Shown: positions 1-64,000 of the stretch, piece by piece
How positions within the stretch are numbered: position 1 is the first letter of the stretch
How the letters are laid out: the number at the start of each line of letters is the position of its first letter
Assembly (NCBI GenBank): GCA_017993235.1
Contig: JAGONC010000003.1
Span: forward strand, 1 to 64,000
DNA from: Lentimicrobiaceae bacterium
GTDB taxonomy: Bacteria; Bacteroidota; Bacteroidia; Bacteroidales; JAGONC01
Direction of reading: 5' to 3'
DNA: 64,000 nt
Program-made: the position numbers and the translations under genes
Notes under the pieces: generated by a model
What the model was told of the DNA's origin: nothing
The model's input: only the letters and a program-made list of their open reading frames with translations
Database searches by the model: none

Positions 1-1905
1 ACCTTCAAGCAGAAGATGGGCTATTATGAGGAGTTTCCCAATCTGTGCTTCGTGGATACGCTCGACAATACGGGCGGATTGTCCTATGCCGGTCAGCAGC
101 ACAGCCTATTCGGGCTGAGCAACGAGAATGCCGAACGCATCCAGCGTCAGAACCAGAAGAAGATCTCAGTGATCATCGGCAATCCTCCGTATAATGCAAA
201 TCAGAAAAATGAGAATGAGAACAATAAAAACAGGGAATATCCTGACATTGATAAACGGATAAAAGAGACCTATATCAAGTACAGCACAGCCCAGAAAACA
301 AAGCTGTACGATATGTATTCCCGTTTTTACCGTTGGGCCATGGATCGGCTGGATAAAAATGGTATCATCGCATTCATCTCAAATAGAAGTTTTATTGTTA
401 GCCGCACCTTTGATGGTTTCAGAAGATGGGTGGAAGAAAATTTCCAGGAGGTATATATCATTGATACCAAAAGCGATGTAAGGGCAAATCCAAAGATTGC
501 AGGCACCACACACAATGTTTTTGGAATCCAGACAGGAGTTGCCATTATGTTTCTTATCCAAAAAGGCAAGCCGGAAAACAGGTGTAAGATCAATTATATT
601 TCCCTGGAGGACAATTGGAGAAAAGAAGAAAAGCTGGAATGGCTGAAAAATCAACAGCTTAACCGTATTAATTTTCAGGATATCACCCCTGACAAAAACC
701 ACAACTGGATTGAGCTTGCAGAGGAGGAATGGAATGACTTGCACCAAATTTTTGATGCATATAATCTTCAGAATAGTCTGTTTAAGTCCTTGGCAATTGG
801 CGTATCAACTAATAGAGATGAGTGGGTTTTTGACCTCTCAGAGAAGTCATTATTGCTAAAAGTAAACTACTTTATCGAAACGTATAATGAATTCTTAAAT
901 ACAAATTTATCAGATGATATTGTATTCGGAGATATTAAATGGAGTGAATCACTTTTATCAAAGTTTAGAAAAGGCAAACATCTTTCTGTTCAGGATAAAT
1001 TAATAACTAAGTTCGAGTATAGACCATTTTTTACAACTAGTTATTATTTTGACAAAAATCTATCAGATAGATTAACTATTAATCATTTTAATCAGTTTGG
1101 CAAATATCTAGACAATAAAAATATAATCATTGGTTTTTCTGGTGTTGGATCATCAAAACCGTTTTCGGCTTTAGCATCCGCAGTTTTAGTAGGCGTGGAT
1201 TTCCTGGAGAAAACGCAGTGCCTTGCTAAATATATTTATCTGAATGATCAAAGAATTGAAAATATAAATGATTGGGCTATTTCGCAGTTTCATTCGCATT
1301 ATGCGGATCCCTCCATTACCAAAGAAGATATCTTCTATTACGTCTACGGTGTATTGCATAATCCGGCCTACCGGAAAAAGTACGAGCTGAACCTAAAGCG
1401 GGAGTTTCCGCGGATCCCGTTCTATGACGATTTTCGGCAGTGGGCCGGATGGGGGAAAGCACTGATGGAACTGCATATAAATTTCGAGACAGTGACCCCG
1501 TTTGAGCTGGAAGTAATCGAGAAACAGGAAGAAAAGTCTGTGAGAGTCCTCCAGCAGGAGATCTATGCCGATGCGGCAGAACCGGAATCTCTATACGCAT
1601 ATCAGCCCCGGCTGAAAGTGAAGCTGAAGGCCAACAAAGAAGCCGGGCTCATCGAGATCGACGAAAAGAATACCCTGAAAGGCATCCCCCCGGAAGCGTG
1701 GGAATACAAATTGGGCAACCGCTCCGCCCTGGAGTGGATCCTGGACCAATACAAAGAGAAAAAGCCTTCCGATCCCACCATCGCTGAAAAGTTCAATACC
1801 TACCGCTTTGCCGATTACAAGGATCATGTCATCGATCTGTTAAAGCGGGTGTGTACGGTAAGTGTGGAAACCATGAAAATTATCCGGGAGATGGAAAGGG
1901 GATGA
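1..1905 (+). CDS. Type ISP restriction-modification enzyme, C-terminal part (partial)
   Basis: The reading frame is open from the first base, so the true start lies upstream; about 634 residues are visible. The visible part begins just before the adenine-N6 methyltransferase motif IV NPPY (bases 181-192, context IIGNPPYN), followed by the rest of the methylase fold (GIIAFISNRSF) and a long C-terminal specificity region. Enzymes of this family (LlaBIII-like type ISP) join a nuclease, a helicase motor, a methylase and a target-recognition domain in one chain, and cut between head-to-head sites. The upstream nuclease and helicase parts would lie outside the window. Bases about 780-1270, in the expected target-recognition region, are visibly more AT-rich than the flanks. 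A standalone type IIG methylase is the main alternative. The methylase call is firm, the ISP subtype is inferred. Confidence 0.8.
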   Translation, partial: TFKQKMGYYEEFPNLCFVDTLDNTGGLSYAGQQHSLFGLSNENAERIQRQNQKKISVIIGNPPYNANQKNENENNKNREYPDIDKRIKETYIKYSTAQKTKLYDMYSRFYRWAMDRLDKNGIIAFISNRSFIVSRTFDGFRRWVEENFQEVYIIDTKSDVRANPKIAGTTHNVFGIQTGVAIMFLIQKGKPENRCKINYISLEDNWRKEEKLEWLKNQQLNRINFQDITPDKNHNWIELAEEEWNDLHQIFDAYNLQNSLFKSLAIGVSTNRDEWVFDLSEKSLLLKVNYFIETYNEFLNTNLSDDIVFGDIKWSESLLSKFRKGKHLSVQDKLITKFEYRPFFTTSYYFDKNLSDRLTINHFNQFGKYLDNKNIIIGFSGVGSSKPFSALASAVLVGVDFLEKTQCLAKYIYLNDQRIENINDWAISQFHSHYADPSITKEDIFYYVYGVLHNPAYRKKYELNLKREFPRIPFYDDFRQWAGWGKALMELHINFETVTPFELEVIEKQEEKSVRVLQQEIYADAAEPESLYAYQPRLKVKLKANKEAGLIEIDEKNTLKGIPPEAWEYKLGNRSALEWILDQYKEKKPSDPTIAEKFNTYRFADYKDHVIDLLKRVCTVSVETMKIIREMERG

Positions 1906-1915
1906 AGTTTGGAAG

Positions 1916-1956
1916 TACGAACAGAGGAACGCTGATTTCTGATCTCTGAATTGAAA
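1916..1956 (+). repeat. Dispersed intergenic repeat, copy 1
   Basis: This stretch, starting 11 bp after the methylase stop, has a recognisable inverted-orientation relative at 23802-23838. Both share the words TACGAACAGAGGA, GCTGAT and TGATCTCTGAATT in the same order with few differences. It continues into AT-rich words built from ATCAGATATCAGATATC and TTAATCG before the terminator. It encodes nothing that I can see. Confidence 0.7.
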
Positions 1957-1994
1957 TCAGATATCAGATATCTGTTAATCGTTAATCGGATATC

Positions 1995-2020
1995 AAAAAG
2001 CCCTGCTTGCGGGGCTTTTT
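1995..2020. terminator. Bidirectional intrinsic terminator
   Basis: A perfect AAAAAGCCC / GGGCTTTTT hairpin with an 8-nt loop, flanked by A and T runs on either side. It lies 3 bp beyond the 3' end of the minus-strand tRNA-Phe and after the plus-strand methylase gene, so it can end both transcripts. Confidence 0.85.
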
Positions 2021-2023
2021 GCG

Positions 2024-2096
2024 TGGTACCACCCGGAATCGAACCAGGGACTCACGGATTTTCAGTCCGTTGCTCTACCTGCTGAGCTATGGTACC
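2024..2096 (-). tRNA. tRNA-Phe (GAA)
   Basis: On the minus strand a full cloverleaf can be folded: a 7-bp acceptor (GGTACCA with TGGTACC), a D arm with GCTC/GAGC, an anticodon stem ACGGA/TCCGT with loop CTGAAAA giving anticodon GAA, and a T arm CCTGG/CCGGG with loop TTCGATT. The discriminator base is A and CCA is not encoded. The length is 73 nt. A terminator follows at 1995-2020. Confidence 0.97.
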
Positions 2097-2120
2097 GCTT
2101 TGGAAGCGCAAAGATAGGAT

Positions 2121-2190
2121 GAAATATTCAAAATTAAAAATGAAGGATGAAAAATGAAGCATGAAGAATGAAGCATGAAAAATTAAAAAC
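2121..2190 (+). repeat. Low-complexity word repeat upstream of coaX
   Basis: The stretch is a wobbling tandem of the words AAATGAAG, GATGAAAA, GCATGAA and AAAATTAAAA. It is one of several unrelated word-repeat patches between genes in this window. It lies upstream of the preferred coaX start and may provide its leader. No hairpin or promoter is obvious. Confidence 0.55.
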
Positions 2191-2233
2191 CGTATATTCG
2201 CTCTTTGGTCACCTATTTATTGATGTTTACCCC

Positions 2234-2998
2234 ATGAACCTTGTCATTGATTACGGAAATACCCTGAAGAAAATTGCCCTGTTCGACCGCCACAGCATGG
2301 TCTATTTCAAACCCTTCCGGGAACTCAACGAACAGATCCTGAAGGATCATCTGCCTGAAAAAGAACAGATCCGCGCCGCGATCCTCGCCTCCACAGGCAA
2401 CTGCCCGCCCGCACTGATCGCCTGGCTTGACCATACCTACCGGTTTATCGAACTGACCGAACAGGTGCCTGTACCCATCACCAACAAGTACGAAACACCC
2501 ATAACCCTCGGCAAAGACCGCCTGGCAGCCGTGGTCGCCGCCCAGGAACGATTCCCGCGCCAGGATATCCTGGCCATCTCCGCCGGAACCTGCATCACCT
2601 TCGACATGATCAACGCACGCAAGGAATACCTCGGCGGCAGCATCTCACCCGGAATCCATATGCGCTTTAAAGCCCTGCATACTTTTACCGCCCACCTGCC
2701 GTTAATTGAAATGGATAATCCTCCTCCCCTGATCGGCGAAAATACCAGGGAATCCATCCTGGCCGGCGTACTCAACGGCGCCCTGGAGGAAATCAAGGGT
2801 GTTATCGAGCAATATCAGCTGGAATACCCTGATATTAAAGTAATTTTATCAGGCGGAGATGCGAATTATTTTGAGAAAAGACTAAAAAATAACATCTTTG
2901 CAATTCCAAATATTGTTCTGGAAGGACTAAACATAATTTTATCCTATAACCTTGGTGAAAAGCATTCGACCCACTCTGCTGCTGGTGATACTGATTAA
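2234..2998 (+). CDS. coaX: Type III pantothenate kinase
   Basis: Phosphorylates pantothenate with ATP in the first step of coenzyme A synthesis in the cytoplasm. The 254-residue product fits the family length. It has the N-terminal phosphate-binding DYGNT, the TLGKDRLAAVVAA motif with the catalytic Asp region, SAGTCITFD as the GTA-T-D motif, and LGGSISPGI. I chose the ATG at 2234 because the protein then opens with MNLVIDYGNT as in the family; the frame extends further upstream only through the word repeat and an unrelated 22-residue lead. No Shine-Dalgarno sequence is present. Its 3' end overlaps the next gene by about 44 bp, so it heads an operon running to lptC. CoaX normally requires a monovalent cation. 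Confidence 0.92.
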   Translation: MNLVIDYGNTLKKIALFDRHSMVYFKPFRELNEQILKDHLPEKEQIRAAILASTGNCPPALIAWLDHTYRFIELTEQVPVPITNKYETPITLGKDRLAAVVAAQERFPRQDILAISAGTCITFDMINARKEYLGGSISPGIHMRFKALHTFTAHLPLIEMDNPPPLIGENTRESILAGVLNGALEEIKGVIEQYQLEYPDIKVILSGGDANYFEKRLKNNIFAIPNIVLEGLNIILSYNLGEKHSTHSAAGDTD

Positions 2999-4226
2999 TG
3001 GCTTGTGGACGACAGCACAGGATATTAATTCCCCCTACTCTAATTTCGGCGTCGGGAATCTCTTTCCCGGACAAACCAGTGTCAATACGGCCATGGGCGG
3101 AATCGGGATCGGACTGCAGGGGAACTCGTTCATCAATATCATGAATCCCGCCTCCTACGGTTTTTTCGACTCTACCTCCTTCATATTGCAGGGAGGGATC
3201 CTGGCCGATGCTGTAAAAACACAGTCGGAAAATATTTCCACTACCTCAAGGAATGTCCAGCTGGGCTATATGCTCTTTGGATTCCCCATCGCCCACTGGC
3301 TGAAGTCAAGCATCGGGCTGACTCCCTTCAGCCGCGTTGGTTACCTGATCTACAATGACTATGACCAGGACAGCGTGGGCCGGATTACCAACCAATACCA
3401 GGCCTCCGGCGGCCTGAACCGCGCCCACATCGGACTGGCCATCCGCCCTTTCAGGAATCTGTCGGTGGGCGTCAATGCCAACTTCCTCTTTGGAGACCTC
3501 GACTACCAGCAGATCGTCGACTTCCCCGACTCGGCGTATATCTACAGTTTTCGCGTCATTGCCAACCGCTTTGTACAGGATTTCATGTTCGAGGTGGGAG
3601 CCCAGTACACCGCCCACCTGTCGCCCTCCCTTAGGCTGACCGCAGGAGCCGTGTACGAACTTCCTGCCTCCCTGAATACCAAACGCTACCTGCTGGCCGA
3701 AACATTCATCCCGGCGCTGAACAATGTGGATAATATTTACGATACCATAGTCTACCAGCCTGATCAGAAGGGTACCATCGAGCTTCCCCAGGCATTCGGG
3801 GGCGGATTCACCCTGGAAAATCCTAACCGCTGGACGGCCGGCGTGGATGTATACTGGCAGCAATGGGAAGATTTCAGGTCATTCTCGATGAACGATTCGC
3901 TGGATAACTCCCTGCGAGTCGCCGCCGGAGGCCAGTTCAGACCTTCCCTCGCAGCTTCGGCAAATTATGCCCAGAAGATCCAGTACAGGTTCGGTTTTCA
4001 CTACAACAAAACCTCCCTGAAGCTTCGTGGGACACAGATAAATGAGATTGGCCTGACTTTTGGTGCAGGACTGCCACTCAAAGGCATTCAATCCATGGTA
4101 AACCTTGCAGTGGAAATAGGACAACGGGGAACGACCAGCAATGGCCTGCTGAAGGAAAACTATGTCCGGCTGAGCTTAGGAATATCCATTTACGAACGAT
4201 GGTTCATCAGAAGCAAATTTTATTAA
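2955..4226 (+). CDS. Outer-membrane beta-barrel protein of unknown function
   Basis: The product has about 423 residues with a signal peptide (KSIRPTLLLVILINGLWTTAQ, cut after TAQ) followed by a conserved opening, INSPYSNFGVGNL. Alternating hydrophobic strands and a C-terminal aromatic end (ERWFIRSKFY) indicate an outer-membrane barrel. The start is uncertain: TTG at 2952 and GTG at 2955 are both in frame, and GTG gives a natural MKS signal start. The gene overlaps coaX and is followed 2 bp later by a TPR gene. Similar barrels sit between coaX and TPR/lptC genes in other Bacteroidota, which hints at a role in envelope assembly, but the substrate is unknown. Confidence 0.7.
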   Translation: MKSIRPTLLLVILINGLWTTAQDINSPYSNFGVGNLFPGQTSVNTAMGGIGIGLQGNSFINIMNPASYGFFDSTSFILQGGILADAVKTQSENISTTSRNVQLGYMLFGFPIAHWLKSSIGLTPFSRVGYLIYNDYDQDSVGRITNQYQASGGLNRAHIGLAIRPFRNLSVGVNANFLFGDLDYQQIVDFPDSAYIYSFRVIANRFVQDFMFEVGAQYTAHLSPSLRLTAGAVYELPASLNTKRYLLAETFIPALNNVDNIYDTIVYQPDQKGTIELPQAFGGGFTLENPNRWTAGVDVYWQQWEDFRSFSMNDSLDNSLRVAAGGQFRPSLAASANYAQKIQYRFGFHYNKTSLKLRGTQINEIGLTFGAGLPLKGIQSMVNLAVEIGQRGTTSNGLLKENYVRLSLGISIYERWFIRSKFY

Positions 4227-4228
4227 CC

Positions 4229-5611
4229 ATGAAAACGACCCGACTCTTTCTCTTACCCCTGATCGTCTCACTCATGATGATCATCGGAACCGGAGACGAC
4301 GCTCTTGCACAGGTTAAAGACAGAGGTCCCAGGTACGGGCAGGACAGCGTAAAATGCGTTATGGAAATTTCGCTGTACAGGGAATTCTTCAAACAGTGGA
4401 AAAACAGTGATTATACCAGCATTGCCGTGGCCGATGCCGTCAGGCACTGGCGCTGGGTTTTCCAGAACTGCCCGATGGGCACCGAAAATACCTACCTGGA
4501 TGGTGTAAAAATGTACAGCTATTTCATCAAGGAAGAACCCGACAATACGCGTAAAGAGCTGCTGATTGATACGCTGATGATGATCTATGACCAGCGTATG
4601 GAATATTTCCCCAATCACTACAAGACCGGCCAGTCGCAGGTGGGTAATATCCTGGGGCGTAAAGGCGTCGACCTGTACCAGTGGCGTCCGCAGGCTACCG
4701 AAGAGGTTTTCCAGATCCTGAAACGCTCCGTGGAAATGGATGGCAATAATTCCCAGACCGCCATCATCGTCTATTACTTCCGCACTGCCATCGACCTGGT
4801 GAATGCAAATACACTGGGAAAAGATGTACTGGTGGAGTTGTTTGATCAGTTGATGGAGATCGTTGAGTACAATATCAGAAATAATCCTACCGACAAGGAG
4901 GATTTTGAAAGTGTTAAGGCCAATCTCGAACTCTCTGTTGAACCCTATGCGACCTGCGCAGACTTGATCCCCATTTTCCGGACCAAGTTCGACGCGGGGG
5001 GAGACACCAATCCTGAACTGCTGAAGAAGATCATCAACATGCTGGATAAAAAGAATTGTACTGCTGATCCTCTCTATTTTGATGCGACGGTTAAGTTGTA
5101 TGAGTTGGAGCCCGATCCCGAGTCGGCCTTTCTCATCGGACGGATGCTGTACAAGAAGAATGACTACAGCAAGGCACTGCAGTATTTGCTGCAGGCAACC
5201 GATATGGCTGATACCAACAGCCGTGCAGATTGCTATCTGCTCCTGGCCGATGCTTACCGTAACCTGAGGGATTATCCAAAATCCAGATCGTACGCCTATA
5301 AATGCGCAGAGTTACGCCCCGGAGACGGGAATCCGTACATCATGATCGGTGACCTGTATGCCTCCAGCGCTGATGCGTGCGGCGATGATGAAATCGGTAA
5401 AAAGGCCGCCTACTGGGTTGCCGTTGATAAGTATTACAAAGCCAAAAGCGTCGACCCGTCACTCGAACAGGTGGCCAACGAAAGGATTTACTCTTATTCA
5501 AGGGGCTTTCCCGCCATCGAACGTATATTTTTTCATGATCTGAAAGAAGGGGACAGCTACACGGTGGGCTGCTGGATCAACGAAACAACGACCGTGAGGG
5601 CAGCTAAATAA
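4229..5611 (+). CDS. Periplasmic TPR-repeat protein, copy 1
   Basis: The product has 460 residues with a signal peptide (MKTTRLFLLP... ending ALAQ) and helical repeats, including a clear TPR unit around ESAFLIGRMLYKKNDYSKALQ and the next one at ADCYLLLADAYRNLRDYPKS. ATG 4229 was chosen over the upstream in-frame ATG at 4199 because it leaves an intact signal peptide and starts 2 bp after the previous stop. TPR proteins act as protein-binding scaffolds; position between an outer-membrane barrel and lptC suggests envelope biogenesis. The C-terminal 190 residues are about 90% identical to the next gene, while the N-terminal half is much less so. No enzymatic motif is seen. Confidence 0.75.
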   Translation: MKTTRLFLLPLIVSLMMIIGTGDDALAQVKDRGPRYGQDSVKCVMEISLYREFFKQWKNSDYTSIAVADAVRHWRWVFQNCPMGTENTYLDGVKMYSYFIKEEPDNTRKELLIDTLMMIYDQRMEYFPNHYKTGQSQVGNILGRKGVDLYQWRPQATEEVFQILKRSVEMDGNNSQTAIIVYYFRTAIDLVNANTLGKDVLVELFDQLMEIVEYNIRNNPTDKEDFESVKANLELSVEPYATCADLIPIFRTKFDAGGDTNPELLKKIINMLDKKNCTADPLYFDATVKLYELEPDPESAFLIGRMLYKKNDYSKALQYLLQATDMADTNSRADCYLLLADAYRNLRDYPKSRSYAYKCAELRPGDGNPYIMIGDLYASSADACGDDEIGKKAAYWVAVDKYYKAKSVDPSLEQVANERIYSYSRGFPAIERIFFHDLKEGDSYTVGCWINETTTVRAAK

Positions 5612-5643
5612 ATTGTCATTATCTCATATATAACCTTATTATT

Positions 5644-6993
5644 ATGAACCGAAAAGCTTTCGTTACAGGGCTACTGATCCTGTTCACCATTCCTGTTCTT
5701 TACGGCCAGAAATATGGAGCCGATAGCCTGAAATGCGTCGAAAACCTGTCGCTCTACAAGATAAATTTCCGTATGTGGAAAGATTACAACTTTTCCCAGG
5801 AGGTGATCGATCAGGTCCCGGTATATGAACCCTGGAAATGGGTGTTTGAAAACTGCCCCCGGTCCAGTCAGAATATCTACCTGGATGGTGTGGTGATCCT
5901 GAAATATTTCTACGATAAGGAAACAGATTCAATCCGGAAGAATCAGCTTATTGATTCGATCATGCTCGTGTATGACAAACGGATCGAGTATTTCGGAAAA
6001 CAGCCCAGCAGCCGTGAAGGACTGGTCCTTGGGCGGAAAGGCCTTGATCTGCTTACCCTTAAGCCGGAGCGGTTTGCCGATGCCTATGCAATGCTGGAAC
6101 GGTCGATCACCCTCGAAGGCAATGAAAGCCCGGGCCCTGTGCTGGTCTATTATTTTCATACCACCATTAGCAATGTCAGGGCCGGACGTATGGATACCTC
6201 CCTGATCATTGAGAACTATGATAAGATCATGGGTATTGTTGATTTTAATGAAAAACGGTACCGGGAAGATGCCGAGAGTTTGGCGGAATGGCAGAACATC
6301 CGCCAGATCGTGGAAACTACCCTCGAGCCGTTTGCTACCTGTACGGATCTGCTCAGCATTTACACGAAAAAATTTGAACAGCATCCCGATGATCCGGAAT
6401 TATTGAAAGAGATCATCAAGATGCTGGATAGGCAAAACTGCACAACCGATCCGCTTTATTTTGACGTCACGGTAAAACTGTACGAACTGGAACCCGATCC
6501 GGAATCTGCTTTTCTCATTGGCCGGATGCTTTACAGGAAAAATGAATACAGTAAGGCACTGCAGTATTTGCTGCAGGCGACCGATATGGCGGATACCAAC
6601 AGCCGCGCCGACTGCTTTTTGCTCCTGGCCGACGCTTACCGTAATATGAGGGATTTTCCCAAATCCAGATCCTATGCCTATAAATGCGCAGAATTGCGCC
6701 CCAATGACGGCAATCCCTACATCATGATCGGCGACCTGTACGCCTCAAGCGCCAGTGATTGCGGTAACGATGAGATCAGCAGCAAGGCTGCCTACTGGGC
6801 TGCAGTGGATAAGTATTACAAGGCAAAAAACGTTGACCCGTCCACCGAACAAGTTGCCAACGAAAGAATCTATTCCTATTCCAGAGGCTTTCCGGCCATG
6901 GAACGGCTCTTTTTCCATGATTTAAAGGAAGGCGACAGCTATACAGTCGGATGCTGGATCAATGAAACGACAACCATCAGGGCTGCCCGTTAG
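5644..6993 (+). CDS. Periplasmic TPR-repeat protein, copy 2
   Basis: The product has 449 residues, opening with a signal peptide (MNRKAFVTGLLILFTIPVLYGQ). It is a tandem paralogue of the preceding gene: the same opening (YGADSLKCVENLSLYK), the same Cys-containing spots (NCP, CTDLL, NCTTDPLYFD) and an almost identical C-terminal TPR region ending in YTVGCWINETTT. The strictly kept cysteines suggest disulfides. It is 32 bp downstream of copy 1 and overlaps lptC by 32 bp, so the three are co-transcribed. Function is inferred only from context. Confidence 0.75.
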   Translation: MNRKAFVTGLLILFTIPVLYGQKYGADSLKCVENLSLYKINFRMWKDYNFSQEVIDQVPVYEPWKWVFENCPRSSQNIYLDGVVILKYFYDKETDSIRKNQLIDSIMLVYDKRIEYFGKQPSSREGLVLGRKGLDLLTLKPERFADAYAMLERSITLEGNESPGPVLVYYFHTTISNVRAGRMDTSLIIENYDKIMGIVDFNEKRYREDAESLAEWQNIRQIVETTLEPFATCTDLLSIYTKKFEQHPDDPELLKEIIKMLDRQNCTTDPLYFDVTVKLYELEPDPESAFLIGRMLYRKNEYSKALQYLLQATDMADTNSRADCFLLLADAYRNMRDFPKSRSYAYKCAELRPNDGNPYIMIGDLYASSASDCGNDEISSKAAYWAAVDKYYKAKNVDPSTEQVANERIYSYSRGFPAMERLFFHDLKEGDSYTVGCWINETTTIRAAR

Positions 6994-7546
6994 CCAGTTC
7001 ATCATCAGGATCCTTATCCTTGCAGGGATCATCGTTCTCAGTTCCTGTGAGAATGATATCCGACAGATCAATATGACCATGCCGGTTGATACCCTGCCCG
7101 TCGAAACGATTTACAATATCGAGATTGAGCAGAGTGAACGCGGAAAACTTTCCCTGATCCTTACTGGGCCCCTTATGGAAAGTTATGGAGGGGACGATCC
7201 GTACATTGAGTTTCCGAAGGGTGTTCATATTGTGTTCTATGACACCCTGAAACGGATGAAATCGGAGCTGCGCGCCAATTACGGGATCAGTTACGAGAAA
7301 CGCAACATCATGGAAGCCCATGGAGACGTGGAGGTCATCAACCATCTGAAAAACGAAAGGCTGAATACGGAGCACCTGATATGGGACAGGAATAAAAAGA
7401 TCATTTATTCCGAGGTGTTTGTCAGGATAACCACGACTGATAAGACGATTTACGGTGAAAACGGTATGACCTCGGATGAACTGTTTGAATCCTGGAAGCT
7501 GAGAAAGGTCAGGGGGGATATCCGTGTCAGTAAGGAGAAATTCTGA
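6962..7546 (+). CDS. lptC: LPS export ABC transporter periplasmic protein LptC
   Basis: LptC is the inner-membrane-anchored bridge that passes lipopolysaccharide from LptBFG to LptA. The 194-residue product has one N-terminal hydrophobic segment ending in LSSC, which could be a lipobox, and then the LptC fold with its typical texture: YIEFPKGVHIVFYD, ELRANYGISYEKRNIMEAHGDV, NTEHLIWDRNKKIIYS and YGENGMTSDELF. The start overlaps the upstream TPR gene by 32 bp, and no better start exists downstream before the hydrophobic segment. It ends the coaX operon. Bacteroidota LptC proteins are often lipoprotein-like. Confidence 0.85.
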   Translation: MKRQPSGLPVSQFIIRILILAGIIVLSSCENDIRQINMTMPVDTLPVETIYNIEIEQSERGKLSLILTGPLMESYGGDDPYIEFPKGVHIVFYDTLKRMKSELRANYGISYEKRNIMEAHGDVEVINHLKNERLNTEHLIWDRNKKIIYSEVFVRITTTDKTIYGENGMTSDELFESWKLRKVRGDIRVSKEKF

Positions 7547-7550
7547 TATA

Positions 7551-7602
7551 CTCCACCCCAACCCCTCCCCATGTGGGGAGGGGCCGGGGGAGGGGCACTT
7601 AC
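7551..7602. repeat. C-rich/G-rich palindromic repeat at a convergent junction
   Basis: An imperfect palindrome with arms CCCCTCCCCATG and its complement sits exactly between the ends of lptC and elbB and reaches the elbB stop codon. It resembles three other elements in the window (about 24007-24050, 28581-28636 and 50534-50575) that share CTCACCCC and CCTCTCCAT words. The fold suggests a bidirectional terminator or a REP-like element. Confidence 0.65.
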
Positions 7603-8246
7603 ATGCTCTTCAGCATCGATTTCACGATTGCATCGGCTCCTTCCCAGATATTTACGATACTGGCATCCAGCATATAGCAGGGTGTCGTGAACAGTTTCCT
7701 TTTCCTGTCGATCACCACTTCGCCATGACCGGTGGTAATATGCCGGGCGCCCATTTTCTCCACTGCAGTTGCAGTGACACGGTCCTGGCCGATCGTGATC
7801 TCAGCATCACCGAATACCTTTGCCAGCAATACCGGGGCAATACATAAAGCCCCGATGGGTTTTCCTTTTTCAGCCATCGCCTTCATGGCCTTTTCCACTT
7901 CCGGATTCACGGAACAGGCGTCCCCTTTAAAAGCGAAATCACACAGATTCTTGGCCACACCGTATCCACCCGGGATGATCAACGCATCAAAATCCTCCGC
8001 CCGGAACCTGCTCAGCGCTTTAATATTTCCCCTGGCGATACGCGCTGATTCCACAAGGATGTTCCTTGCCTCACGCATTTCCTGGTTGGTGATATGATTC
8101 ACAACATGATGCTGCGGCAGATCGGGCGCAAAAATCTCATACATGGCACCATTCTTCTGGATGGCCAGCATGGTCATGGTAGCTTCGTGGATCTCGGATC
8201 CGTCCTTGGATCCGCAACCCGCAAGGATGATGGCAAAGCGTTTCAT
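7599..8246 (-). CDS. elbB: ElbB-like DJ-1/PfpI family protein (glyoxalase III-like)
   Basis: The product has 215 residues of the class I glutamine amidotransferase-like/DJ-1 fold: FAIILAGCGSKDGSEIHEAT at the N terminus, LIIPGGYGVAKNLCDFA, and the nucleophile elbow GALCIAPVLLA with Cys. ElbB of E. coli has glyoxalase activity and was first linked to isoprenoid synthesis. The ATG at 8246 was preferred to the upstream frame start because it gives MKRFAIIL, as in the family, and because a TACCTTTG -7 box (8268-8261, minus strand) would start transcription only a few bases upstream. It is transcribed alone and converges on lptC. Confidence 0.87.
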   Translation of the reverse strand: MKRFAIILAGCGSKDGSEIHEATMTMLAIQKNGAMYEIFAPDLPQHHVVNHITNQEMREARNILVESARIARGNIKALSRFRAEDFDALIIPGGYGVAKNLCDFAFKGDACSVNPEVEKAMKAMAEKGKPIGALCIAPVLLAKVFGDAEITIGQDRVTATAVEKMGARHITTGHGEVVIDRKRKLFTTPCYMLDASIVNIWEGADAIVKSMLKSM

Positions 8247-8297
8247 GGGTTCTTTTTTCGCAAAGGTACTAATAATTTGGTAAATTTGGGTGTTCAT

Positions 8298-8347
8298 TAG
8301 CTGCAAGCTACAAGCTGTAAGCTTGAAGCTTGAGGCTTGAAGCCTGA
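8298..8347. repeat. AAGCTTGAAGC word repeat
   Basis: The stretch is a run of near-copies of the 8-9 nt words AGCTGCAAGC, TACAAGCTG, TAAGCTTGA and AGGCTTGAAGC, many self-complementary around AAGCTT. It lies between the divergent genes elbB and umuC and is another unrelated member of the word-repeat class. Confidence 0.6.
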
Positions 8348-8379
8348 TTCAATCCGTTTGTAATCCCAAGCCACGCCAC

Positions 8380-9681
8380 ATGAAACAACTACACTCCCTC
8401 TTCGCCCTGGTCGACTGCAACAACTTCTACGCCTCGTGCGAGAAGCTTTTCGAGCCGGGCCTGGAGGGCAGACCGGTAGTTGTTCTTTCCAACAACGACG
8501 GCTGCATCATTGCCCGCTCGAATGAGGCAAAAAAGCTGGGAATCAAAATGGGGGTACCTGCCTTTGAGATCGCGGAAGTACTGGAAAAAAATGACGTGGC
8601 GGTGTTTTCGACCAATTACACACTTTACGGGGATGTGTCGCAGCGGGTGATGACCGTGCTGCAACAATTCACTCCAACGCTGGAAGTGTACTCCATTGAC
8701 GAGGCATTCCTGGAACTGACCGGAATCGCAGGTCTGGAGCCGCAGCGTTATGGGGAGCAGATCGTACGAACTGTGATGAAATGGACCGGGATCCCGGTGA
8801 GTGTCGGGATCGCCTCCACGAAAACACTTGCCAAGCTGGCAAACGACCTGGCCAAAGAACATCCGGAGTCCGGAGACATGATGGTTTTACTGGATGAGCA
8901 GACGATCGATCATCAGCTGAGGTCCATTTCCGTGAGTCAGGTCTGGGGTATGGGCGCGCAGCACACAAAACTGCTGGAGAAGCATGGTGTGCTGACCGCC
9001 TGTGATCTGAAGCACGTCAATGAGAAATGGATACGGCAACATATGGGCGTGATGGGCGAGCGAACCGTGTTTGAGCTTCGTGGCATATCCTGTTATCCCG
9101 TTGATGATCATCCGCAGGCAAAGAAAGGGATCTGCACCTCCCGTTCTTTTGGCAGGCCGGTGGAAGCCTATGATGACCTGGAGGAGGCCACCACCACGTT
9201 TGCCTCCTCCGTGGCGGAAAAGCTCCGGAGGCAGCGATCGGTGGCACAATCGCTGACGGTATTCGTGATGACAAACCGGTTTGCACAGGGGCCCCACTAT
9301 GTGAACGGAATGACGGTGGAGCTCCCGGTGGCCACGAATCATACGGCTGAGCTGATCCATCATGTGCGGATCATCCTGAAAAAATTGTTCAGGAAAGGAT
9401 ATCTTTACAAGAAGTCCGGAGTCATCGTCAATGACATCATCAGTCAGAAGACCCTGCAGTGCACGTTGTGGGACGACCGGAACCGTGAGAAGCAGGAAAA
9501 GATCACCGGGGCGATCGACCGGATCAATCAGCGCATGGGAAAGGGAACGGTCCGCTACGCGGTCCAGGGCAGCGGCAGGAAGTGGAAGATGCGGCAGGAG
9601 AAACTCTCCCCTAAATACACCACCAGCTGGGAGGAGTTGCTGGTGATCGGGGTAGGGGAAAAAGTCATTCATAGTCATTAG
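8380..9681 (+). CDS. umuC: Y-family DNA polymerase V catalytic subunit
   Basis: The 433-residue product matches the full length of UmuC, the error-prone translesion polymerase. The palm carries the metal ligands in FALVDCNNFYASCEKLF and YSIDEAFLEL, the fingers the steric-gate segment VVVLSNNDGCIIARSNEAK, and the C-terminal half the thumb and little finger (SVGIASTKTLAKLANDLAK, RSFGRPV). No umuD gene is adjacent: upstream lie a word repeat and divergent elbB. The following gene is an SRAP protein, which shields abasic sites in single-stranded DNA, so the pair may serve damage tolerance. The last codons and the stop lie within a dispersed repeat (9677-9720). Confidence 0.93.
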   Translation: MKQLHSLFALVDCNNFYASCEKLFEPGLEGRPVVVLSNNDGCIIARSNEAKKLGIKMGVPAFEIAEVLEKNDVAVFSTNYTLYGDVSQRVMTVLQQFTPTLEVYSIDEAFLELTGIAGLEPQRYGEQIVRTVMKWTGIPVSVGIASTKTLAKLANDLAKEHPESGDMMVLLDEQTIDHQLRSISVSQVWGMGAQHTKLLEKHGVLTACDLKHVNEKWIRQHMGVMGERTVFELRGISCYPVDDHPQAKKGICTSRSFGRPVEAYDDLEEATTTFASSVAEKLRRQRSVAQSLTVFVMTNRFAQGPHYVNGMTVELPVATNHTAELIHHVRIILKKLFRKGYLYKKSGVIVNDIISQKTLQCTLWDDRNREKQEKITGAIDRINQRMGKGTVRYAVQGSGRKWKMRQEKLSPKYTTSWEELLVIGVGEKVIHSH

Positions 9682-9806
9682 CTCAGCACTTCTTTCTTCG
9701 CGTCATTAATGGTTATTAAGCAATGAATGACTACTGAATGACAATTGAATGACAATTGAATGACAATTGAATGACTACTGAATGACAACCGAATGACAAC
9801 CAATAA
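9677..9806 (+). repeat. Dispersed repeat plus TGAATGACAA tandem words
   Basis: The first 45 bp (ATTAGCTC-GC-CTTC-CTTCGCGTCATT core) is clearly related to 41193-41240, which has the same words in the same order. From about 9716 it turns into about eight near-copies of a 10-nt word of the TGAATGACAA type. It fills the umuC-SRAP gap and overlaps the umuC stop codon. Confidence 0.75.
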
Positions 9807-9826
9807 CAACAATTAACCTTTTCCCC

Positions 9827-10546
9827 ATGTGCGGACGCTTTTCCTTTTCACCGAATGAGATCCTCATCGAGGAACGCTTCGACATTGAAGTGGAGGAAGG
9901 ACTTTATGCTCCACGCTACAACTGCGCGCCGTCGCAGAACCTGGCTGTCGTATCGAACCAGGATCCCGGGAAGTTGAGCTATTTCCGCTGGGGCCTGATC
10001 CCATTCTGGGCCAAAGATCCGTCCATCGGCAACCGGATGATCAACGCGCGGGCGGAGGGGATCCTTGAAAAGGCTTCCTTCAGGAATCCGTTCCGGCAGA
10101 GGAGGTGCCTGGTGCTCAGTGATGGATTTTATGAGTGGAAGCGGATATCAGTCAGCAGTCGGCAGTCAGCAGTCAGCAGTCAGCAGTATTGGAGAGGCGA
10201 TAGGCATGAAACAGGGGGTAAGGTACCGTACAGGATCGTTATGAAGAACGGGGATCTGTTTGCGATGGCAGGGATATGGGATAGCTGGAAAGATACGGAA
10301 GGCAGAGTGGTTCATTCGTTCGCCATCATCACAACCACGCCCAATGAGCTGATGGCGCAGATCCACGACCGCATGCCGGTCATTCTGCCCCAAAGGTTTG
10401 AAAAGGAGTGGCTTGGCAGCAACCGCCCCGACGATCTTCTGCAGCTTATGCAGCCTTATCCGGCTGAGGAGATGGAGGCCTATCCGGTGTCGCAGATGGT
10501 GAACAGTCCGGCCAACGACCGGCCCGAAGTGATCGCGCGCATTTAA
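9827..10546 (+). CDS. SRAP (HMCES/YedK) family abasic-site protein
   Basis: SRAP proteins form a covalent thiazolidine link to abasic sites in single-stranded DNA through the Cys at position 2 and thereby protect them. The product begins MCGRFSF, so the catalytic Cys is in place after Met removal. It also has the conserved NCAPSQ, RWGLIPFWAKD, NARAEGILEKASFRNPF, CLVLSDGFYEWK, and the active-site IHDRMPVIL. The length is 239 residues. Between YEWK and PYRI it carries about 20 extra residues encoded by a CAGTCAGCAGT word repeat (10149-10187); this is an unusual insertion in a loop. It follows umuC in the same direction and converges on the LuxE-like gene with a 4-bp overlap. Confidence 0.93.
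   Translation: MCGRFSFSPNEILIEERFDIEVEEGLYAPRYNCAPSQNLAVVSNQDPGKLSYFRWGLIPFWAKDPSIGNRMINARAEGILEKASFRNPFRQRRCLVLSDGFYEWKRISVSSRQSAVSSQQYWRGDRHETGGKVPYRIVMKNGDLFAMAGIWDSWKDTEGRVVHSFAIITTTPNELMAQIHDRMPVILPQRFEKEWLGSNRPDDLLQLMQPYPAEEMEAYPVSQMVNSPANDRPEVIARI
10149..10187 (+). repeat. CAGTCAGCAGT word repeat inside a coding sequence
   Basis: About four near-copies of a 7-nt word (CAGTCAG / CAGCAGT) remain in frame in the SRAP gene and encode a Ser/Gln-rich loop. The same repeat in the opposite orientation forms the end of the peptide ABC transporter gene at about 41245-41275, where it also encodes QSAVS. Confidence 0.85.
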
Positions 10547-11532
10547 ACCAGCAGGCTGCAACCGCGTATGTCGCTGGCGTCGAATCTTCCGAGCACTTCA
10601 AAAGATCCATCGGGGAAGGTCTTTCCCAGGTCCTGTGTGGCCACGAAGGAGCAGGAGTGCAGGTTGGCAAGGTCAATGATGTTCATGCCGCCTGTCTGAT
10701 CATGACCAGCGAGGCAGAGCGGGTCATTCATGTCGCGGATCAGGATCCGCATCCAGGGTGGGGCAACGTAGCGGCCATGTCCCTGGGAGTAGGCCTGCGA
10801 TAGGAGTTCGGTCATGCCGTATTCCGAATGAATGGCAGGAACACCAAATCCACGGATCAAACGCTCATGGAGCTCCTCACGGATCAGCTCTTTTCTGCGC
10901 CCTTTCATTCCCCCGGTTTCCATAACGATCAGATCAGGAAAATCCATGGGGTGATTTTCAGCAAAGTCCAGCAGGGCGAAGGTCACCCCAAAAAGGATGG
11001 TGGGTTGGCAGGCGCTCTTTGCTTTTTGCAGCATGCCAAATAAAGCATCGGGTACATCAGGATAAAAACCGCTATCCGGATGATCGCCCGCGGTAATCAG
11101 TTTATCCACCATATAGACCAGGGAGGAGTCCTGGCGGGATGAATAGGAGGGAAGCAGAGCAAGGATGCAATACCGGGAACTTTTCCCGTAGAACCGTTCA
11201 AAGCAGGTCATGAAACTCGCTTCATACAGGGCGGCATCTGCCACTTCATGCCGGCTGGGCTCCATGCCGGTGGTCCTGCTGCTCAGAAAAGTCATCTCCG
11301 TTTTGAAATCCCCGGTCACAACCCGGTGGGTCTTGAAAAATGATACGGGGAGGAAAGGTATCGCTTCCGGGTGGTTGACAGAATCCGGATTGATACCCAG
11401 CTGGTGAATGTATTCCCGGTAAATGGGATTATTTTCCCACTGGTAATGAAATATCTTCAGGGCCAGTACGTTAAAATTATCAGGAGACCGAATACAGAAG
11501 ATGTTTTTTTTAATTTCCTGCAGGGAGATCAT
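10543..11532 (-). CDS. LuxE-like acyl-protein synthetase / adenylating enzyme
   Basis: The 329-residue product belongs to the LuxE family of ANL-type adenylating enzymes, which activate an acyl group with ATP. Visible signs are FLPVSFFKTHRV, FLSSRTTGMEPSRHEV (a nucleotide-binding-loop-like segment), VMETGGMKGRRKEL and IHSEYGMTELLSQAY, the latter matching the YGMTE adenylate motif. ATG 11532 was chosen because it starts at the conserved MISLQEIKKN rather than a 12-residue extension. It is a single gene with no lux partners, so light production is not implied; in Bacteroidota such orphans are common and their substrates unknown. Confidence 0.75.
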   Translation of the reverse strand: MISLQEIKKNIFCIRSPDNFNVLALKIFHYQWENNPIYREYIHQLGINPDSVNHPEAIPFLPVSFFKTHRVVTGDFKTEMTFLSSRTTGMEPSRHEVADAALYEASFMTCFERFYGKSSRYCILALLPSYSSRQDSSLVYMVDKLITAGDHPDSGFYPDVPDALFGMLQKAKSACQPTILFGVTFALLDFAENHPMDFPDLIVMETGGMKGRRKELIREELHERLIRGFGVPAIHSEYGMTELLSQAYSQGHGRYVAPPWMRILIRDMNDPLCLAGHDQTGGMNIIDLANLHSCSFVATQDLGKTFPDGSFEVLGRFDASDIRGCSLLV

Positions 11533-11586
11533 GCTGGAAGCCTGTTTGAAAGTAACTTTGCTGGACAATACCCGTAGGATCCTTAT

Positions 11587-12114
11587 ATGAAACCGATATC
11601 AAAGATACTGTTAATCCTTGTCATTCCGACCCTGTTCATCTTCCAGTCGTGCCTGGAGCAGGTGGAGTTTCCCATTGAGCCGTACATTGAGCTCAACAGC
11701 TTTGCAAAGATCATTGACAGCACGGGTATTGATAACAGGGGCATTATCGAGATTTCTTACCAGGATGGCGATGGAGATATCGGTCTGACGGAACTGGATA
11801 CCCTGCCAGGATGGGAATACAACCTGTTCATCCGTTATTTTGAAAAGATCGATGGCACGTTTGAAGAGGTTTTCATCACCTATTATGACCAGGATTCGCT
11901 GAAGCTGGATACCATTTTCATGAACGGACGTATCCCTTTACTAACACCTGCCGGAAAAAACAAAGCGATTAAAGGCATTATTCAGGATACGTTGTTTATC
12001 AACAATTATTCATCACCTTACGACACCATCCGTTTTGAAGTATACATAAAAGACAGGGCCTTTCATGAAAGCAACCATGTCACCACACCTGAGATCTGGG
12101 TTAAGAAACAGTGA
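11587..12114 (+). CDS. Putative lipoprotein of unknown function
   Basis: The product has 175 residues with a lipoprotein signal peptide (MKPISKILLILVIPTLFIFQSC), Cys 22 being the likely lipidation site. The mature part is rich in Asp and beta-type segments, with an acidic run ISYQDGDGDIGLTELDT and an end TTPEIWVKKQ. Proteins of this texture occur widely in Bacteroidota without an assigned role. It starts 54 bp from the divergent LuxE-like gene and abuts the minus-strand anti-sigma gene at its end, with no space for a separate terminator. Confidence 0.6.
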   Translation: MKPISKILLILVIPTLFIFQSCLEQVEFPIEPYIELNSFAKIIDSTGIDNRGIIEISYQDGDGDIGLTELDTLPGWEYNLFIRYFEKIDGTFEEVFITYYDQDSLKLDTIFMNGRIPLLTPAGKNKAIKGIIQDTLFINNYSSPYDTIRFEVYIKDRAFHESNHVTTPEIWVKKQ

Positions 12115-12552
12115 TCAGAAAAGATAGCTTTTTTTCATTGTCAATTTCCGGAGAATCCTGTCGAACAGAAAAAGCACGGCCACTCCGATCCCGATGATCA
12201 GGGGCAGGGATGAGCGTGTAAGAAATGCAAAGGATTTGGAAAGGCTTTGCACGAAGGACTGGAAGAACGGCACGAGCTTCTCGTATTGTTGAAAATCAAT
12301 GTTATCGGGATTCAGGTCAACAGGTGACCATTGGAGCAAAAAGACCACGAAAGCGATGACTGCGATGACCGCGAGGATTATTTTCCATACATTTTTCCGG
12401 GAAAATAGGCTATGTGCAAGGGAGGCTTCAGGAACGGGTTCGTGCTGGATGCGTTCCATCACGTTCCGGGTAAAATCTTCCGGAGCCGGTGACCTGCCGG
12501 ATTTTTTCACCAGCGCTCTGAGTCTATCGTCGTTGATGAACGTTTCTTTCAT
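12115..12552 (-). CDS. Probable anti-sigma factor, membrane-anchored
   Basis: The product has 145 residues. It opens with a soluble segment of about 50 residues (SPAPEDFTRNVMERI is the family-like part) followed by a strong membrane segment (IILAVIAVIAFVVFLL), a short extracytoplasmic stretch, and a second one (LPLIIGIGVAVLFLF). It overlaps the sigma factor gene by 4 bp, which is typical for a co-translated sigma/anti-sigma pair. It lacks a zinc-binding HxxxCxxC motif, so it would bind sigma by another fold. The assignment rests mainly on context and membrane layout. Confidence 0.7.
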   Translation of the reverse strand: MKETFINDDRLRALVKKSGRSPAPEDFTRNVMERIQHEPVPEASLAHSLFSRKNVWKIILAVIAVIAFVVFLLQWSPVDLNPDNIDFQQYEKLVPFFQSFVQSLSKSFAFLTRSSLPLIIGIGVAVLFLFDRILRKLTMKKSYLF

Positions 12553-13133
12553 GATATTTGTTTTTCGTGAACAGGGACGTTACATTGAATCCTGTTCAGT
12601 ATCTGATAAAGTCTTTTCCTTGTCCGGTACAGCCTGACTTTTATGTTTGCCTGGCTCAGTCCCGTGATTTGGCTGATTTCCCCGACTGACTGGTCCTCCA
12701 TGTAAAACAGGGTGATCAGCAGATGATCTGCCGGTGGAAGTTCATTCAGTGCTCTGGAGATCAGTTGTTGTTGCTGGATTTCATCCTGTACGGATATCCT
12801 GTAATGGATATCATCTGATGGGTAGTCATCGGCCAGGTTATCCTCCAGGGGTGTTGTTTCCGGTTGTTTCTTCCGCAGCACCGAGATGGATTCGTTATGT
12901 ACGATCCGGTAGAGCCAGGTCGTAAATTTGGAATCGTTGCGAAAGCTCCCCAGGGAGCGGTACACTTTTACAAAGGCATCCATGGCGATTTCCTCCGCAT
13001 CCTCCCGGTTGCCCGTAATCCGCAACGCCAGCGAAAAGGCGTTATTTTTATGCCTTTCGACGAGCGCTGCAAAGGCGGCCGTATCTCCTTCGAGCACTTT
13101 TTCGATATAAAACCGGTCATCCTTTTCGGGCAT
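12549..13133 (-). CDS. ECF RNA polymerase sigma factor
   Basis: The product has 194 residues with region 2 (HKNNAFSLALRITGNREDAEEIAMDAFVKVYRSL, FTTWLYRIVHNESISVLRKK) and region 4 (LNELPPADHLLITLFYMEDQSVGEI, GLSQANIKVRLYRTRKRL). These are the core-binding/-10 and -35 recognition parts of extracytoplasmic-function sigma factors. It is followed by its likely anti-sigma factor (4-bp overlap). The upstream region holds an inverted GGTTACAAA / TTTTGTAACC pair whose GTAAC core is typical of ECF -35 elements, suggesting autoregulation and control of the divergent small membrane protein. Confidence 0.93.
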   Translation of the reverse strand: MPEKDDRFYIEKVLEGDTAAFAALVERHKNNAFSLALRITGNREDAEEIAMDAFVKVYRSLGSFRNDSKFTTWLYRIVHNESISVLRKKQPETTPLEDNLADDYPSDDIHYRISVQDEIQQQQLISRALNELPPADHLLITLFYMEDQSVGEISQITGLSQANIKVRLYRTRKRLYQILNRIQCNVPVHEKQIS

Positions 13134-13164
13134 GATGATGGTTTGACGGGAATGAGGGGGTGTT

Positions 13165-13199
13165 GGTTACAAAGATATGATAAATAATATTTTGTAACC
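13165..13199. promoter_or_regulatory. Divergent ECF-type promoter elements (inverted GTAAC)
   Basis: GGTTACAAA at 13165-13173 and TTTTGTAACC at 13190-13199 form an inverted pair. Each half provides a GTAAC -35-like core, one facing the sigma gene and one facing the gene at 13263. A GTAAC core also occurs upstream of the VIT-VWA gene at 35063. This fits ECF autoregulation but is inferred. Confidence 0.5.
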
Positions 13200-13262
13200 G
13201 GAACGATGTACGTTGCGTCAAAAAGGTGCAGTTAAAAAAATTCACTTTAAAAATATCGCATT

Positions 13263-13580
13263 ATGGAAGGCATTTTTGTTCCGATCAGCGTTTTTGGGAT
13301 GATCCTGGGGATCGTATACCTGGTCATCAGAAAGCGCGAGCGTTTGGCCCTTATTGAAAAAGGAGTCGATGCTTCAATTTTCATGACGAAAAAACAGACC
13401 AATGCAACATTGAAGTGGGGTTTATTCTTTATCGGATTGGGTATAGGACTGCTGGTCGCTGAAATCCTGGTCAAAACCACCACCATGTCTGATGAGGCTG
13501 CTTATTTCTCGATGATTTTTCTGTTCGGCGGAGTTGCGTTGCTGGTCAGTTATTTTTTAGATAGGAGAAAGGAGAAATGA
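13263..13580 (+). CDS. Small membrane protein, DUF6249-like
   Basis: The product has 105 residues: an N-terminal membrane segment (VPISVFGMILGIVYLVIR), a short charged loop (KRERLALIEKGVDASIF), and two more membrane segments (WGLFFIGLGIGLLVAEIL and MIFLFGGVALLVSYFL). Proteins of this type often sit beside ECF sigma/anti-sigma genes in Bacteroidota and may belong to the regulon. The divergent GTAAC promoter supports that. The last codons (DRRKEK) are encoded by the start of an AGGAGAAA word repeat. No function is known to me. Confidence 0.7.
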   Translation: MEGIFVPISVFGMILGIVYLVIRKRERLALIEKGVDASIFMTKKQTNATLKWGLFFIGLGIGLLVAEILVKTTTMSDEAAYFSMIFLFGGVALLVSYFLDRRKEK

Positions 13581-13634
13581 GAAATGAGAAATGAGAGAGG
13601 AGAAATAGGTCGGACAATTATTTCTCCTCTCTCA
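13563..13634. repeat. GAGAAATGA word repeat with a 16-bp hairpin at a convergent junction
   Basis: Tandem AGGAGAAATGAGAA words lead into a perfect 16-bp inverted repeat (13592-13607 with 13619-13634, 11-nt spacer). It contains the stop codon of the upstream gene and reaches the stop codon of thpR on the other strand. A related word patch lies at 33270-33311, also at a convergent junction. The hairpin may act as a bidirectional terminator. Confidence 0.75.
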
Positions 13635-14189
13635 TCTCAGAACAAAGTTCTCAATCACCTTATAAACCGGCCCTGTGGGCTGAAGTATACTTTCGAACAG
13701 ATACAGTTCCCGCACCGTTTCCCTTTGGAGAAAATCTTCCCGACGCATCAGGATTACTTCCTGGAAGAATCGTTTGTCGCGGATGAATTTGATCCTGCCG
13801 ATGGTCAGGTGGGGGACGAAGTTTTGTGAGTCAGGCACGTAGCCCAGTTTCCCGATTTCTTCCCACATATTTGCATACAGCTGTTGCAGGGCGGGGTTGG
13901 TTTCGATCCCGAGCCAGACCACGCGGGGGTCGTATTTACTTCCAAAGATGCCTGTGCCTTTGAGTTCCAGTTTAAATCCGGCGGAACGGCCGGCGGCAGC
14001 CTTCAAGGCCTGTCGGATCGCGGGAATCCTTTCCTCTTCGGTTTCCCCGAAGAATTTCAGGGTCAGGTGGAGGTTATATTCTTCCACCCATTTGATCTTT
14101 TCCTCGTGGAGGTTCTTTTTCAGGAACCGGAACACTTCGAGCAGTGTATCGGCGGGGTGGAGTTTTATGGCGACGAAGAGGCGTTTCAT
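13632..14189 (-). CDS. thpR: RNA 2',3'-cyclic phosphodiesterase
   Basis: The 185-residue 2H phosphoesterase carries the two HxT motifs, HLTLKFFGE and HLTIGRI, at the usual distance. The family opens 2',3'-cyclic phosphates to 2'-phosphates and was first described as a 2'-5' RNA ligase. ATG 14189 gives the canonical MKRLFVAIK start; the longer frame adds 17 residues encoded by an AAATTCCAAA word repeat and is not credible. The stop codon lies in a hairpin repeat shared with the convergent neighbour. Confidence 0.92.
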   Translation of the reverse strand: MKRLFVAIKLHPADTLLEVFRFLKKNLHEEKIKWVEEYNLHLTLKFFGETEEERIPAIRQALKAAAGRSAGFKLELKGTGIFGSKYDPRVVWLGIETNPALQQLYANMWEEIGKLGYVPDSQNFVPHLTIGRIKFIRDKRFFQEVILMRREDFLQRETVRELYLFESILQPTGPVYKVIENFVLR

Positions 14190-14251
14190 GGTAAATTCCA
14201 AAATCCAAGTACCAAATTCCAAACAAATCCCAAAATCCAAATTTCAAAGCT
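14190..14251. repeat. CCAAATTCCAAA word repeat, copy 1
   Basis: Imperfect tandem words of the type AAATCCAAATTCC and CCAAACAAATCCCAAA lie upstream of thpR. The same words recur at 31503-31620, partly as an inverted pair. Confidence 0.7.
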
Positions 14252-14320
14252 TAAAGCCGTTAGCTGAAAACTGTCAAGTGTCAATCCACTGCAAGGTAGT
14301 CAGAAAAAAGCGATCAGCGG

Positions 14321-14349
14321 TTGCATTTAAGGTAAAATGTGTAATTTTG
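14321..14349 (+). promoter_or_regulatory. Promoter of tRNA-Ala
   Basis: TTG at 14321-14323 and TAATTTTG at 14342-14349, 18 nt apart, match the Bacteroidetes -33/-7 elements. Transcription would start near 14356. The leader is a low-complexity run of CACCCACA words (about 14350-14385). Confidence 0.6.
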
Positions 14350-14389
14350 CACCCACACTCACACCCACACCGACACCCACACCCTCTTC

Positions 14390-14463
14390 GGGGCATTAGC
14401 TCAGTTGGCTAGAGCGTTTGACTGGCAGTCAAGAGGTCAGGGGTTCGACTCCCCTATGCTCCA
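14390..14463 (+). tRNA. tRNA-Ala (GGC)
   Basis: A 74-nt cloverleaf with acceptor GGGGCAT/ATGCTCC that includes the G3-U70 wobble pair, the main alanine identity element. The anticodon stem is TTTGA/TCAAG with loop CTGGCAG, giving anticodon GGC; the T arm is AGGGG/CCCCT with loop TTCGACT. CCA is not encoded. The 3' end is duplicated at 23711-23734 and is the integration site of the mobile element. Confidence 0.96.
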
Positions 14464-14466
14464 CCC
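14443..14466 (+). other. attL, overlapping the tRNA-Ala 3' end
   Basis: A 24-bp segment from the T loop to three bases beyond the gene is repeated at 23711-23734 with a single mismatch (C versus G in the T loop). Integration here leaves the tRNA gene intact, as usual for tRNA-specific tyrosine integrases. Confidence 0.9.
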
Positions 14467-14691
14467 GACAAATTAACGGAAATGGCTTGTATCAATGGAT
14501 ACAGCCATTTTTTTATTTTTGTTAATATCAATATTACACTCATTTTATGCTCCGTTTCTTAAATTTGGCGATTAATAATTGTTAATAACTATCCCGTTGC
14601 CTGGAAACCATTTTTTAAAAAAGTATTGTTCAGACGTTCATATTTTTCATGTTTTTCATAAAAGATCATCGGTGCGATGTAATATGTAGCC

Positions 14692-14706
14692 GTGTCATTA
14701 TGACAC
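14692..14706. promoter_or_regulatory. Operator-like palindrome 1 (GTGTCATTATGACAC)
   Basis: A perfect dyad of GTGTCA arms with a 3-nt centre. Identical arms recur at 14897, 15070 and 16286, all inside the element. Confidence 0.65.
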
Positions 14707-14896
14707 CACTGGAGCCGTAAAAATTAAAAAAGTGGTCAAAAACCTTGACAAGATTTGAAAAGTCATAAATTACGGTCCCCAAAAGACATATATAGGGTAG
14801 GTAAATGTCAAATATACAACTAATTGATTTACAGTGGTGTTTTTTTTTCATTTGGCCTGTAATGAGACATTATGTTAACTAAAATTTCTTTCAACG

Positions 14897-14911
14897 GTGT
14901 CATAGTGACAC
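14897..14911. promoter_or_regulatory. Operator-like palindrome 2 (GTGTCATAGTGACAC)
   Basis: The same dyad as at 14692; here the symmetry extends one base further on each side (GGTGTCA and TGACACC). Confidence 0.65.
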
Positions 14912-15069
14912 CGTTTCTGGCAGGTTACCGGATGATCTCAAACCATGACAGGACAACAGATGCAGGAAAGTAAAAAAAATATCCCCACACAAAAAAAATA
15001 TCAACTGATCATTGATTCAGCTAACTGTCTGTAATTGATAAGGATATGAAGATAAGAACACTGGAAACG

Positions 15070-15084
15070 GTGTCACAGTGACAC
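15070..15084. promoter_or_regulatory. Operator-like palindrome 3 (GTGTCACAGTGACAC)
   Basis: The dyad ends 29 bp upstream of the -33 element of the promoter at 15114, a distance more typical of an activator site or of a repressor acting by looping. Confidence 0.65.
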
Positions 15085-15113
15085 ACTAAGTAATTGATTA
15101 TTAGCAAAATAAA

Positions 15114-15145
15114 TTTGCTTTTTACAAATTCACGTATTAGTTTTG
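15114..15145 (+). promoter_or_regulatory. Bacteroidetes-type promoter for the 15175 gene
   Basis: TTTG at 15114-15117 and TAGTTTTG at 15138-15145 are 20 nt apart, an exact match to the consensus. The predicted start near 15152 leaves a leader of about 23 nt before ATG 15175. Confidence 0.75.
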
Positions 15146-15174
15146 CTGGCACTAACCATTAAAAAACAAGCAAA

Positions 15175-15561
15175 ATGGAAACACAAACAACCGAAACCAG
15201 ACCGGCAAAAATCACAATTGATCGCGCAACCGTTCAGGGAGCTGTACCCCTGTTTACCCAGATCAGCGGTATGTACCTCAACTATGTATCAAATCAAAAT
15301 GACAGGGCGGTAATCGCCTGCTCCGAACTTAGGCGGCTCATGCTGGACCTTTCCGAAGCATCCGAACAGAAGGGGATGGACATTTCCGAGTTTGTCAACC
15401 TTCTGAACTATCTGGACGATGATCAGCATTACCTCCTGCACCCACAACTGCAGGACATGATGCAATGTCGGATGGTCCTCGACAGGAACAGGGTACTGAT
15501 TGAAACCTTGAGGGACTATTTGGATCAATTCTGCGATCAGTTGTCACGGGAAATTCAATAG
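15175..15561 (+). CDS. Element-encoded acidic helical protein, unknown
   Basis: The product has 128 residues, without signal peptide or membrane segment. It is acidic, predicted mostly helical (for example CSELRRLMLDLSEASEQK and RVLIETLRDYLDQFCDQLS), and starts with a Thr/Glu-rich tail. I recognise no family. It is the first gene of the plus-strand arm, driven by a strong promoter next to the palindromic operators, so an early or constitutively expressed role such as regulation or phage interference is possible. This is context only. Confidence 0.7.
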   Translation: METQTTETRPAKITIDRATVQGAVPLFTQISGMYLNYVSNQNDRAVIACSELRRLMLDLSEASEQKGMDISEFVNLLNYLDDDQHYLLHPQLQDMMQCRMVLDRNRVLIETLRDYLDQFCDQLSREIQ

Positions 15562-15588
15562 ACTACCTTTGCAGGAACCAGCGATGCA

Positions 15589-15825
15589 ATGACCAGGATA
15601 AAAATATACGATCTGAATACCATAACGGGGAGGGAGCTGTTTGAAGTTTATACATCGGTTGAAGGGGAGTACGGTCAGACCCTTCTGACTGCATATACAA
15701 TCATCGGTGATGATCTATTCCCGATGCTGGAGGAGTGCCATCGTACCGGCAAAAAGATTGACCTGAAGATTACCCCTGGATACGAGCACGTATACGATCC
15801 CCCATTGGATATTGTGATTGAATGA
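15589..15825 (+). CDS. Element-encoded small protein, unknown
   Basis: The product has 78 residues beginning MTRIKIYDLNTITGRELFEVYTS. It appears to form a compact alpha/beta fold with an acidic end, and has no known motif. It lies 27 bp after the preceding gene in the same direction, so the two are probably co-transcribed. The function is unknown to me. Confidence 0.65.
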   Translation: MTRIKIYDLNTITGRELFEVYTSVEGEYGQTLLTAYTIIGDDLFPMLEECHRTGKKIDLKITPGYEHVYDPPLDIVIE

Positions 15826-15900
15826 CAAAACAGGTGTAAGATTAGGATCTGAATATTAAAAAACTTCTTATATTTACACGGATCTTAACGTTCTTTTCTT

Positions 15901-15955
15901 GGTAAGGTGGGGTCAGAGGTAAGGTAAGGTAAGGTAAGGTACGGAATGGTAAGGG
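15901..15955 (+). repeat. AAGGT short tandem repeat
   Basis: At least four uninterrupted AAGGT units (15921-15940) lie within a longer run of GGTAAGG-like words. The run is about 50 bp upstream of the small zinc-binding protein gene. Pure pentanucleotide runs can change length by slippage. Confidence 0.75.
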
Positions 15956-15988
15956 AATAATTTAGTAATAATATTAATCCTAAATCCC

Positions 15989-16165
15989 ATGAGTGCAAAA
16001 GTCATGAAAGTCGTTAATCCCCATACGGGATTAATGCAATGCAAAGTTTGTGGCTGTTATCATTCACCAGAACTCCGCGCGGGCGGTTATTTCAAACGTG
16101 GTTCTTGGCAGTGTCTTAATGGCTGCAAACTTGAAGACCTGAAATCTGATCAGGAAGAAGGGTAA
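15989..16165 (+). CDS. Small Cys-rich (zinc-ribbon-like) protein
   Basis: This 58-residue frame starts at ATG 15989 and ends at TAA 16163-16165. The product opens MSAKVMKVVNPHTGLMQC and has the metal-binding pattern CKVCGC, a His soon after, then WQCLNGC, with an acidic tail. Similar small proteins with VNPHTG, a CxxC pair and RGSWQC occur in phages and mobile elements of this phylum. It ends just before a terminator hairpin, as a genuine last gene of a transcript would. Confidence 0.7.
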   Translation: MSAKVMKVVNPHTGLMQCKVCGCYHSPELRAGGYFKRGSWQCLNGCKLEDLKSDQEEG

Positions 16166-16176
16166 TTTTGAGATCA

Positions 16177-16213
16177 GAAGGGTCCTAACTGGTTAAGGGG
16201 CCCTTCCTTTTTG
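16177..16213 (+). terminator. Intrinsic terminator after the plus-strand arm
   Basis: GAAGGGTCC pairs with GGGGCCCTTC across an 11-nt loop and is followed by CTTTTTG. It lies 12 bp after the stop of the small zinc-binding protein gene. Confidence 0.75.
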
Positions 16214-16231
16214 TTTTCATTTTTTGCGAGT

Positions 16232-16260
16232 AAAGCCGGGACCCGAAACCCGGCTTTTTT
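16232..16260. terminator. Second, strong bidirectional terminator
   Basis: AAAGCCGGG pairs perfectly with CCCGGCTTT across an 8-nt loop, followed by a T run. It separates the converging arms of the element. Confidence 0.85.
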
Positions 16261-16285
16261 ATTGATCGGGGAAATCGGGAAAAGT

Positions 16286-16300
16286 GTGTCACAATGACAC
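16286..16300. promoter_or_regulatory. Operator-like palindrome 4 (GTGTCACAATGACAC)
   Basis: The fourth copy of the dyad lies between the two converging arms, 26 bp after the double terminator and away from any promoter I can see. Confidence 0.55.
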
Positions 16301-16472
16301 GGATCGGGCCATTGCTATACTCGAAAGGGGGGCTTCGGGGTTCATTCTGGCAATGCAAAGCGATCCAAATATAACTATTTGCCGTGCCTTTGCCCAAAAG
16401 GTATCAATGTACCACTTTACAGCTGATCGCCTTTCTTGTGGCCCCGCATGAAGCCACTGGCCATTTCAGGGG

Positions 16473-16826
16473 TCATTGATCATCCCCTCCCATTAAATCC
16501 TGGATATTTTTCCTTTTCTGTCTGGCAATTTCTCTGACCCGATCCAAAAGTTCATCCGGCACCTCCGATTTAGGTTTTTGGGTGGGCCAGCCTTTTTCAT
16601 CTGTCCGTCGCTTTGCATTGTATGTGTCATCCATTGCCTCGGAAGCGGACTTCTCCGCGTCTTTCGCCGCGATCCAGTCGCGGATAGCCTCCGGGAATGA
16701 GAATTTTTGCGGGTTCTGTGACTTTTCCAGTTCATCCATTTCCCTGTGAAGGTCATCCAGTCGTTCCATTATAATCCTTACCCATTCCGGGGCTTCGCTT
16801 TCGTTATTAAATTCGTTGTCTGTCAT
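16473..16826 (-). CDS. Element-encoded charged helical protein, unknown
   Basis: The product has 117 residues, strongly charged and helical, with a segment WVRIIMERLDDLHREMDELEK that could form a coiled coil and a basic end (RVREIARQKRKNIQDLMG). No family is recognised. It is the last gene of the minus-strand arm, 29 bp after the tail-hub-like gene. A chaperone or assembly partner of that protein is one possibility, but nothing in the sequence proves it. Confidence 0.6.
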   Translation of the reverse strand: MTDNEFNNESEAPEWVRIIMERLDDLHREMDELEKSQNPQKFSFPEAIRDWIAAKDAEKSASEAMDDTYNAKRRTDEKGWPTQKPKSEVPDELLDRVREIARQKRKNIQDLMGGDDQ

Positions 16827-16855
16827 TGGTAATATTGGTTTTTGATTAATAGAAA

Positions 16856-19003
16856 TTATCCCATGTAATATTTTTCATTCTTAGAATTCCGGGACAATGT
16901 AATAAGCCGCCCCTCGTGGTCATTTAAAGCACTGACAAGCCTTCCCGGAAGGTTCAGGGGTGCGTAGTTGCCCAGCGTCACTTTCCAGATGGCATTTTTC
17001 GAATAAAACTCGTGTGTGATGTCCACCACTCGTAACTGTCTGGCAAACAGCCCTGCGATGTTAATGGTGATCAGATCCCCGGCCTTAAACAGATTCACCA
17101 GTGGGTCAAGGTCGTAATGCACCACCGGCGATTCACCAAGCAGGGTGTATTGCTGATCGGTGGCCTGTTTGACCCAGACAGGATCAATATCTACTTCAGC
17201 GATCTCATTCAGGGTTGAGTAATCCAGGTATTGATCCTGACCCCACTCCAGCAAGTCTTCTTCTGCTGTCGTGACATAGGATTCAGGCATATTGATCTCG
17301 GTGATCACATAGGTATCGCCAACATTAAACTGATATGATGTTCCGGTTAGGGAAGGTATATCCTGTCCGCTTTCTTCAGTGAACGGTATCAGCTCTATTT
17401 CGTTTGTGCCCGGAGTAAATGATTTTATTGCGAAGCCGTACCCTGACAGGTTACCGGAGTTGAATGTCAGACGCGCGTCCACTCTTGCGATCCGGTAAAT
17501 GGTATTGCCCCCCCCATCCTTTGCGTTCAGGTCGAAATCCAGGTTGCTGACAAACTTATACTCCGTGGTTTTGCTGACAACTGTCAGGCTGCTTTTGGGG
17601 TAAATGTCTTCATTGATCGCCACGGATTCAATGCGACCATTTCGTGCGACGGCTTCCTCATCGTAAATAAATCCATCTGTCCGCGATGCGGTACTGATGG
17701 ATATATAGACATGATCAACATACAGATTCGCACCACTACCCCACGTACCCGTCATAATAATCCCCACCTGCTCAATCAGATAGCTAACGCACCCAAAATC
17801 TTTCATCGGGATCACTATTTCCTGCCATTTACCAATGTTTTCCGTGGAAAAACCGTACATTCCACTACTCAGCTCGACATTTCTCATGGTTCCATCTGTA
17901 ACCAGGACAATCATCAGGCGTGCCTTGGCGAAATCATAGGAACCAGACCCCTGCAGATCCAGATATACCCATAAATGCAGCGTACCATCGCTGGCATCAT
18001 ACGGATCATCCCCGTTGACTATTTTGATGATCTGGCCCGTAATAGTCGAACCGGATATGTACGGATAAATCTTCATAGCAGTGGTGCCATGATAAACAAA
18101 GTCGGTGGAAGCGAAATCCACAAGCACACCCAGAATGTCGTTGCCCTCTGAAGCTGTCCAGTTGCCACTTACGGTGCCATCATCGAAAATAACCTCCTGT
18201 TCATCTGGTACTGTACCCGTTTCAACCCGGAGCCTTTTCACCCCCCCCTGATAATCATAAGGAATGTTCCGGGTGCTACCCAGCACATGGAGAGCCGTGG
18301 CAAATGGCCGGTCTGAGCTCCCTGCCATCTTAAACGATCCCAGCCCGTCACCAACGGTATAAACATGGTCGTGTATCCTGCACTCATTGGTAAGGTCAAG
18401 TGTAATGGTGCTGCCTGAAAGTGATGTCCGGTATGGCAGCTTGAACGCCTCTGAAACCTTTCGCAGGGCTGTCAAACAGTTGTCATTGTCGAAGGTCAGC
18501 AGCAGGTCGTTTGTGGTGTCATCCACCTTTCCCACCGCCCAGGTTTCACTGATGGGATCAGCAACGGGCTCGGTGCGGTTCATATTCGTACAGATCAAAG
18601 TCAGGAAGTCCGTGGCTGTACCTACCAGCGAAAAGGATAGGTTCCAGCCATCGCCCTTTGAGTCCTGGTTAAAGAACAACTTGGTTTCCAGCAAGTGTAT
18701 GTTACCGGAGAATACCATTTCGTAAATGAAATGCTTACTCGAAATGCGTTCTATTGAAGGGGGTGCCAGCAGGATATAACCACCGGCACCGTCTGTCGTA
18801 TCATAGAAGATCCTGGCACCCAGAACGACCGGGATCATGCGATTGGAATGTACGGTCAGCTTCACCTCACTGGCTCCCTGGTATTCGTCGGAGTATTCAC
18901 CGGAGGCGATGAAGCACTTGGTGTAATCCTGGCCCTCTGACTTGCCTCCCAGGGCAATGACAGTGCCGTCTGGATTTATGATATTTACAAAAGTTGCACT
19001 CAT
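16856..19003 (-). CDS. Phage tail-hub/receptor-binding-like protein with embedded carbohydrate-binding-like domain
   Basis: The product has 715 residues and no signal peptide. Residues 1-260 and about 445-715 look like the two halves of a phage tail hub: the segment FDNDNCLTALRKVSEAFKLPY and the ending KNAIWKVTLGNYAPLNLPGRL are typical of tail-associated proteins in phages of this phylum. Between them, about residues 271-436, lies a beta-sandwich-like module (WTASEGND, TLHLWVYLDLQGSG, GKWQEIVIPMKDFG, YVDHVYIS) that resembles carbohydrate-binding domains. It is the only tail-type gene in the element and lies 18 bp after the terminase-like gene. I infer that it modifies the tail of a helper phage, but a remnant of a decayed prophage is the alternative. 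Confidence 0.65.
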   Translation of the reverse strand: MSATFVNIINPDGTVIALGGKSEGQDYTKCFIASGEYSDEYQGASEVKLTVHSNRMIPVVLGARIFYDTTDGAGGYILLAPPSIERISSKHFIYEMVFSGNIHLLETKLFFNQDSKGDGWNLSFSLVGTATDFLTLICTNMNRTEPVADPISETWAVGKVDDTTNDLLLTFDNDNCLTALRKVSEAFKLPYRTSLSGSTITLDLTNECRIHDHVYTVGDGLGSFKMAGSSDRPFATALHVLGSTRNIPYDYQGGVKRLRVETGTVPDEQEVIFDDGTVSGNWTASEGNDILGVLVDFASTDFVYHGTTAMKIYPYISGSTITGQIIKIVNGDDPYDASDGTLHLWVYLDLQGSGSYDFAKARLMIVLVTDGTMRNVELSSGMYGFSTENIGKWQEIVIPMKDFGCVSYLIEQVGIIMTGTWGSGANLYVDHVYISISTASRTDGFIYDEEAVARNGRIESVAINEDIYPKSSLTVVSKTTEYKFVSNLDFDLNAKDGGGNTIYRIARVDARLTFNSGNLSGYGFAIKSFTPGTNEIELIPFTEESGQDIPSLTGTSYQFNVGDTYVITEINMPESYVTTAEEDLLEWGQDQYLDYSTLNEIAEVDIDPVWVKQATDQQYTLLGESPVVHYDLDPLVNLFKAGDLITINIAGLFARQLRVVDITHEFYSKNAIWKVTLGNYAPLNLPGRLVSALNDHEGRLITLSRNSKNEKYYMG

Positions 19004-19021
19004 AATGATTGGTTTATAGGT

Positions 19022-19450
19022 TTAGTCATCGTCTTCTCCCGGATCGTTCGGGAATGATCCACCGTTCCCCCGTCCGGGTGCCAGATCATCCCTCAATCTT
19101 TCGGGCCAGCGGTTATGCTTCAAAACAAACAACTGCTCGTAGGTCAGTGATTCCATGAAGTCACTCAATTCCAGATTGGTATTGCTGATCTCCGCGTCAA
19201 CCTGTTCCATTTTCGGCAATACGAACGGCAGAAGCTTTGCGATTGTGTCAAGGTATTCCTTCGCGTCCTTTTGCCTGACCTCATCCAGCGCGGCTTCAAT
19301 GTGCGGGACCTGTTTGTCCATGATCGCAACCAGGATTTCCCTGGCATTCTTTGTAATCTTTTCCGGGTTCCCGGCTCCGCGTCCTGGACCGCCCCCCGTG
19401 CCAATGGTGAAACGTCCGTTGCGATCTCGTTTAATGGCTGTATTTTCCAT
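19022..19450 (-). CDS. Putative small-terminase-like (DUF5681-type) protein
   Basis: The product has 142 residues. ATG 19450 gives MENTAIKRDRNGRFTIG. The N terminus has a glycine- and arginine-rich segment (GTGGGPGRGAGNPEK) followed by a helical core (ITKNAREILVAIMDKQVPHIEAALDEVR) and an acidic tail. This texture matches the DUF5681-type proteins that often stand in the position of small terminase subunits, which bind the packaging site. It follows the helicase and small HTH genes, as terS does in phage-inducible islands. The homology is a pattern judgement, not a search result. Confidence 0.45.
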   Translation of the reverse strand: MENTAIKRDRNGRFTIGTGGGPGRGAGNPEKITKNAREILVAIMDKQVPHIEAALDEVRQKDAKEYLDTIAKLLPFVLPKMEQVDAEISNTNLELSDFMESLTYEQLFVLKHNRWPERLRDDLAPGRGNGGSFPNDPGEDDD

Positions 19451-19511
19451 AATTTGTCCTTTCTGTTTAAACATTATTTTTGTCCTATTTAGACCGATTC
19501 TAAATAGGTGA

Positions 19512-19754
19512 TTAATTTTCGCTTAATAACCTGGATACCTGCTCCTGGGTTATCCCCAGGATTTCACTGATCTGGTCCACTGGCATTCCACGGGCCTTCA
19601 GCTCGTGCGCTTTTTCGATCAGTGACATTTCTTTGAACCGGGCTGCCTGCCTTTCCCAATACCGATCCTGGCTGGCCCGCACCAGGTCTGGATTTTTTTT
19701 GCGCCACGACCGGAGGTACGCGCGCCTGATACTTTTTGCTTCTTCTGAAATCAT
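19512..19754 (-). CDS. Small HTH DNA-binding protein
   Basis: The product has 80 residues. The N-terminal half is a basic segment (RRAYLRSWRKKNPDLVRASQDRYWERQA) common in small phage and mobile-element proteins. The C-terminal half is a helix-turn-helix of the resolvase/sigma type (ELKARGMPVDQISEILGITQEQVSRLL). It could regulate the downstream packaging-type genes or bind the GTGTCA palindromes; neither is shown. Confidence 0.65.
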   Translation of the reverse strand: MISEEAKSIRRAYLRSWRKKNPDLVRASQDRYWERQAARFKEMSLIEKAHELKARGMPVDQISEILGITQEQVSRLLSEN

Positions 19755-19834
19755 ATCTATGTTTTTGGGTTAATAAATTATAGCATCCATATTGTTGTTT
19801 AGAATCATTAAAAAAAATATTATTTTCCCCAGGC

Positions 19835-19901
19835 CTTCACCTTTTTCACCTTTTTCACCCATTTTTCGATAAAAGCGATGAAAAAGGTGAAAAAAGTGAA
19901 G
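19835..19901. other. Candidate replication origin: inverted GGTGAA iterons
   Basis: Left arm CTTCACCTTTTTCACC-TTTTTCA and right arm TGAAAAAGG-TGAAAAAAGTGAAG form a long inverted repeat around an AT-rich centre. Read in repeat units, it has three GGTGAA units on one strand and two GGTGAA/AGTGAA units on the other. P4 replicates from GGTGAACAG-type iterons recognised by its helicase-primase; a helicase gene of that family ends 22 bp away here. A role in ori function is inferred. Confidence 0.55.
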
Positions 19902-19922
19902 CTTCAAACAAAACATTTTTTT

Positions 19923-21401
19923 TTAGAACGGTAATTGATCATCTGAATTTGCGTTGTCAATGTTGCTGTAACCGTTGACCGGCAGTGGTTCCGTGTGATT
20001 TTCCTGCTCTTTTTCAATGTAAACCTTATTCCCATACTTGTCCTTATCAATAACATACCGAAGATATTTTAACCGCTGCTGAAAATTTGCCTTGCTCAAT
20101 GCCCTGAACCCATCTTCCAGACAATAACCTTTATACTCTGCATAAAGATCCTTCAGTAACATTGTCCTTTGGTTCTTTGTGCTTCTCACATAATCATTAT
20201 CATATAAAAACATCCCCACGCTGTCGCTGGTCCGCTGGTATTCATCGACCTGCTGCCGGATAACATCGCTGTGAGTGAATCCACGTTGCTTCAGCACCCG
20301 CCCCAATCCTGCCAGCACCCAGTTAAACACACCGGCCAGCTCTGAAGCGATGATCTTCTGTGCAAGCTCCGGGTCCTGCTCTTCCTCCGGTATGGTCACA
20401 TTGAACGGGATGATCAGAAACCTCCGGAAGTATGCCTGGGTATGCTCAACATCTCTGGGAAGCGAATTACAGTTGAATATCAGCTTTGCGTAATTTGTCA
20501 GCATGAACGGATCTTTATAAGGAAGGCGTGCCTCCACCGGCTCTCCGCTTACCAGTTGTTTGAAGATCGAAGCTTCTAGGCTGCCATTGATCTCCGAAGC
20601 GTAATTCAGCAGCTTATCAGCAAGCATCGCCCGGTAATATCCCGATTCATTCGTTAAGCTTTGAAGCGAATAGCTCGAAACGTTGCCAGATCCCAGCAGC
20701 GCACTGATCACATCGAAAAATACGCTTTTACCGTTGGCACCGGTGCCGTAAAGGATCAAAGCCTTTTCCAGCTTCAGCGTGCCTGTTTGAATGAACACAT
20801 AACCGAGAAATTCACTCAATATGCCCTGCAATGTCGCATCCGGAAGCACCCGATCCAGATACCTCTTAAATATCGGAGCCTCCGCTTGGTCATTGTATGC
20901 AAAGGGAAGCTGGTAGGTTAAAAAATCTTCCGCCGCAAACTGCCTAAGGTACCCACCCATTCCATTAATCTCGTAGGTGCCGTTCTGAAGATTGATCATT
21001 ACAGCGTTATCCGGTTGCGTGGCGCTGGGAAGATGTGCTAATGTCCGAAACTCTTTTAGCAACATATCCCGGAAAGGATAATGTCTGGCTGTAAACGAAT
21101 TGATACCCATCTTCTCTGAAGCCTTACCCAAAAATATTTCCATCTCCTCGTCAAAGACTTTTGACCAGAACGTACCGTTATACAGATAAATGCAGGCGTT
21201 ACGCTGGCACATCCCCCAGTTATTGTCCGCAGCCAGGCGAAGGATCTCCTCCACGGTCAAAATTAAAAGGTGCCGTGTTTTGATCTTCTCGTCTTCTTCA
21301 CCGATCAGCTCCCTGAAGTCGATAGGGCGTACCTTATCCAGCAGCTTTGCCAGGATGTCGATATGTCGTAGCGGCTTATGAATGATTACCTCTGTTTCCA
21401 T
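19923..21401 (-). CDS. SF3 helicase, phage/plasmid P4-D5 family
   Basis: The product has 492 residues. The C-terminal two thirds carry the superfamily 3 helicase motifs: Walker A YGTGANGKS (residues 218-226), Walker B KLLNYASEI (263-271) and motif C AKLIFNCNSLP (305-315). The preceding D5_N-like segment is present (YLDRVLPDATLQGILSEFLGYVF). The N terminus is too short for a primase (AEP or Toprim) domain, so it must rely on a host primase or act only as origin helicase. It ends in SDDQLPF, like the acidic tips of single-strand-binding proteins. The start overlaps the upstream coiled-coil gene. It is the replication protein of the element. Confidence 0.88.
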   Translation of the reverse strand: METEVIIHKPLRHIDILAKLLDKVRPIDFRELIGEEDEKIKTRHLLILTVEEILRLAADNNWGMCQRNACIYLYNGTFWSKVFDEEMEIFLGKASEKMGINSFTARHYPFRDMLLKEFRTLAHLPSATQPDNAVMINLQNGTYEINGMGGYLRQFAAEDFLTYQLPFAYNDQAEAPIFKRYLDRVLPDATLQGILSEFLGYVFIQTGTLKLEKALILYGTGANGKSVFFDVISALLGSGNVSSYSLQSLTNESGYYRAMLADKLLNYASEINGSLEASIFKQLVSGEPVEARLPYKDPFMLTNYAKLIFNCNSLPRDVEHTQAYFRRFLIIPFNVTIPEEEQDPELAQKIIASELAGVFNWVLAGLGRVLKQRGFTHSDVIRQQVDEYQRTSDSVGMFLYDNDYVRSTKNQRTMLLKDLYAEYKGYCLEDGFRALSKANFQQRLKYLRYVIDKDKYGNKVYIEKEQENHTEPLPVNGYSNIDNANSDDQLPF

Positions 21402-21714
21402 ATTTCAAAGCGATTTCTAAATGATTCTCCAATTCCTTAACCCGATCCTGAAGCTGGCCGCTGTGGTATGCCAGCTCTGCATTATCCATTTCCAGCTGCG
21501 AAATGTATCCTTCCATCCGGTCGATCTCTCTCCGGATGTGTCCTGGAAGCTGCCATGAATGCAGGCGATCCGTGGGAATGAACAGGTGTGAGTCCATGTC
21601 AATAAAGTATTGAATGATGCTCGCACATCGTTTCATTTCCAGTGCCTCCAGTGAAATATTGCCTCTGGCCGGAGCCGTGGCGCTTATGGCCGTTCGTTCA
21701 GACTGCGGAGCCAT
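21376..21714 (-). CDS. Small coiled-coil protein
   Basis: The product has 112 residues if read from ATG 21714, with a coiled-coil segment near the end (REIDRMEGYISQLEMDNAELAYHSGQLQDRVKELENHLEI). An in-frame ATG at 21765 would lengthen it by 17 residues but overlap the HTH gene more. It overlaps both neighbours (31 and 26 bp), which indicates translational coupling. The function is unknown. Confidence 0.6.
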   Translation of the reverse strand: MAPQSERTAISATAPARGNISLEALEMKRCASIIQYFIDMDSHLFIPTDRLHSWQLPGHIRREIDRMEGYISQLEMDNAELAYHSGQLQDRVKELENHLEIALKYGNRGNHS

Positions 21715-21944
21715 TCCAAAACCTCGTTTTTGCGATACAGATACAGCCGACCGGAATTGAAGCATGGTAATCCCTTCTTCTTTAAACCCCAGACTGTCAC
21801 CTTGCTCACTCCCAGGAACTCCGCTAACTCCTTATCGTTTCGCAGGATGCCGTCCACTGGATCCGGCGGGATCTGGATTTTCCCGACAGCATCCTCAATG
21901 ATTTGAGTCAGTTCTTCTGGTGTGGTCATAATAATTTTGTTCAT
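21684..21944 (-). CDS. Excisionase/AlpA-like HTH protein
   Basis: The product has 86 residues with a winged-HTH of the MerR/excisionase class (NDKELAEFLGVSKVTVWGLKKKGLPCFNSGRLYLYRKNEVLEWLRSL). Such proteins bend DNA at att sites or activate satellite genes (AlpA in Gram-negative islands). ATG at 21944 or 21929 could both be used. It is the second gene from the integrase, though the integrase has its own upstream region between them. Confidence 0.8.
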   Translation of the reverse strand: MNKIIMTTPEELTQIIEDAVGKIQIPPDPVDGILRNDKELAEFLGVSKVTVWGLKKKGLPCFNSGRLYLYRKNEVLEWLRSLNERP

Positions 21945-22081
21945 GCCTGTAAAAATTTAGGATTAATAGATAATTGAAGCATCCGGAGCAAATGCCCGGA
22001 GCTGATATTTCGCAAATGATGTTGGTGGAGGATCAGCGGGATCGCTGTTGATACTTCAGAGGATAAAATTTTACCGAAGTA

Positions 22082-22112
22082 TTGTAATCTATTGAATTTT
22101 ATACTACTTTTG
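22082..22112 (+). promoter_or_regulatory. Promoter of the candidate sRNA
   Basis: TTG at 22082-22084 and TACTTTTG at 22105-22112 are 20 nt apart, matching the phylum consensus. It reads toward the terminator at 22168-22206, on the strand opposite to all nearby genes. Confidence 0.7.
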
Positions 22113-22118
22113 TTCATG

Positions 22119-22208
22119 ACAAAAGACGGTTCCTATTGGAATTGTTTTTTGACTCTGGAAGAAGGAAACAGCCGCCAGCCCTTTGCCAAAAGATAGGCGG
22201 CTTTTTCA
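22119..22208 (+). ncRNA. Candidate ~90-nt small RNA of the element
   Basis: The promoter predicts a start near 22119 and the hairpin GCCGCC (22171-22176) / GGCGGC (22196-22201) plus T run predicts an end near 22207. The interval contains no credible gene. It could be an antisense-type or trans-acting RNA, comparable in position to the small regulatory RNAs of P4-like satellites, but no target was identified. A very short peptide is the alternative. Confidence 0.45.
22168..22206 (+). terminator. Intrinsic terminator of the candidate sRNA
   Basis: A 7-bp stem AGCCGCC / GGCGGCT with a T run on the plus strand. The integrase, on the minus strand, ends only at 22324, so the hairpin could also serve as its terminator from the other side, although there are fewer T residues in that direction. 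Confidence 0.7.
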
Positions 22209-22323
22209 TTTTATCTATGCTTCGTCAATCTGTAATAAGAACGCGCTACAAATTTACGGATAAATATGCCCAAATACGGTAAAAGTTTTCGACAGTCACT
22301 AATTAGTTATACCTTTAATCACT

Positions 22324-23568
22324 TCAGTTGAATTTTTGCATTTCCTTTTCCTTATGCTCCTGGAATATAGCGTAATACTCCTCCATGATCTTATGTGTCC
22401 GGTGACCGGTAATGTCCATAATGACTTCAGTACGGATGCCCAGTGCTATTGCAATGGCAACGAAGCTCCTTCGTGCTGCATGACATGATAATAGATCGTG
22501 CCTGGCCTTAATGGTTTCGATCCTTTGTGATCCCCGATAGCTGATCAGTGTTACCGGATCATTCATACCGGCGATCTTCCCGATCGTCTTCAATGCCTGG
22601 TTAAACTTTTGATTCGTTATGACCGGAAGGACTTCTGGCTTTGGATAATCTTTATACCGGTCGAGAATCGCCCTGGAATAGTTATTCAATGGAATCTTCA
22701 GATCCTGTCTTGTTTTGATTGTCGTAATCTCGATACAATCATCTTTGATGTCGGTTTTTTTCAGATTCTGAAGGTCACTGAATCGTAATCCGGTAAAGCA
22801 CATAAGACAAAATCCATCCCGCACCTTATCCAAATGTTCGGGAAGATCAGCATTGTAAATGTTCAAAACCTCCTCCATTGACAGGATGACCTTATTGGTT
22901 GTCGGCTTTTTTGCCTGCTCCTCCCGGATTCCAGGTGCCTTAAATGTGCGGTAATCCCTCCTGGCCTTATGGATGTATCCCTGTTCATCTGCCCATGCCA
23001 GAAACCAGTGAAGGATACCGGTGTATTTGATCACCGTGGCATTGATCATCTGTCGGTCGAATAACAGATAATCGACAAACCGAGAATAGAAATTCTTATC
23101 CAGCGAATCGAATGTAATGCTGTATCTTTTTTTATTTTCGAACTCCTGAAGGTGCTTGTAAAGGCTCTTATGTTTTTTTCTCGTGGCCTCGCTGTTAAGC
23201 TTCAGATGCGATTTAATGAAGTAATCGTAAATCTCAAAAAATCCCTTTGGTCGCTTGCTGTAAATGGAAATACGTTGCTTCATGTACTCTTTGGAAGGCC
23301 ATATATTCTCACTGCGAGCATCCCAGTAAATCTTCCTCACTTCCTGCTCCAGATCATCCAGGAACTTATTGATGATAAGGTATCCTATCGCCCCGGCCCT
23401 GACCCGTTGCTTTTCCGTATTCCAATACTTCGCATCGCACCGGTGACCCGTGGGCCGCTTCAGACGCATACCCTCCCAGGTGAACGTAAAGCATATCGGA
23501 ACATCTTTGATGATCAGCTTACCATTTTCATCCCTCCGCTTTTCAATATTGAATCTGACCCGTGCCAT
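22324..23568 (-). CDS. int: Tyrosine recombinase (integrase)
   Basis: The 414-residue product has an N-terminal arm-binding region (MARVRFNIEKRRDENGK), a SAM-like core-binding domain (residues about 110-210) and the catalytic domain with Arg262 (TGLRFSDLQNL), Lys285 (TIKT), His363-Arg366 (CHAARRSF), His389 (TGHRTH) and Tyr398/399 (EEYYAIF). It belongs to the Bacteroidetes mobile-element group and catalyses insertion at tRNA-Ala. ATG 23568 was chosen over 23598 because a TATATTTG -7 box (23595-23588, minus strand) lies between them. It is at the right end of the element and reads away from attR. Confidence 0.95.
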   Translation of the reverse strand: MARVRFNIEKRRDENGKLIIKDVPICFTFTWEGMRLKRPTGHRCDAKYWNTEKQRVRAGAIGYLIINKFLDDLEQEVRKIYWDARSENIWPSKEYMKQRISIYSKRPKGFFEIYDYFIKSHLKLNSEATRKKHKSLYKHLQEFENKKRYSITFDSLDKNFYSRFVDYLLFDRQMINATVIKYTGILHWFLAWADEQGYIHKARRDYRTFKAPGIREEQAKKPTTNKVILSMEEVLNIYNADLPEHLDKVRDGFCLMCFTGLRFSDLQNLKKTDIKDDCIEITTIKTRQDLKIPLNNYSRAILDRYKDYPKPEVLPVITNQKFNQALKTIGKIAGMNDPVTLISYRGSQRIETIKARHDLLSCHAARRSFVAIAIALGIRTEVIMDITGHRTHKIMEEYYAIFQEHKEKEMQKFN

Positions 23569-23710
23569 TTGTGTAAACTTGATAAGACAAATATACACTC
23601 AATAATTATTAATCTATTTTAATCCTGCAAAATTTTATTAACAATAAAAAGCCCTATATTTGGGCATTTCAGAATGTATATAAATTCTGCGAATCTGTAA
23701 AATATCCTAT

Positions 23711-23734
23711 GTTCGAGTCCCCTATGCTCCACCC
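23711..23734 (+). other. attR with 3' fragment of tRNA-Ala
   Basis: The 24-bp copy of the tRNA 3' end, with one mismatch to 14443-14466. The hairpin just after it is probably the original terminator of the tRNA gene, pushed 9.3 kb away by the insertion. Confidence 0.9.
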
Positions 23735-23736
23735 AC

Positions 23737-23757
23737 AACGCCCCTGATCGGGGCGTT
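23737..23757 (+). terminator. Original terminator of tRNA-Ala, now behind attR
   Basis: AACGCCCC / GGGGCGTT is a perfect 8-bp hairpin with a 5-nt loop, 3 bp after attR. The T tract that follows is weak. Confidence 0.7.
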
Positions 23758-23801
23758 GCTCATTTAATAATTCAGTATTCAGTATTTAGGATTTCTCATT
23801 T

Positions 23802-23838
23802 AATTCAGAGATCAAAGATCAGCACTCCTCTGTTCGTA
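23802..23838 (-). repeat. Dispersed intergenic repeat, copy 2
   Basis: The reverse complement matches 1916-1956 in the order TACGAACAGAGGA, GCTGAT, TGATCTCTGAATT, with a handful of differences. Confidence 0.7.
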
Positions 23839-24006
23839 ACTCATAAGTTCATGATCGTCAGCCATTTACGCTCGCTGGCCAGGGCATTCTGAATTCCAGC
23901 ACTTTATCCTGCAGATCCATCGCGATCCACCTCAGAAAGTGCGGGGCTGCTTCCACTTTATTCCTCTTTGCAAGGCTTCTGGATTGGGTATTAGGTGAAG
24001 CGGGTA

Positions 24007-24050
24007 CCTCACCCCCTTCCTCCCCCTCTCCATGATGGTCATATACCTCT
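24007..24050. repeat. CTCACCCC palindrome family, partial copy
   Basis: It has CCTCACCCCCTTCC and CCCTCTCCATGATGG followed by a reduced right side ending in ACCTC. It resembles the left half of 28581-28636. Confidence 0.55.
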
Positions 24051-24053
24051 CCC

Positions 24054-27000
24054 CTACTCGTACTTCACCGGCAACCAGATCTCCACACGCGTGCCGGCAG
24101 GCTGAGCCTTCTCGTCGAAAAGGTCGGTGATATGACAATAGTACCGGGGATGGGAGGGATCGTTGTTCAACAGTGCGATGCGCTCCTCGGAGATCCGGGT
24201 GCCATGGGAACGGTGCTGGGGTTCCTGCAGCGATGAATACCGGGATGCGGCCGCCCTGCCCACACCATCGTCCTCAATGACGAACCGCGACCGTTCATCG
24301 CTGGTGATCCGGCATTCGATCAGTAGCCTCCCCTTGTCCGCTTTGTGACGCAGGCCATGACGAATCGCATTTTCAATGTACGGCTGAAGGATCATTGGTG
24401 GAATCATCACCAGGGAATCGTCCACGCTGTCATCGATTCGGATCTCATCGTCAAACTTGTCTCCGAATCGCATCTTTTCCAGATCCAGGTAGGCGCGTAT
24501 GTAATCCATCTCCTCCGAAAGGCTAATATACTTTTTGGACGCATTATCCAGCGTCAGCCGGATGATGCGGGCAAAATCGGCCAGGTAGCGCAGGGCAGCG
24601 TCCACCTTGTTGCCAAGGATGTAATTCTGGATCGCATTCATGGCATTGAACACGAAATGGGGATTCATCTGGGCCTGTAACGCCTGCATCTCAATCTCCG
24701 CTAACTTCCTGTATAACCCTACCCTTTCCTCCTCCCGCTTCCGAATGAACCGGATCCGAAGTAAATGAAAAACCAGAACCATGAATAGACCGGCAAGTCC
24801 CAGCAGGGTGAAAAACCACCAGGTCCTGAACCAGGGGCGATGGATGGTGAATGAGAACTCAGCCGGAATGAATTCCTGTCCGGAATTCAGATTCTGACCT
24901 TTGACCCTTAAGGTAAATGTGCCTGGCGGAAGATGGGAATATACCGCAGACTGATCCCTGGACAGGGACGACCATTCCTTATCAAATCCCTCCAGAAAAT
25001 ACTGAAACCGGTCCTTACCCGGATTGAACAGATTCCCCGACCGGAAATAAAAGGTCAGGTAATTCTGGTCGTATTTCAGTTGAACCTGTGATCGGGATTT
25101 GGGATAACGGTCTTTTGCTACGGGTAAACCTGTCCAGGGATCCGTGTCCGAATATTCGTTCCAGTCAACCTGCTGGTTAAACAGATCGATCCGGTACAGA
25201 TGAACCGGTATGGGTGAATATTCCAGCTGGTGATAAAGCGGTGCGTTGATCCGGATCAGGTGATCCTGTCCGCCCACCCAGATCATTCCGGCGGTATCCA
25301 TAACCGCATGACGGCCGCTAAAGTCGGTATACCCCTCTTCTTCATCCAACAGGCGCATCTTCAGTTCTCCGGTGGAATACAGGGTATTCAGGTCGATCAC
25401 GTGGATGCCGGTATTGGTCCCTGCCCAGAGGAAATTTTCCTGATCGCACTGCATCCACAGGATCGTGTTTCCGGTCAATTCTTCCAAAGGCTTGATACGG
25501 TAATGCAGCTTGAAGGTATCGTTTTTAAAATCACACACGAGTATCTCGCCGTTGGCTCCTCCTGCCAGAATATTTCCAAGCTGATCCATTTTCAGCTCGT
25601 TGATCACTTTAGGCAGGGTGGTATCGGTCTGGTTAAAAGAAAAGAACCTTCCGTGATCCCTCACGTGCAACCCGGAGATCGTAGCTCCGTACCAGATCTG
25701 CTCCCCTTTCCGAAGCATGCGTTGCGCGGAAACGGGTGAAGGATATTGTCTGCTTGAATAATCGATTCCATTTTCTAACCTGTAGTCCGGATAGATACTC
25801 ACCCCACTCAGCCATTTACCGGCTGTATGTACTGAATCCCTTTCATCGAAAATAAAGCAGGGAGGCACAATTAAGCTTGACAGCTTTAAACGTCCTGACT
25901 CTTGGTCAAGATGAAAAAATCCAAGCCTGTTGCTGATCCATACCTGATCTTTCGAGTCGGAGTCCATATCATAGAAAGTATTGAGCATGAGCTTTACCGC
26001 AGACAAGTAATTTTGAAGGCCATTCATCTTAACATCTTTCATCAGTTCAGGATACTGGTTCTTCCAGAGTCGCATTTGCTCAAGTTTCGATTCTTCCGAG
26101 AGCCCGGCATGGAGTAACGCATTAAGGAACAAATCCTTTCCCCAAAATCTGTAATCCGTTTGTTGTACGAGAAATATCCCATCGTCGGTCAGCATCCATA
26201 AGTGGTCGGGATGTGTATATTTCAGATCATTTACAATGAGATCCTTCAGCCCAAACCAGGCAGCATCACGGTACTCAAACAATTGAGGAGGTACCTTGTA
26301 AAGTCCGTTATCCTGGGATCCGTACCAGATGACATCGGTTTCCTGATCATAATAAATGGAATAACCAGTGCCACTCACAGGCTGGATATGTTCGCTCACA
26401 TGGATCAGGTTCCCTTTTTCTATCTTGAAGAGCCCTTTGTGCTCGGGATTCGTTGCTTTTTCGGTCCAACCCGCCAGCCACAGATCTCCCCTTTTGTCCT
26501 CGGTAATGCCAAAGACCTGTCCCACTCCGCCATATTTTCTTATGCTTCCCTGGCTGGACAGAATAATAGTGTCCTTACCGGGGCCATAAGAGAAGATCGT
26601 ATCATTGGCTGAAGAAACATAACAGGAGCTTATTTCAGGAAATCGGAATGTGTTACTGGAAAGAACATCAAGGACCTCATTTCCGGGCCTGAACCGATAA
26701 TGAACGGCTGAAAAACAGCAAACATATATATCTGTGTCTCCCACAAGGAAATCCGTTACTATAATATTTTCGGGCATTTTCCCGTTCCTGGGATTGAATT
26801 CATGCAATCCGGCAGTGTCATAATGACAGAATTGGTTCTGAGATCCTATCAGCAGGATCTGATGTGTGCTGTCATACTGAAGCACCCTGATCCGCTGGTC
26901 ATAAAGTCCGTTTGACTTATTATAGTTCGTAAACGTGTTGTTATTAAATCTGCTCAGTCCCCCATCATACGTTCCGAACCACATATTGCCCTGGCCGTCC

Positions 27001-27248
27001 TCGGCAATGGCCCACACCCGGTCGCCGGCCAGGCCATGGGACGTGTTGTAGACCCTGAATTTCTTTCCGTCGAACAGGCAGACCCCGGCGTCAGTGCCGA
27101 TCCACATCTGTCCGCGGGAATCTTTGAAAATGCACCGGATCGAATTGCTGGGCAATCCGTCGCGGGTGGAATAGTTCCTGGCATAATAGGTCTGGGCAAT
27201 TGATATGCAGGAAAGCAGTGAAAGGATCAGTAGCAGAAGATTTTTCAT
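24054..27248 (-). CDS. Propeller-type sensor histidine kinase (LytS-like)
   Basis: The product has 1064 residues. A signal peptide (MKNLLLLILSLLSCISIAQ) leads into the periplasmic two-component propeller: repeats such as SNSIRCIFKDSRGQMWIGTDAGV and VWAIAEDGQGNMWFGTYDGGL continue for about 650 residues. A Y_Y_Y-like beta domain follows (YFLEGFDKEWSSLS, HLPPGTFTLRVKG), then one membrane helix (WWFFTLLGLAGLFMVLVFHLL) and a LytS-type His_kinase domain with the phospho-acceptor in QMNPHFVFNAMN and the ATP-site segments LQPYIENAIRHGL and EDDGVGRA. It lies 13 bp downstream of its response regulator. The ligand sensed by the propeller is unknown; relatives sense glycans. Confidence 0.92.
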   Translation of the reverse strand: MKNLLLLILSLLSCISIAQTYYARNYSTRDGLPSNSIRCIFKDSRGQMWIGTDAGVCLFDGKKFRVYNTSHGLAGDRVWAIAEDGQGNMWFGTYDGGLSRFNNNTFTNYNKSNGLYDQRIRVLQYDSTHQILLIGSQNQFCHYDTAGLHEFNPRNGKMPENIIVTDFLVGDTDIYVCCFSAVHYRFRPGNEVLDVLSSNTFRFPEISSCYVSSANDTIFSYGPGKDTIILSSQGSIRKYGGVGQVFGITEDKRGDLWLAGWTEKATNPEHKGLFKIEKGNLIHVSEHIQPVSGTGYSIYYDQETDVIWYGSQDNGLYKVPPQLFEYRDAAWFGLKDLIVNDLKYTHPDHLWMLTDDGIFLVQQTDYRFWGKDLFLNALLHAGLSEESKLEQMRLWKNQYPELMKDVKMNGLQNYLSAVKLMLNTFYDMDSDSKDQVWISNRLGFFHLDQESGRLKLSSLIVPPCFIFDERDSVHTAGKWLSGVSIYPDYRLENGIDYSSRQYPSPVSAQRMLRKGEQIWYGATISGLHVRDHGRFFSFNQTDTTLPKVINELKMDQLGNILAGGANGEILVCDFKNDTFKLHYRIKPLEELTGNTILWMQCDQENFLWAGTNTGIHVIDLNTLYSTGELKMRLLDEEEGYTDFSGRHAVMDTAGMIWVGGQDHLIRINAPLYHQLEYSPIPVHLYRIDLFNQQVDWNEYSDTDPWTGLPVAKDRYPKSRSQVQLKYDQNYLTFYFRSGNLFNPGKDRFQYFLEGFDKEWSSLSRDQSAVYSHLPPGTFTLRVKGQNLNSGQEFIPAEFSFTIHRPWFRTWWFFTLLGLAGLFMVLVFHLLRIRFIRKREEERVGLYRKLAEIEMQALQAQMNPHFVFNAMNAIQNYILGNKVDAALRYLADFARIIRLTLDNASKKYISLSEEMDYIRAYLDLEKMRFGDKFDDEIRIDDSVDDSLVMIPPMILQPYIENAIRHGLRHKADKGRLLIECRITSDERSRFVIEDDGVGRAAASRYSSLQEPQHRSHGTRISEERIALLNNDPSHPRYYCHITDLFDEKAQPAGTRVEIWLPVKYE

Positions 27249-27261
27249 GACCGCTTGCCTG

Positions 27262-28026
27262 TTACTGGGATTGGGATCTTCGCGTCAGCGCCCTGATGAA
27301 CTCTTCATTTCTCCGTGCAGCCACGTCAATGACGGTACCGTCTTCCAGCGTGATCACATGACCATCGGTTTTTTTGTACTTTTTTATGTAATTCAGGTTG
27401 ACCAGATACGATTTATGTACCCGGAAGAAAGTCTCTGAAGGTAGGAGCTCCTGTATGATCTTCAGTGTTTTGGGGACTACGACGACCTCGCGGGTGACCA
27501 GATGGATACGTGTATAGTTTTCATCCGCCTCACAGTACATGATGTCATTGATCCTTTCCATCTGATATCCGGTAAGGGTTGGCAGCGCCACCTTGCTCAT
27601 GATATCAGAGCCCATGCTGAGGTTGGAAAGCAATGTTTCGATCCGGGCCTGCCTCGAGGCGACCTGGATCTTTTTATCCAGTTTCTGGATCGCCTCCTGA
27701 AGATCAGCATAGTTCACCGGTTTGAGAAGATAGTCCAGAGCGGCATGCTTGATGGCGTTGATGGCATATTGCTTATAGGCTGTGGTGAAAATGACCTCAA
27801 ACGTATAATGCTCGAAATAGTCGAACAGCCGGAAGCCGTTCTCGCCCGGCATTTCGATATCCAGGAATACCAGGCCGGGATTGTGTTTATGGATGGCAAA
27901 TACGGCATCCTGAACAGATTCAGCCAGGCAGACCACCTGTAATTTATCTGGAAAATAGCGCTGGATAAGCTTTTCGAGCGCTTCCCGGGCATTGGGTTCA
28001 TCATCAACGATAATGCATGTGGTCAT
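27262..28026 (-). CDS. LytTR-family response regulator
   Basis: The product has 254 residues. The receiver domain has the acidic pocket (CIIVDDEPNARE), phospho-acceptor in LVFLDIEMPGENGF and the switch Thr/Lys region (FTTAYKQYA, LLKPVNYADL). The C-terminal LytTR domain (INDIMYCEADENYTRIHLVT, LPSETFFRVHKSYLVNLNYIKKYKK) binds DNA with beta strands. It precedes the kinase gene in one operon; the pair forms a LytS/LytR-type two-component system. Confidence 0.95.
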   Translation of the reverse strand: MTTCIIVDDEPNAREALEKLIQRYFPDKLQVVCLAESVQDAVFAIHKHNPGLVFLDIEMPGENGFRLFDYFEHYTFEVIFTTAYKQYAINAIKHAALDYLLKPVNYADLQEAIQKLDKKIQVASRQARIETLLSNLSMGSDIMSKVALPTLTGYQMERINDIMYCEADENYTRIHLVTREVVVVPKTLKIIQELLPSETFFRVHKSYLVNLNYIKKYKKTDGHVITLEDGTVIDVAARRNEEFIRALTRRSQSQ

Positions 28027-28142
28027 TCCGGTTCAAACAGGAAACCACAAAGTAATAAAATTAATTCTTAAAAGAGGAAGGAAGTTATTAAAAGGGAAGG
28101 TTTTTGGGATAAGTGTATCGGTTTGATAAATAATCGGGCCAG

Positions 28143-28181
28143 AACATTAAACATTGAACATTGAAAATTGAACATTGAAAA
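28143..28181. repeat. AACATTGAAA word repeat
   Basis: Near-copies of the word ACATTGAAA/ACATTGAAC in tandem, abutting the stop codon of the small gene at 28182. Another member of the word-repeat class. Confidence 0.65.
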
Positions 28182-28514
28182 TTATTCCAGCTCCAGCCTG
28201 CCGGAGGCTGTGGCCACCGCATAGTCTCCCATGGATGTTGCGCTGCGGTAGACCTTTCCGTTGAAAAGGATATCCACGCACACATGTCCGTCTTTATGGC
28301 CGGATTGTGCTGAGCAGTAGATATATATTCCCGGGCAGGCCTTGAATGTCCTGGTCCACCCACCCGGCTGGTTCTTCTCCTGCCGGGCCTTCATTTCGCT
28401 GCATTTGTAAGTGATGTCAAATCCGGAGGGTTCTCCAGTCACCTTCAGGATGACAAATCCTTTTTTGTTCTTTGGTGTGAAGAAACAACGCAAGCGGTAG
28501 AGCGAATTTTTCAT
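28182..28514 (-). CDS. Small beta-sandwich protein, MmpS-like texture
   Basis: The product has 110 residues from ATG 28514 (the open frame extends 14 residues upstream). It is rich in short strands and ends with GKVYRSATSMGDYAVATASGRL, a pattern shared by small secreted MmpS-like domains of this phylum (GK...TATS.G.YA.ATASG). No signal peptide is visible, and the N-terminal half has basic residues and two Cys. The stop lies against a word repeat. I assign no function. Confidence 0.5.
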   Translation of the reverse strand: MKNSLYRLRCFFTPKNKKGFVILKVTGEPSGFDITYKCSEMKARQEKNQPGGWTRTFKACPGIYIYCSAQSGHKDGHVCVDILFNGKVYRSATSMGDYAVATASGRLELE

Positions 28515-28580
28515 GGGAGAGAGTTTGTTCAAAAATAGGAAGAAATTTAATACCAATCAAGAAGGGGATGTTATTTATTT

Positions 28581-28636
28581 ACCTCACCCTCCTGCCCCCC
28601 TCTCCATGGTGGAGAGGGGGAACGGGAGTGAGGTAT
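28581..28636. repeat. CTCACCCC palindrome family, full copy
   Basis: An almost complete palindrome: ACCTCACCC...CCCCTCTCCAT on the left and ATGGTGGAGAGGGGG...GTGAGGT on the right. It lies between divergent genes, 20 bp upstream of the -33 element of the 28713 promoter. Confidence 0.75.
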
Positions 28637-28656
28637 TCTGTTAAAAACCCTTTTAA

Positions 28657-28688
28657 TTTGTTAATAACATGGAAAAGTTATACTTTTG
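28657..28688 (+). promoter_or_regulatory. Consensus promoter of the rpmF-plsX-fabH operon
   Basis: TTTG at 28657-28660, exactly 20 nt, and TACTTTTG at 28681-28688. This is the best match to the Bacteroidetes consensus in the window; transcription would start near 28695, excluding the TTG start at 28686. Confidence 0.85.
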
Positions 28689-28712
28689 CACCCAATTTTT
28701 TGCTCCGGCCGC

Positions 28713-29228
28713 ATGCCGTACCTTGATCATTTTGTGATTCCGTTTTCCGGCCTAAAACCTGGAATACACGCATATCATTTCGTCATCGATGATGAATTTT
28801 TTATGCAGTTCGCGTATTCGGAAATCAAGTCGGGAAAACTGGAGGTGGATCTGGAACTGGAAAAACAGGAATCCATGATGATCCTGCATTTTGCGATCAG
28901 CGGGACGGCGCACGTGATGTGTGATCGGTGCCTGGATTACTATGATCAGCCTGTCAGTGGCACTGAACGACTGATCGTCAAGTTTGGAGAAACCAGCCTG
29001 GAAGAAACGGACGAAATTGTGGTCATACCTGCTACGGAACACCGGATCAACGTGAGCCATTATCTATATGAATATGTACACCTGCTGCTGCCTTATAAAT
29101 GTGTTCATCCCAGCGATGAAGAAGGGAACAGCTTATGTAACCGGGAAGTGACCGGCAGGCTGGAGGAAACCCATGACAAGGAAAAACCGGACGATCCCCG
29201 GTGGGATGCATTAAAGAAATTATTATAA
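28713..29228 (+). CDS. DUF177/YceD-like protein
   Basis: The product has 171 residues. The YceD-like family is linked to 23S rRNA and almost always precedes rpmF, as here. Signs are the N-terminal IPFSGLKPGIHAYHFVIDD, the Cys pair in VMCDRCLDYYDQP, and the segment LLLPYKCVHPSDE. ATG 28713 lies 25 bp after the -7 box. RpmF follows 31 bp later. Confidence 0.9.
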   Translation: MPYLDHFVIPFSGLKPGIHAYHFVIDDEFFMQFAYSEIKSGKLEVDLELEKQESMMILHFAISGTAHVMCDRCLDYYDQPVSGTERLIVKFGETSLEETDEIVVIPATEHRINVSHYLYEYVHLLLPYKCVHPSDEEGNSLCNREVTGRLEETHDKEKPDDPRWDALKKLL

Positions 29229-29259
29229 AATATTGATTTACAATTAAATAAGAAACACA

Positions 29260-29445
29260 ATGGCACATCCGAAACGAAACCATTCCAAAACAAGAAGGGA
29301 CAAAAGAAGAACCCACGATAAAATGACCCCCTCAACCTATACGATTTGCTCAAATTGCGGTGCAACGGTTGTTTACCACAGAGTCTGCCCGGAATGCGGA
29401 TATTATAAAGGTAAGAAAGCCATTGAGAAAGAGACGGCTGTCTGA
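29260..29445 (+). CDS. rpmF: 50S ribosomal protein L32
   Basis: The product has 61 residues, opening MAHPKRNHSKTRRDKRRTHDK, with the zinc-ribbon cysteines CSNCGA and CPECGY. It is a component of the large ribosomal subunit. It stands between the YceD-like gene and plsX, the standard bacterial order that links ribosome and lipid synthesis. Confidence 0.98.
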   Translation: MAHPKRNHSKTRRDKRRTHDKMTPSTYTICSNCGATVVYHRVCPECGYYKGKKAIEKETAV

Positions 29446-29489
29446 TGAACTGATTCCATTTCAATCGTTGATCACCTAACTGGCATAGA

Positions 29490-30446
29490 ATGAAAATTGG
29501 TTTAGATGTCATGGGGGGCGACCGATTCCCCGATGCTACTGTTGGCGGTGCTATTCAGGCATACCGGGAAATGAATCCTGACGACCGGATCGTTCTGATC
29601 GGTGACGAAAGGATTATCCATGATACCCTGGTTCTCAAGGGAGGCGATCCGTCCGTTTTTGAGATCGTTCATGCCTCCGATGTGATCCATATGCACGAAT
29701 CGCCAGCCCGGGCCTTTCTGCAGAAGCCCCATTCCAGCATTTCGGTTGGCTTTAAACTGTTGAAGGATAACCGTATCGATGCATTTGCCAGTGCAGGCAG
29801 CAGCGGTGCCATGATGGTGGGATCCATTTACAGTGTGAACGTGATCCAGGGTATCATCCGTCCGGCCACCACTGCCATCATTCCAAAGGAAAACGGCGGT
29901 GTGACCATACTGCTGGATGTCGGAACCAATCCTGACCTCAAGCCCGATGTCATGTACCAGCTGGGCATCCTCGGTTCGGTATATACAAAATATGTCTACC
30001 ACATCGACAATCCCCGGGTGGGGCTCCTGAATATCGGCGAAGAGGATATCAAGGGTAATCTTCTTTGCCAGTCATCCTTCCAGCTGATGAAGGACAGCCG
30101 GGATTTTCATTTTATCGGCAATGTGGAGGGGAGGGCTCTTTTCAATGACAAGGCCGACGTCGTGGTTTGTGACGGATATACAGGCAATGTCCTCCTGAAG
30201 GCACTGGAGCAGGTCTATTTTCTTATGAAAAAGCGCGGACTGGTGGATGGTTACTTCGAACGGTTCAATTATGAAAATTTCGGAGGAACCCCAATCCTGG
30301 GCATCAATGCTCCCGTGATGGTCGGTCATGGCATTTCCAACGAACGTGCCATCAAAAACATGATCCTTCTGAGTAAAGAAGTCTCCATGGCGAACCTTCC
30401 TGAAAAAATCCGCCATTCCTTGATTGAAATCAGCAACAACACATAA
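29490..30446 (+). CDS. plsX: Phosphate acyltransferase
   Basis: PlsX converts acyl-ACP to acyl-phosphate for phosphatidic acid synthesis. The 318-residue product has the N-terminal IGLDVMGGDRFPDATV, ASAGSSGAMM, LLDVGTNPDLKP, VGLLNIGEEDIKGN and VVCDGYTGNVLLK segments of the family. It lies 44 bp after rpmF and 53 bp before fabH. Confidence 0.97.
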   Translation: MKIGLDVMGGDRFPDATVGGAIQAYREMNPDDRIVLIGDERIIHDTLVLKGGDPSVFEIVHASDVIHMHESPARAFLQKPHSSISVGFKLLKDNRIDAFASAGSSGAMMVGSIYSVNVIQGIIRPATTAIIPKENGGVTILLDVGTNPDLKPDVMYQLGILGSVYTKYVYHIDNPRVGLLNIGEEDIKGNLLCQSSFQLMKDSRDFHFIGNVEGRALFNDKADVVVCDGYTGNVLLKALEQVYFLMKKRGLVDGYFERFNYENFGGTPILGINAPVMVGHGISNERAIKNMILLSKEVSMANLPEKIRHSLIEISNNT

Positions 30447-30499
30447 TTTTTACATTATTTACCTGATCATTCTTTTCTGAACATAAATCCATTGGTATT

Positions 30500-31504
30500 A
30501 TGGGAAAAATTAGAGCAGCGATCACAGGTGTAGGAGCGTATTTACCTGAATACAGACTGACCAATGAGGAATTGAGCCGGATGGTTGACACTACAGATGA
30601 GTGGATCATGGAGCGGATTGGCATCAAGGAACGGAGGATTTTAAAAGATAAGGATAAAGGATCCGCTTTTCTGGGAGCAAAGGCTGTGGAGCAGCTGCTG
30701 CAAAAGACCAACACATCCCCTGAGCAGGTGGATGTGCTGATCTGTGCTACTGTAACCCCGGATATGCAATTTCCGGCCACGGCCAACCTGATCAGCGACA
30801 TGATCGGCATTAAAAACGCCTTCAGCTTTGACCTGGGAGCAGGATGTTCCGGATTTTTATACGCCCTGGAAACCGGGAGCCGCTTTGTCGAAGCCGGCGA
30901 CTATAAGAAAGTGATCATCGTGGGTGCGGAAAAGATGTCGACCATCGTCGATTACACGGACAGAGCTGTATGTCCCATTTTCGGGGATGGAGCCGGAGCA
31001 GTGATGCTGGAACCCACAACCGATGATTACGGGATCCTCGACAGTATTTTGCGAACGGATGGTTCAGGCGCTGTTTACCTGCACCAGAAAGCGGGTGGAT
31101 CGCTCAAACCTGCCTCGCATGAGACCGTTGATGCACGGGAGCATTTTATTTATCAGGAAGGCCGTACTGTTTTCAAATATGCCGTTGCCAACATGGCCGA
31201 TATATCTATAGAGATCATGCAGCGCAATCATATTTCACCCACTGACCTGACCTGGTTCCTGCCTCACCAGGCCAACATGCGCATCATTCAGGCCACAGCC
31301 AACCGGATGGGCATCAGCCGCGAACAGGTGATGATCAACATTGAAAAATTCGGTAACACCACCGCCGCCACTCTTCCCCTGCTACTCTGGGAATGGGAAG
31401 ACCAGCTAAAAAAAGGCGATAACCTGATCCTGGCTACGTTCGGGGCTGGATTCACCTGGGGAGCAATGTATCTGAAGTGGGGTTATAACGCCAACGGGCG
31501 CTAA
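30500..31504 (+). CDS. fabH: 3-oxoacyl-ACP synthase III
   Basis: FabH condenses acetyl-CoA with malonyl-ACP to start fatty acid synthesis. The 334-residue product carries the catalytic triad: Cys in [13 protein letters not shown], His in [11 protein letters not shown] and Asn in [10 protein letters not shown]. It is the last gene of the rpmF operon. The stop codon is followed at once by the CCAAATTCC repeat. Confidence 0.97.
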
Positions 31505-31620
31505 AATCCCAAATCCCAGGATCCAAATTCCAAATAAATCTCAAAATCCAAATTCCATGCGTTTTCCGTATGTGATTTGTAATTTGTTTGGAATTTGGGT
31601 CGTGGATTTTGGAACTTTTG
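31503..31620. repeat. CCAAATTCCAAA word repeat, copy 2, inverted pair at a convergent junction
   Basis: Left arm about 31523-31545 and right arm about 31574-31598 share CCAAATTCCAAA in inverted orientation, so the region can fold into a large hairpin between fabH and the PHP gene. The words are those of 14190-14251. Confidence 0.7.
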
Positions 31621-31624
31621 TGCG

Positions 31625-32470
31625 TCAGCACAAAGTATATTCCTCCCATTTACCGTTCTCCAGATACATGACCGACCGGAATCCGATTTCTGTCAGGATC
31701 TTAACGGTTTCATCAAAATGGGCCGTAAGCTCTTCCGGACGATGCGCATCGGTGCTGATGGTCACCGGTATATTGCGCTTCCTGATTGACTGAAGGATCG
31801 GTTTTCCGGGATACAGGTCCTCCGACCGCTTTTTGTAAATGCCACGCGTGTTTACCTCCACGATCCCACCCGTTTCCTGAATTGTATCCAGGGTTTCTTC
31901 CATCAGTCGGACGTACCAGGGCTCATCCTCCGCGAAATGACGCCCTTTGTTGTGCATCTTGATCTTATCCAGATGCCCGATGATGGTCGGCCGCTGCCCG
32001 GTGATCATTTGATTTACGTACCTGTAATAGGCGGATACCGCTCTTTGGATATCGCCGTCGAACAATTCCTGCAAGCCGGAATCATAGATCTCTGCCATGG
32101 GGCCATCGATGAACCAAAGTCCCTCCCGGTCGTCGGGCCTCACCAGGTGCACCGATCCAATGGTGTAATCCAGGGGATAGGAGTTCCTTAAGCGGTCAAA
32201 ATCCTCAGAAATCCCCGGGATAAAATCGATCTCCAGCGACAGGTAGATCGGGAGCCGGTCAGCGTACATCTGTTTCAGTTCCAGGATGATCTGGCAATAT
32301 TCCTCCACTTCATCCCAGTGGATGGCAAAAGGTGTATCAAAGGGTAGCGGACTGTGCGCTGAAAATCCCAGGGAATGCATACCCTGGCGCAGCGCTTCCT
32401 GCACGTACTGCTCCGGCTCACTTCTGCCGTCACAGAAGCGGGTGTGGGTATGGTAATTGAAGCGGATCAT
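31625..32470 (-). CDS. PHP-family histidinol-phosphatase
   Basis: The 281-residue product has the PHP metal-binding motifs: HTHTRFCDG at the N terminus, GFSAHSPLPF, EIDFIPG, IGSVHL, IGHLDKIKMH and STDAHRP. HisK-type enzymes of this family remove phosphate from histidinol phosphate. There are no other his genes nearby, so another phosphoester substrate is possible. It converges on fabH across a repeat hairpin. Confidence 0.85.
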   Translation of the reverse strand: MIRFNYHTHTRFCDGRSEPEQYVQEALRQGMHSLGFSAHSPLPFDTPFAIHWDEVEEYCQIILELKQMYADRLPIYLSLEIDFIPGISEDFDRLRNSYPLDYTIGSVHLVRPDDREGLWFIDGPMAEIYDSGLQELFDGDIQRAVSAYYRYVNQMITGQRPTIIGHLDKIKMHNKGRHFAEDEPWYVRLMEETLDTIQETGGIVEVNTRGIYKKRSEDLYPGKPILQSIRKRNIPVTISTDAHRPEELTAHFDETVKILTEIGFRSVMYLENGKWEEYTLC

Positions 32471-32587
32471 GTGCTACCGTACTTGTTGTTTCTAAAGGGA
32501 AACAAAAGTATCACTTAAATTTGATTAAAACTTGAATTATAGCTATCTTAGGGGCCTGTATATACAGGAATTCCAAACGAATCCATC

Positions 32588-33271
32588 ATGAGAACCCTGC
32601 CTGGTACGCTGTTTTTCTTTCTTTGGGCATTTTCCGGACTTGCCCAGGCACAAACCACCACACCCTGCCGGGTATTGCTTCCTTCCATCGCGGATCAGTA
32701 CCAGGGTGAATGCAAAAAAGGACTGGCCCATGGAGAGGGATTTGCCAGGGGAAAAGATACCTATAAGGGTCATTTTGTAAGAGGACTTCCTGAGGGCAGG
32801 GGAATCTATACCTGGAGCACCGGCGAGGTGTACGACGGAGAATGGATCGAAGGCCGGCGAGATGGTTCCGGTATTTTCTCCTACAGGGTAAACAATGCGG
32901 ACAGCGTTCTTACCGGCTACTGGAAAGAGGATCGTTACGTGGGATCGGAATACCACAGTTACGAATATAAAGTGCTGGAGAAACGCGACATTGATGATGC
33001 ACGCTTTTTACGGATGGATCATTCAGGGGATCAGGTAAGGATACGTTTCTACCGATCCGGTGTGGAGAATGCTGATCTTGAGAACCTCCTGCTCTGGGGC
33101 GACAGCGGTTATCAAAGTTCGGCCTTTAATGGTTTTGAAAGCATTACATTCCCGTTCTCCGGTCATGTAACCTATACAACGATCAATAAACTCGGGACGG
33201 CCTCGCTGATCTGCAAACTGATGTTCGTCATTTATGAGCCGGGGAGCTGGGAGATTGAGATACAAAATTGA
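32588..33271 (+). CDS. Secreted MORN-repeat protein
   Basis: The product has 227 residues with a signal peptide ending LAQAQ. Three MORN units follow (YQGECKKGLAHGEGFARG, YKGHFVRGLPEGRGIYTW, YDGEWIEGRRDGSGIFSY), and a C-terminal unassigned beta-rich domain. MORN repeats form extended hairpins that bind lipid or protein. It is a single gene, and its stop codon opens into an AGAGGAGA word repeat. Confidence 0.8.
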   Translation: MRTLPGTLFFFLWAFSGLAQAQTTTPCRVLLPSIADQYQGECKKGLAHGEGFARGKDTYKGHFVRGLPEGRGIYTWSTGEVYDGEWIEGRRDGSGIFSYRVNNADSVLTGYWKEDRYVGSEYHSYEYKVLEKRDIDDARFLRMDHSGDQVRIRFYRSGVENADLENLLLWGDSGYQSSAFNGFESITFPFSGHVTYTTINKLGTASLICKLMFVIYEPGSWEIEIQN

Positions 33272-33311
33272 GAGGAGAGAGGAGAGAGGAGAAAGGAGAG
33301 AGGAGAAATAA
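33270..33311. repeat. AGAGGAGAAA word repeat at a convergent junction
   Basis: Tandem 7-nt words GAGAGGA and GAGAAAG lie between the MORN gene and the TonB gene, related to 13563-13634 but lacking the second arm of that hairpin. Confidence 0.65.
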
Positions 33312-33316
33312 TTTTT

Positions 33317-34432
33317 TTATTTGGGAAGTTGGAAGCGGATGGAGAGGTTGTACTGGACGCGGACGGGGGTATTGTGTTGGCGGCCGGGAAGCCAGCGGGG
33401 CATGGAGTTGACCACCCGGATCGCTTCCTGGTTGCATGCCTCCGAGAGACCTCTTAGCACGCGCACATCCGAGACAGTACCATCCTTTTCCACAACAAAG
33501 GTCAGGTAAACCGTACCTTCCGTCCCAAGGACCAGGGCTTCCTCCGGGTAATGAAGGTTTCCCCTGAGAAAGGCCGACAGGCTGTCGTCTCCTCCCGGGA
33601 ATACAGGCATCTGATCAGCTGAGAGAAAAATGGCTTCACCCTGGGTTGTCTCTTGATTGATGGTGACCGTTCGAAAAGAACTTTTTTCCTTTCGGGCTGC
33701 TACTCCCCCCACTGAAATTCCTTCGATGACTGAAGGCGGCTCTGCTGCAGCCATCTCTTTGATTTCCACGACAGCGATCTGATCCGTCTCAGGCGCAGAT
33801 ATCAAACTATCGGGTAAGGGAACGGTAATTTCGGATGCACTTGGTGTGTCTGCAAGGGCTTCAGTGATCTCCACACTGACAGGGGCCTGGGGTTCCGGTT
33901 CAGGAAATCGGGATTCAACCGGCCGCGGTGTCCTCACGGGGATGCTCTCCTCAACAGCCACATTTCTGGAATCCGTAACAGCGACCTGTTCATTTTGCCG
34001 TAGTTGATCCGGCTCATTCCGGATCGTATCCATGACCGCTGCCAGCTGATGGGAATCTTCCGGTTGTTGCATCCGTTGAATCAAAAAGTAAAATCCCAGC
34101 AGTACAACAACGGAAGCCGCTGCTGCAAAGATCCAGGATTTCATAACGGGCATTTTCCTTCCGCCAGGGTGTAAGGTTCGGACAGGGGGTTTTTCAGTCG
34201 TCTGCACAAGGATGCGCTGGTTAAGGGCTGCGATTTCACGCCCGAGCATTCCGGGATCTTTTATTGAGGATAAACCCTCCGCTGCTTCCCGGCAGAGGGG
34301 ACAGCCTTCCAGGTGATCTTTTACGGATCTCCGGTCTTCCTCTGCCAGTCTGCCCTGATGGTAGGCGAGCATGGTCTTTTCCGTAAGACATCCGGAAGCT
34401 AAGAACAATTGCATCTGTTTTTTTGCTGGCAT
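33317..34432 (-). CDS. Anti-sigma factor fused to a TonB C-terminal domain
   Basis: The product has 371 residues in three parts. The cytoplasmic N terminus has a zinc-type anti-sigma segment (AYHQGRLAEEDRRSVKDHLEGCPLC, with the HxxxCxxC motif). One membrane helix follows (SWIFAAAASVVVLLGFYFLI), then a Pro/Glu-rich linker of about 130 residues, and a TonB_C domain (FPGGDDSLSAFLRGNLHYPEEAL, TVYLTFVVEKDGTVSDVRVLRGLS). It overlaps the sigma gene by 1 bp. The TonB part would connect the sigma switch to events at the outer membrane or periplasm. The domain reading is clear; the signalling role is inferred. Confidence 0.88.
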   Translation of the reverse strand: MPAKKQMQLFLASGCLTEKTMLAYHQGRLAEEDRRSVKDHLEGCPLCREAAEGLSSIKDPGMLGREIAALNQRILVQTTEKPPVRTLHPGGRKMPVMKSWIFAAAASVVVLLGFYFLIQRMQQPEDSHQLAAVMDTIRNEPDQLRQNEQVAVTDSRNVAVEESIPVRTPRPVESRFPEPEPQAPVSVEITEALADTPSASEITVPLPDSLISAPETDQIAVVEIKEMAAAEPPSVIEGISVGGVAARKEKSSFRTVTINQETTQGEAIFLSADQMPVFPGGDDSLSAFLRGNLHYPEEALVLGTEGTVYLTFVVEKDGTVSDVRVLRGLSEACNQEAIRVVNSMPRWLPGRQHNTPVRVQYNLSIRFQLPK

Positions 34433-35022
34433 TATGTTTTCTGTAGGATGATTTTCATGTTACGCTTCCCGTTTTGGATATGACTTTTGACCTGATTCAT
34501 GGTAAAGCCTGTTATGTCTGAAACTTCCTGGTAGCTTTTGTTGTGCAGGTAGAGCAATTCCAGACAGGTCCGCTGCTCATCGTTCAGCCGGCGCAGAGCT
34601 TCCAGCATGGTTGAAATCCGGTTCTCCTTTTCATTTTTATCAAGATGCAAAAAGTCGCCTGAATCCATAATTTCATCTGAAAAAGCTTCCATCCACTGCA
34701 CCCTGACCCTGTCGACGGAGGCTTCCCTGCGAAGGATCATCAGGCAGTGATTTCTGGATACCACATACAACCAGTTCTTAAAGATTTCCACCTTATGGTT
34801 CTGAAGGTTTTGCAGAAGATCTTCGAATATATCCATCACGGCATCCTGGGCATCCTCCCGGTCCTGAAGGTACTTCATGCAGACGCCATAGACCAGGTGC
34901 GTATAGCGGGTGAAGAGGATACCGATGCATGAAGTATCGCCGGTCATCCTGAAACGGTTCAGGAGTTCATCGTCGGTAAGCTCCTGACCGACGGTCTTTT
35001 GCTGCTTACTGAACCACCGCAC
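34432..35022 (-). CDS. ECF RNA polymerase sigma factor
   Basis: The product has 196 residues with region 2 (LFTRYTHLVYGVCMKYLQDREDAQDAVMDIFEDLLQNL, FKNWLYVVSRNHCLMILRRE) and region 4 (LNDEQRTCLELLYLHNKSYQEVSDITGFTMNQVKSHIQNGKRNMKI). It is co-translated with the anti-sigma-TonB fusion (1-bp overlap) and transcribed away from the VIT-VWA gene, with only 74 bp between. Confidence 0.93.
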   Translation of the reverse strand: MRWFSKQQKTVGQELTDDELLNRFRMTGDTSCIGILFTRYTHLVYGVCMKYLQDREDAQDAVMDIFEDLLQNLQNHKVEIFKNWLYVVSRNHCLMILRREASVDRVRVQWMEAFSDEIMDSGDFLHLDKNEKENRISTMLEALRRLNDEQRTCLELLYLHNKSYQEVSDITGFTMNQVKSHIQNGKRNMKIILQKT

Positions 35023-35059
35023 GGCGATCTGTTTTATGGAATTTGGGGATGATTTGCAT

Positions 35060-35072
35060 CCTGTAACAAAAG
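35060..35072 (+). promoter_or_regulatory. GTAAC ECF-type -35 element upstream of the VIT-VWA gene
   Basis: CCTGTAACAAAAG lies about 30 bp before ATG 35097 in the short divergent intergenic region. It shares the GTAAC core with the pair at 13165-13199, so one or both ECF factors may use it. Confidence 0.4.
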
Positions 35073-35096
35073 ATATTCCAAAAATACATTAACGTT

Positions 35097-37487
35097 ATGA
35101 AAACAGACACATTGATCATCCGGGGACTTTTTTCAGCTGCACTCCTGGCCGTATCCTTATTATCAAACGCCCAGGGAATCATCGGCCCCGGTGTTTTACC
35201 GCCCGAAAAACAACCCAACCGGACTTCCGCCCCCTATTTTTTCATCCCATCGGATGATCCATCTACTGATCAGCTTCCGCTGAAATCAACCTCAGCTGAG
35301 GTTCAGATTGCGGGTGTCATCGCGGATGTCCGTGTCACCCAGGTCTACAAGAATGAAGGGCAAAAGGCGCTGGAAGCGATATACGTTTTTCCTGCCTCCA
35401 CGCGGGCAGCGGTGTATGCGCTGAAGATGACCATCGGGGAGCGGACTATTGTTGCAACGATTGAGGAAAGGCAGAAAGCCAGGGAGGATTACGATCAGGC
35501 CAGGCAGGAGGGGAAAACCACTTCTCTTCTGGAGGAGCAGCGACCGAATGTGTTTCAGATGAATGTGGCCAACATCCTGCCCGGCGATGTGATCTCCGTT
35601 GAGATGTCCTACACGGAACTGCTCATACCGGAAAAAGGAATTTACGAGTTTGTTTATCCGACAGCGGCCGGGCCCCGGTACACCAACAGCCTTTCGGGGG
35701 ATGCGGCATGGAACGCAAATCTCTATACCTATGAAGGTGAAAAGCCCCTCTACACGTTCGATATCCATGTCGGGCTCACTTCTCCGACACCGATAAAGGA
35801 TCTACGGAGCACTTTGCATCTGATTCAGACCCGTTACACCGGCAACCGGTCGGTTGAGGTAGATCTGGCCGATAACGAGCACCAGGGCGGAAACAGGGAT
35901 TTTATTTTACAGTACCGATTGTCAGGGGATAAGCTCGAATCGGGAGTACTACTGTCCGAAGGCGACGAAAACTTTTTCCTGGCGATGATCCAGCCTCCGA
36001 GGATGATCACCCCTGATATGATCCCGCCGCGGGAGTACATTTTTATCGTTGATGTGTCGGGGTCCATGTATGGTTATCCCATCGACATTTCCAAAAAATT
36101 ATTAAAGGATCTGATCGGAAGCCTCCGGCCGGCGGATCGTTTCAATGTGATCCTTTTTGCAGGGGACTCCAGGCTGTTGTCGGACCGATCATTACCGGCC
36201 ACCAGTGAGAATATTGGCAAGGCTCTTCGCATGATCGGGGACCAGAACGGCAGCGGGGGAACGGAGATCCTTCCCGCACTGGAAAAAGCACTGTCCCTGG
36301 AAACAGACAATGAATACGCCCGGACATTCATCATCGCCACCGATGGCTATGTCAGTGTGGAAACAGAGGTCTTCCAGCTGATCCGTGAGAACCTTGGTAA
36401 AGCCAGCTTTTTTCCTTTTGGTATCGGTACATCGGTCAATCGTTACATCATTGAAGGAATAGCACACGTGGGCCAGGGGAAGGCCTTTATCGCCACGGAT
36501 GCCACTGAAGCAGGATACATGGCCGAACGGTTCAGGGAATATGTTCAGCATCCGGTTTTATCCCATATCCAGATGAACTTTGACGGATTTGATGTCTATG
36601 ATGTGGAACCCGTGAGTATACCCGATGTTTTTTCGGAAAGACCGGTGATCGTTTTCGGCAAATGGAAGGGAGATCCGACAGGAACGATCCGATTGACGGG
36701 ATCAGCCGGGAATACCTGCTACCGCCAGACCATTGAAGTGAATTCTGACGGTCTCAGTCGTAAAAATGAAGGGCTGAAATACCTCTGGGCAAGGGAAAGG
36801 ATACGGATCCTCGATGATTTTGCCGGACTGGGAGAAGAAAGCAGCCTGCAAACCCGGATCACTGAACTGGGGCTCCGGTACAGCCTCCTTACCCGTTATA
36901 CATCGTTCATTGCTATCGATTCCCGGGTACGCAATGCGGGCGGTGAGCAGATCACCGTAAGGCAGCCGCTGCCCCTGCCGGAGGGAGTCAGCAACTATGC
37001 CATGGGGCAGGCTGTGGGAGGTGTAATGATGCAGGGGAATAGCGGAAAACTGAAAGGACACTCATTCATGAGCGGGGGGCGGATACCTGCAAGAGAAGCA
37101 GGAACCAGCGGGGATTTTACGGTTGAGTATCCTTCAGCAGAGTTGGAACCTGAGCCGAATGAACCTATTTTTACTGTTGCCGAAGTATCCCCTGTTTTCA
37201 ATTACATGGGACAATCACTGGAAGAATTCATTGCACGGCATATAAAATATCCCAATCCCTGGCTGGCTCCAGCAAAAGGGACTGGTGGAGTGGTCTATGT
37301 AACGTTTGTTGTGGAAAAGGAAGGATCTGTCTCGGATATACGGGTGCTGCGGGGTCTCTCCGGAGCCTGTGACCAGGAGGCGGTTCGCGTGGTGAAGCTA
37401 ACCGATAAATGCTGGATCCCAGCTATGCAAAGGGGTGTGCCGGTGAGGATGCAAATGACGGTGAGCGTGAAGTTTGAGGAGCGGTAA
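35097..37487 (+). CDS. VIT and VWA domain protein with C-terminal TonB domain
   Basis: The product has 796 residues. After a signal peptide (ending LLSNAQG) comes a VIT domain (about 60-190; VTQVYKNEGQKALEAIYVFPA, EERQKAREDYDQARQEG, NVANILPGDVI), then a von Willebrand A domain with intact MIDAS (DVSGSMYG, residues 320-327), and at about 700-796 a TonB_C domain (VYVTFVVEKEGSVSDIRVLRGLS). The TonB unit is nearly the same as that of the anti-sigma fusion next door. VIT-VWA proteins bind metal-dependent partners on the cell surface. The divergent ECF locus is probably its regulator. Confidence 0.9.
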   Translation: MKTDTLIIRGLFSAALLAVSLLSNAQGIIGPGVLPPEKQPNRTSAPYFFIPSDDPSTDQLPLKSTSAEVQIAGVIADVRVTQVYKNEGQKALEAIYVFPASTRAAVYALKMTIGERTIVATIEERQKAREDYDQARQEGKTTSLLEEQRPNVFQMNVANILPGDVISVEMSYTELLIPEKGIYEFVYPTAAGPRYTNSLSGDAAWNANLYTYEGEKPLYTFDIHVGLTSPTPIKDLRSTLHLIQTRYTGNRSVEVDLADNEHQGGNRDFILQYRLSGDKLESGVLLSEGDENFFLAMIQPPRMITPDMIPPREYIFIVDVSGSMYGYPIDISKKLLKDLIGSLRPADRFNVILFAGDSRLLSDRSLPATSENIGKALRMIGDQNGSGGTEILPALEKALSLETDNEYARTFIIATDGYVSVETEVFQLIRENLGKASFFPFGIGTSVNRYIIEGIAHVGQGKAFIATDATEAGYMAERFREYVQHPVLSHIQMNFDGFDVYDVEPVSIPDVFSERPVIVFGKWKGDPTGTIRLTGSAGNTCYRQTIEVNSDGLSRKNEGLKYLWARERIRILDDFAGLGEESSLQTRITELGLRYSLLTRYTSFIAIDSRVRNAGGEQITVRQPLPLPEGVSNYAMGQAVGGVMMQGNSGKLKGHSFMSGGRIPAREAGTSGDFTVEYPSAELEPEPNEPIFTVAEVSPVFNYMGQSLEEFIARHIKYPNPWLAPAKGTGGVVYVTFVVEKEGSVSDIRVLRGLSGACDQEAVRVVKLTDKCWIPAMQRGVPVRMQMTVSVKFEER

Positions 37488-37498
37488 TTCTTATTCAA

Positions 37499-37649
37499 AT
37501 ATCCAACATACGAACATACAAAGTTGAATTAGAACTGAAAGGCGAAGTAGACTTGCGATTAGAAGGAAGATCAGAGTTCTTCCTTCTAATCGTAAATCGC
37601 CTTCTACTTAACCTTCTACTTCGCCTTCGTATGTTCGTATGTTGGATAT
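37499..37649. repeat. Three-tier inverted repeat (cruciform-like) at a convergent junction
   Basis: Three nested perfect arms lie on one axis: 21 bp (37499-37519 with 37629-37649), 13 bp (37539-37551 with 37615-37627), and 15 bp (37556-37570 with 37578-37592, loop 7 nt). Between them unpaired bulges occur. It lies exactly between the VIT-VWA and YihY genes. Confidence 0.9.
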
Positions 37650-37653
37650 TCGA

Positions 37654-38991
37654 TTACAGATCTTTGACCAGGATGTTGGCGGGCGATTTTTTGATGGTTG
37701 TCCGAAATGCGGCGATCTTTTCCTCAACAGCCTCCAGCAGTGCGACATCGCTCACATTGATATCTTCCATTCCGAGGTAGTCGATCGTTTCGATCGTATC
37801 GTGGAGTGTGATCGTGGAGATCGAGCGGGCGGGCTGGAAACCACTCTCATTATGTTCCTTGTCATAGGTCTCGCTCACCAGTCCGCAGTCGATCAGCATG
37901 TTGATCAGCTGGTTGGTCAGACGCATCGGGATGCCGAGGCTGATTGCTATATCCGGTGAGGTGAGCGGCTGTTTGCCCTCTTCAAACTGCCGGATGATCC
38001 GGTGCATGATCATCACAGCCAGCAGGCGCTTATGGGCGTGGCTCAACCGCATGGAATTATCTTCAAAGTCATAGGTGTCGACATTCTGATCGGCAAAAGA
38101 GATCTCCGCCCCAAAAAGAATGATCTGCCAGCTGAGGTTGATCCAGATCAGAAAAAGGGGAATGGCTGCAAAACTTCCATAGATCGCATTGTAATTGGTA
38201 ATACCAACCTGGAAACGGATATAGTACCATTGTACGATCTGGTAGACCGTACCGGCGACGATACCCGCCAGAAGGGCCGACTTGAATTTGACCTTGGTGT
38301 TGGGAAAGATCATATAAACGAACGTCAGCAGTACCCAGATCAGAAGGTAGGGAATGAGTCTTACCAGAAAGATCACCATGGGGGTGATGTATTCGAGCAC
38401 TTTGATCTTTTCGGCCAGTGTATCCAGCTGGGTGGAAATATAGACCGTAATGCTGCTGGAGATGATGATCAGAGCCGGCGCGACCAGGATCAGGGCCAGG
38501 TAATCGGTGAATTTGCGGATGAAGGAGCGTCTTTTATAGATCTGCCAGATGTTGTTGAATGTACGTTCCACCGTGTTCAGGACGGTAATGATGGTCCAGA
38601 TCAGCAGGATGAAGGCAATACCGGCAATCAGATCGCCTCTTGTCTTTACCAGCAGGTTGTTGGCAAAATCGATGATCCGGCTCATGAACTCTTCCTGGAT
38701 GGCCAGGTTTTTAAGGATAAAATCCCGGATATAATTTTCACCACCGAATCCTTTGGCAATACCAAAAACGATGGCCATGAAGGGGACGATGGCCAGTACG
38801 GAATAGAAGGTCAGGGAGGAAGAGCGCAGGGTAAGCTTACCTTTGTTCACGCCTCTCAGGACGATCATGACGATCCGGAGCAGCCGTATGTAGAGCGACC
38901 TGAAATACGGTAACTGGGAAAGATGGATCCGCCAGATATCCTTTTCGAGATAGGCTCGGGCCTGAAGGTAATATTCCCGGAATTTCTTCAC
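37654..38991 (-). CDS. YihY/UPF0761 family membrane protein
   Basis: The product has 445 residues. Residues about 35-290 form the YihY domain with six membrane segments (STLTFYSVLAIVPF-type motif present as SSLTFYSVLAIVPFMAIVFG; WIWVLL-type helices; GSFAAIPLFLIWINLSWQIILFGAEI), which is wrongly annotated as RNase BN in many databases. The C-terminal 130 residues are a winged-helix-like cytoplasmic domain (SPDIAISLGIPMRLTNQLINMLIDCGLV). The role is unknown. It lies 22 bp downstream of the RNase R gene in the same direction. Confidence 0.88.
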   Translation of the reverse strand: MKKFREYYLQARAYLEKDIWRIHLSQLPYFRSLYIRLLRIVMIVLRGVNKGKLTLRSSSLTFYSVLAIVPFMAIVFGIAKGFGGENYIRDFILKNLAIQEEFMSRIIDFANNLLVKTRGDLIAGIAFILLIWTIITVLNTVERTFNNIWQIYKRRSFIRKFTDYLALILVAPALIIISSSITVYISTQLDTLAEKIKVLEYITPMVIFLVRLIPYLLIWVLLTFVYMIFPNTKVKFKSALLAGIVAGTVYQIVQWYYIRFQVGITNYNAIYGSFAAIPLFLIWINLSWQIILFGAEISFADQNVDTYDFEDNSMRLSHAHKRLLAVMIMHRIIRQFEEGKQPLTSPDIAISLGIPMRLTNQLINMLIDCGLVSETYDKEHNESGFQPARSISTITLHDTIETIDYLGMEDINVSDVALLEAVEEKIAAFRTTIKKSPANILVKDL

Positions 38992-39013
38992 AAGAGATTA
39001 AACGATAATCATT

Positions 39014-41173
39014 TCACAGGGTTTCAACCATCTCGAAATCCATTTGCTTTTTCGACAGGTCGATGCTTTTCACCCTTATCCTTACCGGATTACCGAGCTG
39101 GTACTCTTTTCCGTAACGGCTGCCGATGACACGGTAATTTTCTTCATCCAGGTAATAAAAATCATCCAGCATATTTTTCAACGAAACCATTCCTTCACAT
39201 TTATTACCCTCCAGTTCGACAAAGATCCCCCACTTGCTGACCCCGGAGATCAGTCCATTGAATTCCTGGCCGATCTTATCTGCAAGGTATTCAGCCTGTT
39301 TATATTTGGTCGAGGCGCGTTCCGCCTCTTCAGCTTTCCGTTCCATAACCGATGAATGGACACATTCATCCTCCAGGGATTCTTCATCCACGCTGGAAGC
39401 TCCATTCATATAGTCGAACAGGAGCCGGTGTGCCATCAGATCGGGATAGCGCCGTATGGGGGAGGTAAAGTGGGAATAGTATTCGAATCCCAGTCCGTAG
39501 TGGCCGATGTTCTTCGTTGAATATTTGGCTTTTGCCATGGTTCGTATGGCAATGGATTCGATCATGTTCTCCTCGCCTTTCCCTTCAATGGCTTTGAAGA
39601 GCTGGTTGAAGGAATTGGCCAGGTTTTTCCGGGAGTTGGTCCGGAGCGAATATCCCAGTCTCCCGACAAAATCAATGAAATTCTGCAGTTTTTCGGTACT
39701 GGGTTTATCGTGGATGCGATAAACGAAGGTTCTGGGTTTTGTTTTTCCTTTTACAAAACCGATTTTTTCTGCCACGCGGCGGTTGGCCAGTAGCATAAAG
39801 TCTTCGATAAGCCAGTTGGCTTCCTTATTTGCTTTTATATAGGTGTCGATGGGTTTCCCTTTTTCATCCAGGATGAATTTAACCTCTTCTGAGCGGAAAT
39901 CAATGGATCCCTTTCCAAAACGTTCCTGGCGCAGTTTTTCGGTCAGTTGGTGGAGGACCATGATCTCTGCCTTAAAATCACCCTCTCCGCCTTCGATCAT
40001 TTTCTGGACTTCATCGTAGTTGAACCGTCTGTCGGAGTTGATGATCGTTTTACCGAACCATTCATTCAGCACGTGGGCTTCATCATCCAGCTGGAAAACT
40101 GCCGAGAAGCAGAGCTTGTCCTCGTTGGGTTTCAGGGAGCAGACGCTGTTGGAGAGTTTTTCGGGAAGCATGGGGATCACGCGGTCGACCAGGTACACCG
40201 AGGTGCCTCTTTCGAAGGCTTCCCGGTCGATGCCACTACCGGGTCTGACGTACCAGGATACGTCGGCGATGTGCACTCCGACTTCCCAGTGGCCGTTCTC
40301 CAGTTTTTTCAGCGACAGGGCGTCATCAAAATCCTTTGCATCTTCCGGGTCGATGGTGATCGTCAGGGTGTCCCTGAAGTCACGGCGTTGCTGGATCTCA
40401 TGGCCGGTAATTTCGAAGGGCAGCCTTTCGGCCTCTTTTTCCACGCTTTCGGGGAACCGGACCGGGAAGTCGAATTCCACCAGGATGGAATTCATTTCCA
40501 CATCATTATCGCCGGGTGTGCCCAGTACGGTTGTGATTTCCCCGAAGGGAGTGTTTGATTCCCGGGGCCAGTCGGTGATGCGTGCCACCGCCTTCAGCCC
40601 GTTGGCAGCTCCATGGAGTTTCTCGAGCGGGATGAAGATATCCACCGGCATATTCGGATTGTCGGGGATCAGGAAGGCGTACTTTTTCGTAGACTGGATC
40701 ACACCGACGAACTCGGTCTTGGCCCGTTCGAGGATCTCCATGATCTGTCCCTCGATCTTTCTTCCCTGGCGTTTGGGAAACAGGCGCACCTTCACCTTAT
40801 CGCCATTCAGGGCATGGCTGGTGTTGTTGGGTGCAATGTACACATCTTCCCCCAGCTCCTCCGTGATCACATAGGCTTTTCCGGTACGTTTCATATCCAC
40901 CGTTCCGGTGATTACCGTACTGACGACCGCTGCGGCCACGCGGTTGGGATGGAGCTGGTATTTGCCCCGTTTGAGAGAGATGATCTCCTTTTTGCGTTCC
41001 AGGTCGTAAAGGATGTTGCTGACAAGCTCGCGGGAAGCCTTATCCTGGATTCCCAGCTGGGCGGCTACCTGACGAAAGTTGTATCCCTTGTGGGGATTAT
41101 TGGTAAAAATGGCCAGAACTGCTTTTACGAACGGATTGGCTTTGGCCGGGGGTTTTTTGCGGGATTTGGGCAT
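39014..41173 (-). CDS. rnr: Ribonuclease R
   Basis: A 3'-5' exoribonuclease that degrades structured RNA. The 719-residue product has an N-terminal HTH (YNFRQVAAQLGIQDKASRELVSNIL), two cold-shock domains, the RNB catalytic core (TITIDPEDAKDFDDALSLKKLENGHWEVGVHIADVSWYV with the metal-binding Asp residues), and a C-terminal S1 domain (FNGLISGVSKWGIFVELEGN). A word repeat lies just upstream. Confidence 0.96.
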   Translation of the reverse strand: MPKSRKKPPAKANPFVKAVLAIFTNNPHKGYNFRQVAAQLGIQDKASRELVSNILYDLERKKEIISLKRGKYQLHPNRVAAAVVSTVITGTVDMKRTGKAYVITEELGEDVYIAPNNTSHALNGDKVKVRLFPKRQGRKIEGQIMEILERAKTEFVGVIQSTKKYAFLIPDNPNMPVDIFIPLEKLHGAANGLKAVARITDWPRESNTPFGEITTVLGTPGDNDVEMNSILVEFDFPVRFPESVEKEAERLPFEITGHEIQQRRDFRDTLTITIDPEDAKDFDDALSLKKLENGHWEVGVHIADVSWYVRPGSGIDREAFERGTSVYLVDRVIPMLPEKLSNSVCSLKPNEDKLCFSAVFQLDDEAHVLNEWFGKTIINSDRRFNYDEVQKMIEGGEGDFKAEIMVLHQLTEKLRQERFGKGSIDFRSEEVKFILDEKGKPIDTYIKANKEANWLIEDFMLLANRRVAEKIGFVKGKTKPRTFVYRIHDKPSTEKLQNFIDFVGRLGYSLRTNSRKNLANSFNQLFKAIEGKGEENMIESIAIRTMAKAKYSTKNIGHYGLGFEYYSHFTSPIRRYPDLMAHRLLFDYMNGASSVDEESLEDECVHSSVMERKAEEAERASTKYKQAEYLADKIGQEFNGLISGVSKWGIFVELEGNKCEGMVSLKNMLDDFYYLDEENYRVIGSRYGKEYQLGNPVRIRVKSIDLSKKQMDFEMVETL

Positions 41174-41192
41174 AAAATGGTTATTGGTTGTT

Positions 41193-41275
41193 ATTAGCTC
41201 GGCCCTTCGGGCTTCGCGTCATTCATTGTTATTGGTTGTCATTATTGCTGACTGCTGACTGCTGACTGCCGACCG
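41193..41275. repeat. Dispersed repeat core plus CAGTCAGCAGT words
   Basis: The first part (ATTAGCTCGG...CTTCGCGTCATT) is related to 9677-9720. From 41245 follows GCTGACTGCTGACTGC, the reverse complement of the SRAP insertion at 10149-10187. The repeat encodes the last 12 residues of the ABC transporter gene. Confidence 0.8.
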
Positions 41276-42998
41276 CCACCGCGGGGATGGCCTGTATCAG
41301 ATTTCGGGTATAGGGATTCGCGGGGTGTGCAAAGAGTGTATCGGCTTCGGCCATTTCGATGATTTTTCCGTCTTTCATGATGATGATCCTGTCGGACATG
41401 AATTTGACCACGGAAAGATCATGAGAGATGAAGATATACGTCAGATGGAATTCCTCTTTGAGCGCATTGAGCAGGTTGAGTACCTGGGCCTGGATGGAAA
41501 CGTCGAGTGAGGAGACCGTTTCGTCGCAGATGATGAATTCCGGTTCCACGGCCAGGGCACGGGCAATGCAGATCCGCTGGCGCTGGCCGCCGGAGAATTC
41601 GTGGGGATAGCGGAAGAAGTGGCGCTCTTCCAGTTTCACTTTCTCAAGCAATTCCATTGCTTTCTGGCGCCTGGTCTTTTCTCCGGAGTACAATCCGTGA
41701 ACCTTCATGGGCTCCATGATCGACATCCCAGCCGTCATCCGTGGATTGAGGGAGGAGTAAGGATCCTGGAAGATGATCTGGAGATTTTTGCGGAATGCAC
41801 GGATCTCCGACGGCGGGAGATCCAGCAGGGGTCTGCCTTTGTAGATGACCTGTCCGGAAGTGGGTTCGATCAGCCGGAGGATGGACCGGCCGAGTGTGGT
41901 CTTACCGCAGCCGGATTCCCCGGCAAGACCGAGGGTTTCTCCGGGATAAACCCCGAACATCACATTATCCAGTGCTTTCCGGTAATTCCGAATGCGGCTG
42001 AACAGCTTTGCGGGCAGGGGAAAATATGTTTTGAGATGAATCACCTGCAGGATGGGTTCCTGCAGGTAAAGCTGCTCCAGGTGGCGGGCTCTTTCCTCCG
42101 GGGCAACGGTGATGCTGAGTAAAGATGATCCATGGGATATTTCTTTATCCGGGTTTTCCATAAAATCGGATGCAACCGGTAGCTTTTTGAGCCTGATATC
42201 GAGCGGGGGCCGGCATGCCAGCAATCCCCGGGTATAGGGATGCACCGGCCGGGAGAAAATGGAGTCAGCTGATCCGGCTTCTACGATCCCACCCGCTTTC
42301 ATGACCACGACGGATTCCGCGATCTCACGGATCACGCCAAGATCATGGGAAATGAACAGGACCGCCATCCCATACCTTTGCCGGAGATCTTTCAGCAGGA
42401 TCATGATGTTTTTCTGAATAGTGACATCCAGGGCTGTCGTCGGCTCATCGGCAATCAGCAGGGCAGGGTGGGAGGAAACGGCCATCGCGATCATAACCCT
42501 TTGCCGCTGTCCTCCTGATAGCTGGAAAGGATAGGACCGGTAAATTTCTTCCGGGTGCGGCAGCTGAACCTCGGAAAACAGCTCCAGGGTCTTGCTCCTG
42601 GCAGCGGATCCCGGCATTTTCCGGTGAAGCTGTATGGCTTCAGCCACCTGTTTGCCGCAGGTATAAACAGGATTCAGGGAGGTCATGGGTTCCTGGAAGA
42701 TCATCGATATCCTGTTGCCCCTGTACGATCGCATCTCCTTTTCGGTAAGGGTCAGCAGATCGATAGGAGGTGAATCCGGATGCCGGTAAAGGATCCGACC
42801 CTGGGTGATCTTTCCTTCAGGAGGCTGAATCAGCCGCATGATCGACAGGGCGGTAACGGTTTTACCCGAACCCGACTCACCAACAATACCCAGGATCTTT
42901 CCTGCCTCAATAGTAAAAGAAATCCGATCAACTGCAGTTACCGTGTCTTTGTCGTCCCGAAACTCCACTGTCAAATCCTGTATGTCAATCAAAGACAT
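41229..42998 (-). CDS. Fused dipeptide/oligopeptide ABC transporter ATPase (DppD-DppF type)
   Basis: The product has about 589 residues made of two ATPase domains in tandem. The first has Walker A GESGSGKT, signature [12 protein letters not shown] and Walker [13 protein letters not shown]; the second has [24 protein letters not shown] and [12 protein letters not shown]. Both carry the C-terminal oligopeptide-type extension ([18 protein letters not shown]). It powers peptide import together with permease and binding proteins not in this window. ATG 42998 gives [11 protein letters not shown]. The last residues ([13 protein letters not shown]) come from a word repeat. Confidence 0.92.
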
Positions 42999-43118
42999 CG
43001 TATTTTTTGGCAAAATTACGCATTTATTACGGATGAGGAGGGTAACATTTACGGGAGTGCAGGGATTAAGATATCAGATGAACGATGAACCGATAGTTGA
43101 TATTTGATTTTTTGCGTT

Positions 43119-43808
43119 ATGAATCTATTCAGGGACTTTGTTGGGCTTGTGTTTCCGGAGGTGTGTGCAGCATGCGGCAACCCACTGGTTTTAAATGAAA
43201 ACATGATCTGCTCATCCTGCCTGTTGCATCTGCCCAGGACCCATTTCAGCCAGGAAAGGGATAATCCTGTCAGCCAGGTATTCTGGGGAAAGGCGGAGGT
43301 GTTTTCTGCCACCGCGCTTTTTTTATTTAAAAAGGGGAGTGGTGTGCAGCATTTGTTGCATCAGCTCAAGTACAATGGCAACCGCGAGATCGGGCTCTAC
43401 CTTGGGGCTCTTCTTGGAGATGAACTCCGGGTAAGTGAACTTTTCAACTCCATCGAGGTTGTGGTACCGGTTCCGCTCCATCCCAGGAAGCAACGTAAGC
43501 GAGGGTACAACCAGAGTGAGGTCATTGCGGAAGGGATCTGCCGGACATTGCCTGCCTCCGTGGATACACAAACCCTGGTCAGGGTTCATTATTCAGACAC
43601 ACAAACCAAAAAATCCCGGTACAAACGCTGGGAAAATGTCAAAGATATTTTCAGCATCACATCGGAATGCCATCTGGCAGAAAAACATGTGCTTCTGGTG
43701 GACGATGTCCTGACAACCGGCTCCACGATGGAAGCGTGTGCCGGCGCTCTGCTGAAGATCCCACGGCTGACCCTCAGCATCGCCTGCATTGCCTTCGCCA
43801 CCCACTGA
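43119..43808 (+). CDS. ComF family phosphoribosyltransferase-like protein
   Basis: The product has 229 residues. The N terminus has a double zinc-ribbon (CAACGNPL, CSSCL), then a phosphoribosyltransferase fold with the PRPP motif VLLVDDVLTTGSTMEAC and the segment VPVPLHPRKQRKRGYNQS. ComF proteins are needed for DNA uptake in competent bacteria. ATG 43119 was chosen over the TTG at 43104 because it gives MNLFRDFVGLVFP, as in the family. Confidence 0.9.
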   Translation: MNLFRDFVGLVFPEVCAACGNPLVLNENMICSSCLLHLPRTHFSQERDNPVSQVFWGKAEVFSATALFLFKKGSGVQHLLHQLKYNGNREIGLYLGALLGDELRVSELFNSIEVVVPVPLHPRKQRKRGYNQSEVIAEGICRTLPASVDTQTLVRVHYSDTQTKKSRYKRWENVKDIFSITSECHLAEKHVLLVDDVLTTGSTMEACAGALLKIPRLTLSIACIAFATH

Positions 43809-43939
43809 ATCCTATTCGGATCAGGATGGACAGACCTGTGATCTCCCGGTCGGCCTGCCTGTCCCATGTCGTCAAAAAAAAATTGACATATTGATTATTT
43901 GTGTAATTTAGTCCGCTCTTACCAGTAAATATATTGCTT

Positions 43940-44890
43940 ATGAGGAAGGTAATACTCTTATTATCAGTATTTTTCACCCCTTTTTCATTCCTACAGGCTC
44001 AAACCGTACTTCCCAACATGGATATGGAAGAGTGGATTGTATTTCCCTTTTCGACAGGACAATATGAAGAACCGGGAGGAGGGGTATGGACCACAGCGAA
44101 CAGGGCCGTACTGTTGAATCCGGAGATCTTCAAAATCACCACCTTCAAAACGGAGGATGCCCACCTTGGGAATTACGCAGCCAGGATCGTGACCGATCTG
44201 GCTGATTTACCGGGTCCGAATGATATTTTACAGACCGGGACACTGGCCACGGGTTATTTCGATGAGATGGCCCTGCCACCTTCCAATCTGAAGGATGGCG
44301 TACCCTTTAACGGGAGACCGTACCGGTTTAAGGGGTATTTTAAGTATTTTTCGGTCAATCATGATTCCTGTGATGTTTATTCCCTGCTGTATAAATGGAA
44401 TTCATTAACGCATCGCCGTGACACGGTTGCTTATGCATGGAAAACCGATACGATCCGGGTTACGGAATGGACACAGTTTGATGTTCCCTATCATTATTAT
44501 TCCGATGAAACTCCGGATACCATTTCGATCATTTTTGCCCCCAGTGCTGCAGGCGATCTGTTTGAAGGTCAGGTGGGAAGCACCTTATATATTGATGATA
44601 TTTCCCTTGAGTTTGAAAATGGCGTCGAATGGATGCTCATGTCGGAAATTACTACCAGGGCTTATCCCAACCCGGTGGCGGACAGGGTGACCATTGAGCT
44701 GAGCGAAGAAATCAGGCAGGGAACGATTGTTCTCTATTCATTCCAGGGGAATGAGTGTTTACGAATGCATTTTACAGGGAATATAGCCACCCTGAATGTT
44801 ATGGATTTTCCTCCCGGTAGCTATTATTACCAGGTTGTTGATGTGAAAAAGATCGTTTCGGGCGGATCCTTTATCATCTCAGAAAGATAA
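43940..44890 (+). CDS. Secreted PCMD-domain protein with T9SS sorting signal
   Basis: The product has 316 residues. After a signal peptide (MRKVILLLSVFFTPFSFLQAQ) comes a carbohydrate-metabolism-type (PCMD, PF13201-like) domain: NMDMEEW, WTTANRA, AARIVTDL, YRFKGYFKYF, TLYIDDISLEF. The last 75 residues form a type A T9SS sorting domain (AYPNPVADRVTIELSEEIRQG, GSYYYQVVDVKKIV). It would be exported through the type IX system. ATG 43940 is favoured over the upstream TTG at 43934. The next gene, an outer-membrane barrel, starts 17 bp later. Confidence 0.8.
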   Translation: MRKVILLLSVFFTPFSFLQAQTVLPNMDMEEWIVFPFSTGQYEEPGGGVWTTANRAVLLNPEIFKITTFKTEDAHLGNYAARIVTDLADLPGPNDILQTGTLATGYFDEMALPPSNLKDGVPFNGRPYRFKGYFKYFSVNHDSCDVYSLLYKWNSLTHRRDTVAYAWKTDTIRVTEWTQFDVPYHYYSDETPDTISIIFAPSAAGDLFEGQVGSTLYIDDISLEFENGVEWMLMSEITTRAYPNPVADRVTIELSEEIRQGTIVLYSFQGNECLRMHFTGNIATLNVMDFPPGSYYYQVVDVKKIVSGGSFIISER

Positions 44891-44907
44891 TCAGTAACAT
44901 TTTGATT

Positions 44908-45678
44908 ATGAATCTTTTCAGGACAACCATCATTTCGCTTGCTTTAATGGTTATAATCGCCTGGGAAGCCAATGCCCAGAACCGATCGTGGGGCATTAAG
45001 GGTGGTGTAAACCTTGGGACACCCTATATGAAACCCGAAGAGGGATCGTCCGGGTCGTTGGGACTGGGGCCGCGCGTGGGTGCATTTATTCGTTTGAAAT
45101 TCAAAGAGAAGCTCTATTTTCAGATCGAAGCCCTGTATTCTGTAAAGGGAGGTAACTATCGAACCCCTGTATCAGGAGACACGCTCTACGAACAGGTTTT
45201 GCTGGGTGATACCTTTTATATCCCAACCTGGTACGAGGGATGGGTAGAAGGAGAATTCGGAAACCGGTACATTGATTTTCCACTGCAGGCGCGGTACCAG
45301 TTCAGCCCTCACTTCAGTGTACTGCTGGGGCCGCAGATTTCCTATCTCATCAGAGGCCTGAATAAAGGAACCGCGGATATGCAGATCGGGGAGAATTACT
45401 CCACGGTAAATGATGAACCCTTCGACATCAGCGATAAAATCAACAAATGGGATTACAGCATCCTGCTGGGTGCCAGCTATGAATCCCATTCCAGGTTAAA
45501 TTTTGATCTTGGGCTCAGTTTCGGCCTCCGGTCCATTTTTGAGGAGGGGTATACCGAAATGGATGGTATCGTTCGCAATATCTATCTTAACGGCACAATT
45601 GGATATCGTATCAGCAAGGCTGAATCAGACAATTCCCCTGACAGTCCCCCCGACGACCTCATCGAAGTTGTTGATTGA
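44908..45678 (+). CDS. Outer-membrane beta-barrel protein (PorT/OMP_b-brl type)
   Basis: The product has 256 residues with a signal peptide ending NAQN, followed by WGIKGGVNLGTPYM, GPRVGAFIRLKF, LYFQIEALYSVKGGN and YIDFPLQARYQFSPHFSVLLGPQISYLI, typical of PF13568-type barrels with eight strands. It has an acidic C-terminal tail (SPDSPPDDLIEVVD), unusual for a barrel. It follows the PCMD protein gene closely. Its 3' end overlaps the convergent lamin-tail gene by 20 bp. Confidence 0.8.
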   Translation: MNLFRTTIISLALMVIIAWEANAQNRSWGIKGGVNLGTPYMKPEEGSSGSLGLGPRVGAFIRLKFKEKLYFQIEALYSVKGGNYRTPVSGDTLYEQVLLGDTFYIPTWYEGWVEGEFGNRYIDFPLQARYQFSPHFSVLLGPQISYLIRGLNKGTADMQIGENYSTVNDEPFDISDKINKWDYSILLGASYESHSRLNFDLGLSFGLRSIFEEGYTEMDGIVRNIYLNGTIGYRISKAESDNSPDSPPDDLIEVVD

Positions 45679-48262
45679 CCAGAACACACGCGCGTTTGGC
45701 TGCCTTTCCCTGTCCTTTCAGATCGAAGATCCGGGCATAAATGACATAAATCCCCGACCGCATCCTGACTCCTGAATCATCTTTTCCATCCCAGGTAAAC
45801 GCATTATTCATTCCCATGAGTGCATTGTCGGCCAGGTTTCGGATCCTCATCCCCTCTGCATCAAATACCTGAACATTGGCCACGAATCCCGGTTCAACTG
45901 CCGAGCAGAAAACCGCCAGCAGATCATCCACCCCATCGTTATCCGGCGTAAAAAGTTCAGGCTCCACCGTCAGCCACTGATCGGAAGCGGTTATATTGTC
46001 CATAAACTGGGAGTTTTGATAGCCGGGTGTGGCGAAACCCGATGACCGCGAGGCCGAATGCCAGTTAGTCGGGTCATCGGAAGACCTGTTGAAATGAATA
46101 CGTTCCAGGGAAACGCCATCCAGGTTACTGAAAAGGTCAAAGTGGAGCGATTCATTGTACTGTACCTGATCAATGATCAGCTCGTCGTGTTTATTGGCCA
46201 GCACGATCACCGAAGCTACCTGACTGAAGGAAGGCCATGTGGTCATTTCGATGAATGCATCGGGATCAGAGCAGTGATACTGTCTGCAAACTGCCCCCGG
46301 ATCGGGTGTGAGCACCTGGTAATGGCCCGGTGCCAGAAGATAACTCTCTTCACGGATCGTCTGTACGTATGTCAGTAACTGGCTGACGGTGTCAAGCCTG
46401 GCGATTACCAGGTCTGACAAGTCAAAAAAGCGATCGGACCGGTTATAGATCTCAATGAATTCTGCCCCATCCTCTTTAGGATTCAAAAGAATCTCATTGA
46501 TCACCATATCCATATTACCGGCAATGGAAGGGATACCCAGCGGCATTGTGGCTCCGGGAGGAAGGCAGTTGCCCGCACAATCCATGATCGTATCCGTCAC
46601 CACCAGCTGATAGGTGACCTGTTCCTGAAGGGGCATGGTAAACCGGACACGTACCGATCGGTAATAATCGCCCGCCGAGCAGGTTGACAAGGGTGGGATC
46701 CCAACAGGATCCAGCCTGTAGTTCATTGGATTCAGGAGTACGATGCTGTCCACTTTTTCCGAAAACCAAATCCGGATCTTTTCGTTCGACTCGATTCCAA
46801 TCCCGGATAATCGGGGAGAAAGGGTATCCCGGTTCTTATCGGTTACTGAATTCATCCTGCCCGGCGTTCCGCCCATGGGATCGGTACATACGGACCAGTT
46901 GCCCTCTTCTCCGCATGGATTCAGAGGATCGATCAGTTCAAGCGACCATCCCCCTTCTTTCTTCCAGTCATCCCGGCACCAGTCAACTGTATACTTTACA
47001 GCATGGATGAGTTGCCCTGAGGAATTCGTCAGTGCCAGGGAGGTGCCCTCGTTGCTGAGTGCATAGGAAGAAGAAAGCAAAGGAACCAGAAATCCGAAAG
47101 CGTTGAGCTCCTGATCCCGGGTCACCAGCAAATAACCTCCTGAAGTAAGGTTTATCTGAGGAAACACTTTCGGCTTGTCTGCAATGCAGACCGACCATCC
47201 TTCAAGGTTCACGGGCCATTGACAGGCATTGTAAAGTTCAATATATTCAACAGGAGGGAGTGATGAAGAGGGATCGGGATCCGCCATGATCTCATTGATA
47301 AGAATATCAAATGCCTGCGGTTGGTAAAATGAAAATCGCAGGATGGTATCCATCATGCAATTTCCTGCCCGATCATGAATGTTCCCAATGCGAAGTTCAC
47401 CCTCAGAACCGTTGGAGAAGTATGATGAAAACTGCAGAATCACCCGGCGCTGATCCATGGCATCCAGGCTTGCGGCATAGGGAGTTTCACCATTGGATAC
47501 CAGGCGATAGTGGTTGGGATTGACCGCATCGGATTCATTCACCATTTCGGAAAAGAAAATGTCAAGCCGGTTGACTGTAACTGCCTGTATCTGCTCCACG
47601 AACGGAGCCACTGTATCCTTTTGAACAGGCTGGATCATAAAGTCATCGAAATAGAATTTCTGGCTGTTCGAACTGGTGAACGTACAGAGGAATCCAAAGT
47701 AACCTGCTGTGCACGGGAAATCATCTGATCCGGATGCTTCAGATTGCAGTACGGGCGCACTTTCAGCAGCCGAAAAGATCTCCCATATGCCGTTGCCTTT
47801 ATGTATTACTTTGATTTTCAGCGAGAAAGATGTGGAAATACTCCCTTCCCTGCCCCTGCAAATGGATGTTGAGTTCATCCCTTCCTGGCGGAAGAGTTCC
47901 AGTGCGTCTCCCGCTCCGGATTCACCAAACTGAAGGTAATAGCCATTAAGGATTCCGGAAAGATCAGGTTGATCAGCAGCCAGATACACCCGTGCAAAGT
48001 TGTTGGACGAAGGGCTGAAGCCCATTTTAATCCGGAAGTGCCATTCGGTGCTATCACAGAGAACGCTGGCGGTTGCCAGTGCAGCAGTCCCCGACCCACT
48101 GGTAAATAGCTGAAGTTGTCCTTCCGGATTGACCCGGAAACTTTCTGATTGTCCGATCCATTCGGGATCAGATGAAAAGTTGCCATCAGAAAAATCATCC
48201 ACCAGCTGTGCTCTGGTTGTCAGGGTGACCAATGATAGAATAATGAAAATAGTGCGTTTCAT
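45659..48262 (-). CDS. Large secreted protein with lamin-tail domains and a FlgD-like C terminus
   Basis: The product has 867 residues. The signal peptide (MKRTIFIILSLVTLTTRAQ) precedes a laminin-G-like domain (FSDGNFSSDPEWIGQSESF, YFGFLC, FYFDDFMI), Ig-like segments, two lamin-tail domains (ILINEIMADPDPSSSLPPVEYIELYN and MVINEILLNPKEDGAEFIEIYN), and a C-terminal FlgD-like/T9SS-exported domain (LFTPDNDGVDDLLAVF, NAFTWDGKDDSGVRMRSGIYVIYAR). The open frame extends upstream by 163 codons, but the signal peptide marks ATG 48262. Lamin-tail domains bind nucleic acid or membranes in some proteins; here they probably serve at the cell surface. Confidence 0.85.
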   Translation of the reverse strand: MKRTIFIILSLVTLTTRAQLVDDFSDGNFSSDPEWIGQSESFRVNPEGQLQLFTSGSGTAALATASVLCDSTEWHFRIKMGFSPSSNNFARVYLAADQPDLSGILNGYYLQFGESGAGDALELFRQEGMNSTSICRGREGSISTSFSLKIKVIHKGNGIWEIFSAAESAPVLQSEASGSDDFPCTAGYFGFLCTFTSSNSQKFYFDDFMIQPVQKDTVAPFVEQIQAVTVNRLDIFFSEMVNESDAVNPNHYRLVSNGETPYAASLDAMDQRRVILQFSSYFSNGSEGELRIGNIHDRAGNCMMDTILRFSFYQPQAFDILINEIMADPDPSSSLPPVEYIELYNACQWPVNLEGWSVCIADKPKVFPQINLTSGGYLLVTRDQELNAFGFLVPLLSSSYALSNEGTSLALTNSSGQLIHAVKYTVDWCRDDWKKEGGWSLELIDPLNPCGEEGNWSVCTDPMGGTPGRMNSVTDKNRDTLSPRLSGIGIESNEKIRIWFSEKVDSIVLLNPMNYRLDPVGIPPLSTCSAGDYYRSVRVRFTMPLQEQVTYQLVVTDTIMDCAGNCLPPGATMPLGIPSIAGNMDMVINEILLNPKEDGAEFIEIYNRSDRFFDLSDLVIARLDTVSQLLTYVQTIREESYLLAPGHYQVLTPDPGAVCRQYHCSDPDAFIEMTTWPSFSQVASVIVLANKHDELIIDQVQYNESLHFDLFSNLDGVSLERIHFNRSSDDPTNWHSASRSSGFATPGYQNSQFMDNITASDQWLTVEPELFTPDNDGVDDLLAVFCSAVEPGFVANVQVFDAEGMRIRNLADNALMGMNNAFTWDGKDDSGVRMRSGIYVIYARIFDLKGQGKAAKRACVLVNQQLR

Positions 48263-48343
48263 AGGGAAATGATTTATACCCGTTAATCCCCGGGTGCAGG
48301 GATTTGTTACCCTGACAAATAAAAAAACGTGAATGAAAATGTA

Positions 48344-48351
48344 TACTTTTG
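48344..48351 (+). promoter_or_regulatory. TACTTTTG -7 element of ribF
   Basis: A consensus -7 box places the transcript start near 48358, which rules out the ATG at 48329 as the ribF start. No good -33 element is visible. Confidence 0.5.
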
Positions 48352-48370
48352 CCAGTTCAATTGCGTTGAC

Positions 48371-49306
48371 GTGAAAATTTACAAAGGCATTGAGGAAGTA
48401 AAGGGCATTGATTTTCCGGTGGTGACCGTGGGCACCTTTGATGGTGTTCATCTGGGTCACCAGAAGATCATCGACCGGTTGAAGGAAGTGGCCAGGGAAC
48501 GTGGGGGAGAAACCGTCGTGATCACGTTTGAACCCCACCCCCGTTCGGTCGTACACCCCGACTCGTGGAATCTGAAGCTGATCAATTCTCCTGCAAAAAA
48601 GACCGAACTGCTGGAAAGGACCGGTATCGATCATCTGGTGATCCTTCCTTTCACCCCTGAGTTTGCCAGTATGACTTCGTATGAGTTTATCAGGAACATC
48701 CTTCTGGACGGCATCAACATGAAATGGATCGTGGTCGGATTTGACCATCATTTTGGAAAAGACCGGTTAGGAAATCATCATAGCCTGAGGGACTTCGGAC
48801 AGAGTCTCGGTTTCGGAGTTGAAGAAGTTGCACCGATGTACATTGACGGTGTGGCAGTGAGCTCATCAAAAATCCGGAATGCCTTGAATGAAGGGGATAT
48901 TCGAAAAGCAAACCGTTATCTGGGTTATACCTATTCGATACAGGGAAAGGTCATTCCCGGGTATCAGGTAGGCAGGAAGATCGGTTTTCCCACAGCCAAT
49001 ATTGAGGTGGATGACGCCCTGAAATTAATTACGGCCAACGGAGTCTATGCCTGCCGGATTCAATGGAAAGGCAGGGAGTTCGATGGGATGGGCAACATTG
49101 GCAACCGGCCCACGCTCAACCGAAATGACCATACGGTTGAGGTGAACATCTTTGACTTTGATCATGAAATCTATGGGGATTTCCTCATCATTGGCTGGAT
49201 TGACAGGATCAGGAACGAAATCCGGTTTCCTGACCTGGAAGCCTTACGCGCTCAGCTGGAGAAGGATAAGGATGCTGCAAAGAATATCCTTCAACACCTT
49301 TCCTGA
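48371..49306 (+). CDS. ribF: Bifunctional riboflavin kinase / FAD synthetase
   Basis: Converts riboflavin to FMN and FMN to FAD. The 311-residue product has the nucleotidyltransferase domain (TVGTFDGVHLGHQKII, VITFEPHPRSVV, VVGFDHHFGKDRLG, VSSSKIRNAL) and the C-terminal kinase domain (GRKIGFPTANIEVD, GVYACRIQWKGREFDGMGNIGNRPT). I chose the GTG at 48371, because the -7 box at 48344 leaves no room for the upstream ATG. There is no visible riboswitch. Confidence 0.95.
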   Translation: MKIYKGIEEVKGIDFPVVTVGTFDGVHLGHQKIIDRLKEVARERGGETVVITFEPHPRSVVHPDSWNLKLINSPAKKTELLERTGIDHLVILPFTPEFASMTSYEFIRNILLDGINMKWIVVGFDHHFGKDRLGNHHSLRDFGQSLGFGVEEVAPMYIDGVAVSSSKIRNALNEGDIRKANRYLGYTYSIQGKVIPGYQVGRKIGFPTANIEVDDALKLITANGVYACRIQWKGREFDGMGNIGNRPTLNRNDHTVEVNIFDFDHEIYGDFLIIGWIDRIRNEIRFPDLEALRAQLEKDKDAAKNILQHLS

Positions 49307-49324
49307 TCCCATCATTTTCATCCT

Positions 49325-49801
49325 TTATGGGGACGGACTTGGCTGCAGGCTTATCCCCAGTTCAACAATACCCGTTATTTCTGTTTTCGGGATCAGGTTT
49401 TCAATCTCCACACTACAGGTCCCCTTATCTGCGAAATGCAACTCTTTATAAAGTGAAAATATCATTTCGTGGCACCCTTCCTTGTTCACAGGGGATATAA
49501 ATGCTCCTCCGGGGTTCTTCACCATGAAATTACGTTCCATGATCCTTTCCTCACCCCCTGGCATTTGCATGATGATATGTAAATAAAGGTTTTCAAACGG
49601 ATAATCCTCCGTGTGGCGCAGGATCAGCATCATATCATAAGGAAACGAGGTGTTTACAATGTTCAGATGAAAAGTTTGTTTTTCAAACCGGCTCCATGTT
49701 TTGTCAGGAAAGGAATGCAAGTTAACCCGTCCGGCATCTCTTTTACACCCAAAAGGGATGCAACATGACATTGAGAGCAATAATATCCAGATTCTTTTCA
49801 T
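49325..49801 (-). CDS. gldH: Gliding motility lipoprotein GldH
   Basis: The product has 158 residues with a lipoprotein signal (ending PFGC). It has the GldH signature: FPDKTWSRFEKQTFHLNI, LILRHTEDYPFENLYLHI, and the C-terminal GIVELGISL. GldH supports gliding motility and T9SS function in Bacteroidota. The gene fits the several proteins here that carry T9SS signals. It converges on ribF, 18 bp away. Confidence 0.85.
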   Translation of the reverse strand: MKRIWILLLSMSCCIPFGCKRDAGRVNLHSFPDKTWSRFEKQTFHLNIVNTSFPYDMMLILRHTEDYPFENLYLHIIMQMPGGEERIMERNFMVKNPGGAFISPVNKEGCHEMIFSLYKELHFADKGTCSVEIENLIPKTEITGIVELGISLQPSPSP

Positions 49802-49851
49802 TACAGTGAGCAGTTCATTACACAGGGATGGGATACACTGGGTGATGATCG

Positions 49852-49880
49852 TTGACCGACAAAAATAGTTATTAGTTTTG
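49852..49880 (+). promoter_or_regulatory. Promoter of the RNase HI gene
   Basis: TTG at 49852-49854 and TAGTTTTG at 49873-49880, 18 nt apart. Transcription would start near 49887, which supports ATG 49899 rather than 49878. Confidence 0.65.
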
Positions 49881-49898
49881 TATCAGAATCCCATCAGT

Positions 49899-50531
49899 AT
49901 GTCGGGAATAAAATTTTACGTTGTCTGGAAAGGGAAGAGAACGGGCATCTTCGAATCGTGGCAGGAGTGTGAAGATCAGGTCAGGGGATACGAAGGCGCC
50001 GTGTACAAGTCCTTCCCATCCCGTGAGGCGGCAGAAAATGCATTTGCAGGCGATTACAGGGACTTTGTCAGGAAAAAATCCGCTCAAACTGCAATGGATT
50101 TATCCGTATCCTCCGTGAGATCCTTTCCTGTTTGGGATAGTTTGTCGGTGGATGCTGCATGCAGCGGGAACCCAGGGATTCTGGAGTACCGGGGAGTCTG
50201 GACCCAAAGCGGGGCAGAGGTTTTTCGGGAAGGTCCCTTTCCGGAAGGAACGGTCAACCTGGGTGAATTCCTGGCTATCGTACACGGGTTGGCCCTGTTG
50301 CAGCAGCGGGGCCTCACCTGTCCTGTATACAGCGATTCCCGGACAGCGCTTAAATGGGTCAAGGACAGGGCAATCAAGACTAAACTTCCGCGCACTCCCT
50401 CCAATCAGAAGCTCTTCGAGCTTGTTGACCGGGCCCTGAAGTGGCTTCACGAATATCCGCACCATAATCCCCTGCTGAAATGGGATACTGTAGCCTGGGG
50501 AGAGAATCCCGCGGATTTCGGCAGGAAATGA
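49899..50531 (+). CDS. Ribonuclease HI with N-terminal viroplasmin domain
   Basis: The product has 210 residues. The N-terminal 50 residues form a caulimovirus-viroplasmin-like hybrid-binding domain (KFYVVWKGKRTGIFESWQECEDQVRGYEGAVYKSF). The RNase H domain follows with acidic ligands in SLSVDAACSG, NLGEFLAIVHG and VYSDSRTALKW. It cuts RNA in RNA-DNA hybrids. The end (NPADFGRK) is typical of Bacteroidota RNase HI. ATG 49899 follows the promoter at 49852. Confidence 0.92.
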   Translation: MSGIKFYVVWKGKRTGIFESWQECEDQVRGYEGAVYKSFPSREAAENAFAGDYRDFVRKKSAQTAMDLSVSSVRSFPVWDSLSVDAACSGNPGILEYRGVWTQSGAEVFREGPFPEGTVNLGEFLAIVHGLALLQQRGLTCPVYSDSRTALKWVKDRAIKTKLPRTPSNQKLFELVDRALKWLHEYPHHNPLLKWDTVAWGENPADFGRK

Positions 50532-50533
50532 TA

Positions 50534-50575
50534 CCTCACCCCCTGTCCCCCTCTCCATTATGGGGAGTAGAGGTT
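50534..50575. repeat. CTCACCCC palindrome family, partial copy
   Basis: CCTCACCCCCTGTCCCCCTC followed by TCCATTATGGGGAG and AGAGGTTG. The left arm is intact; the right side is reduced. It starts just after the RNase HI stop. Confidence 0.6.
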
Positions 50576-50582
50576 GAATTAC

Positions 50583-50623
50583 CCGGTGCTTGCACCGGAA
50601 TCAGGGTCCAGGGCTTGCCCTGG
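50583..50623. repeat. Tandem pair of CTTG-loop hairpins
   Basis: CCGGTGcttgCACCGG (50583-50598) and CCAGGGcttgCCCTGG (50608-50623) are two perfect 6-bp hairpins with the same four-nt loop. They follow the CTCACCCC element directly. The same loop in two different stems indicates selection for the fold. Confidence 0.7.
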
Positions 50624-50771
50624 GATTCATATCAGTGTTTTTCAAAAATTTTTTCATTTTTTTAAAAAAACAGGGTCACATTTTGGGCACTACCGGGATT
50701 AACCATTAAAGTCGGAAAGTTTCAACAGGCTACCCGACGGCGGAACAATAAACCTAAAATGTGCATCCTTT

Positions 50772-53700
50772 ATGAAACCGTATATTTTCTTTTACGCAGG
50801 ACTGCCGCTAATGGCCATCCTGCTCACGACAGCGCCCAACCATGCTCAAACCGCTTTACTGCCCGGGGATCTGGTGATAACCGGCTTTAACATGGACAAT
50901 CCGGATGAGGTTTCCGTGGTATTTATGGTAGCCATTGAATCCGGAACGGAGATCCGGTTTACCGACAATGGGTGGAAAGCATCCGGCACATTCAGGACAG
51001 GGGAAGGGATTGATATCTGGGTGGCAGGTGAGGATCATCCTGCAGGAGAGGAAATGCTCATTCCCATTTCAGATATGGCCCTCTCCTCCAGTGGGGATCA
51101 GATATTAGTGTACCAGGGAACGGAGGAGGCCCCCCTGTTTGTGGCGGCAATCAATGACGAGGGTGACCACACCTGGCAGGATGATGCCACGGATGCAGGG
51201 ACTTCTGCTCTTCCGGCCGGGCTGGAAAACGGAGTCACCTGTGTGGCACTGACAGAAACGGATAACATGCTATACAACAGGAGCCTGGTGTCCGGATCAA
51301 GGGAAGAACTGCTGTTATCCGTCCATAATTACCAGAACTGGGCAGGCTCCGACACCCAGCGTCAGACATTGTCCACCGCCGGCTTTACGATCGGTGGCAG
51401 CGAGGATCAGCCTGCAGGATTCCAAATCGTCACCGTCAATGGCGGGACGGCACCTTTTGTCAACGAACCCTTTTATTTGGAAATCGTGACTGTGGATTCA
51501 ACGGGCAATCCCTGTCCGGTAGACGAAAACACCCTGGTTGGTTTGTCACGGGTCAGCGGTACGGGTTATCTATATGGTAACACACAGGATACCCTGCCGG
51601 CAGGACAGTATGCTATGACTGTTTCCGGGGTGAGGTACAACGTTGCAGAAAATAATGTGACCCTTGCTGTCATGGTTCTGGCCGGTACCCCCCTGGAACC
51701 GGACACCAGCAATCCTTTTTCCGTACTTCCACCTGCACAGGTTGTGATCAATGAGATTCACTATAATGGACCGGAGGCAGGAACGGATACGACGGAATTC
51801 CTCGAGATATGTAATGCAGGAGAGGAAGCGCTGGATCTGGGTGGATATTCCTTCGAACAGGGGATCACCTTTACCTTTCCCAGTGGGGCAACCCTTGCGG
51901 CAGGTGAATATGCTGTGATCGCTTATTCTTCCGAGATATATGCGGGGCAGGGATATGCGGTGTATCAATGGCAGAGCGGTACACTGAGCAATACCGGGGA
52001 GACCCTTTTGTTGCGGAGTCCCGGCGGTTTGCTGATCGACAGCGTGACATACGGTGATGGATCGGCCTGGGGAAACAGTGCCCCGGATGGTTACGGACCC
52101 TCACTGGAGCTGGCCGGTGTTGGTCTGGACAACAGTGAATCCGGTAACTGGAAAGCCAGTCACGTCAATGGTGGCACCCCCGGTCAGGCCAATTGCCTGG
52201 CTCCGGTGTCGGCGACCTGGGCAGGAGGCTACGCTGAACAGGAGCATAACTGGGCGGTGCCATCCAACTGGCTTTGGGGACAATCCGCCGGAGAAGGAAC
52301 TCAGGTCACCATTCCTTTCAATGTCAATGCAATACTGATTGTCGATCATCCATTCCAGTGTCAGGATCTGCTGCTGGAGCCCGGTGCAGCGCTCACCATT
52401 GCACAGGGAAACACCCTGACGGTCGGCAACACCCTGACACTGCAGGCCGATTCGTGCAGCGCCTCTTCTCTTCTTCTGGAAGATGATGCGGCTACAGTCA
52501 TGGTAAATGGAAGTTCGCAGGTACAGCTCTTTCTATCCGGGGGCACTTCACGCGACCCGGAAAACGCTATCTATCATTATGTTGCTCCTCCTGTAAGCCA
52601 GATCAGTGCAGGCGGTATCTTCCCCGGCAGCGCCTATGTCAGGAAATATAGTGAACCCCTTCAGCAATGGGACAACCTGTCTTCGGGAAGTCCTCTTTTC
52701 CCGCTGTGCGGTTATTCTGTATGGCTGGCAGGAGGAAGCGCCCTGGTGAGTTTCACAGGGGAACTGAATTCGGGATCACTTACCGTCAGCGGACTGACCT
52801 ACACTCCTCCGGGGATCCCCTCCTATCAGCCTGAATATGCCGGGTACAACCTGATCGGAAACCCGTACCCGTCATCGCTGAACTGGGATCATTCCTCAAT
52901 CCTGAAGGATCATGTTCAACATGCCATCTACTTCTGGAATCCGGAACTGGATGGATATTCATCATACATCAATGGCGTGGGAAACAATCCTGAGACCACA
53001 GATTCGATCATTCCTGCCATGCAGGGATTTTTCATCCGGGTGGATGTACCGGGACAGACCGGTTCGGTCACCTTCTCCAACTCAGCCCGTCTGCACGAAG
53101 TCACAGGTTTTTATCGAACTGGCAATGAGCTGTTTCCGCTGTTCAGGATCACATCCTCCGGCAATGGCAGGCAGGATCAGACGACACTTTGCCTCAGGGA
53201 AGGATCCACCGGGGATTTTGATGCGGAGTTTGATGCGCATAAGCTATTCGGAGGCGAACAGGTTCCTCATATCTATTCTGTTTCAGACGACGGTGAACAG
53301 CTTTCCGTAAGCGCTTATCCTTCCCTGGAGGATATGGATGGCATTATAATCGGTTTTTCAGCCAACTCCACGGGATCTTACCGACTGACATTTGCCGGTA
53401 TGGAAACGTTTCCACAAGGAACGGTCTTCCTCCTGGAAGATCTGGCGGTGGATTCTCTGGTTGATTGTTTTTCCTATCCATTCTATGACTTCACCTTTTC
53501 AACCGGAGATGATCCCGGGCGATTCATTCTTCATTTCACACCCATTTCAGGACAGGATGAAATTACTGCGGAGGAGATGATCCTATTTCCATCAGGCGGT
53601 AACCTGAATCTTGTCCCGCCTCACGGATTCAACGGGGGAATGGTTACTATCCATGATCTGACGGGTCGTCTGATCCATCAGGAAACCGTCGGCACCAGCC

Positions 53701-53795
53701 CTCTCTTGATTCCCATGAAGCATGCGAAGGGATGGCTGATCGTGAGGATCGTCGCGGATTCCCGGGTAATATCGAAAAAAGTATATCTACCATAA
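50772..53795 (+). CDS. Large secreted lamin-tail protein with T9SS type A sorting signal
   Basis: The product has 1007 residues. After the signal peptide (ending NHAQT) comes a phytase-like/esterase-type beta domain (LVITGFNMDNPDEVSVVFMVAIESGTEIRFTDNGW), then a lamin-tail domain (VVINEIHYNGPEAGTDTTEFLEICN, ALDLGGYSF), a repetitive beta-helix-type stretch (LEPGAALTIAQGNTLTVGNTLTLQ), and a C-terminal region with NLIGNPYPSSLNWD and the type A sorting domain (MVTIHDLTGRLIHQETVG, WLIVRIVADSRVISKKVYLP). It is exported through T9SS. It precedes the exosortase pair by only 12 bp and may be transcribed with it. Confidence 0.85.
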   Translation: MKPYIFFYAGLPLMAILLTTAPNHAQTALLPGDLVITGFNMDNPDEVSVVFMVAIESGTEIRFTDNGWKASGTFRTGEGIDIWVAGEDHPAGEEMLIPISDMALSSSGDQILVYQGTEEAPLFVAAINDEGDHTWQDDATDAGTSALPAGLENGVTCVALTETDNMLYNRSLVSGSREELLLSVHNYQNWAGSDTQRQTLSTAGFTIGGSEDQPAGFQIVTVNGGTAPFVNEPFYLEIVTVDSTGNPCPVDENTLVGLSRVSGTGYLYGNTQDTLPAGQYAMTVSGVRYNVAENNVTLAVMVLAGTPLEPDTSNPFSVLPPAQVVINEIHYNGPEAGTDTTEFLEICNAGEEALDLGGYSFEQGITFTFPSGATLAAGEYAVIAYSSEIYAGQGYAVYQWQSGTLSNTGETLLLRSPGGLLIDSVTYGDGSAWGNSAPDGYGPSLELAGVGLDNSESGNWKASHVNGGTPGQANCLAPVSATWAGGYAEQEHNWAVPSNWLWGQSAGEGTQVTIPFNVNAILIVDHPFQCQDLLLEPGAALTIAQGNTLTVGNTLTLQADSCSASSLLLEDDAATVMVNGSSQVQLFLSGGTSRDPENAIYHYVAPPVSQISAGGIFPGSAYVRKYSEPLQQWDNLSSGSPLFPLCGYSVWLAGGSALVSFTGELNSGSLTVSGLTYTPPGIPSYQPEYAGYNLIGNPYPSSLNWDHSSILKDHVQHAIYFWNPELDGYSSYINGVGNNPETTDSIIPAMQGFFIRVDVPGQTGSVTFSNSARLHEVTGFYRTGNELFPLFRITSSGNGRQDQTTLCLREGSTGDFDAEFDAHKLFGGEQVPHIYSVSDDGEQLSVSAYPSLEDMDGIIIGFSANSTGSYRLTFAGMETFPQGTVFLLEDLAVDSLVDCFSYPFYDFTFSTGDDPGRFILHFTPISGQDEITAEEMILFPSGGNLNLVPPHGFNGGMVTIHDLTGRLIHQETVGTSPLLIPMKHAKGWLIVRIVADSRVISKKVYLP

Positions 53796-53807
53796 ATCCA
53801 ATAACGT

Positions 53808-54047
53808 ATGAAAAAAGGTTACATGCAAATAATGATCAGGATATACAGCATCCTGAACACCTGGTTTATCTTTCAGGGTGGGTTGTTTGCCCAGCCTGAT
53901 CCGGGGATGAATGGCGACAGTACACTGGTGGGAGGAGGTCCGTTATCGGGTGGTGTTCCCCTGGGCAGTGGTCTGTTTTTCTTTTTGCTTTTCGGGATCG
54001 GGTACGGGATCAGAAAGTGGTTATCGACAAGGAGAAAAGACCAGTAA
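53808..54047 (+). CDS. Short exosortase substrate with PID-CTERM-like tail
   Basis: The product has 79 residues: a signal peptide (to about FAQ), a Gly/Pro-rich mature part of 20 or so residues, and a tripartite sorting tail with GGVPLGSG, a membrane segment FFFLLFGIGYGIRKW and basic end STRRKDQ. This is the layout of PEP-CTERM or PID-CTERM signals, which exosortases recognise. It sits 13 bp upstream of an exosortase gene, so it is probably that enzyme's main or only target. The mature peptide has no recognisable domain. Confidence 0.75.
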   Translation: MKKGYMQIMIRIYSILNTWFIFQGGLFAQPDPGMNGDSTLVGGGPLSGGVPLGSGLFFFLLFGIGYGIRKWLSTRRKDQ

Positions 54048-54060
54048 ACAACACCCTGCC

Positions 54061-54678
54061 GTGAGAATCCACTTCAGGTATACAGGCAAACAAGTAAAAG
54101 AATCGCGGTTGGAAGGCATCAGCAGATTCTTGCTGATGATGGCAGCCATTTATCTGTTCTGGTGGATCTGGGAGACCCTCCTGGATTTCTCTCCGGTAAC
54201 CCGATGGATCGACGGATTCTCAGCCTGGATGGTGCAGGGGCTGTACCGCGACAGTGAATGGATCCTGACCCGGATCCTGCATGTTCATGCGTGGTATGAT
54301 GGACAAAAGATCTGCCTGGGTTCACCTGGTTCGCTGAGCATCAGTCATCCCTGTTCAGGGATGCGTCAGTTCACCCAATTCACCCTGCTGATGATCTTTT
54401 ATCCGGGTCCATGGATTCGAAAAGCATGGTTCATCCCAATAGGATTGCTCACGGTGCATATCACCAATTTGATCCGGATTATCGGTTTATCACTGGTCAT
54501 CATTTATTTACCGCAGTTCTGGCATTTTTTTCACGGATTCATTGCCAAAGGGATTTTTTACCTGGTGTTTTTTCTGCTTTGGATCCTGTGGGAAGAATAC
54601 ATCCGCCGGGAGAAATTCCTTCCCCGGAGAGCATCTGAACGTCACGATAAGGATTATTGCAGGACGAACGAAGTCTGA
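54061..54678 (+). CDS. Exosortase family membrane protease
   Basis: Exosortases cleave sorting signals in the inner membrane. The 205-residue product from GTG 54061 has about seven membrane segments and the catalytic triad: Cys in ISHPCSGMRQF, Arg in TNLIRIIGLSLV and His in WHFFHGFIAKGIFYLVFF. GTG 54061 was chosen because it lies 13 bp after the previous stop; the longer open frame overlaps the substrate gene in another register. The 3' end overlaps the convergent coiled-coil gene by 25 bp. No EPS genes lie nearby, so the pair may act on one peptide only. The subtype (XrtF, N, X or Y) cannot be fixed by eye. Confidence 0.82.
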   Translation: MRIHFRYTGKQVKESRLEGISRFLLMMAAIYLFWWIWETLLDFSPVTRWIDGFSAWMVQGLYRDSEWILTRILHVHAWYDGQKICLGSPGSLSISHPCSGMRQFTQFTLLMIFYPGPWIRKAWFIPIGLLTVHITNLIRIIGLSLVIIYLPQFWHFFHGFIAKGIFYLVFFLLWILWEEYIRREKFLPRRASERHDKDYCRTNEV

Positions 54679-55595
54679 CCGATCTCGTTATCCTCAGTGT
54701 AGATGGATACCACATACTGGCCCTCCGCAAGAGGTTCGTAGCTGTCGCGGTGAATCCAATAGGTACAGCTTTCAACCGCTTCCATGTTGTAATCAACGGG
54801 TTGATGGATTGAATACTGAAGCTGAGCGCCCATATAGGAAAACGAAAATTCTTCTCCTTTTCCTTTGGTCAGGATCATATTGTCGGGCTGCGCAATACGG
54901 ATGTAAATATCTTTCTGGCCGGCTGCAATAAGCTGGTTTGCCCCCAGGGTGAAGCATATTTTGATCTTATCCACCCTGCGGGCTTTGTCGGTCACTTTTT
55001 CCTCTTCGGCGCTTTTAAAACGGATCCCGACAGCACTGATATTATAAGCATTCAGAACTGCAGCTTCCGTGATCCGCTGGGTCAGCTCTTCCTTGTCCTT
55101 TACGAGACTTTCGGTTTTTCGCTGTTCTGCTTCAAAATTTTGCCTGATGGCAAGGTTTTCTTCCTTCAAGGCCCTGTTGACCGTAAACAGCGAGTCAATT
55201 TGCTTCAGATAACTTTGCGACACCTCACGCAGGTTATCCAGCTTCTTTTTAACCTTATAATACTCCCATTGTGTGTCAAGTAATTGTTTGATCTCCATTG
55301 CATTAGCTTGAATAACGCTGTCCTTGACAACGAGGACGTCGCTCAGTTCACCATACTCTTGTTTGATTTTTTCGTGTTCAATCAACAGCGAATCAAGTTC
55401 ACCCTGGAGGTTAACCCTCATATTTTCCTTTTCAGTGGTCAGGGTCCGGACTTCTTTGGTTGTCCTGGTATACTTGCTGATATAGATTCCCGCCACAATG
55501 GCCAGTAATAAAATTACGGCCAGGTAAATCCATGATCTGGATCGGTTTCCGGAGGATCCTGTTTCAGGTTCTCCGAACGAATAGCTATTGCTCAT
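54654..55595 (-). CDS. Coiled-coil membrane protein, unknown
   Basis: The product has 313 residues: a short cytoplasmic start, one membrane helix (WIYLAVILLLAIVAGIYI), about 150 residues of coiled coil (for example LQGELDSLLIEHEKIKQEYGELSDVL, LKQIDSLFTVNRALKEENLAIRQNFEAEQR) and a C-terminal beta domain ending EDNEIGQTSFVLQ. It resembles widespread Bacteroidota envelope proteins with no assigned role. It is a single gene, and its 3' end overlaps that of the exosortase. Confidence 0.7.
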   Translation of the reverse strand: MSNSYSFGEPETGSSGNRSRSWIYLAVILLLAIVAGIYISKYTRTTKEVRTLTTEKENMRVNLQGELDSLLIEHEKIKQEYGELSDVLVVKDSVIQANAMEIKQLLDTQWEYYKVKKKLDNLREVSQSYLKQIDSLFTVNRALKEENLAIRQNFEAEQRKTESLVKDKEELTQRITEAAVLNAYNISAVGIRFKSAEEEKVTDKARRVDKIKICFTLGANQLIAAGQKDIYIRIAQPDNMILTKGKGEEFSFSYMGAQLQYSIHQPVDYNMEAVESCTYWIHRDSYEPLAEGQYVVSIYTEDNEIGQTSFVLQ

Positions 55596-55669
55596 ATACT
55601 GTTTTTTAGGATAAACGCAAGATTGGTCTCAGCAAAGATAAACAATGTGGGAATAAGAACCAATACATA

Positions 55670-57379
55670 TCAATGACCCGGGGTACCGGGCACTAAAAAA
55701 TGATCACCTGTTTCTTCCACAATTTTTCTGTACCAATCATCTCCGTATCCCGGTTGTTCGACCTTGGGACTATAGTACTTGTATCCTTCCGGAACGTCCA
55801 GAGCAGTCTTGATATTTCCATCCATATACCTCGTAAACAGATAAGCCCATAAATGCTGCCAGGTGTTGAGTGTAAGTTTGCTCTGTTCGGCGGAGAAATC
55901 GGTAAGGAGCTTAAGGGCTGCTTTTGGATCTTTATTGTAGAGGGTTAGTGCTTGCTGGTCCGTTTCCCTAACCCTGTCAATGAATTTATTTTCGAGGTCA
56001 ACCTGTGCTTCACGGATTTCGGGATGGATATCGCTATAGCGTGTATAGGCGAAATTTGAGACCATGTTGAACACCCAGAAGGCGCTGTTGAAGGTAAATT
56101 CCATCATGGATCCGTTACCTGCGGCAAAAGCTTCGGGTGCTTCGGTGATGCTGCAGTACATGGGCACAAAGACATTGCTGGCGGCATCATCCACTCCGAA
56201 CCAGTGGATCCCTCCTATCGGATCGGGTAGCCAGGAGCGTGACTGGGCGACAAAAACAAATCCGCATTGCTGGGAAGAGGTTGCACGTTCGTTGCAGTAA
56301 ACATTTCCATCTACCTGAAAGGTCAGCGGGCGCCAGCGGTAGGGATTTTTGTAGGGTCCTGCTCCCATGTCCCGGGTCATATCCAGCGGTGTACCTTCCA
56401 GGTGATCACGCATGAAATCCATCATATCTTCCACTGAGATCTTACGCTCGGGTTTGATCCAGAGGGGCATGCGGTTTTTCAGATTATGGCCCGAAGCATA
56501 GTCGAAATACTTATCCATTCCAGCGTTTACCTGACGGAAGAAAGCCCATACCCGTACCTCGCAGAACCGTGCAGCGCTGAAATCCAGTAGGGCATAGGTA
56601 TCGGAAAAGCTGAATTCCTGGTCTTTTCCGTCGAAGTATTTCATCGTGCGGGCGAAGGTAATCACATCATCGGCATAGACACATTCCACCGCCGGGTCGA
56701 AAATCTTATCGATCTGGGAGAAGGTGATGGAGGTTTTACCGTTGGCTGCAGGGAAGGTGGTTATTCTGGCATGGTTGGCGTGGGCGCAAACATATCCATC
56801 GGGTATGCGAAGGGCAACCCAGACGGCTCCTTTCTGGCCTTCTCCTTTTCCGATGATCTCAAAGATCCAGGCCTCATTGGGATCGGAAACGGAAATGGAT
56901 TCCCCCGAGCTGGCATAACCATATTCTGCTACCAGCGTTGTCATGACCCTGATGGCTTCTCTTGCTGTTTTGGACCGCTGAAGGGCAATGTACATCATGC
57001 TGCCGTAATCCATTACGGCCCCTGACTGACTCCCAAGCTCTTCCCGGCCCCCGTAGGTGGTTTCGCCAATGGCTACCTGGTGTTCATTCATGTTCCCGAC
57101 CACATTATAGGTCTGACGGGCCTGTTTTATTTTTCCCAGGTATTTTCCGGTATCCCATTCATAAACGTCCAGCAGGGCACCTTCCGGATACGTGGCTGCA
57201 GCCCAGTGATAAAGTTCCCCGTAAAGGGTGTGTGAGTCAGCCGAATAACTGATCATCACCGATCCGTCCACCGACGCGCCCTTGGTGACCAGGAAGTTTG
57301 TACAGGCTTCGGAGTCCATCCAGAAACCGGTCATAAATACGAAAATCGTACAAAGCACTATACGAAGAAGTTGTTTCAT
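55670..57379 (-). CDS. C69-family dipeptidase, secreted
   Basis: The product has 569 residues. A signal peptide ends at SEAC, and the next residues, CTNFLVTKGASVDGSVMIS, show the N-terminal nucleophile Cys of peptidase family C69 (N-terminal hydrolase fold). The conserved NVVGNMNEHQVAIGETTYGG and YMDYGSMMYIALQRSKTAREAI (here VMDYGSMMY) follow. It hydrolyses short peptides in the periplasm. It is not close to the cys genes in operon terms: 56 bp separate it from cysN, in the same direction. Confidence 0.9.
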   Translation of the reverse strand: MKQLLRIVLCTIFVFMTGFWMDSEACTNFLVTKGASVDGSVMISYSADSHTLYGELYHWAAATYPEGALLDVYEWDTGKYLGKIKQARQTYNVVGNMNEHQVAIGETTYGGREELGSQSGAVMDYGSMMYIALQRSKTAREAIRVMTTLVAEYGYASSGESISVSDPNEAWIFEIIGKGEGQKGAVWVALRIPDGYVCAHANHARITTFPAANGKTSITFSQIDKIFDPAVECVYADDVITFARTMKYFDGKDQEFSFSDTYALLDFSAARFCEVRVWAFFRQVNAGMDKYFDYASGHNLKNRMPLWIKPERKISVEDMMDFMRDHLEGTPLDMTRDMGAGPYKNPYRWRPLTFQVDGNVYCNERATSSQQCGFVFVAQSRSWLPDPIGGIHWFGVDDAASNVFVPMYCSITEAPEAFAAGNGSMMEFTFNSAFWVFNMVSNFAYTRYSDIHPEIREAQVDLENKFIDRVRETDQQALTLYNKDPKAALKLLTDFSAEQSKLTLNTWQHLWAYLFTRYMDGNIKTALDVPEGYKYYSPKVEQPGYGDDWYRKIVEETGDHFLVPGTPGH

Positions 57380-57435
57380 AAGAAGGATTTTTAATAATCA
57401 ATACCTACTATTTCATTTTTACTATTTCATTCTTA

Positions 57436-58719
57436 CTATGAGGATGTTACCATCCCCACTCCCACCGTATTATTGGATCCTTCGTCGATCAGGATCAGCG
57501 ATCCGGTCTTTCTGTTTCGTTTGTACGGATCGACCAGGAGAGGCTGTGTGGTACGGAGGGAAATACATGCGATTTCGTTCAATGTCACATTTTTGTCCTC
57601 ATGGTTTTTATTCAGGTTATTGACATTGACTTTATAAAGAACATCCTTTATGATGCACCTGACCTCTTTGGTGGTGTGTTTCACGGCGTATTTTCCATTG
57701 AGCTGCAGTGGCCGTTCGCTCATCCAGCAAACCATAGCGGTGATATCCTGGGTAATGGAGGGTAAATTGTCTTCCCTGACAAACATATCACCCCGGCTGA
57801 TGTCGATATCATCTTTTATCCGAATGGTCACTGACATCGGAGGGTATGCCATATCCAATTTCTTTTTGAAAAAGTCGATGGACTCAATGGTGGTAATCAG
57901 CTGCTGGGGCAGAACCATGATTTTGTCCCCCTTGTGGAATATTCCCCCATCCACCCTCCCGGCATATCCCCTGTAATCCGGATGTGCTGCTGACTGGGGC
58001 CGGATCACATACTGAACGGGGAAACGGGGATCCATCATATTATAATCACTGGCAATGTCGATGGTTTCGAGGATATGCATCAGCGTACCGCCCTTGTACC
58101 AGTCCATACGGGAGGAAGGTTCCACCACGTTGTCACCCATCAGCGCACTGATGGGGACAAAGCGAATGTCGTGTGTATCCAGTTTTTGGGAAAAGATGAT
58201 GAATTCATTCCTGATCATTTCGTAGACATCCTGGCTGAATTCCACCAGGTCCATTTTGTTGATGCAGATGATCAGGTGTTTGATCTCCAGCAGAGTGGCA
58301 ATGTAAGAATGGCGGTAGGTTTGTTCGGTCACTCCGTTGCGCGCATCGATCAGGATGATGGCTGCATTTGCGGTTGAGGCTCCGGTAACCATATTACGGG
58401 TGTACTGCACATGGCCCGGAGTATCGGCGATGATGAACTTGCGTTTTGGTGTGGCAAAATAGCGGTAGGCTACATCAATGGTGATACCCTGTTCACGCTC
58501 GGCCCTTAGCCCATCGGTCAGCAATGCCAGATCAACCCGCTCATTTCCCCTGCGAATGCTGGCTCTTTTGACTGCTTCCAGCTGGTCTTCAAAAATGGAT
58601 TTACTGTCGTAGAGAAGTCTTCCGATCAGGGTGCTTTTACCGTCGTCGACACTACCTGCGGTGGTAAACCGAAGCAGTTGCATGTCAAGGTACCCTTTGC
58701 TTGAAAACTTTTCTTCCAT
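57436..58719 (-). CDS. cysN: Sulfate adenylyltransferase subunit 1 (GTPase)
   Basis: With CysD it makes adenylyl sulfate (APS) from sulfate and ATP, driven by GTP hydrolysis. The 427-residue product has the G1 motif AGSVDDGKSTLIGRLLYD, G3 ADTPGHVQYT, and G4 INKMDLVEF, and the following EF-Tu-like beta domains. It lacks a fused CysC domain, which is encoded separately here. It follows cysD by 25 bp. Confidence 0.96.
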   Translation of the reverse strand: MEEKFSSKGYLDMQLLRFTTAGSVDDGKSTLIGRLLYDSKSIFEDQLEAVKRASIRRGNERVDLALLTDGLRAEREQGITIDVAYRYFATPKRKFIIADTPGHVQYTRNMVTGASTANAAIILIDARNGVTEQTYRHSYIATLLEIKHLIICINKMDLVEFSQDVYEMIRNEFIIFSQKLDTHDIRFVPISALMGDNVVEPSSRMDWYKGGTLMHILETIDIASDYNMMDPRFPVQYVIRPQSAAHPDYRGYAGRVDGGIFHKGDKIMVLPQQLITTIESIDFFKKKLDMAYPPMSVTIRIKDDIDISRGDMFVREDNLPSITQDITAMVCWMSERPLQLNGKYAVKHTTKEVRCIIKDVLYKVNVNNLNKNHEDKNVTLNEIACISLRTTQPLLVDPYKRNRKTGSLILIDEGSNNTVGVGMVTSS

Positions 58720-58744
58720 TGGATCGTGATTTTACGGTCTGCCG

Positions 58745-59650
58745 TTAAAAATATCCTTCCCTTTTGCGGTCTTCCATTGCTGCTTCCGAACGCAGGTCAT
58801 CATAGCGGCTTCCTCTTTCGGTGACGCGCGTGGCTGCAATTTCCTGGATGATATCTTCCAGCGTGTTTGCCGTCGAAAGGCTCAGGCCTGTGCAGGTGAT
58901 ATCCCCGACCGTGCGACACCTGACGGTTTTCATCTCCACTTTTTCGTCGGGTTTGAGTTTCATGAACGGAGCATAGGCCAGCCAGACTCCGTCACGGTAA
59001 AAGACTTCCCGGGTATGGGTGTAGTACAGACTGGGCAGTTCTATGCTCTCCATATAGATGTATTGCCAGATATCCATTTCGGTCCAGTTGCTGATGGGAA
59101 ACACCCTGAAATGTTCTCCGATGTGTTTTTTCCCGTTAAAAATGTTCCACAGCTCGGGTCGCTGGTTTTTCGGATCCCATTGCCCGAATTCGTCCCGGTG
59201 CGAGAAAAAACGCTCCTTTGCGCGGGCTTTTTCTTCATCACGTCGACCGCCGCCAATGGCAGCATCAAATTTATGTTCAGCGATGGTATCGAGCAGTGTG
59301 GTGGTTTGCAGTACATTACGGCTGGCGCTGTAACCGGTTTCTTCCACAACACGGCCTTTGTCAATGGATTCCTGGACAGAGCCCACTACCAGGCGAGCTC
59401 CGATTTTACGTACAAGGTCATCCCGGAAATCAAGCGCCTCCTGAAAATTATGTCCGGTATCAATATGTAATAATGGAAAAGGGATCAGGGAGGGGTAAAA
59501 TGCTTTGCGGGCCAGATGAACCAGGACGATTGAATCTTTTCCTCCGGAAAACAGCAGGCATGGACGCTCAAACTGAGCAGCCACCTCCCGCATGACATAG
59601 ACAGACTCGGATTCAAGTTCCCGCAAGTGGTTCAAATGGTATTTCTTCAT
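58745..59650 (-). CDS. cysD: Sulfate adenylyltransferase subunit 2
   Basis: The catalytic subunit of ATP sulfurylase. The 301-residue product has the PP-loop LLFSGGKDSIVLVHLARKAF, DTGHNFQEALDFRD, and the family end MEDRKREGYF. It lies 19 bp after cysC. Confidence 0.97.
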   Translation of the reverse strand: MKKYHLNHLRELESESVYVMREVAAQFERPCLLFSGGKDSIVLVHLARKAFYPSLIPFPLLHIDTGHNFQEALDFRDDLVRKIGARLVVGSVQESIDKGRVVEETGYSASRNVLQTTTLLDTIAEHKFDAAIGGGRRDEEKARAKERFFSHRDEFGQWDPKNQRPELWNIFNGKKHIGEHFRVFPISNWTEMDIWQYIYMESIELPSLYYTHTREVFYRDGVWLAYAPFMKLKPDEKVEMKTVRCRTVGDITCTGLSLSTANTLEDIIQEIAATRVTERGSRYDDLRSEAAMEDRKREGYF

Positions 59651-59669
59651 AGGTTCGTCTTTTCATCCA

Positions 59670-60335
59670 TTAACGGCCATTCCTGATCCAGGGCAGAACA
59701 AAGTCCAGTAATTGCTGGGAAGATTCTTTCACGGTCAGTTGATCGGTCCGGATTTCAAGATTGCAGTTTGCGGGAGCTTCAAATGGTGAGTCGATACCTG
59801 TAAAATCACTGATCTTACCGTTTCGGGCCAGCTTGTATAATCCTTTTACATCCCGTTGTTCGCAGATTTCCAGTGGAGCATTGACATAGATCTCCAGGAA
59901 ATCCTCCGGGCCGATGATCTTCCTTGCCATCGCCCTGATCTCACGGGTTGGGGAAATGAAGCAGCTGATCACAATGATCCCGCAATGTAAGAACAGCTTT
60001 GACACCTCAGCGATCCTGCGGATGTTCTCACGGCGGTCTTCATCGCTGAATGACAGGTTAGCATTGATCCCACTACGGATGTTGTCACCGTCGAGCATTT
60101 GTGTGAGATAACCCATGGAGAAAAGTTCCTTTTCAAGGTAACTTCCCAGGGTGGTTTTGCCCGAACCCGAGAGCCCTGTCAGCCAGATGACCCTTGACCG
60201 CTGTTTAAGGTACGTTTCTTTGTCCGACCGTTGAATGATTTTATGGAATTCCGGAAATATACTCCCGGACTCCTGAATGGAATTCTCCCTTGCGTTCTTC
60301 ATATCTCCAGCCATAATGTCTGCAACCTTTACCAT
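59670..60335 (-). CDS. cysC: Adenylyl-sulfate kinase
   Basis: Phosphorylates APS to PAPS, the donor for sulfation. The 221-residue product has the Walker A segment LTGLSGSGKTTLGSYLE, MLDGDNIRSGIN, and the ISPTREIR and IYVNAPLEICEQRD segments. The first 30 residues before the domain are not conserved, so the exact start is uncertain. It heads the cysC-cysD-cysN operon. No PAPS or APS reductase or sulfite reductase is in view. Confidence 0.95.
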   Translation of the reverse strand: MVKVADIMAGDMKNARENSIQESGSIFPEFHKIIQRSDKETYLKQRSRVIWLTGLSGSGKTTLGSYLEKELFSMGYLTQMLDGDNIRSGINANLSFSDEDRRENIRRIAEVSKLFLHCGIIVISCFISPTREIRAMARKIIGPEDFLEIYVNAPLEICEQRDVKGLYKLARNGKISDFTGIDSPFEAPANCNLEIRTDQLTVKESSQQLLDFVLPWIRNGR

Positions 60336-60435
60336 ATGCCCTTATTCCCCAGGCAGGGTTGCAAAAGTAATGATTTTTTCATAATCAAGGGATTAATCTT
60401 CATTGCGCATCATGACATCCAGATACCCGCTTGAT

Positions 60436-61785
60436 TTATCCGGAGGATTCCTGCTCCGTCACCACCTCGCCCATCAGGGTAGCGGAGGTGCATCCCGTAA
60501 CGGTCACCTTTACTAAATTCCCTGGAAGAAAGTGAAGGGCAGGGAAAACAATGACCTTATTCTGGCTGTTCCGCCCCGACAGTTGGTGAGCTGACTTCCT
60601 GGAACGTCCTTCGACCAGCACCTCGAAAATTTTACCCCTATCTTTTTGATTGCTTTGGAGCGACAGATTTTGCTGGAGCTGGATGATTTCATTCAGGCGA
60701 CGGCTCTTAACCGCTTCAGGAACGTCGTCGCGGAATTTTTCGGCCGCAGGGGTGCCGGGTCTTTCGGAGTATTTGAACATGAAGGCAAAGTCGAAAGCAG
60801 CTTCTTTCATCAGTGAAAGGGTTTGCTGGTGATCTTCTTCCGTTTCACCGCAAAAACCGGCAATAATGTCGGTTGAAATGGAACCATCGGGTATGTGTTT
60901 CCTGATCATTCGGATCCGGTCCATGTACCACTCCCGCGTATATTTCCGGTTCATTCGTTTCAGCACCGGATTGCTACCGGATTGTACCGGCAGGTGGATC
61001 GATCTGCAAACATTCCGTGAGGATGCAATCAGGGATATCAATTCATCCGAAAGGTCTTTGGGGTGGGAGGTGGCAAACCGGATCCGCAGGTGCTGATCCA
61101 CCTCCGCCACTCTTTCCAGCAGGCGGGGAAAGTTCAGGATTCGGTCATTTTCTTTCCAGGTGTATGAATTGACATTCTGTCCCAGCAGGGTGACTTCGCG
61201 GTATCCCTGTTCCACCAGATCAGTGACTTCACGGATGATGGATTCAGGATCGCGACTGCGTTCGGTTCCCCGCGTAAACGGCACAACACAATAGGCACAA
61301 AAATTCCCGCATCCCCGCATGATCGAAAGGAATGCACTCACTCGGTTGCTTGCCAGCCGCACCGGCCGGATATCCGCATACGTTTCTTCCATGGATAACA
61401 GTACATCCACCGCCCTTTGCCCGCTGCCCACCGACTGGAGCAGTTCGGGAATGTGGCGATATGCATCAGGTCCGATCAGCATGTCGATCAGGGGCTCCTC
61501 TTCCATAAATGACTCCCGCAGCCGTTCCGCCATACATCCCAGCACCCCGATGACCAGCGATGGTCTTTTCTTTTTCCATACGCTGAGCTCCTTTAACCGC
61601 CGCCTGACCCGCTGCTCGGCATGCTCCCGGATCGAACAGGTATTGATGAAGATCACATCTGCTCCGCCAGGATCATTCGTCATTTCATATCCGCTTCCGA
61701 GCATCAGCGACCCCACAATTTCACTGTCCGAGAAGTTCATCTGGCACCCATAGGTCTCAATATAGAGTTTTTTCTTTTGCGACAC
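60436..61785 (-). CDS. miaB: tRNA-2-methylthio-N6-dimethylallyladenosine synthase
   Basis: Radical SAM enzyme that adds a methylthio group to i6A37 of tRNAs. The 449-residue product has the UPF0004 domain with three Cys (ETYGCQMNFSDSE, NTCSIREHAE, GVLGCMAERL), the radical SAM cluster CGNFCAYC, and the C-terminal TRAM domain (VEGRSRKSAHQLSGRNSQNKVIVF). A TAATTTTG-like -7 box on the minus strand at 61848-61841 would serve as promoter. Confidence 0.95.
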   Translation of the reverse strand: MSQKKKLYIETYGCQMNFSDSEIVGSLMLGSGYEMTNDPGGADVIFINTCSIREHAEQRVRRRLKELSVWKKKRPSLVIGVLGCMAERLRESFMEEEPLIDMLIGPDAYRHIPELLQSVGSGQRAVDVLLSMEETYADIRPVRLASNRVSAFLSIMRGCGNFCAYCVVPFTRGTERSRDPESIIREVTDLVEQGYREVTLLGQNVNSYTWKENDRILNFPRLLERVAEVDQHLRIRFATSHPKDLSDELISLIASSRNVCRSIHLPVQSGSNPVLKRMNRKYTREWYMDRIRMIRKHIPDGSISTDIIAGFCGETEEDHQQTLSLMKEAAFDFAFMFKYSERPGTPAAEKFRDDVPEAVKSRRLNEIIQLQQNLSLQSNQKDRGKIFEVLVEGRSRKSAHQLSGRNSQNKVIVFPALHFLPGNLVKVTVTGCTSATLMGEVVTEQESSG

Positions 61786-61922
61786 GCTGCGGGTTGGGTT
61801 TGGATATAATTATAAATCAATAGTTTATGAAAAAGGACTGCAAAATTAATAAAAATACAGGAAAGTTTTGCCCTCAAACAGGGTCACAAATTACCCTTTT
61901 CCGGATTAATCAATAAAAATTA

Positions 61923-61930
61923 TAATTTTG
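61923..61930 (+). promoter_or_regulatory. TAATTTTG -7 element of topA
   Basis: A consensus -7 box lies 26 bp before the topA ATG, with only a weak -33 element. In the same gap, the miaB -7 box faces the other way at 61841-61848. Confidence 0.5.
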
Positions 61931-61955
61931 CCACGTTTTTCAAAAAACCAGGAAG

Positions 61956-64000
61956 ATGACTAAAAATCTTGTCATTGTCGAATCTCCTGCAAAAGCCAAA
62001 ACGATTGGGGGTTTTCTCGGAAAGGACTTTCTGGTCAAGTCGAGTTTCGGTCATGTGAGGGATCTGTCGAAGAAAAACCTGAGTGTTAATATTGAGAAGG
62101 ATTTTCTTCCGTACTATGAGATTACCCCGGATAAGGTCAGGGTTGTCAATGAATTGAAAAAGCTTGCAAAAGAGGCAGAAATCGTATGGCTTGCCTCTGA
62201 TGAGGACCGGGAGGGAGAGGCTATTTCATGGCACCTTGTGGAGACCTTGCACCTGGAAGAGGAGAAAGTGAAGCGGATTGCCTTCCATGAAATCACCCGG
62301 ACTGCCATCACAGAAGCCATCCGGAATCCCCGCGGTATTGATATGAACCTGGTGGATGCCCAGCAGGCACGTCGGGTGCTGGATCGCCTGGTCGGCTTTG
62401 AGCTTTCCCCGATCCTCTGGAAAAAAGTAAAACCTGCCCTTTCGGCCGGACGGGTACAGTCGGTTGCCGTACGACTGATTGTGGAAAGGGAAGAAGAGAT
62501 CAAAGCCTTTTCCACCACAACTTCTTTTAAGGTCACTGCCAATTTTAATATCAACGCCCCCCAGGGAATGGTTGTGCTTCAGGCTGAACTGCCACAGCGT
62601 TTCGACACCAGGCAGCAAGCCGTTCAGTTCCTTGAAAAATGCAAGGATGCATCCTTCCGGGTGGGAGATATTGAAACCAGGCCGTTTACGAAATCTCCTG
62701 CTCCTCCTTTTACCACCTCCACTCTTCAGCAGGAATCCAGCCGCAAGCTTGGACTCTCTGTGGCGAGTACCATGCGTGTTGCACAACAATTGTACGAGGC
62801 AGGGAAGATCACCTATATGCGTACCGATTCCGTGAATCTTTCCTCACTGGCACTGGCCGCAGCCCGGGATGTGATCACATCCTCCTATGGTAAGGAATAC
62901 GTTAAAACCCGCCAGTACACAACACGTACCAAAGGAGCTCAGGAAGCCCATGAGGCCATCCGCCCCACGTATCTGGATCAGCCAACCATTGAAGGGGATA
63001 CTGCGGAGAAAAAACTGTACGAGCTGATCTGGAAACGGACCATCGCCTCCCAGATGAGCGATGCCCTTACGGAGAAAACCTTGGTGACCATCGATATCTC
63101 CACCACCACTGAAAAATTCATCGCAAAAGGGGAAGTCATACGTTTTGACGGTTTCCTGAAGGTTTACCTTGAGTCACCGGATGATGAGAACGGGGAGGAT
63201 CAGAGCAGTATATTGCCGCCGCTGATGATCGGGCAGGAGCTGTTCTTGAAAGACATGACAGCCACCCAGCGATATTCGCAGCCTCCTGCACGTTATTCAG
63301 AGGCCACTCTGGTGAAAAAGCTTGAAGATCTGGGAATCGGAAGACCCTCAACCTATGCTCCCATCATTTCCACCATCCAGAAACGTGAATATGTCGAAAA
63401 AGGAGATAAAACCGGTGAATGGAGAAACTATGAGGTCATCACCCTGAAAAACGGGATTTTCCATGAAGAGGTGAAGAAGGAGAAATTTGGCTTTACAAAG
63501 GGCAAACTGGTACCTACCGATATTGGTTCGCTGGTGAACAGTTTTTTGGTCCGGCATTTCATCAATATCATGGATTATCATTTTACGGCCAGGGTGGAGA
63601 AGGATTTCGATGAAATTGCACAGGGGAAGAAGGTATGGAACGAAATGATCAAAGAATTCTACGGACCATTTCACGAAAAGGTTGAAAATACCCTGAACAG
63701 CAGTGAAAAGGTGAAGGGGGAAAAGCTGCTGGGGATCGATCCGGTGACCGGTAAAAATGTATATGTGAAACTGGGGAAATACGGACCGATCGCCCAGCTG
63801 GGGGAAACGGATAATTCAGTCAAACCCAGATTTTCCCGGTTGAAAAAAGATCAGAGTCTGGATACCCTGACCCTTGTGGAGGCCCTGTCGCTGTTTAAAC
63901 TTCCCCGTGAGCTTGGAGAATTTGAGGACAGCGGGATCATCGTCGGATTGGGAAGATTTGGCCCCTATATCAGGCACAGAAACAGCTATTATTCCCTGGA
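61956..64000 (+). CDS. topA: DNA topoisomerase I, N-terminal part (partial)
   Basis: The gene runs off the window; 681 codons are visible with no stop. It relaxes negative supercoils. The Toprim domain opens TKNLVIVESPAKAKTIGGFL and has SDEDREGEAISWHL; the active-site Tyr lies in KITYMRTDSVNLS; PALSAGRVQSVAVRLIVERE is the conserved strand-passage segment. The ATG at 61956 is preceded by GGAAG, one of few Shine-Dalgarno-like sites here. Later residues (GIGRPSTYAPII) are also conserved. Confidence 0.96.
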   Translation, partial: MTKNLVIVESPAKAKTIGGFLGKDFLVKSSFGHVRDLSKKNLSVNIEKDFLPYYEITPDKVRVVNELKKLAKEAEIVWLASDEDREGEAISWHLVETLHLEEEKVKRIAFHEITRTAITEAIRNPRGIDMNLVDAQQARRVLDRLVGFELSPILWKKVKPALSAGRVQSVAVRLIVEREEEIKAFSTTTSFKVTANFNINAPQGMVVLQAELPQRFDTRQQAVQFLEKCKDASFRVGDIETRPFTKSPAPPFTTSTLQQESSRKLGLSVASTMRVAQQLYEAGKITYMRTDSVNLSSLALAAARDVITSSYGKEYVKTRQYTTRTKGAQEAHEAIRPTYLDQPTIEGDTAEKKLYELIWKRTIASQMSDALTEKTLVTIDISTTTEKFIAKGEVIRFDGFLKVYLESPDDENGEDQSSILPPLMIGQELFLKDMTATQRYSQPPARYSEATLVKKLEDLGIGRPSTYAPIISTIQKREYVEKGDKTGEWRNYEVITLKNGIFHEEVKKEKFGFTKGKLVPTDIGSLVNSFLVRHFINIMDYHFTARVEKDFDEIAQGKKVWNEMIKEFYGPFHEKVENTLNSSEKVKGEKLLGIDPVTGKNVYVKLGKYGPIAQLGETDNSVKPRFSRLKKDQSLDTLTLVEALSLFKLPRELGEFEDSGIIVGLGRFGPYIRHRNSYYSL

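Follow-up and report, generated by a model that had tools for sequence, protein, structure and literature searches.

Most of what is known about phage satellites comes from Proteobacteria and Firmicutes. Among the described groups, Gram-negative PICIs (e.g. EcCICFT073) have an integrase gene at one end, an AlpA-type regulator, and a replication gene with a nearby origin; they occupy a chromosomal att site, lack large terminase and capsid genes, and carry terS only optionally (PMC6092414). PICMIs are very small, lack capsid-remodelling genes, and use a helper that need not be a resident prophage. The model used to search for them comprises int, AlpA (PF12728 allowed), and a DUF5906 primase, and pairs DUF5906 with DUF3987 (PMC10803314). 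In capsid-forming PICIs (cf-PICIs), the satellite itself supplies part of the virion, and MiniFlayer/MulchRoom (PMC10690885) and Charybdis (PMC12324425) are small elements with some tail-type proteins. In the full-text literature searched, no satellite family was described in Bacteroidota, which is a lead rather than proof given the partial coverage of that literature.

The element presented here has points in common with each of these systems. In the 64,000-nucleotide stretch of DNA that was analysed (the window), which comes from a Bacteroidales bacterium, 9,268 bp are enclosed between the 3' end of a tRNA-Ala gene and a 24-bp repeat. Judged from its genes, this element is probably a phage satellite of Bacteroidales. 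Its features are as follows.

14390..14465, plus strand: tRNA-Ala (GGC), the integration target (ARAGORN)
14443..14466, plus strand: att repeat, tRNA side (direct-repeat search)
14692..14706, no strand: operator-like palindrome GTGTCATTATGACAC; the pattern recurs exactly at 14897-14911, 15070-15084, and 16286-16300
15175..15561, plus strand: ORF128, function not assigned (no notable Pfam, PHROG, or PADLOC match)
15589..15825, plus strand: ORF78, function not assigned (no Pfam or PHROG family)
15989..16165, plus strand: 58-aa protein with a Cys-rich, zinc-ribbon-like pattern read from the sequence (no Pfam match)
16473..16826, minus strand: ORF117, final gene of the putative hub operon (ORF list; Pfam/PHROG)
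16856..19003, minus strand: tail hub protein, 715 aa (phrog_19846, 1e-59)
17684..18220, minus strand: extra domain within the hub, about residues 262-440 (gap in the alignment; absent from all aligned phage hubs)
19022..19474, minus strand: DUF5681-like (GRPKG-type) protein, 150 aa (E down to 1e-7)
19512..19754, minus strand: 80-aa HTH protein, HTH80 (phrog_14214, 5e-10; phrog_7067, 4e-6)
19835..19901, no strand: origin-like hairpin with 9-10-bp repeats, immediately behind the helicase gene (inverted-repeat search)
19923..21401, minus strand: D5-type SF3 helicase, D5_N + DUF5906 (Pfam, 5e-21; PHROG primase, 7e-88)
21376..21765, minus strand: ORF129, no convincing Pfam or PHROG family (ORF list)
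21684..21944, minus strand: HTH_17 (AlpA/excisionase-type) regulator (HTH_17, 6e-10; phrog_66 excisionase, 5e-5)
22324..23598, minus strand: tyrosine integrase (Phage_integrase, 3e-11; SAM_5, 1e-12; phrog_1, 2e-27)
23711..23734, plus strand: att repeat, integrase side (direct-repeat search)

As a preliminary description of the locus had reported, the two att repeats are 24 nt long with one mismatch; they are direct and 96% identical. That description had also suggested looking for an unoccupied tRNA-Ala site, and one was found in a genome of the same genus (G179). There, both window flanks are contiguous around an intact tRNA-Ala that is identical to that of the window at 75/75 positions, and therefore the repeat is not a product of chance. 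Specifically, window positions 11109-14464 correspond to L229 11549-8208 and those from 23790 onward continue from L229 8146, without the element between.

The integrase at one end, the SF3 helicase, and the small HTH gene noted in the preliminary description were all recovered by profile matches. The protein of the AlpA/excisionase-like HTH gene matches HTH_17 and an excisionase family but not Phage_AlpA (PF05930), and its family is HTH_17. ORF129 overlaps this regulator gene, and its true start may lie further downstream. Within the element, no primase domain was recognised by Pfam and DUF3987 was not found. A hairpin like that behind the helicase gene is present in 24 of 78 helicase-family loci compared to 9 of 444 control windows. 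The reported lack of conjugation, capsid, portal, and large terminase genes was also upheld, with no Pfam/PHROG HMM match to relaxase, large terminase, portal, or capsid in any tested element ORF. The same ORFs gave no match to the P4-like genes psu, delta, and sid. The element contains no tape measure or other late phage genes, and PADLOC found no defence genes among its small ORFs. The pattern GTGTCANNNTGACAC has five matches in the window at up to one mismatch (four exact, all inside the element), where 0.10 would be expected by chance.

Gaps of 18-37 nt separate HTH80, the DUF5681-like gene, the hub gene, and ORF117. The tail gene, first described as cargo, fits better as a member of this short downstream operon. 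The 150-aa protein had been called terminase-small-like; it matches no terminase family in Pfam or PHROG, and its relatives are DUF5681-like small proteins. Moreover, a DUF5681 relative in Bacteroides phages lies near the integrase and not beside the large terminase, and this candidate TerS was rejected. A counterpart of the protein is found in the equivalent position in about nine related elements. HTH80 matches phrog_7067 (terminase small subunit) weakly and over 35 residues only, making it a weak but possible candidate for a small-terminase-type DNA binder. No convincing TerS was identified in the window element.

In tailed phages the hub nucleates the tail tip. That the 715-aa protein is a tail hub, as was originally proposed, is real as judged by sequence and modelling. 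In addition to its PHROG match, it shares 28-30% identity with tail proteins of Riemerella siphophages. The hub model, although of low confidence (mean pLDDT 54), has tail-hub folds as its Foldseek matches: the baseplates of diffocin and 80alpha, the tips of monocin and the Bxb1 tail, and a Neisseria tail protein. The ORF is intact and retains the conserved motif in alignment with phage hubs. Searches of Pfam, PDB, and phages gave no match to its extra domain, and the protein stops where the phage hubs start their extension. The hub has no known close relative, the best identity being 38%. Scans of IMG/VR and genome contigs with the single hub sequence gave no relative, and degenerate DNA patterns for the hub matched phage hubs only. 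All 15 order-level homologues belong to complete tail modules, where they follow a tape-measure-sized ORF (1000-1800 aa), and only the window copy stands alone.

The pattern of a lone tail gene recurs, by sequence, in Flavobacterium, where another tail-module protein is involved. One Flavobacterium genome contains two satellite-like elements with different replicases and a common cassette of a TerS-like gene and a lone tail gene. The two tail proteins are colinear and 46% identical over 665 aa, end to end. As dN/dS was saturated for this pair, codon-position differences were used instead, and these are concentrated at third positions; the TerS-like pair has a dN of 0.14 against a dS of 1.35. 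In prophages, homologues of this tail protein occur within late modules and have TMP-sized ORFs as neighbours. No att repeat of at least 14 bp was found around the two elements within the intervals searched, and the model of the tail protein (mean pLDDT 32) was uninformative.

If the window element is a satellite, the chances that its hub substitutes for that of a helper are evenly balanced; satellite status and substitution taken together form a tentative proposal, with somewhat less than an even chance. No helper prophage was found in the genome (no Terminase_6N and no Terminase_3), so any helper would be an infecting phage. Upon infection the helper would trigger the HTH protein, the integrase would excise the element, and the SF3 helicase would replicate it. 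The element would then be packaged in helper heads, and its trimeric hub would replace the helper hub in helper tails. Particles from satellite-carrying cells would bear a tip with the extra domain, which may change or secure which cells they enter.

Alternatively, the hub of the same satellite could be a weapon of interference. A hub without the C-terminal extension of the phage hubs would join helper tails and yield dead or adsorption-defective phages, which would protect the host or free heads for the satellite. In favour of this, the length of the order's prophage hubs is 927-1785 aa in 14 of 15 cases, far above the ~540-aa core that the window hub has without its insert, and the Tai systems of PICIs and P4-like elements target the central tail fibre and so prevent tails from being assembled (PMC11364771). 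However, short hubs exist in real phages (629 aa with an adjoining separate 934-aa gene in L242, and 745 aa in L055), poisoning does not need an extra domain, and in the parallel Flavobacterium case the tail genes have roughly the same length as their homologues in prophages (620-719 aa). We consider interference unlikely.

Satellite status itself was examined through the helicase, whose family consists of small integrative elements found across Bacteroidota and also in Legionellales. Its family relatives, at 44-60% identity, were found by alignment-based search; scanning IMG/VR and genome contigs with the single protein gave none. An integrase lies within 6.5 kb upstream in 66 of 80 helicase loci. 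Ten copies with perfect bounding repeats of 46-67 bp measure 7.0-13.3 kb, and several of these repeats contain tRNA T-arm sequence. Behind the helicase module, several members carry small-terminase genes of unrelated families, namely Terminase_4 (L134), Terminase_2 (L111, 6e-27), Sf6_terminase (L095, 1e-33), phrog_309 (L140 and L118), and phrog_2538 (L133). L140 is a 4.6-kb circle with a 125-bp terminal repeat that encodes the helicase, a primase (DUF6371), and TerS. Based on these small att-bounded elements, the TerS genes, and this circle, the family is read as phage satellites. The helicase also occurs on a contig from gut virus-like particles (MT835758), which was rejected as evidence of packaging because it carries ~10 kb of apparent host chromosome.

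The satellite status of the family rests on a minority, because most members have neither TerS nor tail genes and consist only of integrase, HTH, helicase, and primase genes plus cargo, restriction-modification genes among it. This composition would suit a non-phage integrative element, for example one mobilised by conjugation, which acquired a phage tail gene by chance. This origin is improbable: TerS genes of several families occur independently, one TerS-bearing member is circular, a second genome has two cassettes of TerS-like and tail genes, and no relaxase was found in the window element or in the family listing of 89 proteins that neighbour the helicase loci. Nor did this listing contain capsid, portal, or large-terminase families. 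The helicase family is thus neither embedded in full prophages nor next to relaxase genes, the two settings that, if constant, the preliminary description had set against its satellite reading. The hub is clearly phage-derived and the related phages are tailed siphophages, which would suit a decayed prophage, stripped of its head and of most of its tail genes but retaining integrase, helicase, and hub. This reading is very improbable: throughout the phylum the helicase family occupies small att-bounded elements that resemble one another in size and gene order, no remnants of other phage genes were seen as pseudogene fragments, and the genes are intact and closely spaced, with the hub behind family-specific genes.

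The satellite reading of the preliminary description is supported in part, by the tRNA element and its empty site in the same genus, the PICI-like order of integrase, AlpA-type HTH, helicase, and small packaging-type genes, the phylum-wide family with TerS in several members, and the lone tail gene with its Flavobacterium parallel; its assignment of the 150-aa protein as TerS did not stand. More broadly, Bacteroidota may host a class of satellites that each contribute a tail-tip part (a hub with an added domain here, and in Flavobacterium a different tail-module protein, shared by two distinct satellites), insert it in helper tails, and so set the host range of satellite particles, although as a whole this generalisation is rather doubtful. 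If confirmed, it would add a phylum-wide satellite family and a new satellite strategy, in which a tail hub is supplied instead of a head, and how satellites set their own host range would become directly testable.

Compared to Gram-negative PICIs, the window element has HTH_17 rather than Phage_AlpA, uses a tRNA-Ala site, and belongs to another phylum; PICIs have no phage structural genes, whereas this element has a tail hub (PMC6092414). The window element contains the int, AlpA (PF12728 allowed), and DUF5906 domains of the PICMI search model. PICMIs are located in fis of Vibrionaceae, while the window element is in tRNA-Ala of a Bacteroidales-like genome, lacks DUF3987, and has the extra hub operon (PMC10803314). 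MiniFlayer is a non-integrating satellite with genes for a capsid and terminases as well as for its own tail fibres (PMC10690885). Charybdis elements have a link to archaea and no known replication genes, and they carry fibre-like protrusions rather than a hub (PMC12324425). Finally, cf-PICIs bring heads (capsid and portal) and terminases and take helper tails, whereas the window element has no head genes and brings a single tail part.

The 9.3-kb element in tRNA-Ala is a genuine insertion, 9,268 bp long from repeat start to repeat start, because an intact empty site is present in a genome of the same genus (G179). There, the sequences flanking the element in the window (11109-14464 and 23790 onward) are contiguous around an identical tRNA-Ala, with nothing between them. 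The empty site by which the preliminary description proposed to check the element was thus found, and its att repeats with one mismatch were confirmed:

14390-14465, tRNA-Ala(GGC), integration target
14443-14466 and 23711-23734, direct repeat of 24 nt with one mismatch

The integrase, HTH_17 regulator and D5/DUF5906 helicase were unambiguous by Pfam and PHROGs, in agreement with the names first given to them, and the reported absence of head genes also held. The 150-aa protein, previously called terminase-small-like, matched no terminase family; its kin are small DUF5681-like proteins that about nine related elements encode in the corresponding place. Gaps of 18-37 nt separate the genes for the 80-aa HTH protein, this DUF5681-like protein, the 715-aa protein and ORF117 (16473-16826, minus strand), a spacing that makes the 715-aa protein look like a member of a single operon.

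The 715-aa protein (16856-19003, minus strand) is a tail hub, as had been proposed. It matches a PHROGs family of long uncharacterised phage proteins (1e-59) and, by tblastn, a Riemerella siphophage tail protein in two blocks; in phage RAP44 the homologous tail gene follows the tape measure and another tail protein. Foldseek searches with a low-confidence predicted model (pLDDT 54) returned mostly hubs and spikes as best matches, among them the diffocin baseplate (7e-8), the tail tips of Bxb1 and monocin, the 80alpha baseplate and a tail protein of Neisseria. In alignments with phage proteins the hub core is retained, and the window protein stops where the phage proteins run on into C-terminal extensions. 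An extra segment of ~175 residues (about 262-440) had no match in Pfam, PDB or phages.

Among 295 genomes of the order, all 15 hub homologues examined belong to tail modules, downstream of an ORF of tape-measure size, and a class-level sample yielded none that is close to the window hub. A lone tail gene is rare, being found in 2 of ~100 helicase-family loci inspected and in one element outside the family. The latter (L313, G393:C1:1513001-1530000) is one of two satellite-like elements in a Flavobacterium genome with unlike replication genes: L133/L314 has a D5 helicase and L313 a BT4734/PriCT_2/VapE-type protein. In each of them a TerS-like gene precedes a single large tail-type gene; the case is a parallel one, with a tail protein other than the window hub. 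An alignment of the two tail proteins runs over their full length (46% over 665 residues); the differences cluster at third codon positions (66%, vs 40% at the first two), and dN is 0.14 vs dS 1.35 for the TerS-like pair. Prophage homologues of this tail protein belong to late modules that also contain a large terminase gene and an ORF of tape-measure size. Satellites thus maintain a lone tail gene behind packaging-type genes, and this speaks against decay.

The window element has an integration site, its own helicase, an intact hub outside any tail module and no head genes. Upon phage infection it would be excised, replicate and be packaged in helper heads, and its hub would be used in helper tails. 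Because the tail tip of tailed phages is nucleated by the hub, one supplied by the satellite could take the place of the helper's own and alter adsorption, and the extra domain fits such a replacement. Alternatively, the satellite hub may interfere with helper tails, which satellite-borne defence is known to target (Tai; PMC11364771). Searches of the host genome for two common types of large terminase found none, so any helper would have to infect from outside; the helper of PICMIs is likewise an infecting phage (PMC10803314).

Directly behind the helicase gene, a hairpin of repeated 9-10-bp units (19835-19901) is the best candidate replication origin. Many relatives (within L060-L139) have a like hairpin behind this gene; 24 of 78 loci passed the stem score vs 9 of 444 control windows. 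On the tRNA side, four exact GTGTCANNNTGACAC palindromes (14692, 14897, 15070 and 16286; 0.1 expected in the whole window) are operator-like. A GGTAA repeat run (ggtaaggtaaggtaaggta...) lies at about 15915-15955, upstream of a 58-aa Cys-rich ORF.

Helicases 44-60% identical are found in small elements of Bacteroidota, Balneolota, Legionellales and other Gammaproteobacteria. An integrase lies ≤6.5 kb upstream in 66 of 80 loci, and perfect boundary repeats of 46-67 bp at ten loci give element sizes of 7.0 to 13.3 kb. The usual gene order is int, a 300-500-aa protein, HTH_17, helicase and a DUF6371 primase-like gene, then small genes and cargo (e.g. methylases). Immediately behind the helicase module some members carry a small terminase, with at least four unrelated kinds represented. 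One 4.6-kb circle (L140, IMG/VR contig of 4734 bp), perhaps a plasmid-like satellite, has no integrase but carries helicase and DUF6371 genes together with a TerS akin to the one in Flavobacterium phage 1/32. In census scans of 89 neighbouring proteins, the first 25 families listed for each scan included none for relaxase, large terminase, portal or capsid. On these grounds we read the family, the majority of whose members have no TerS, as phage satellites. Legionella and other gammaproteobacterial loci (L061, L071, L089, L092, L095, L097 and L136) include some with a longer helicase (about 780-810 aa), and L095 has an Sf6-type TerS and boundary repeats of 67 bp. Two family elements share a genome in Polaribacter, Chitinophaga and a Bacteroidales MAG (L117/L119, L110/L114 and L088/L093).

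No description of satellites in Bacteroidota was found in the literature, within partial full-text coverage. PICIs and PICMIs are closest in working to the window element, which was assigned to neither because PICIs, by their description, have no structural genes of phages (PMC6092414), whereas it carries a tail hub, and because PICMIs are located at fis in Vibrionaceae, whereas it lies in tRNA-Ala. With respect to cf-PICIs, which have their own heads and stolen tails, it is a mirror image.
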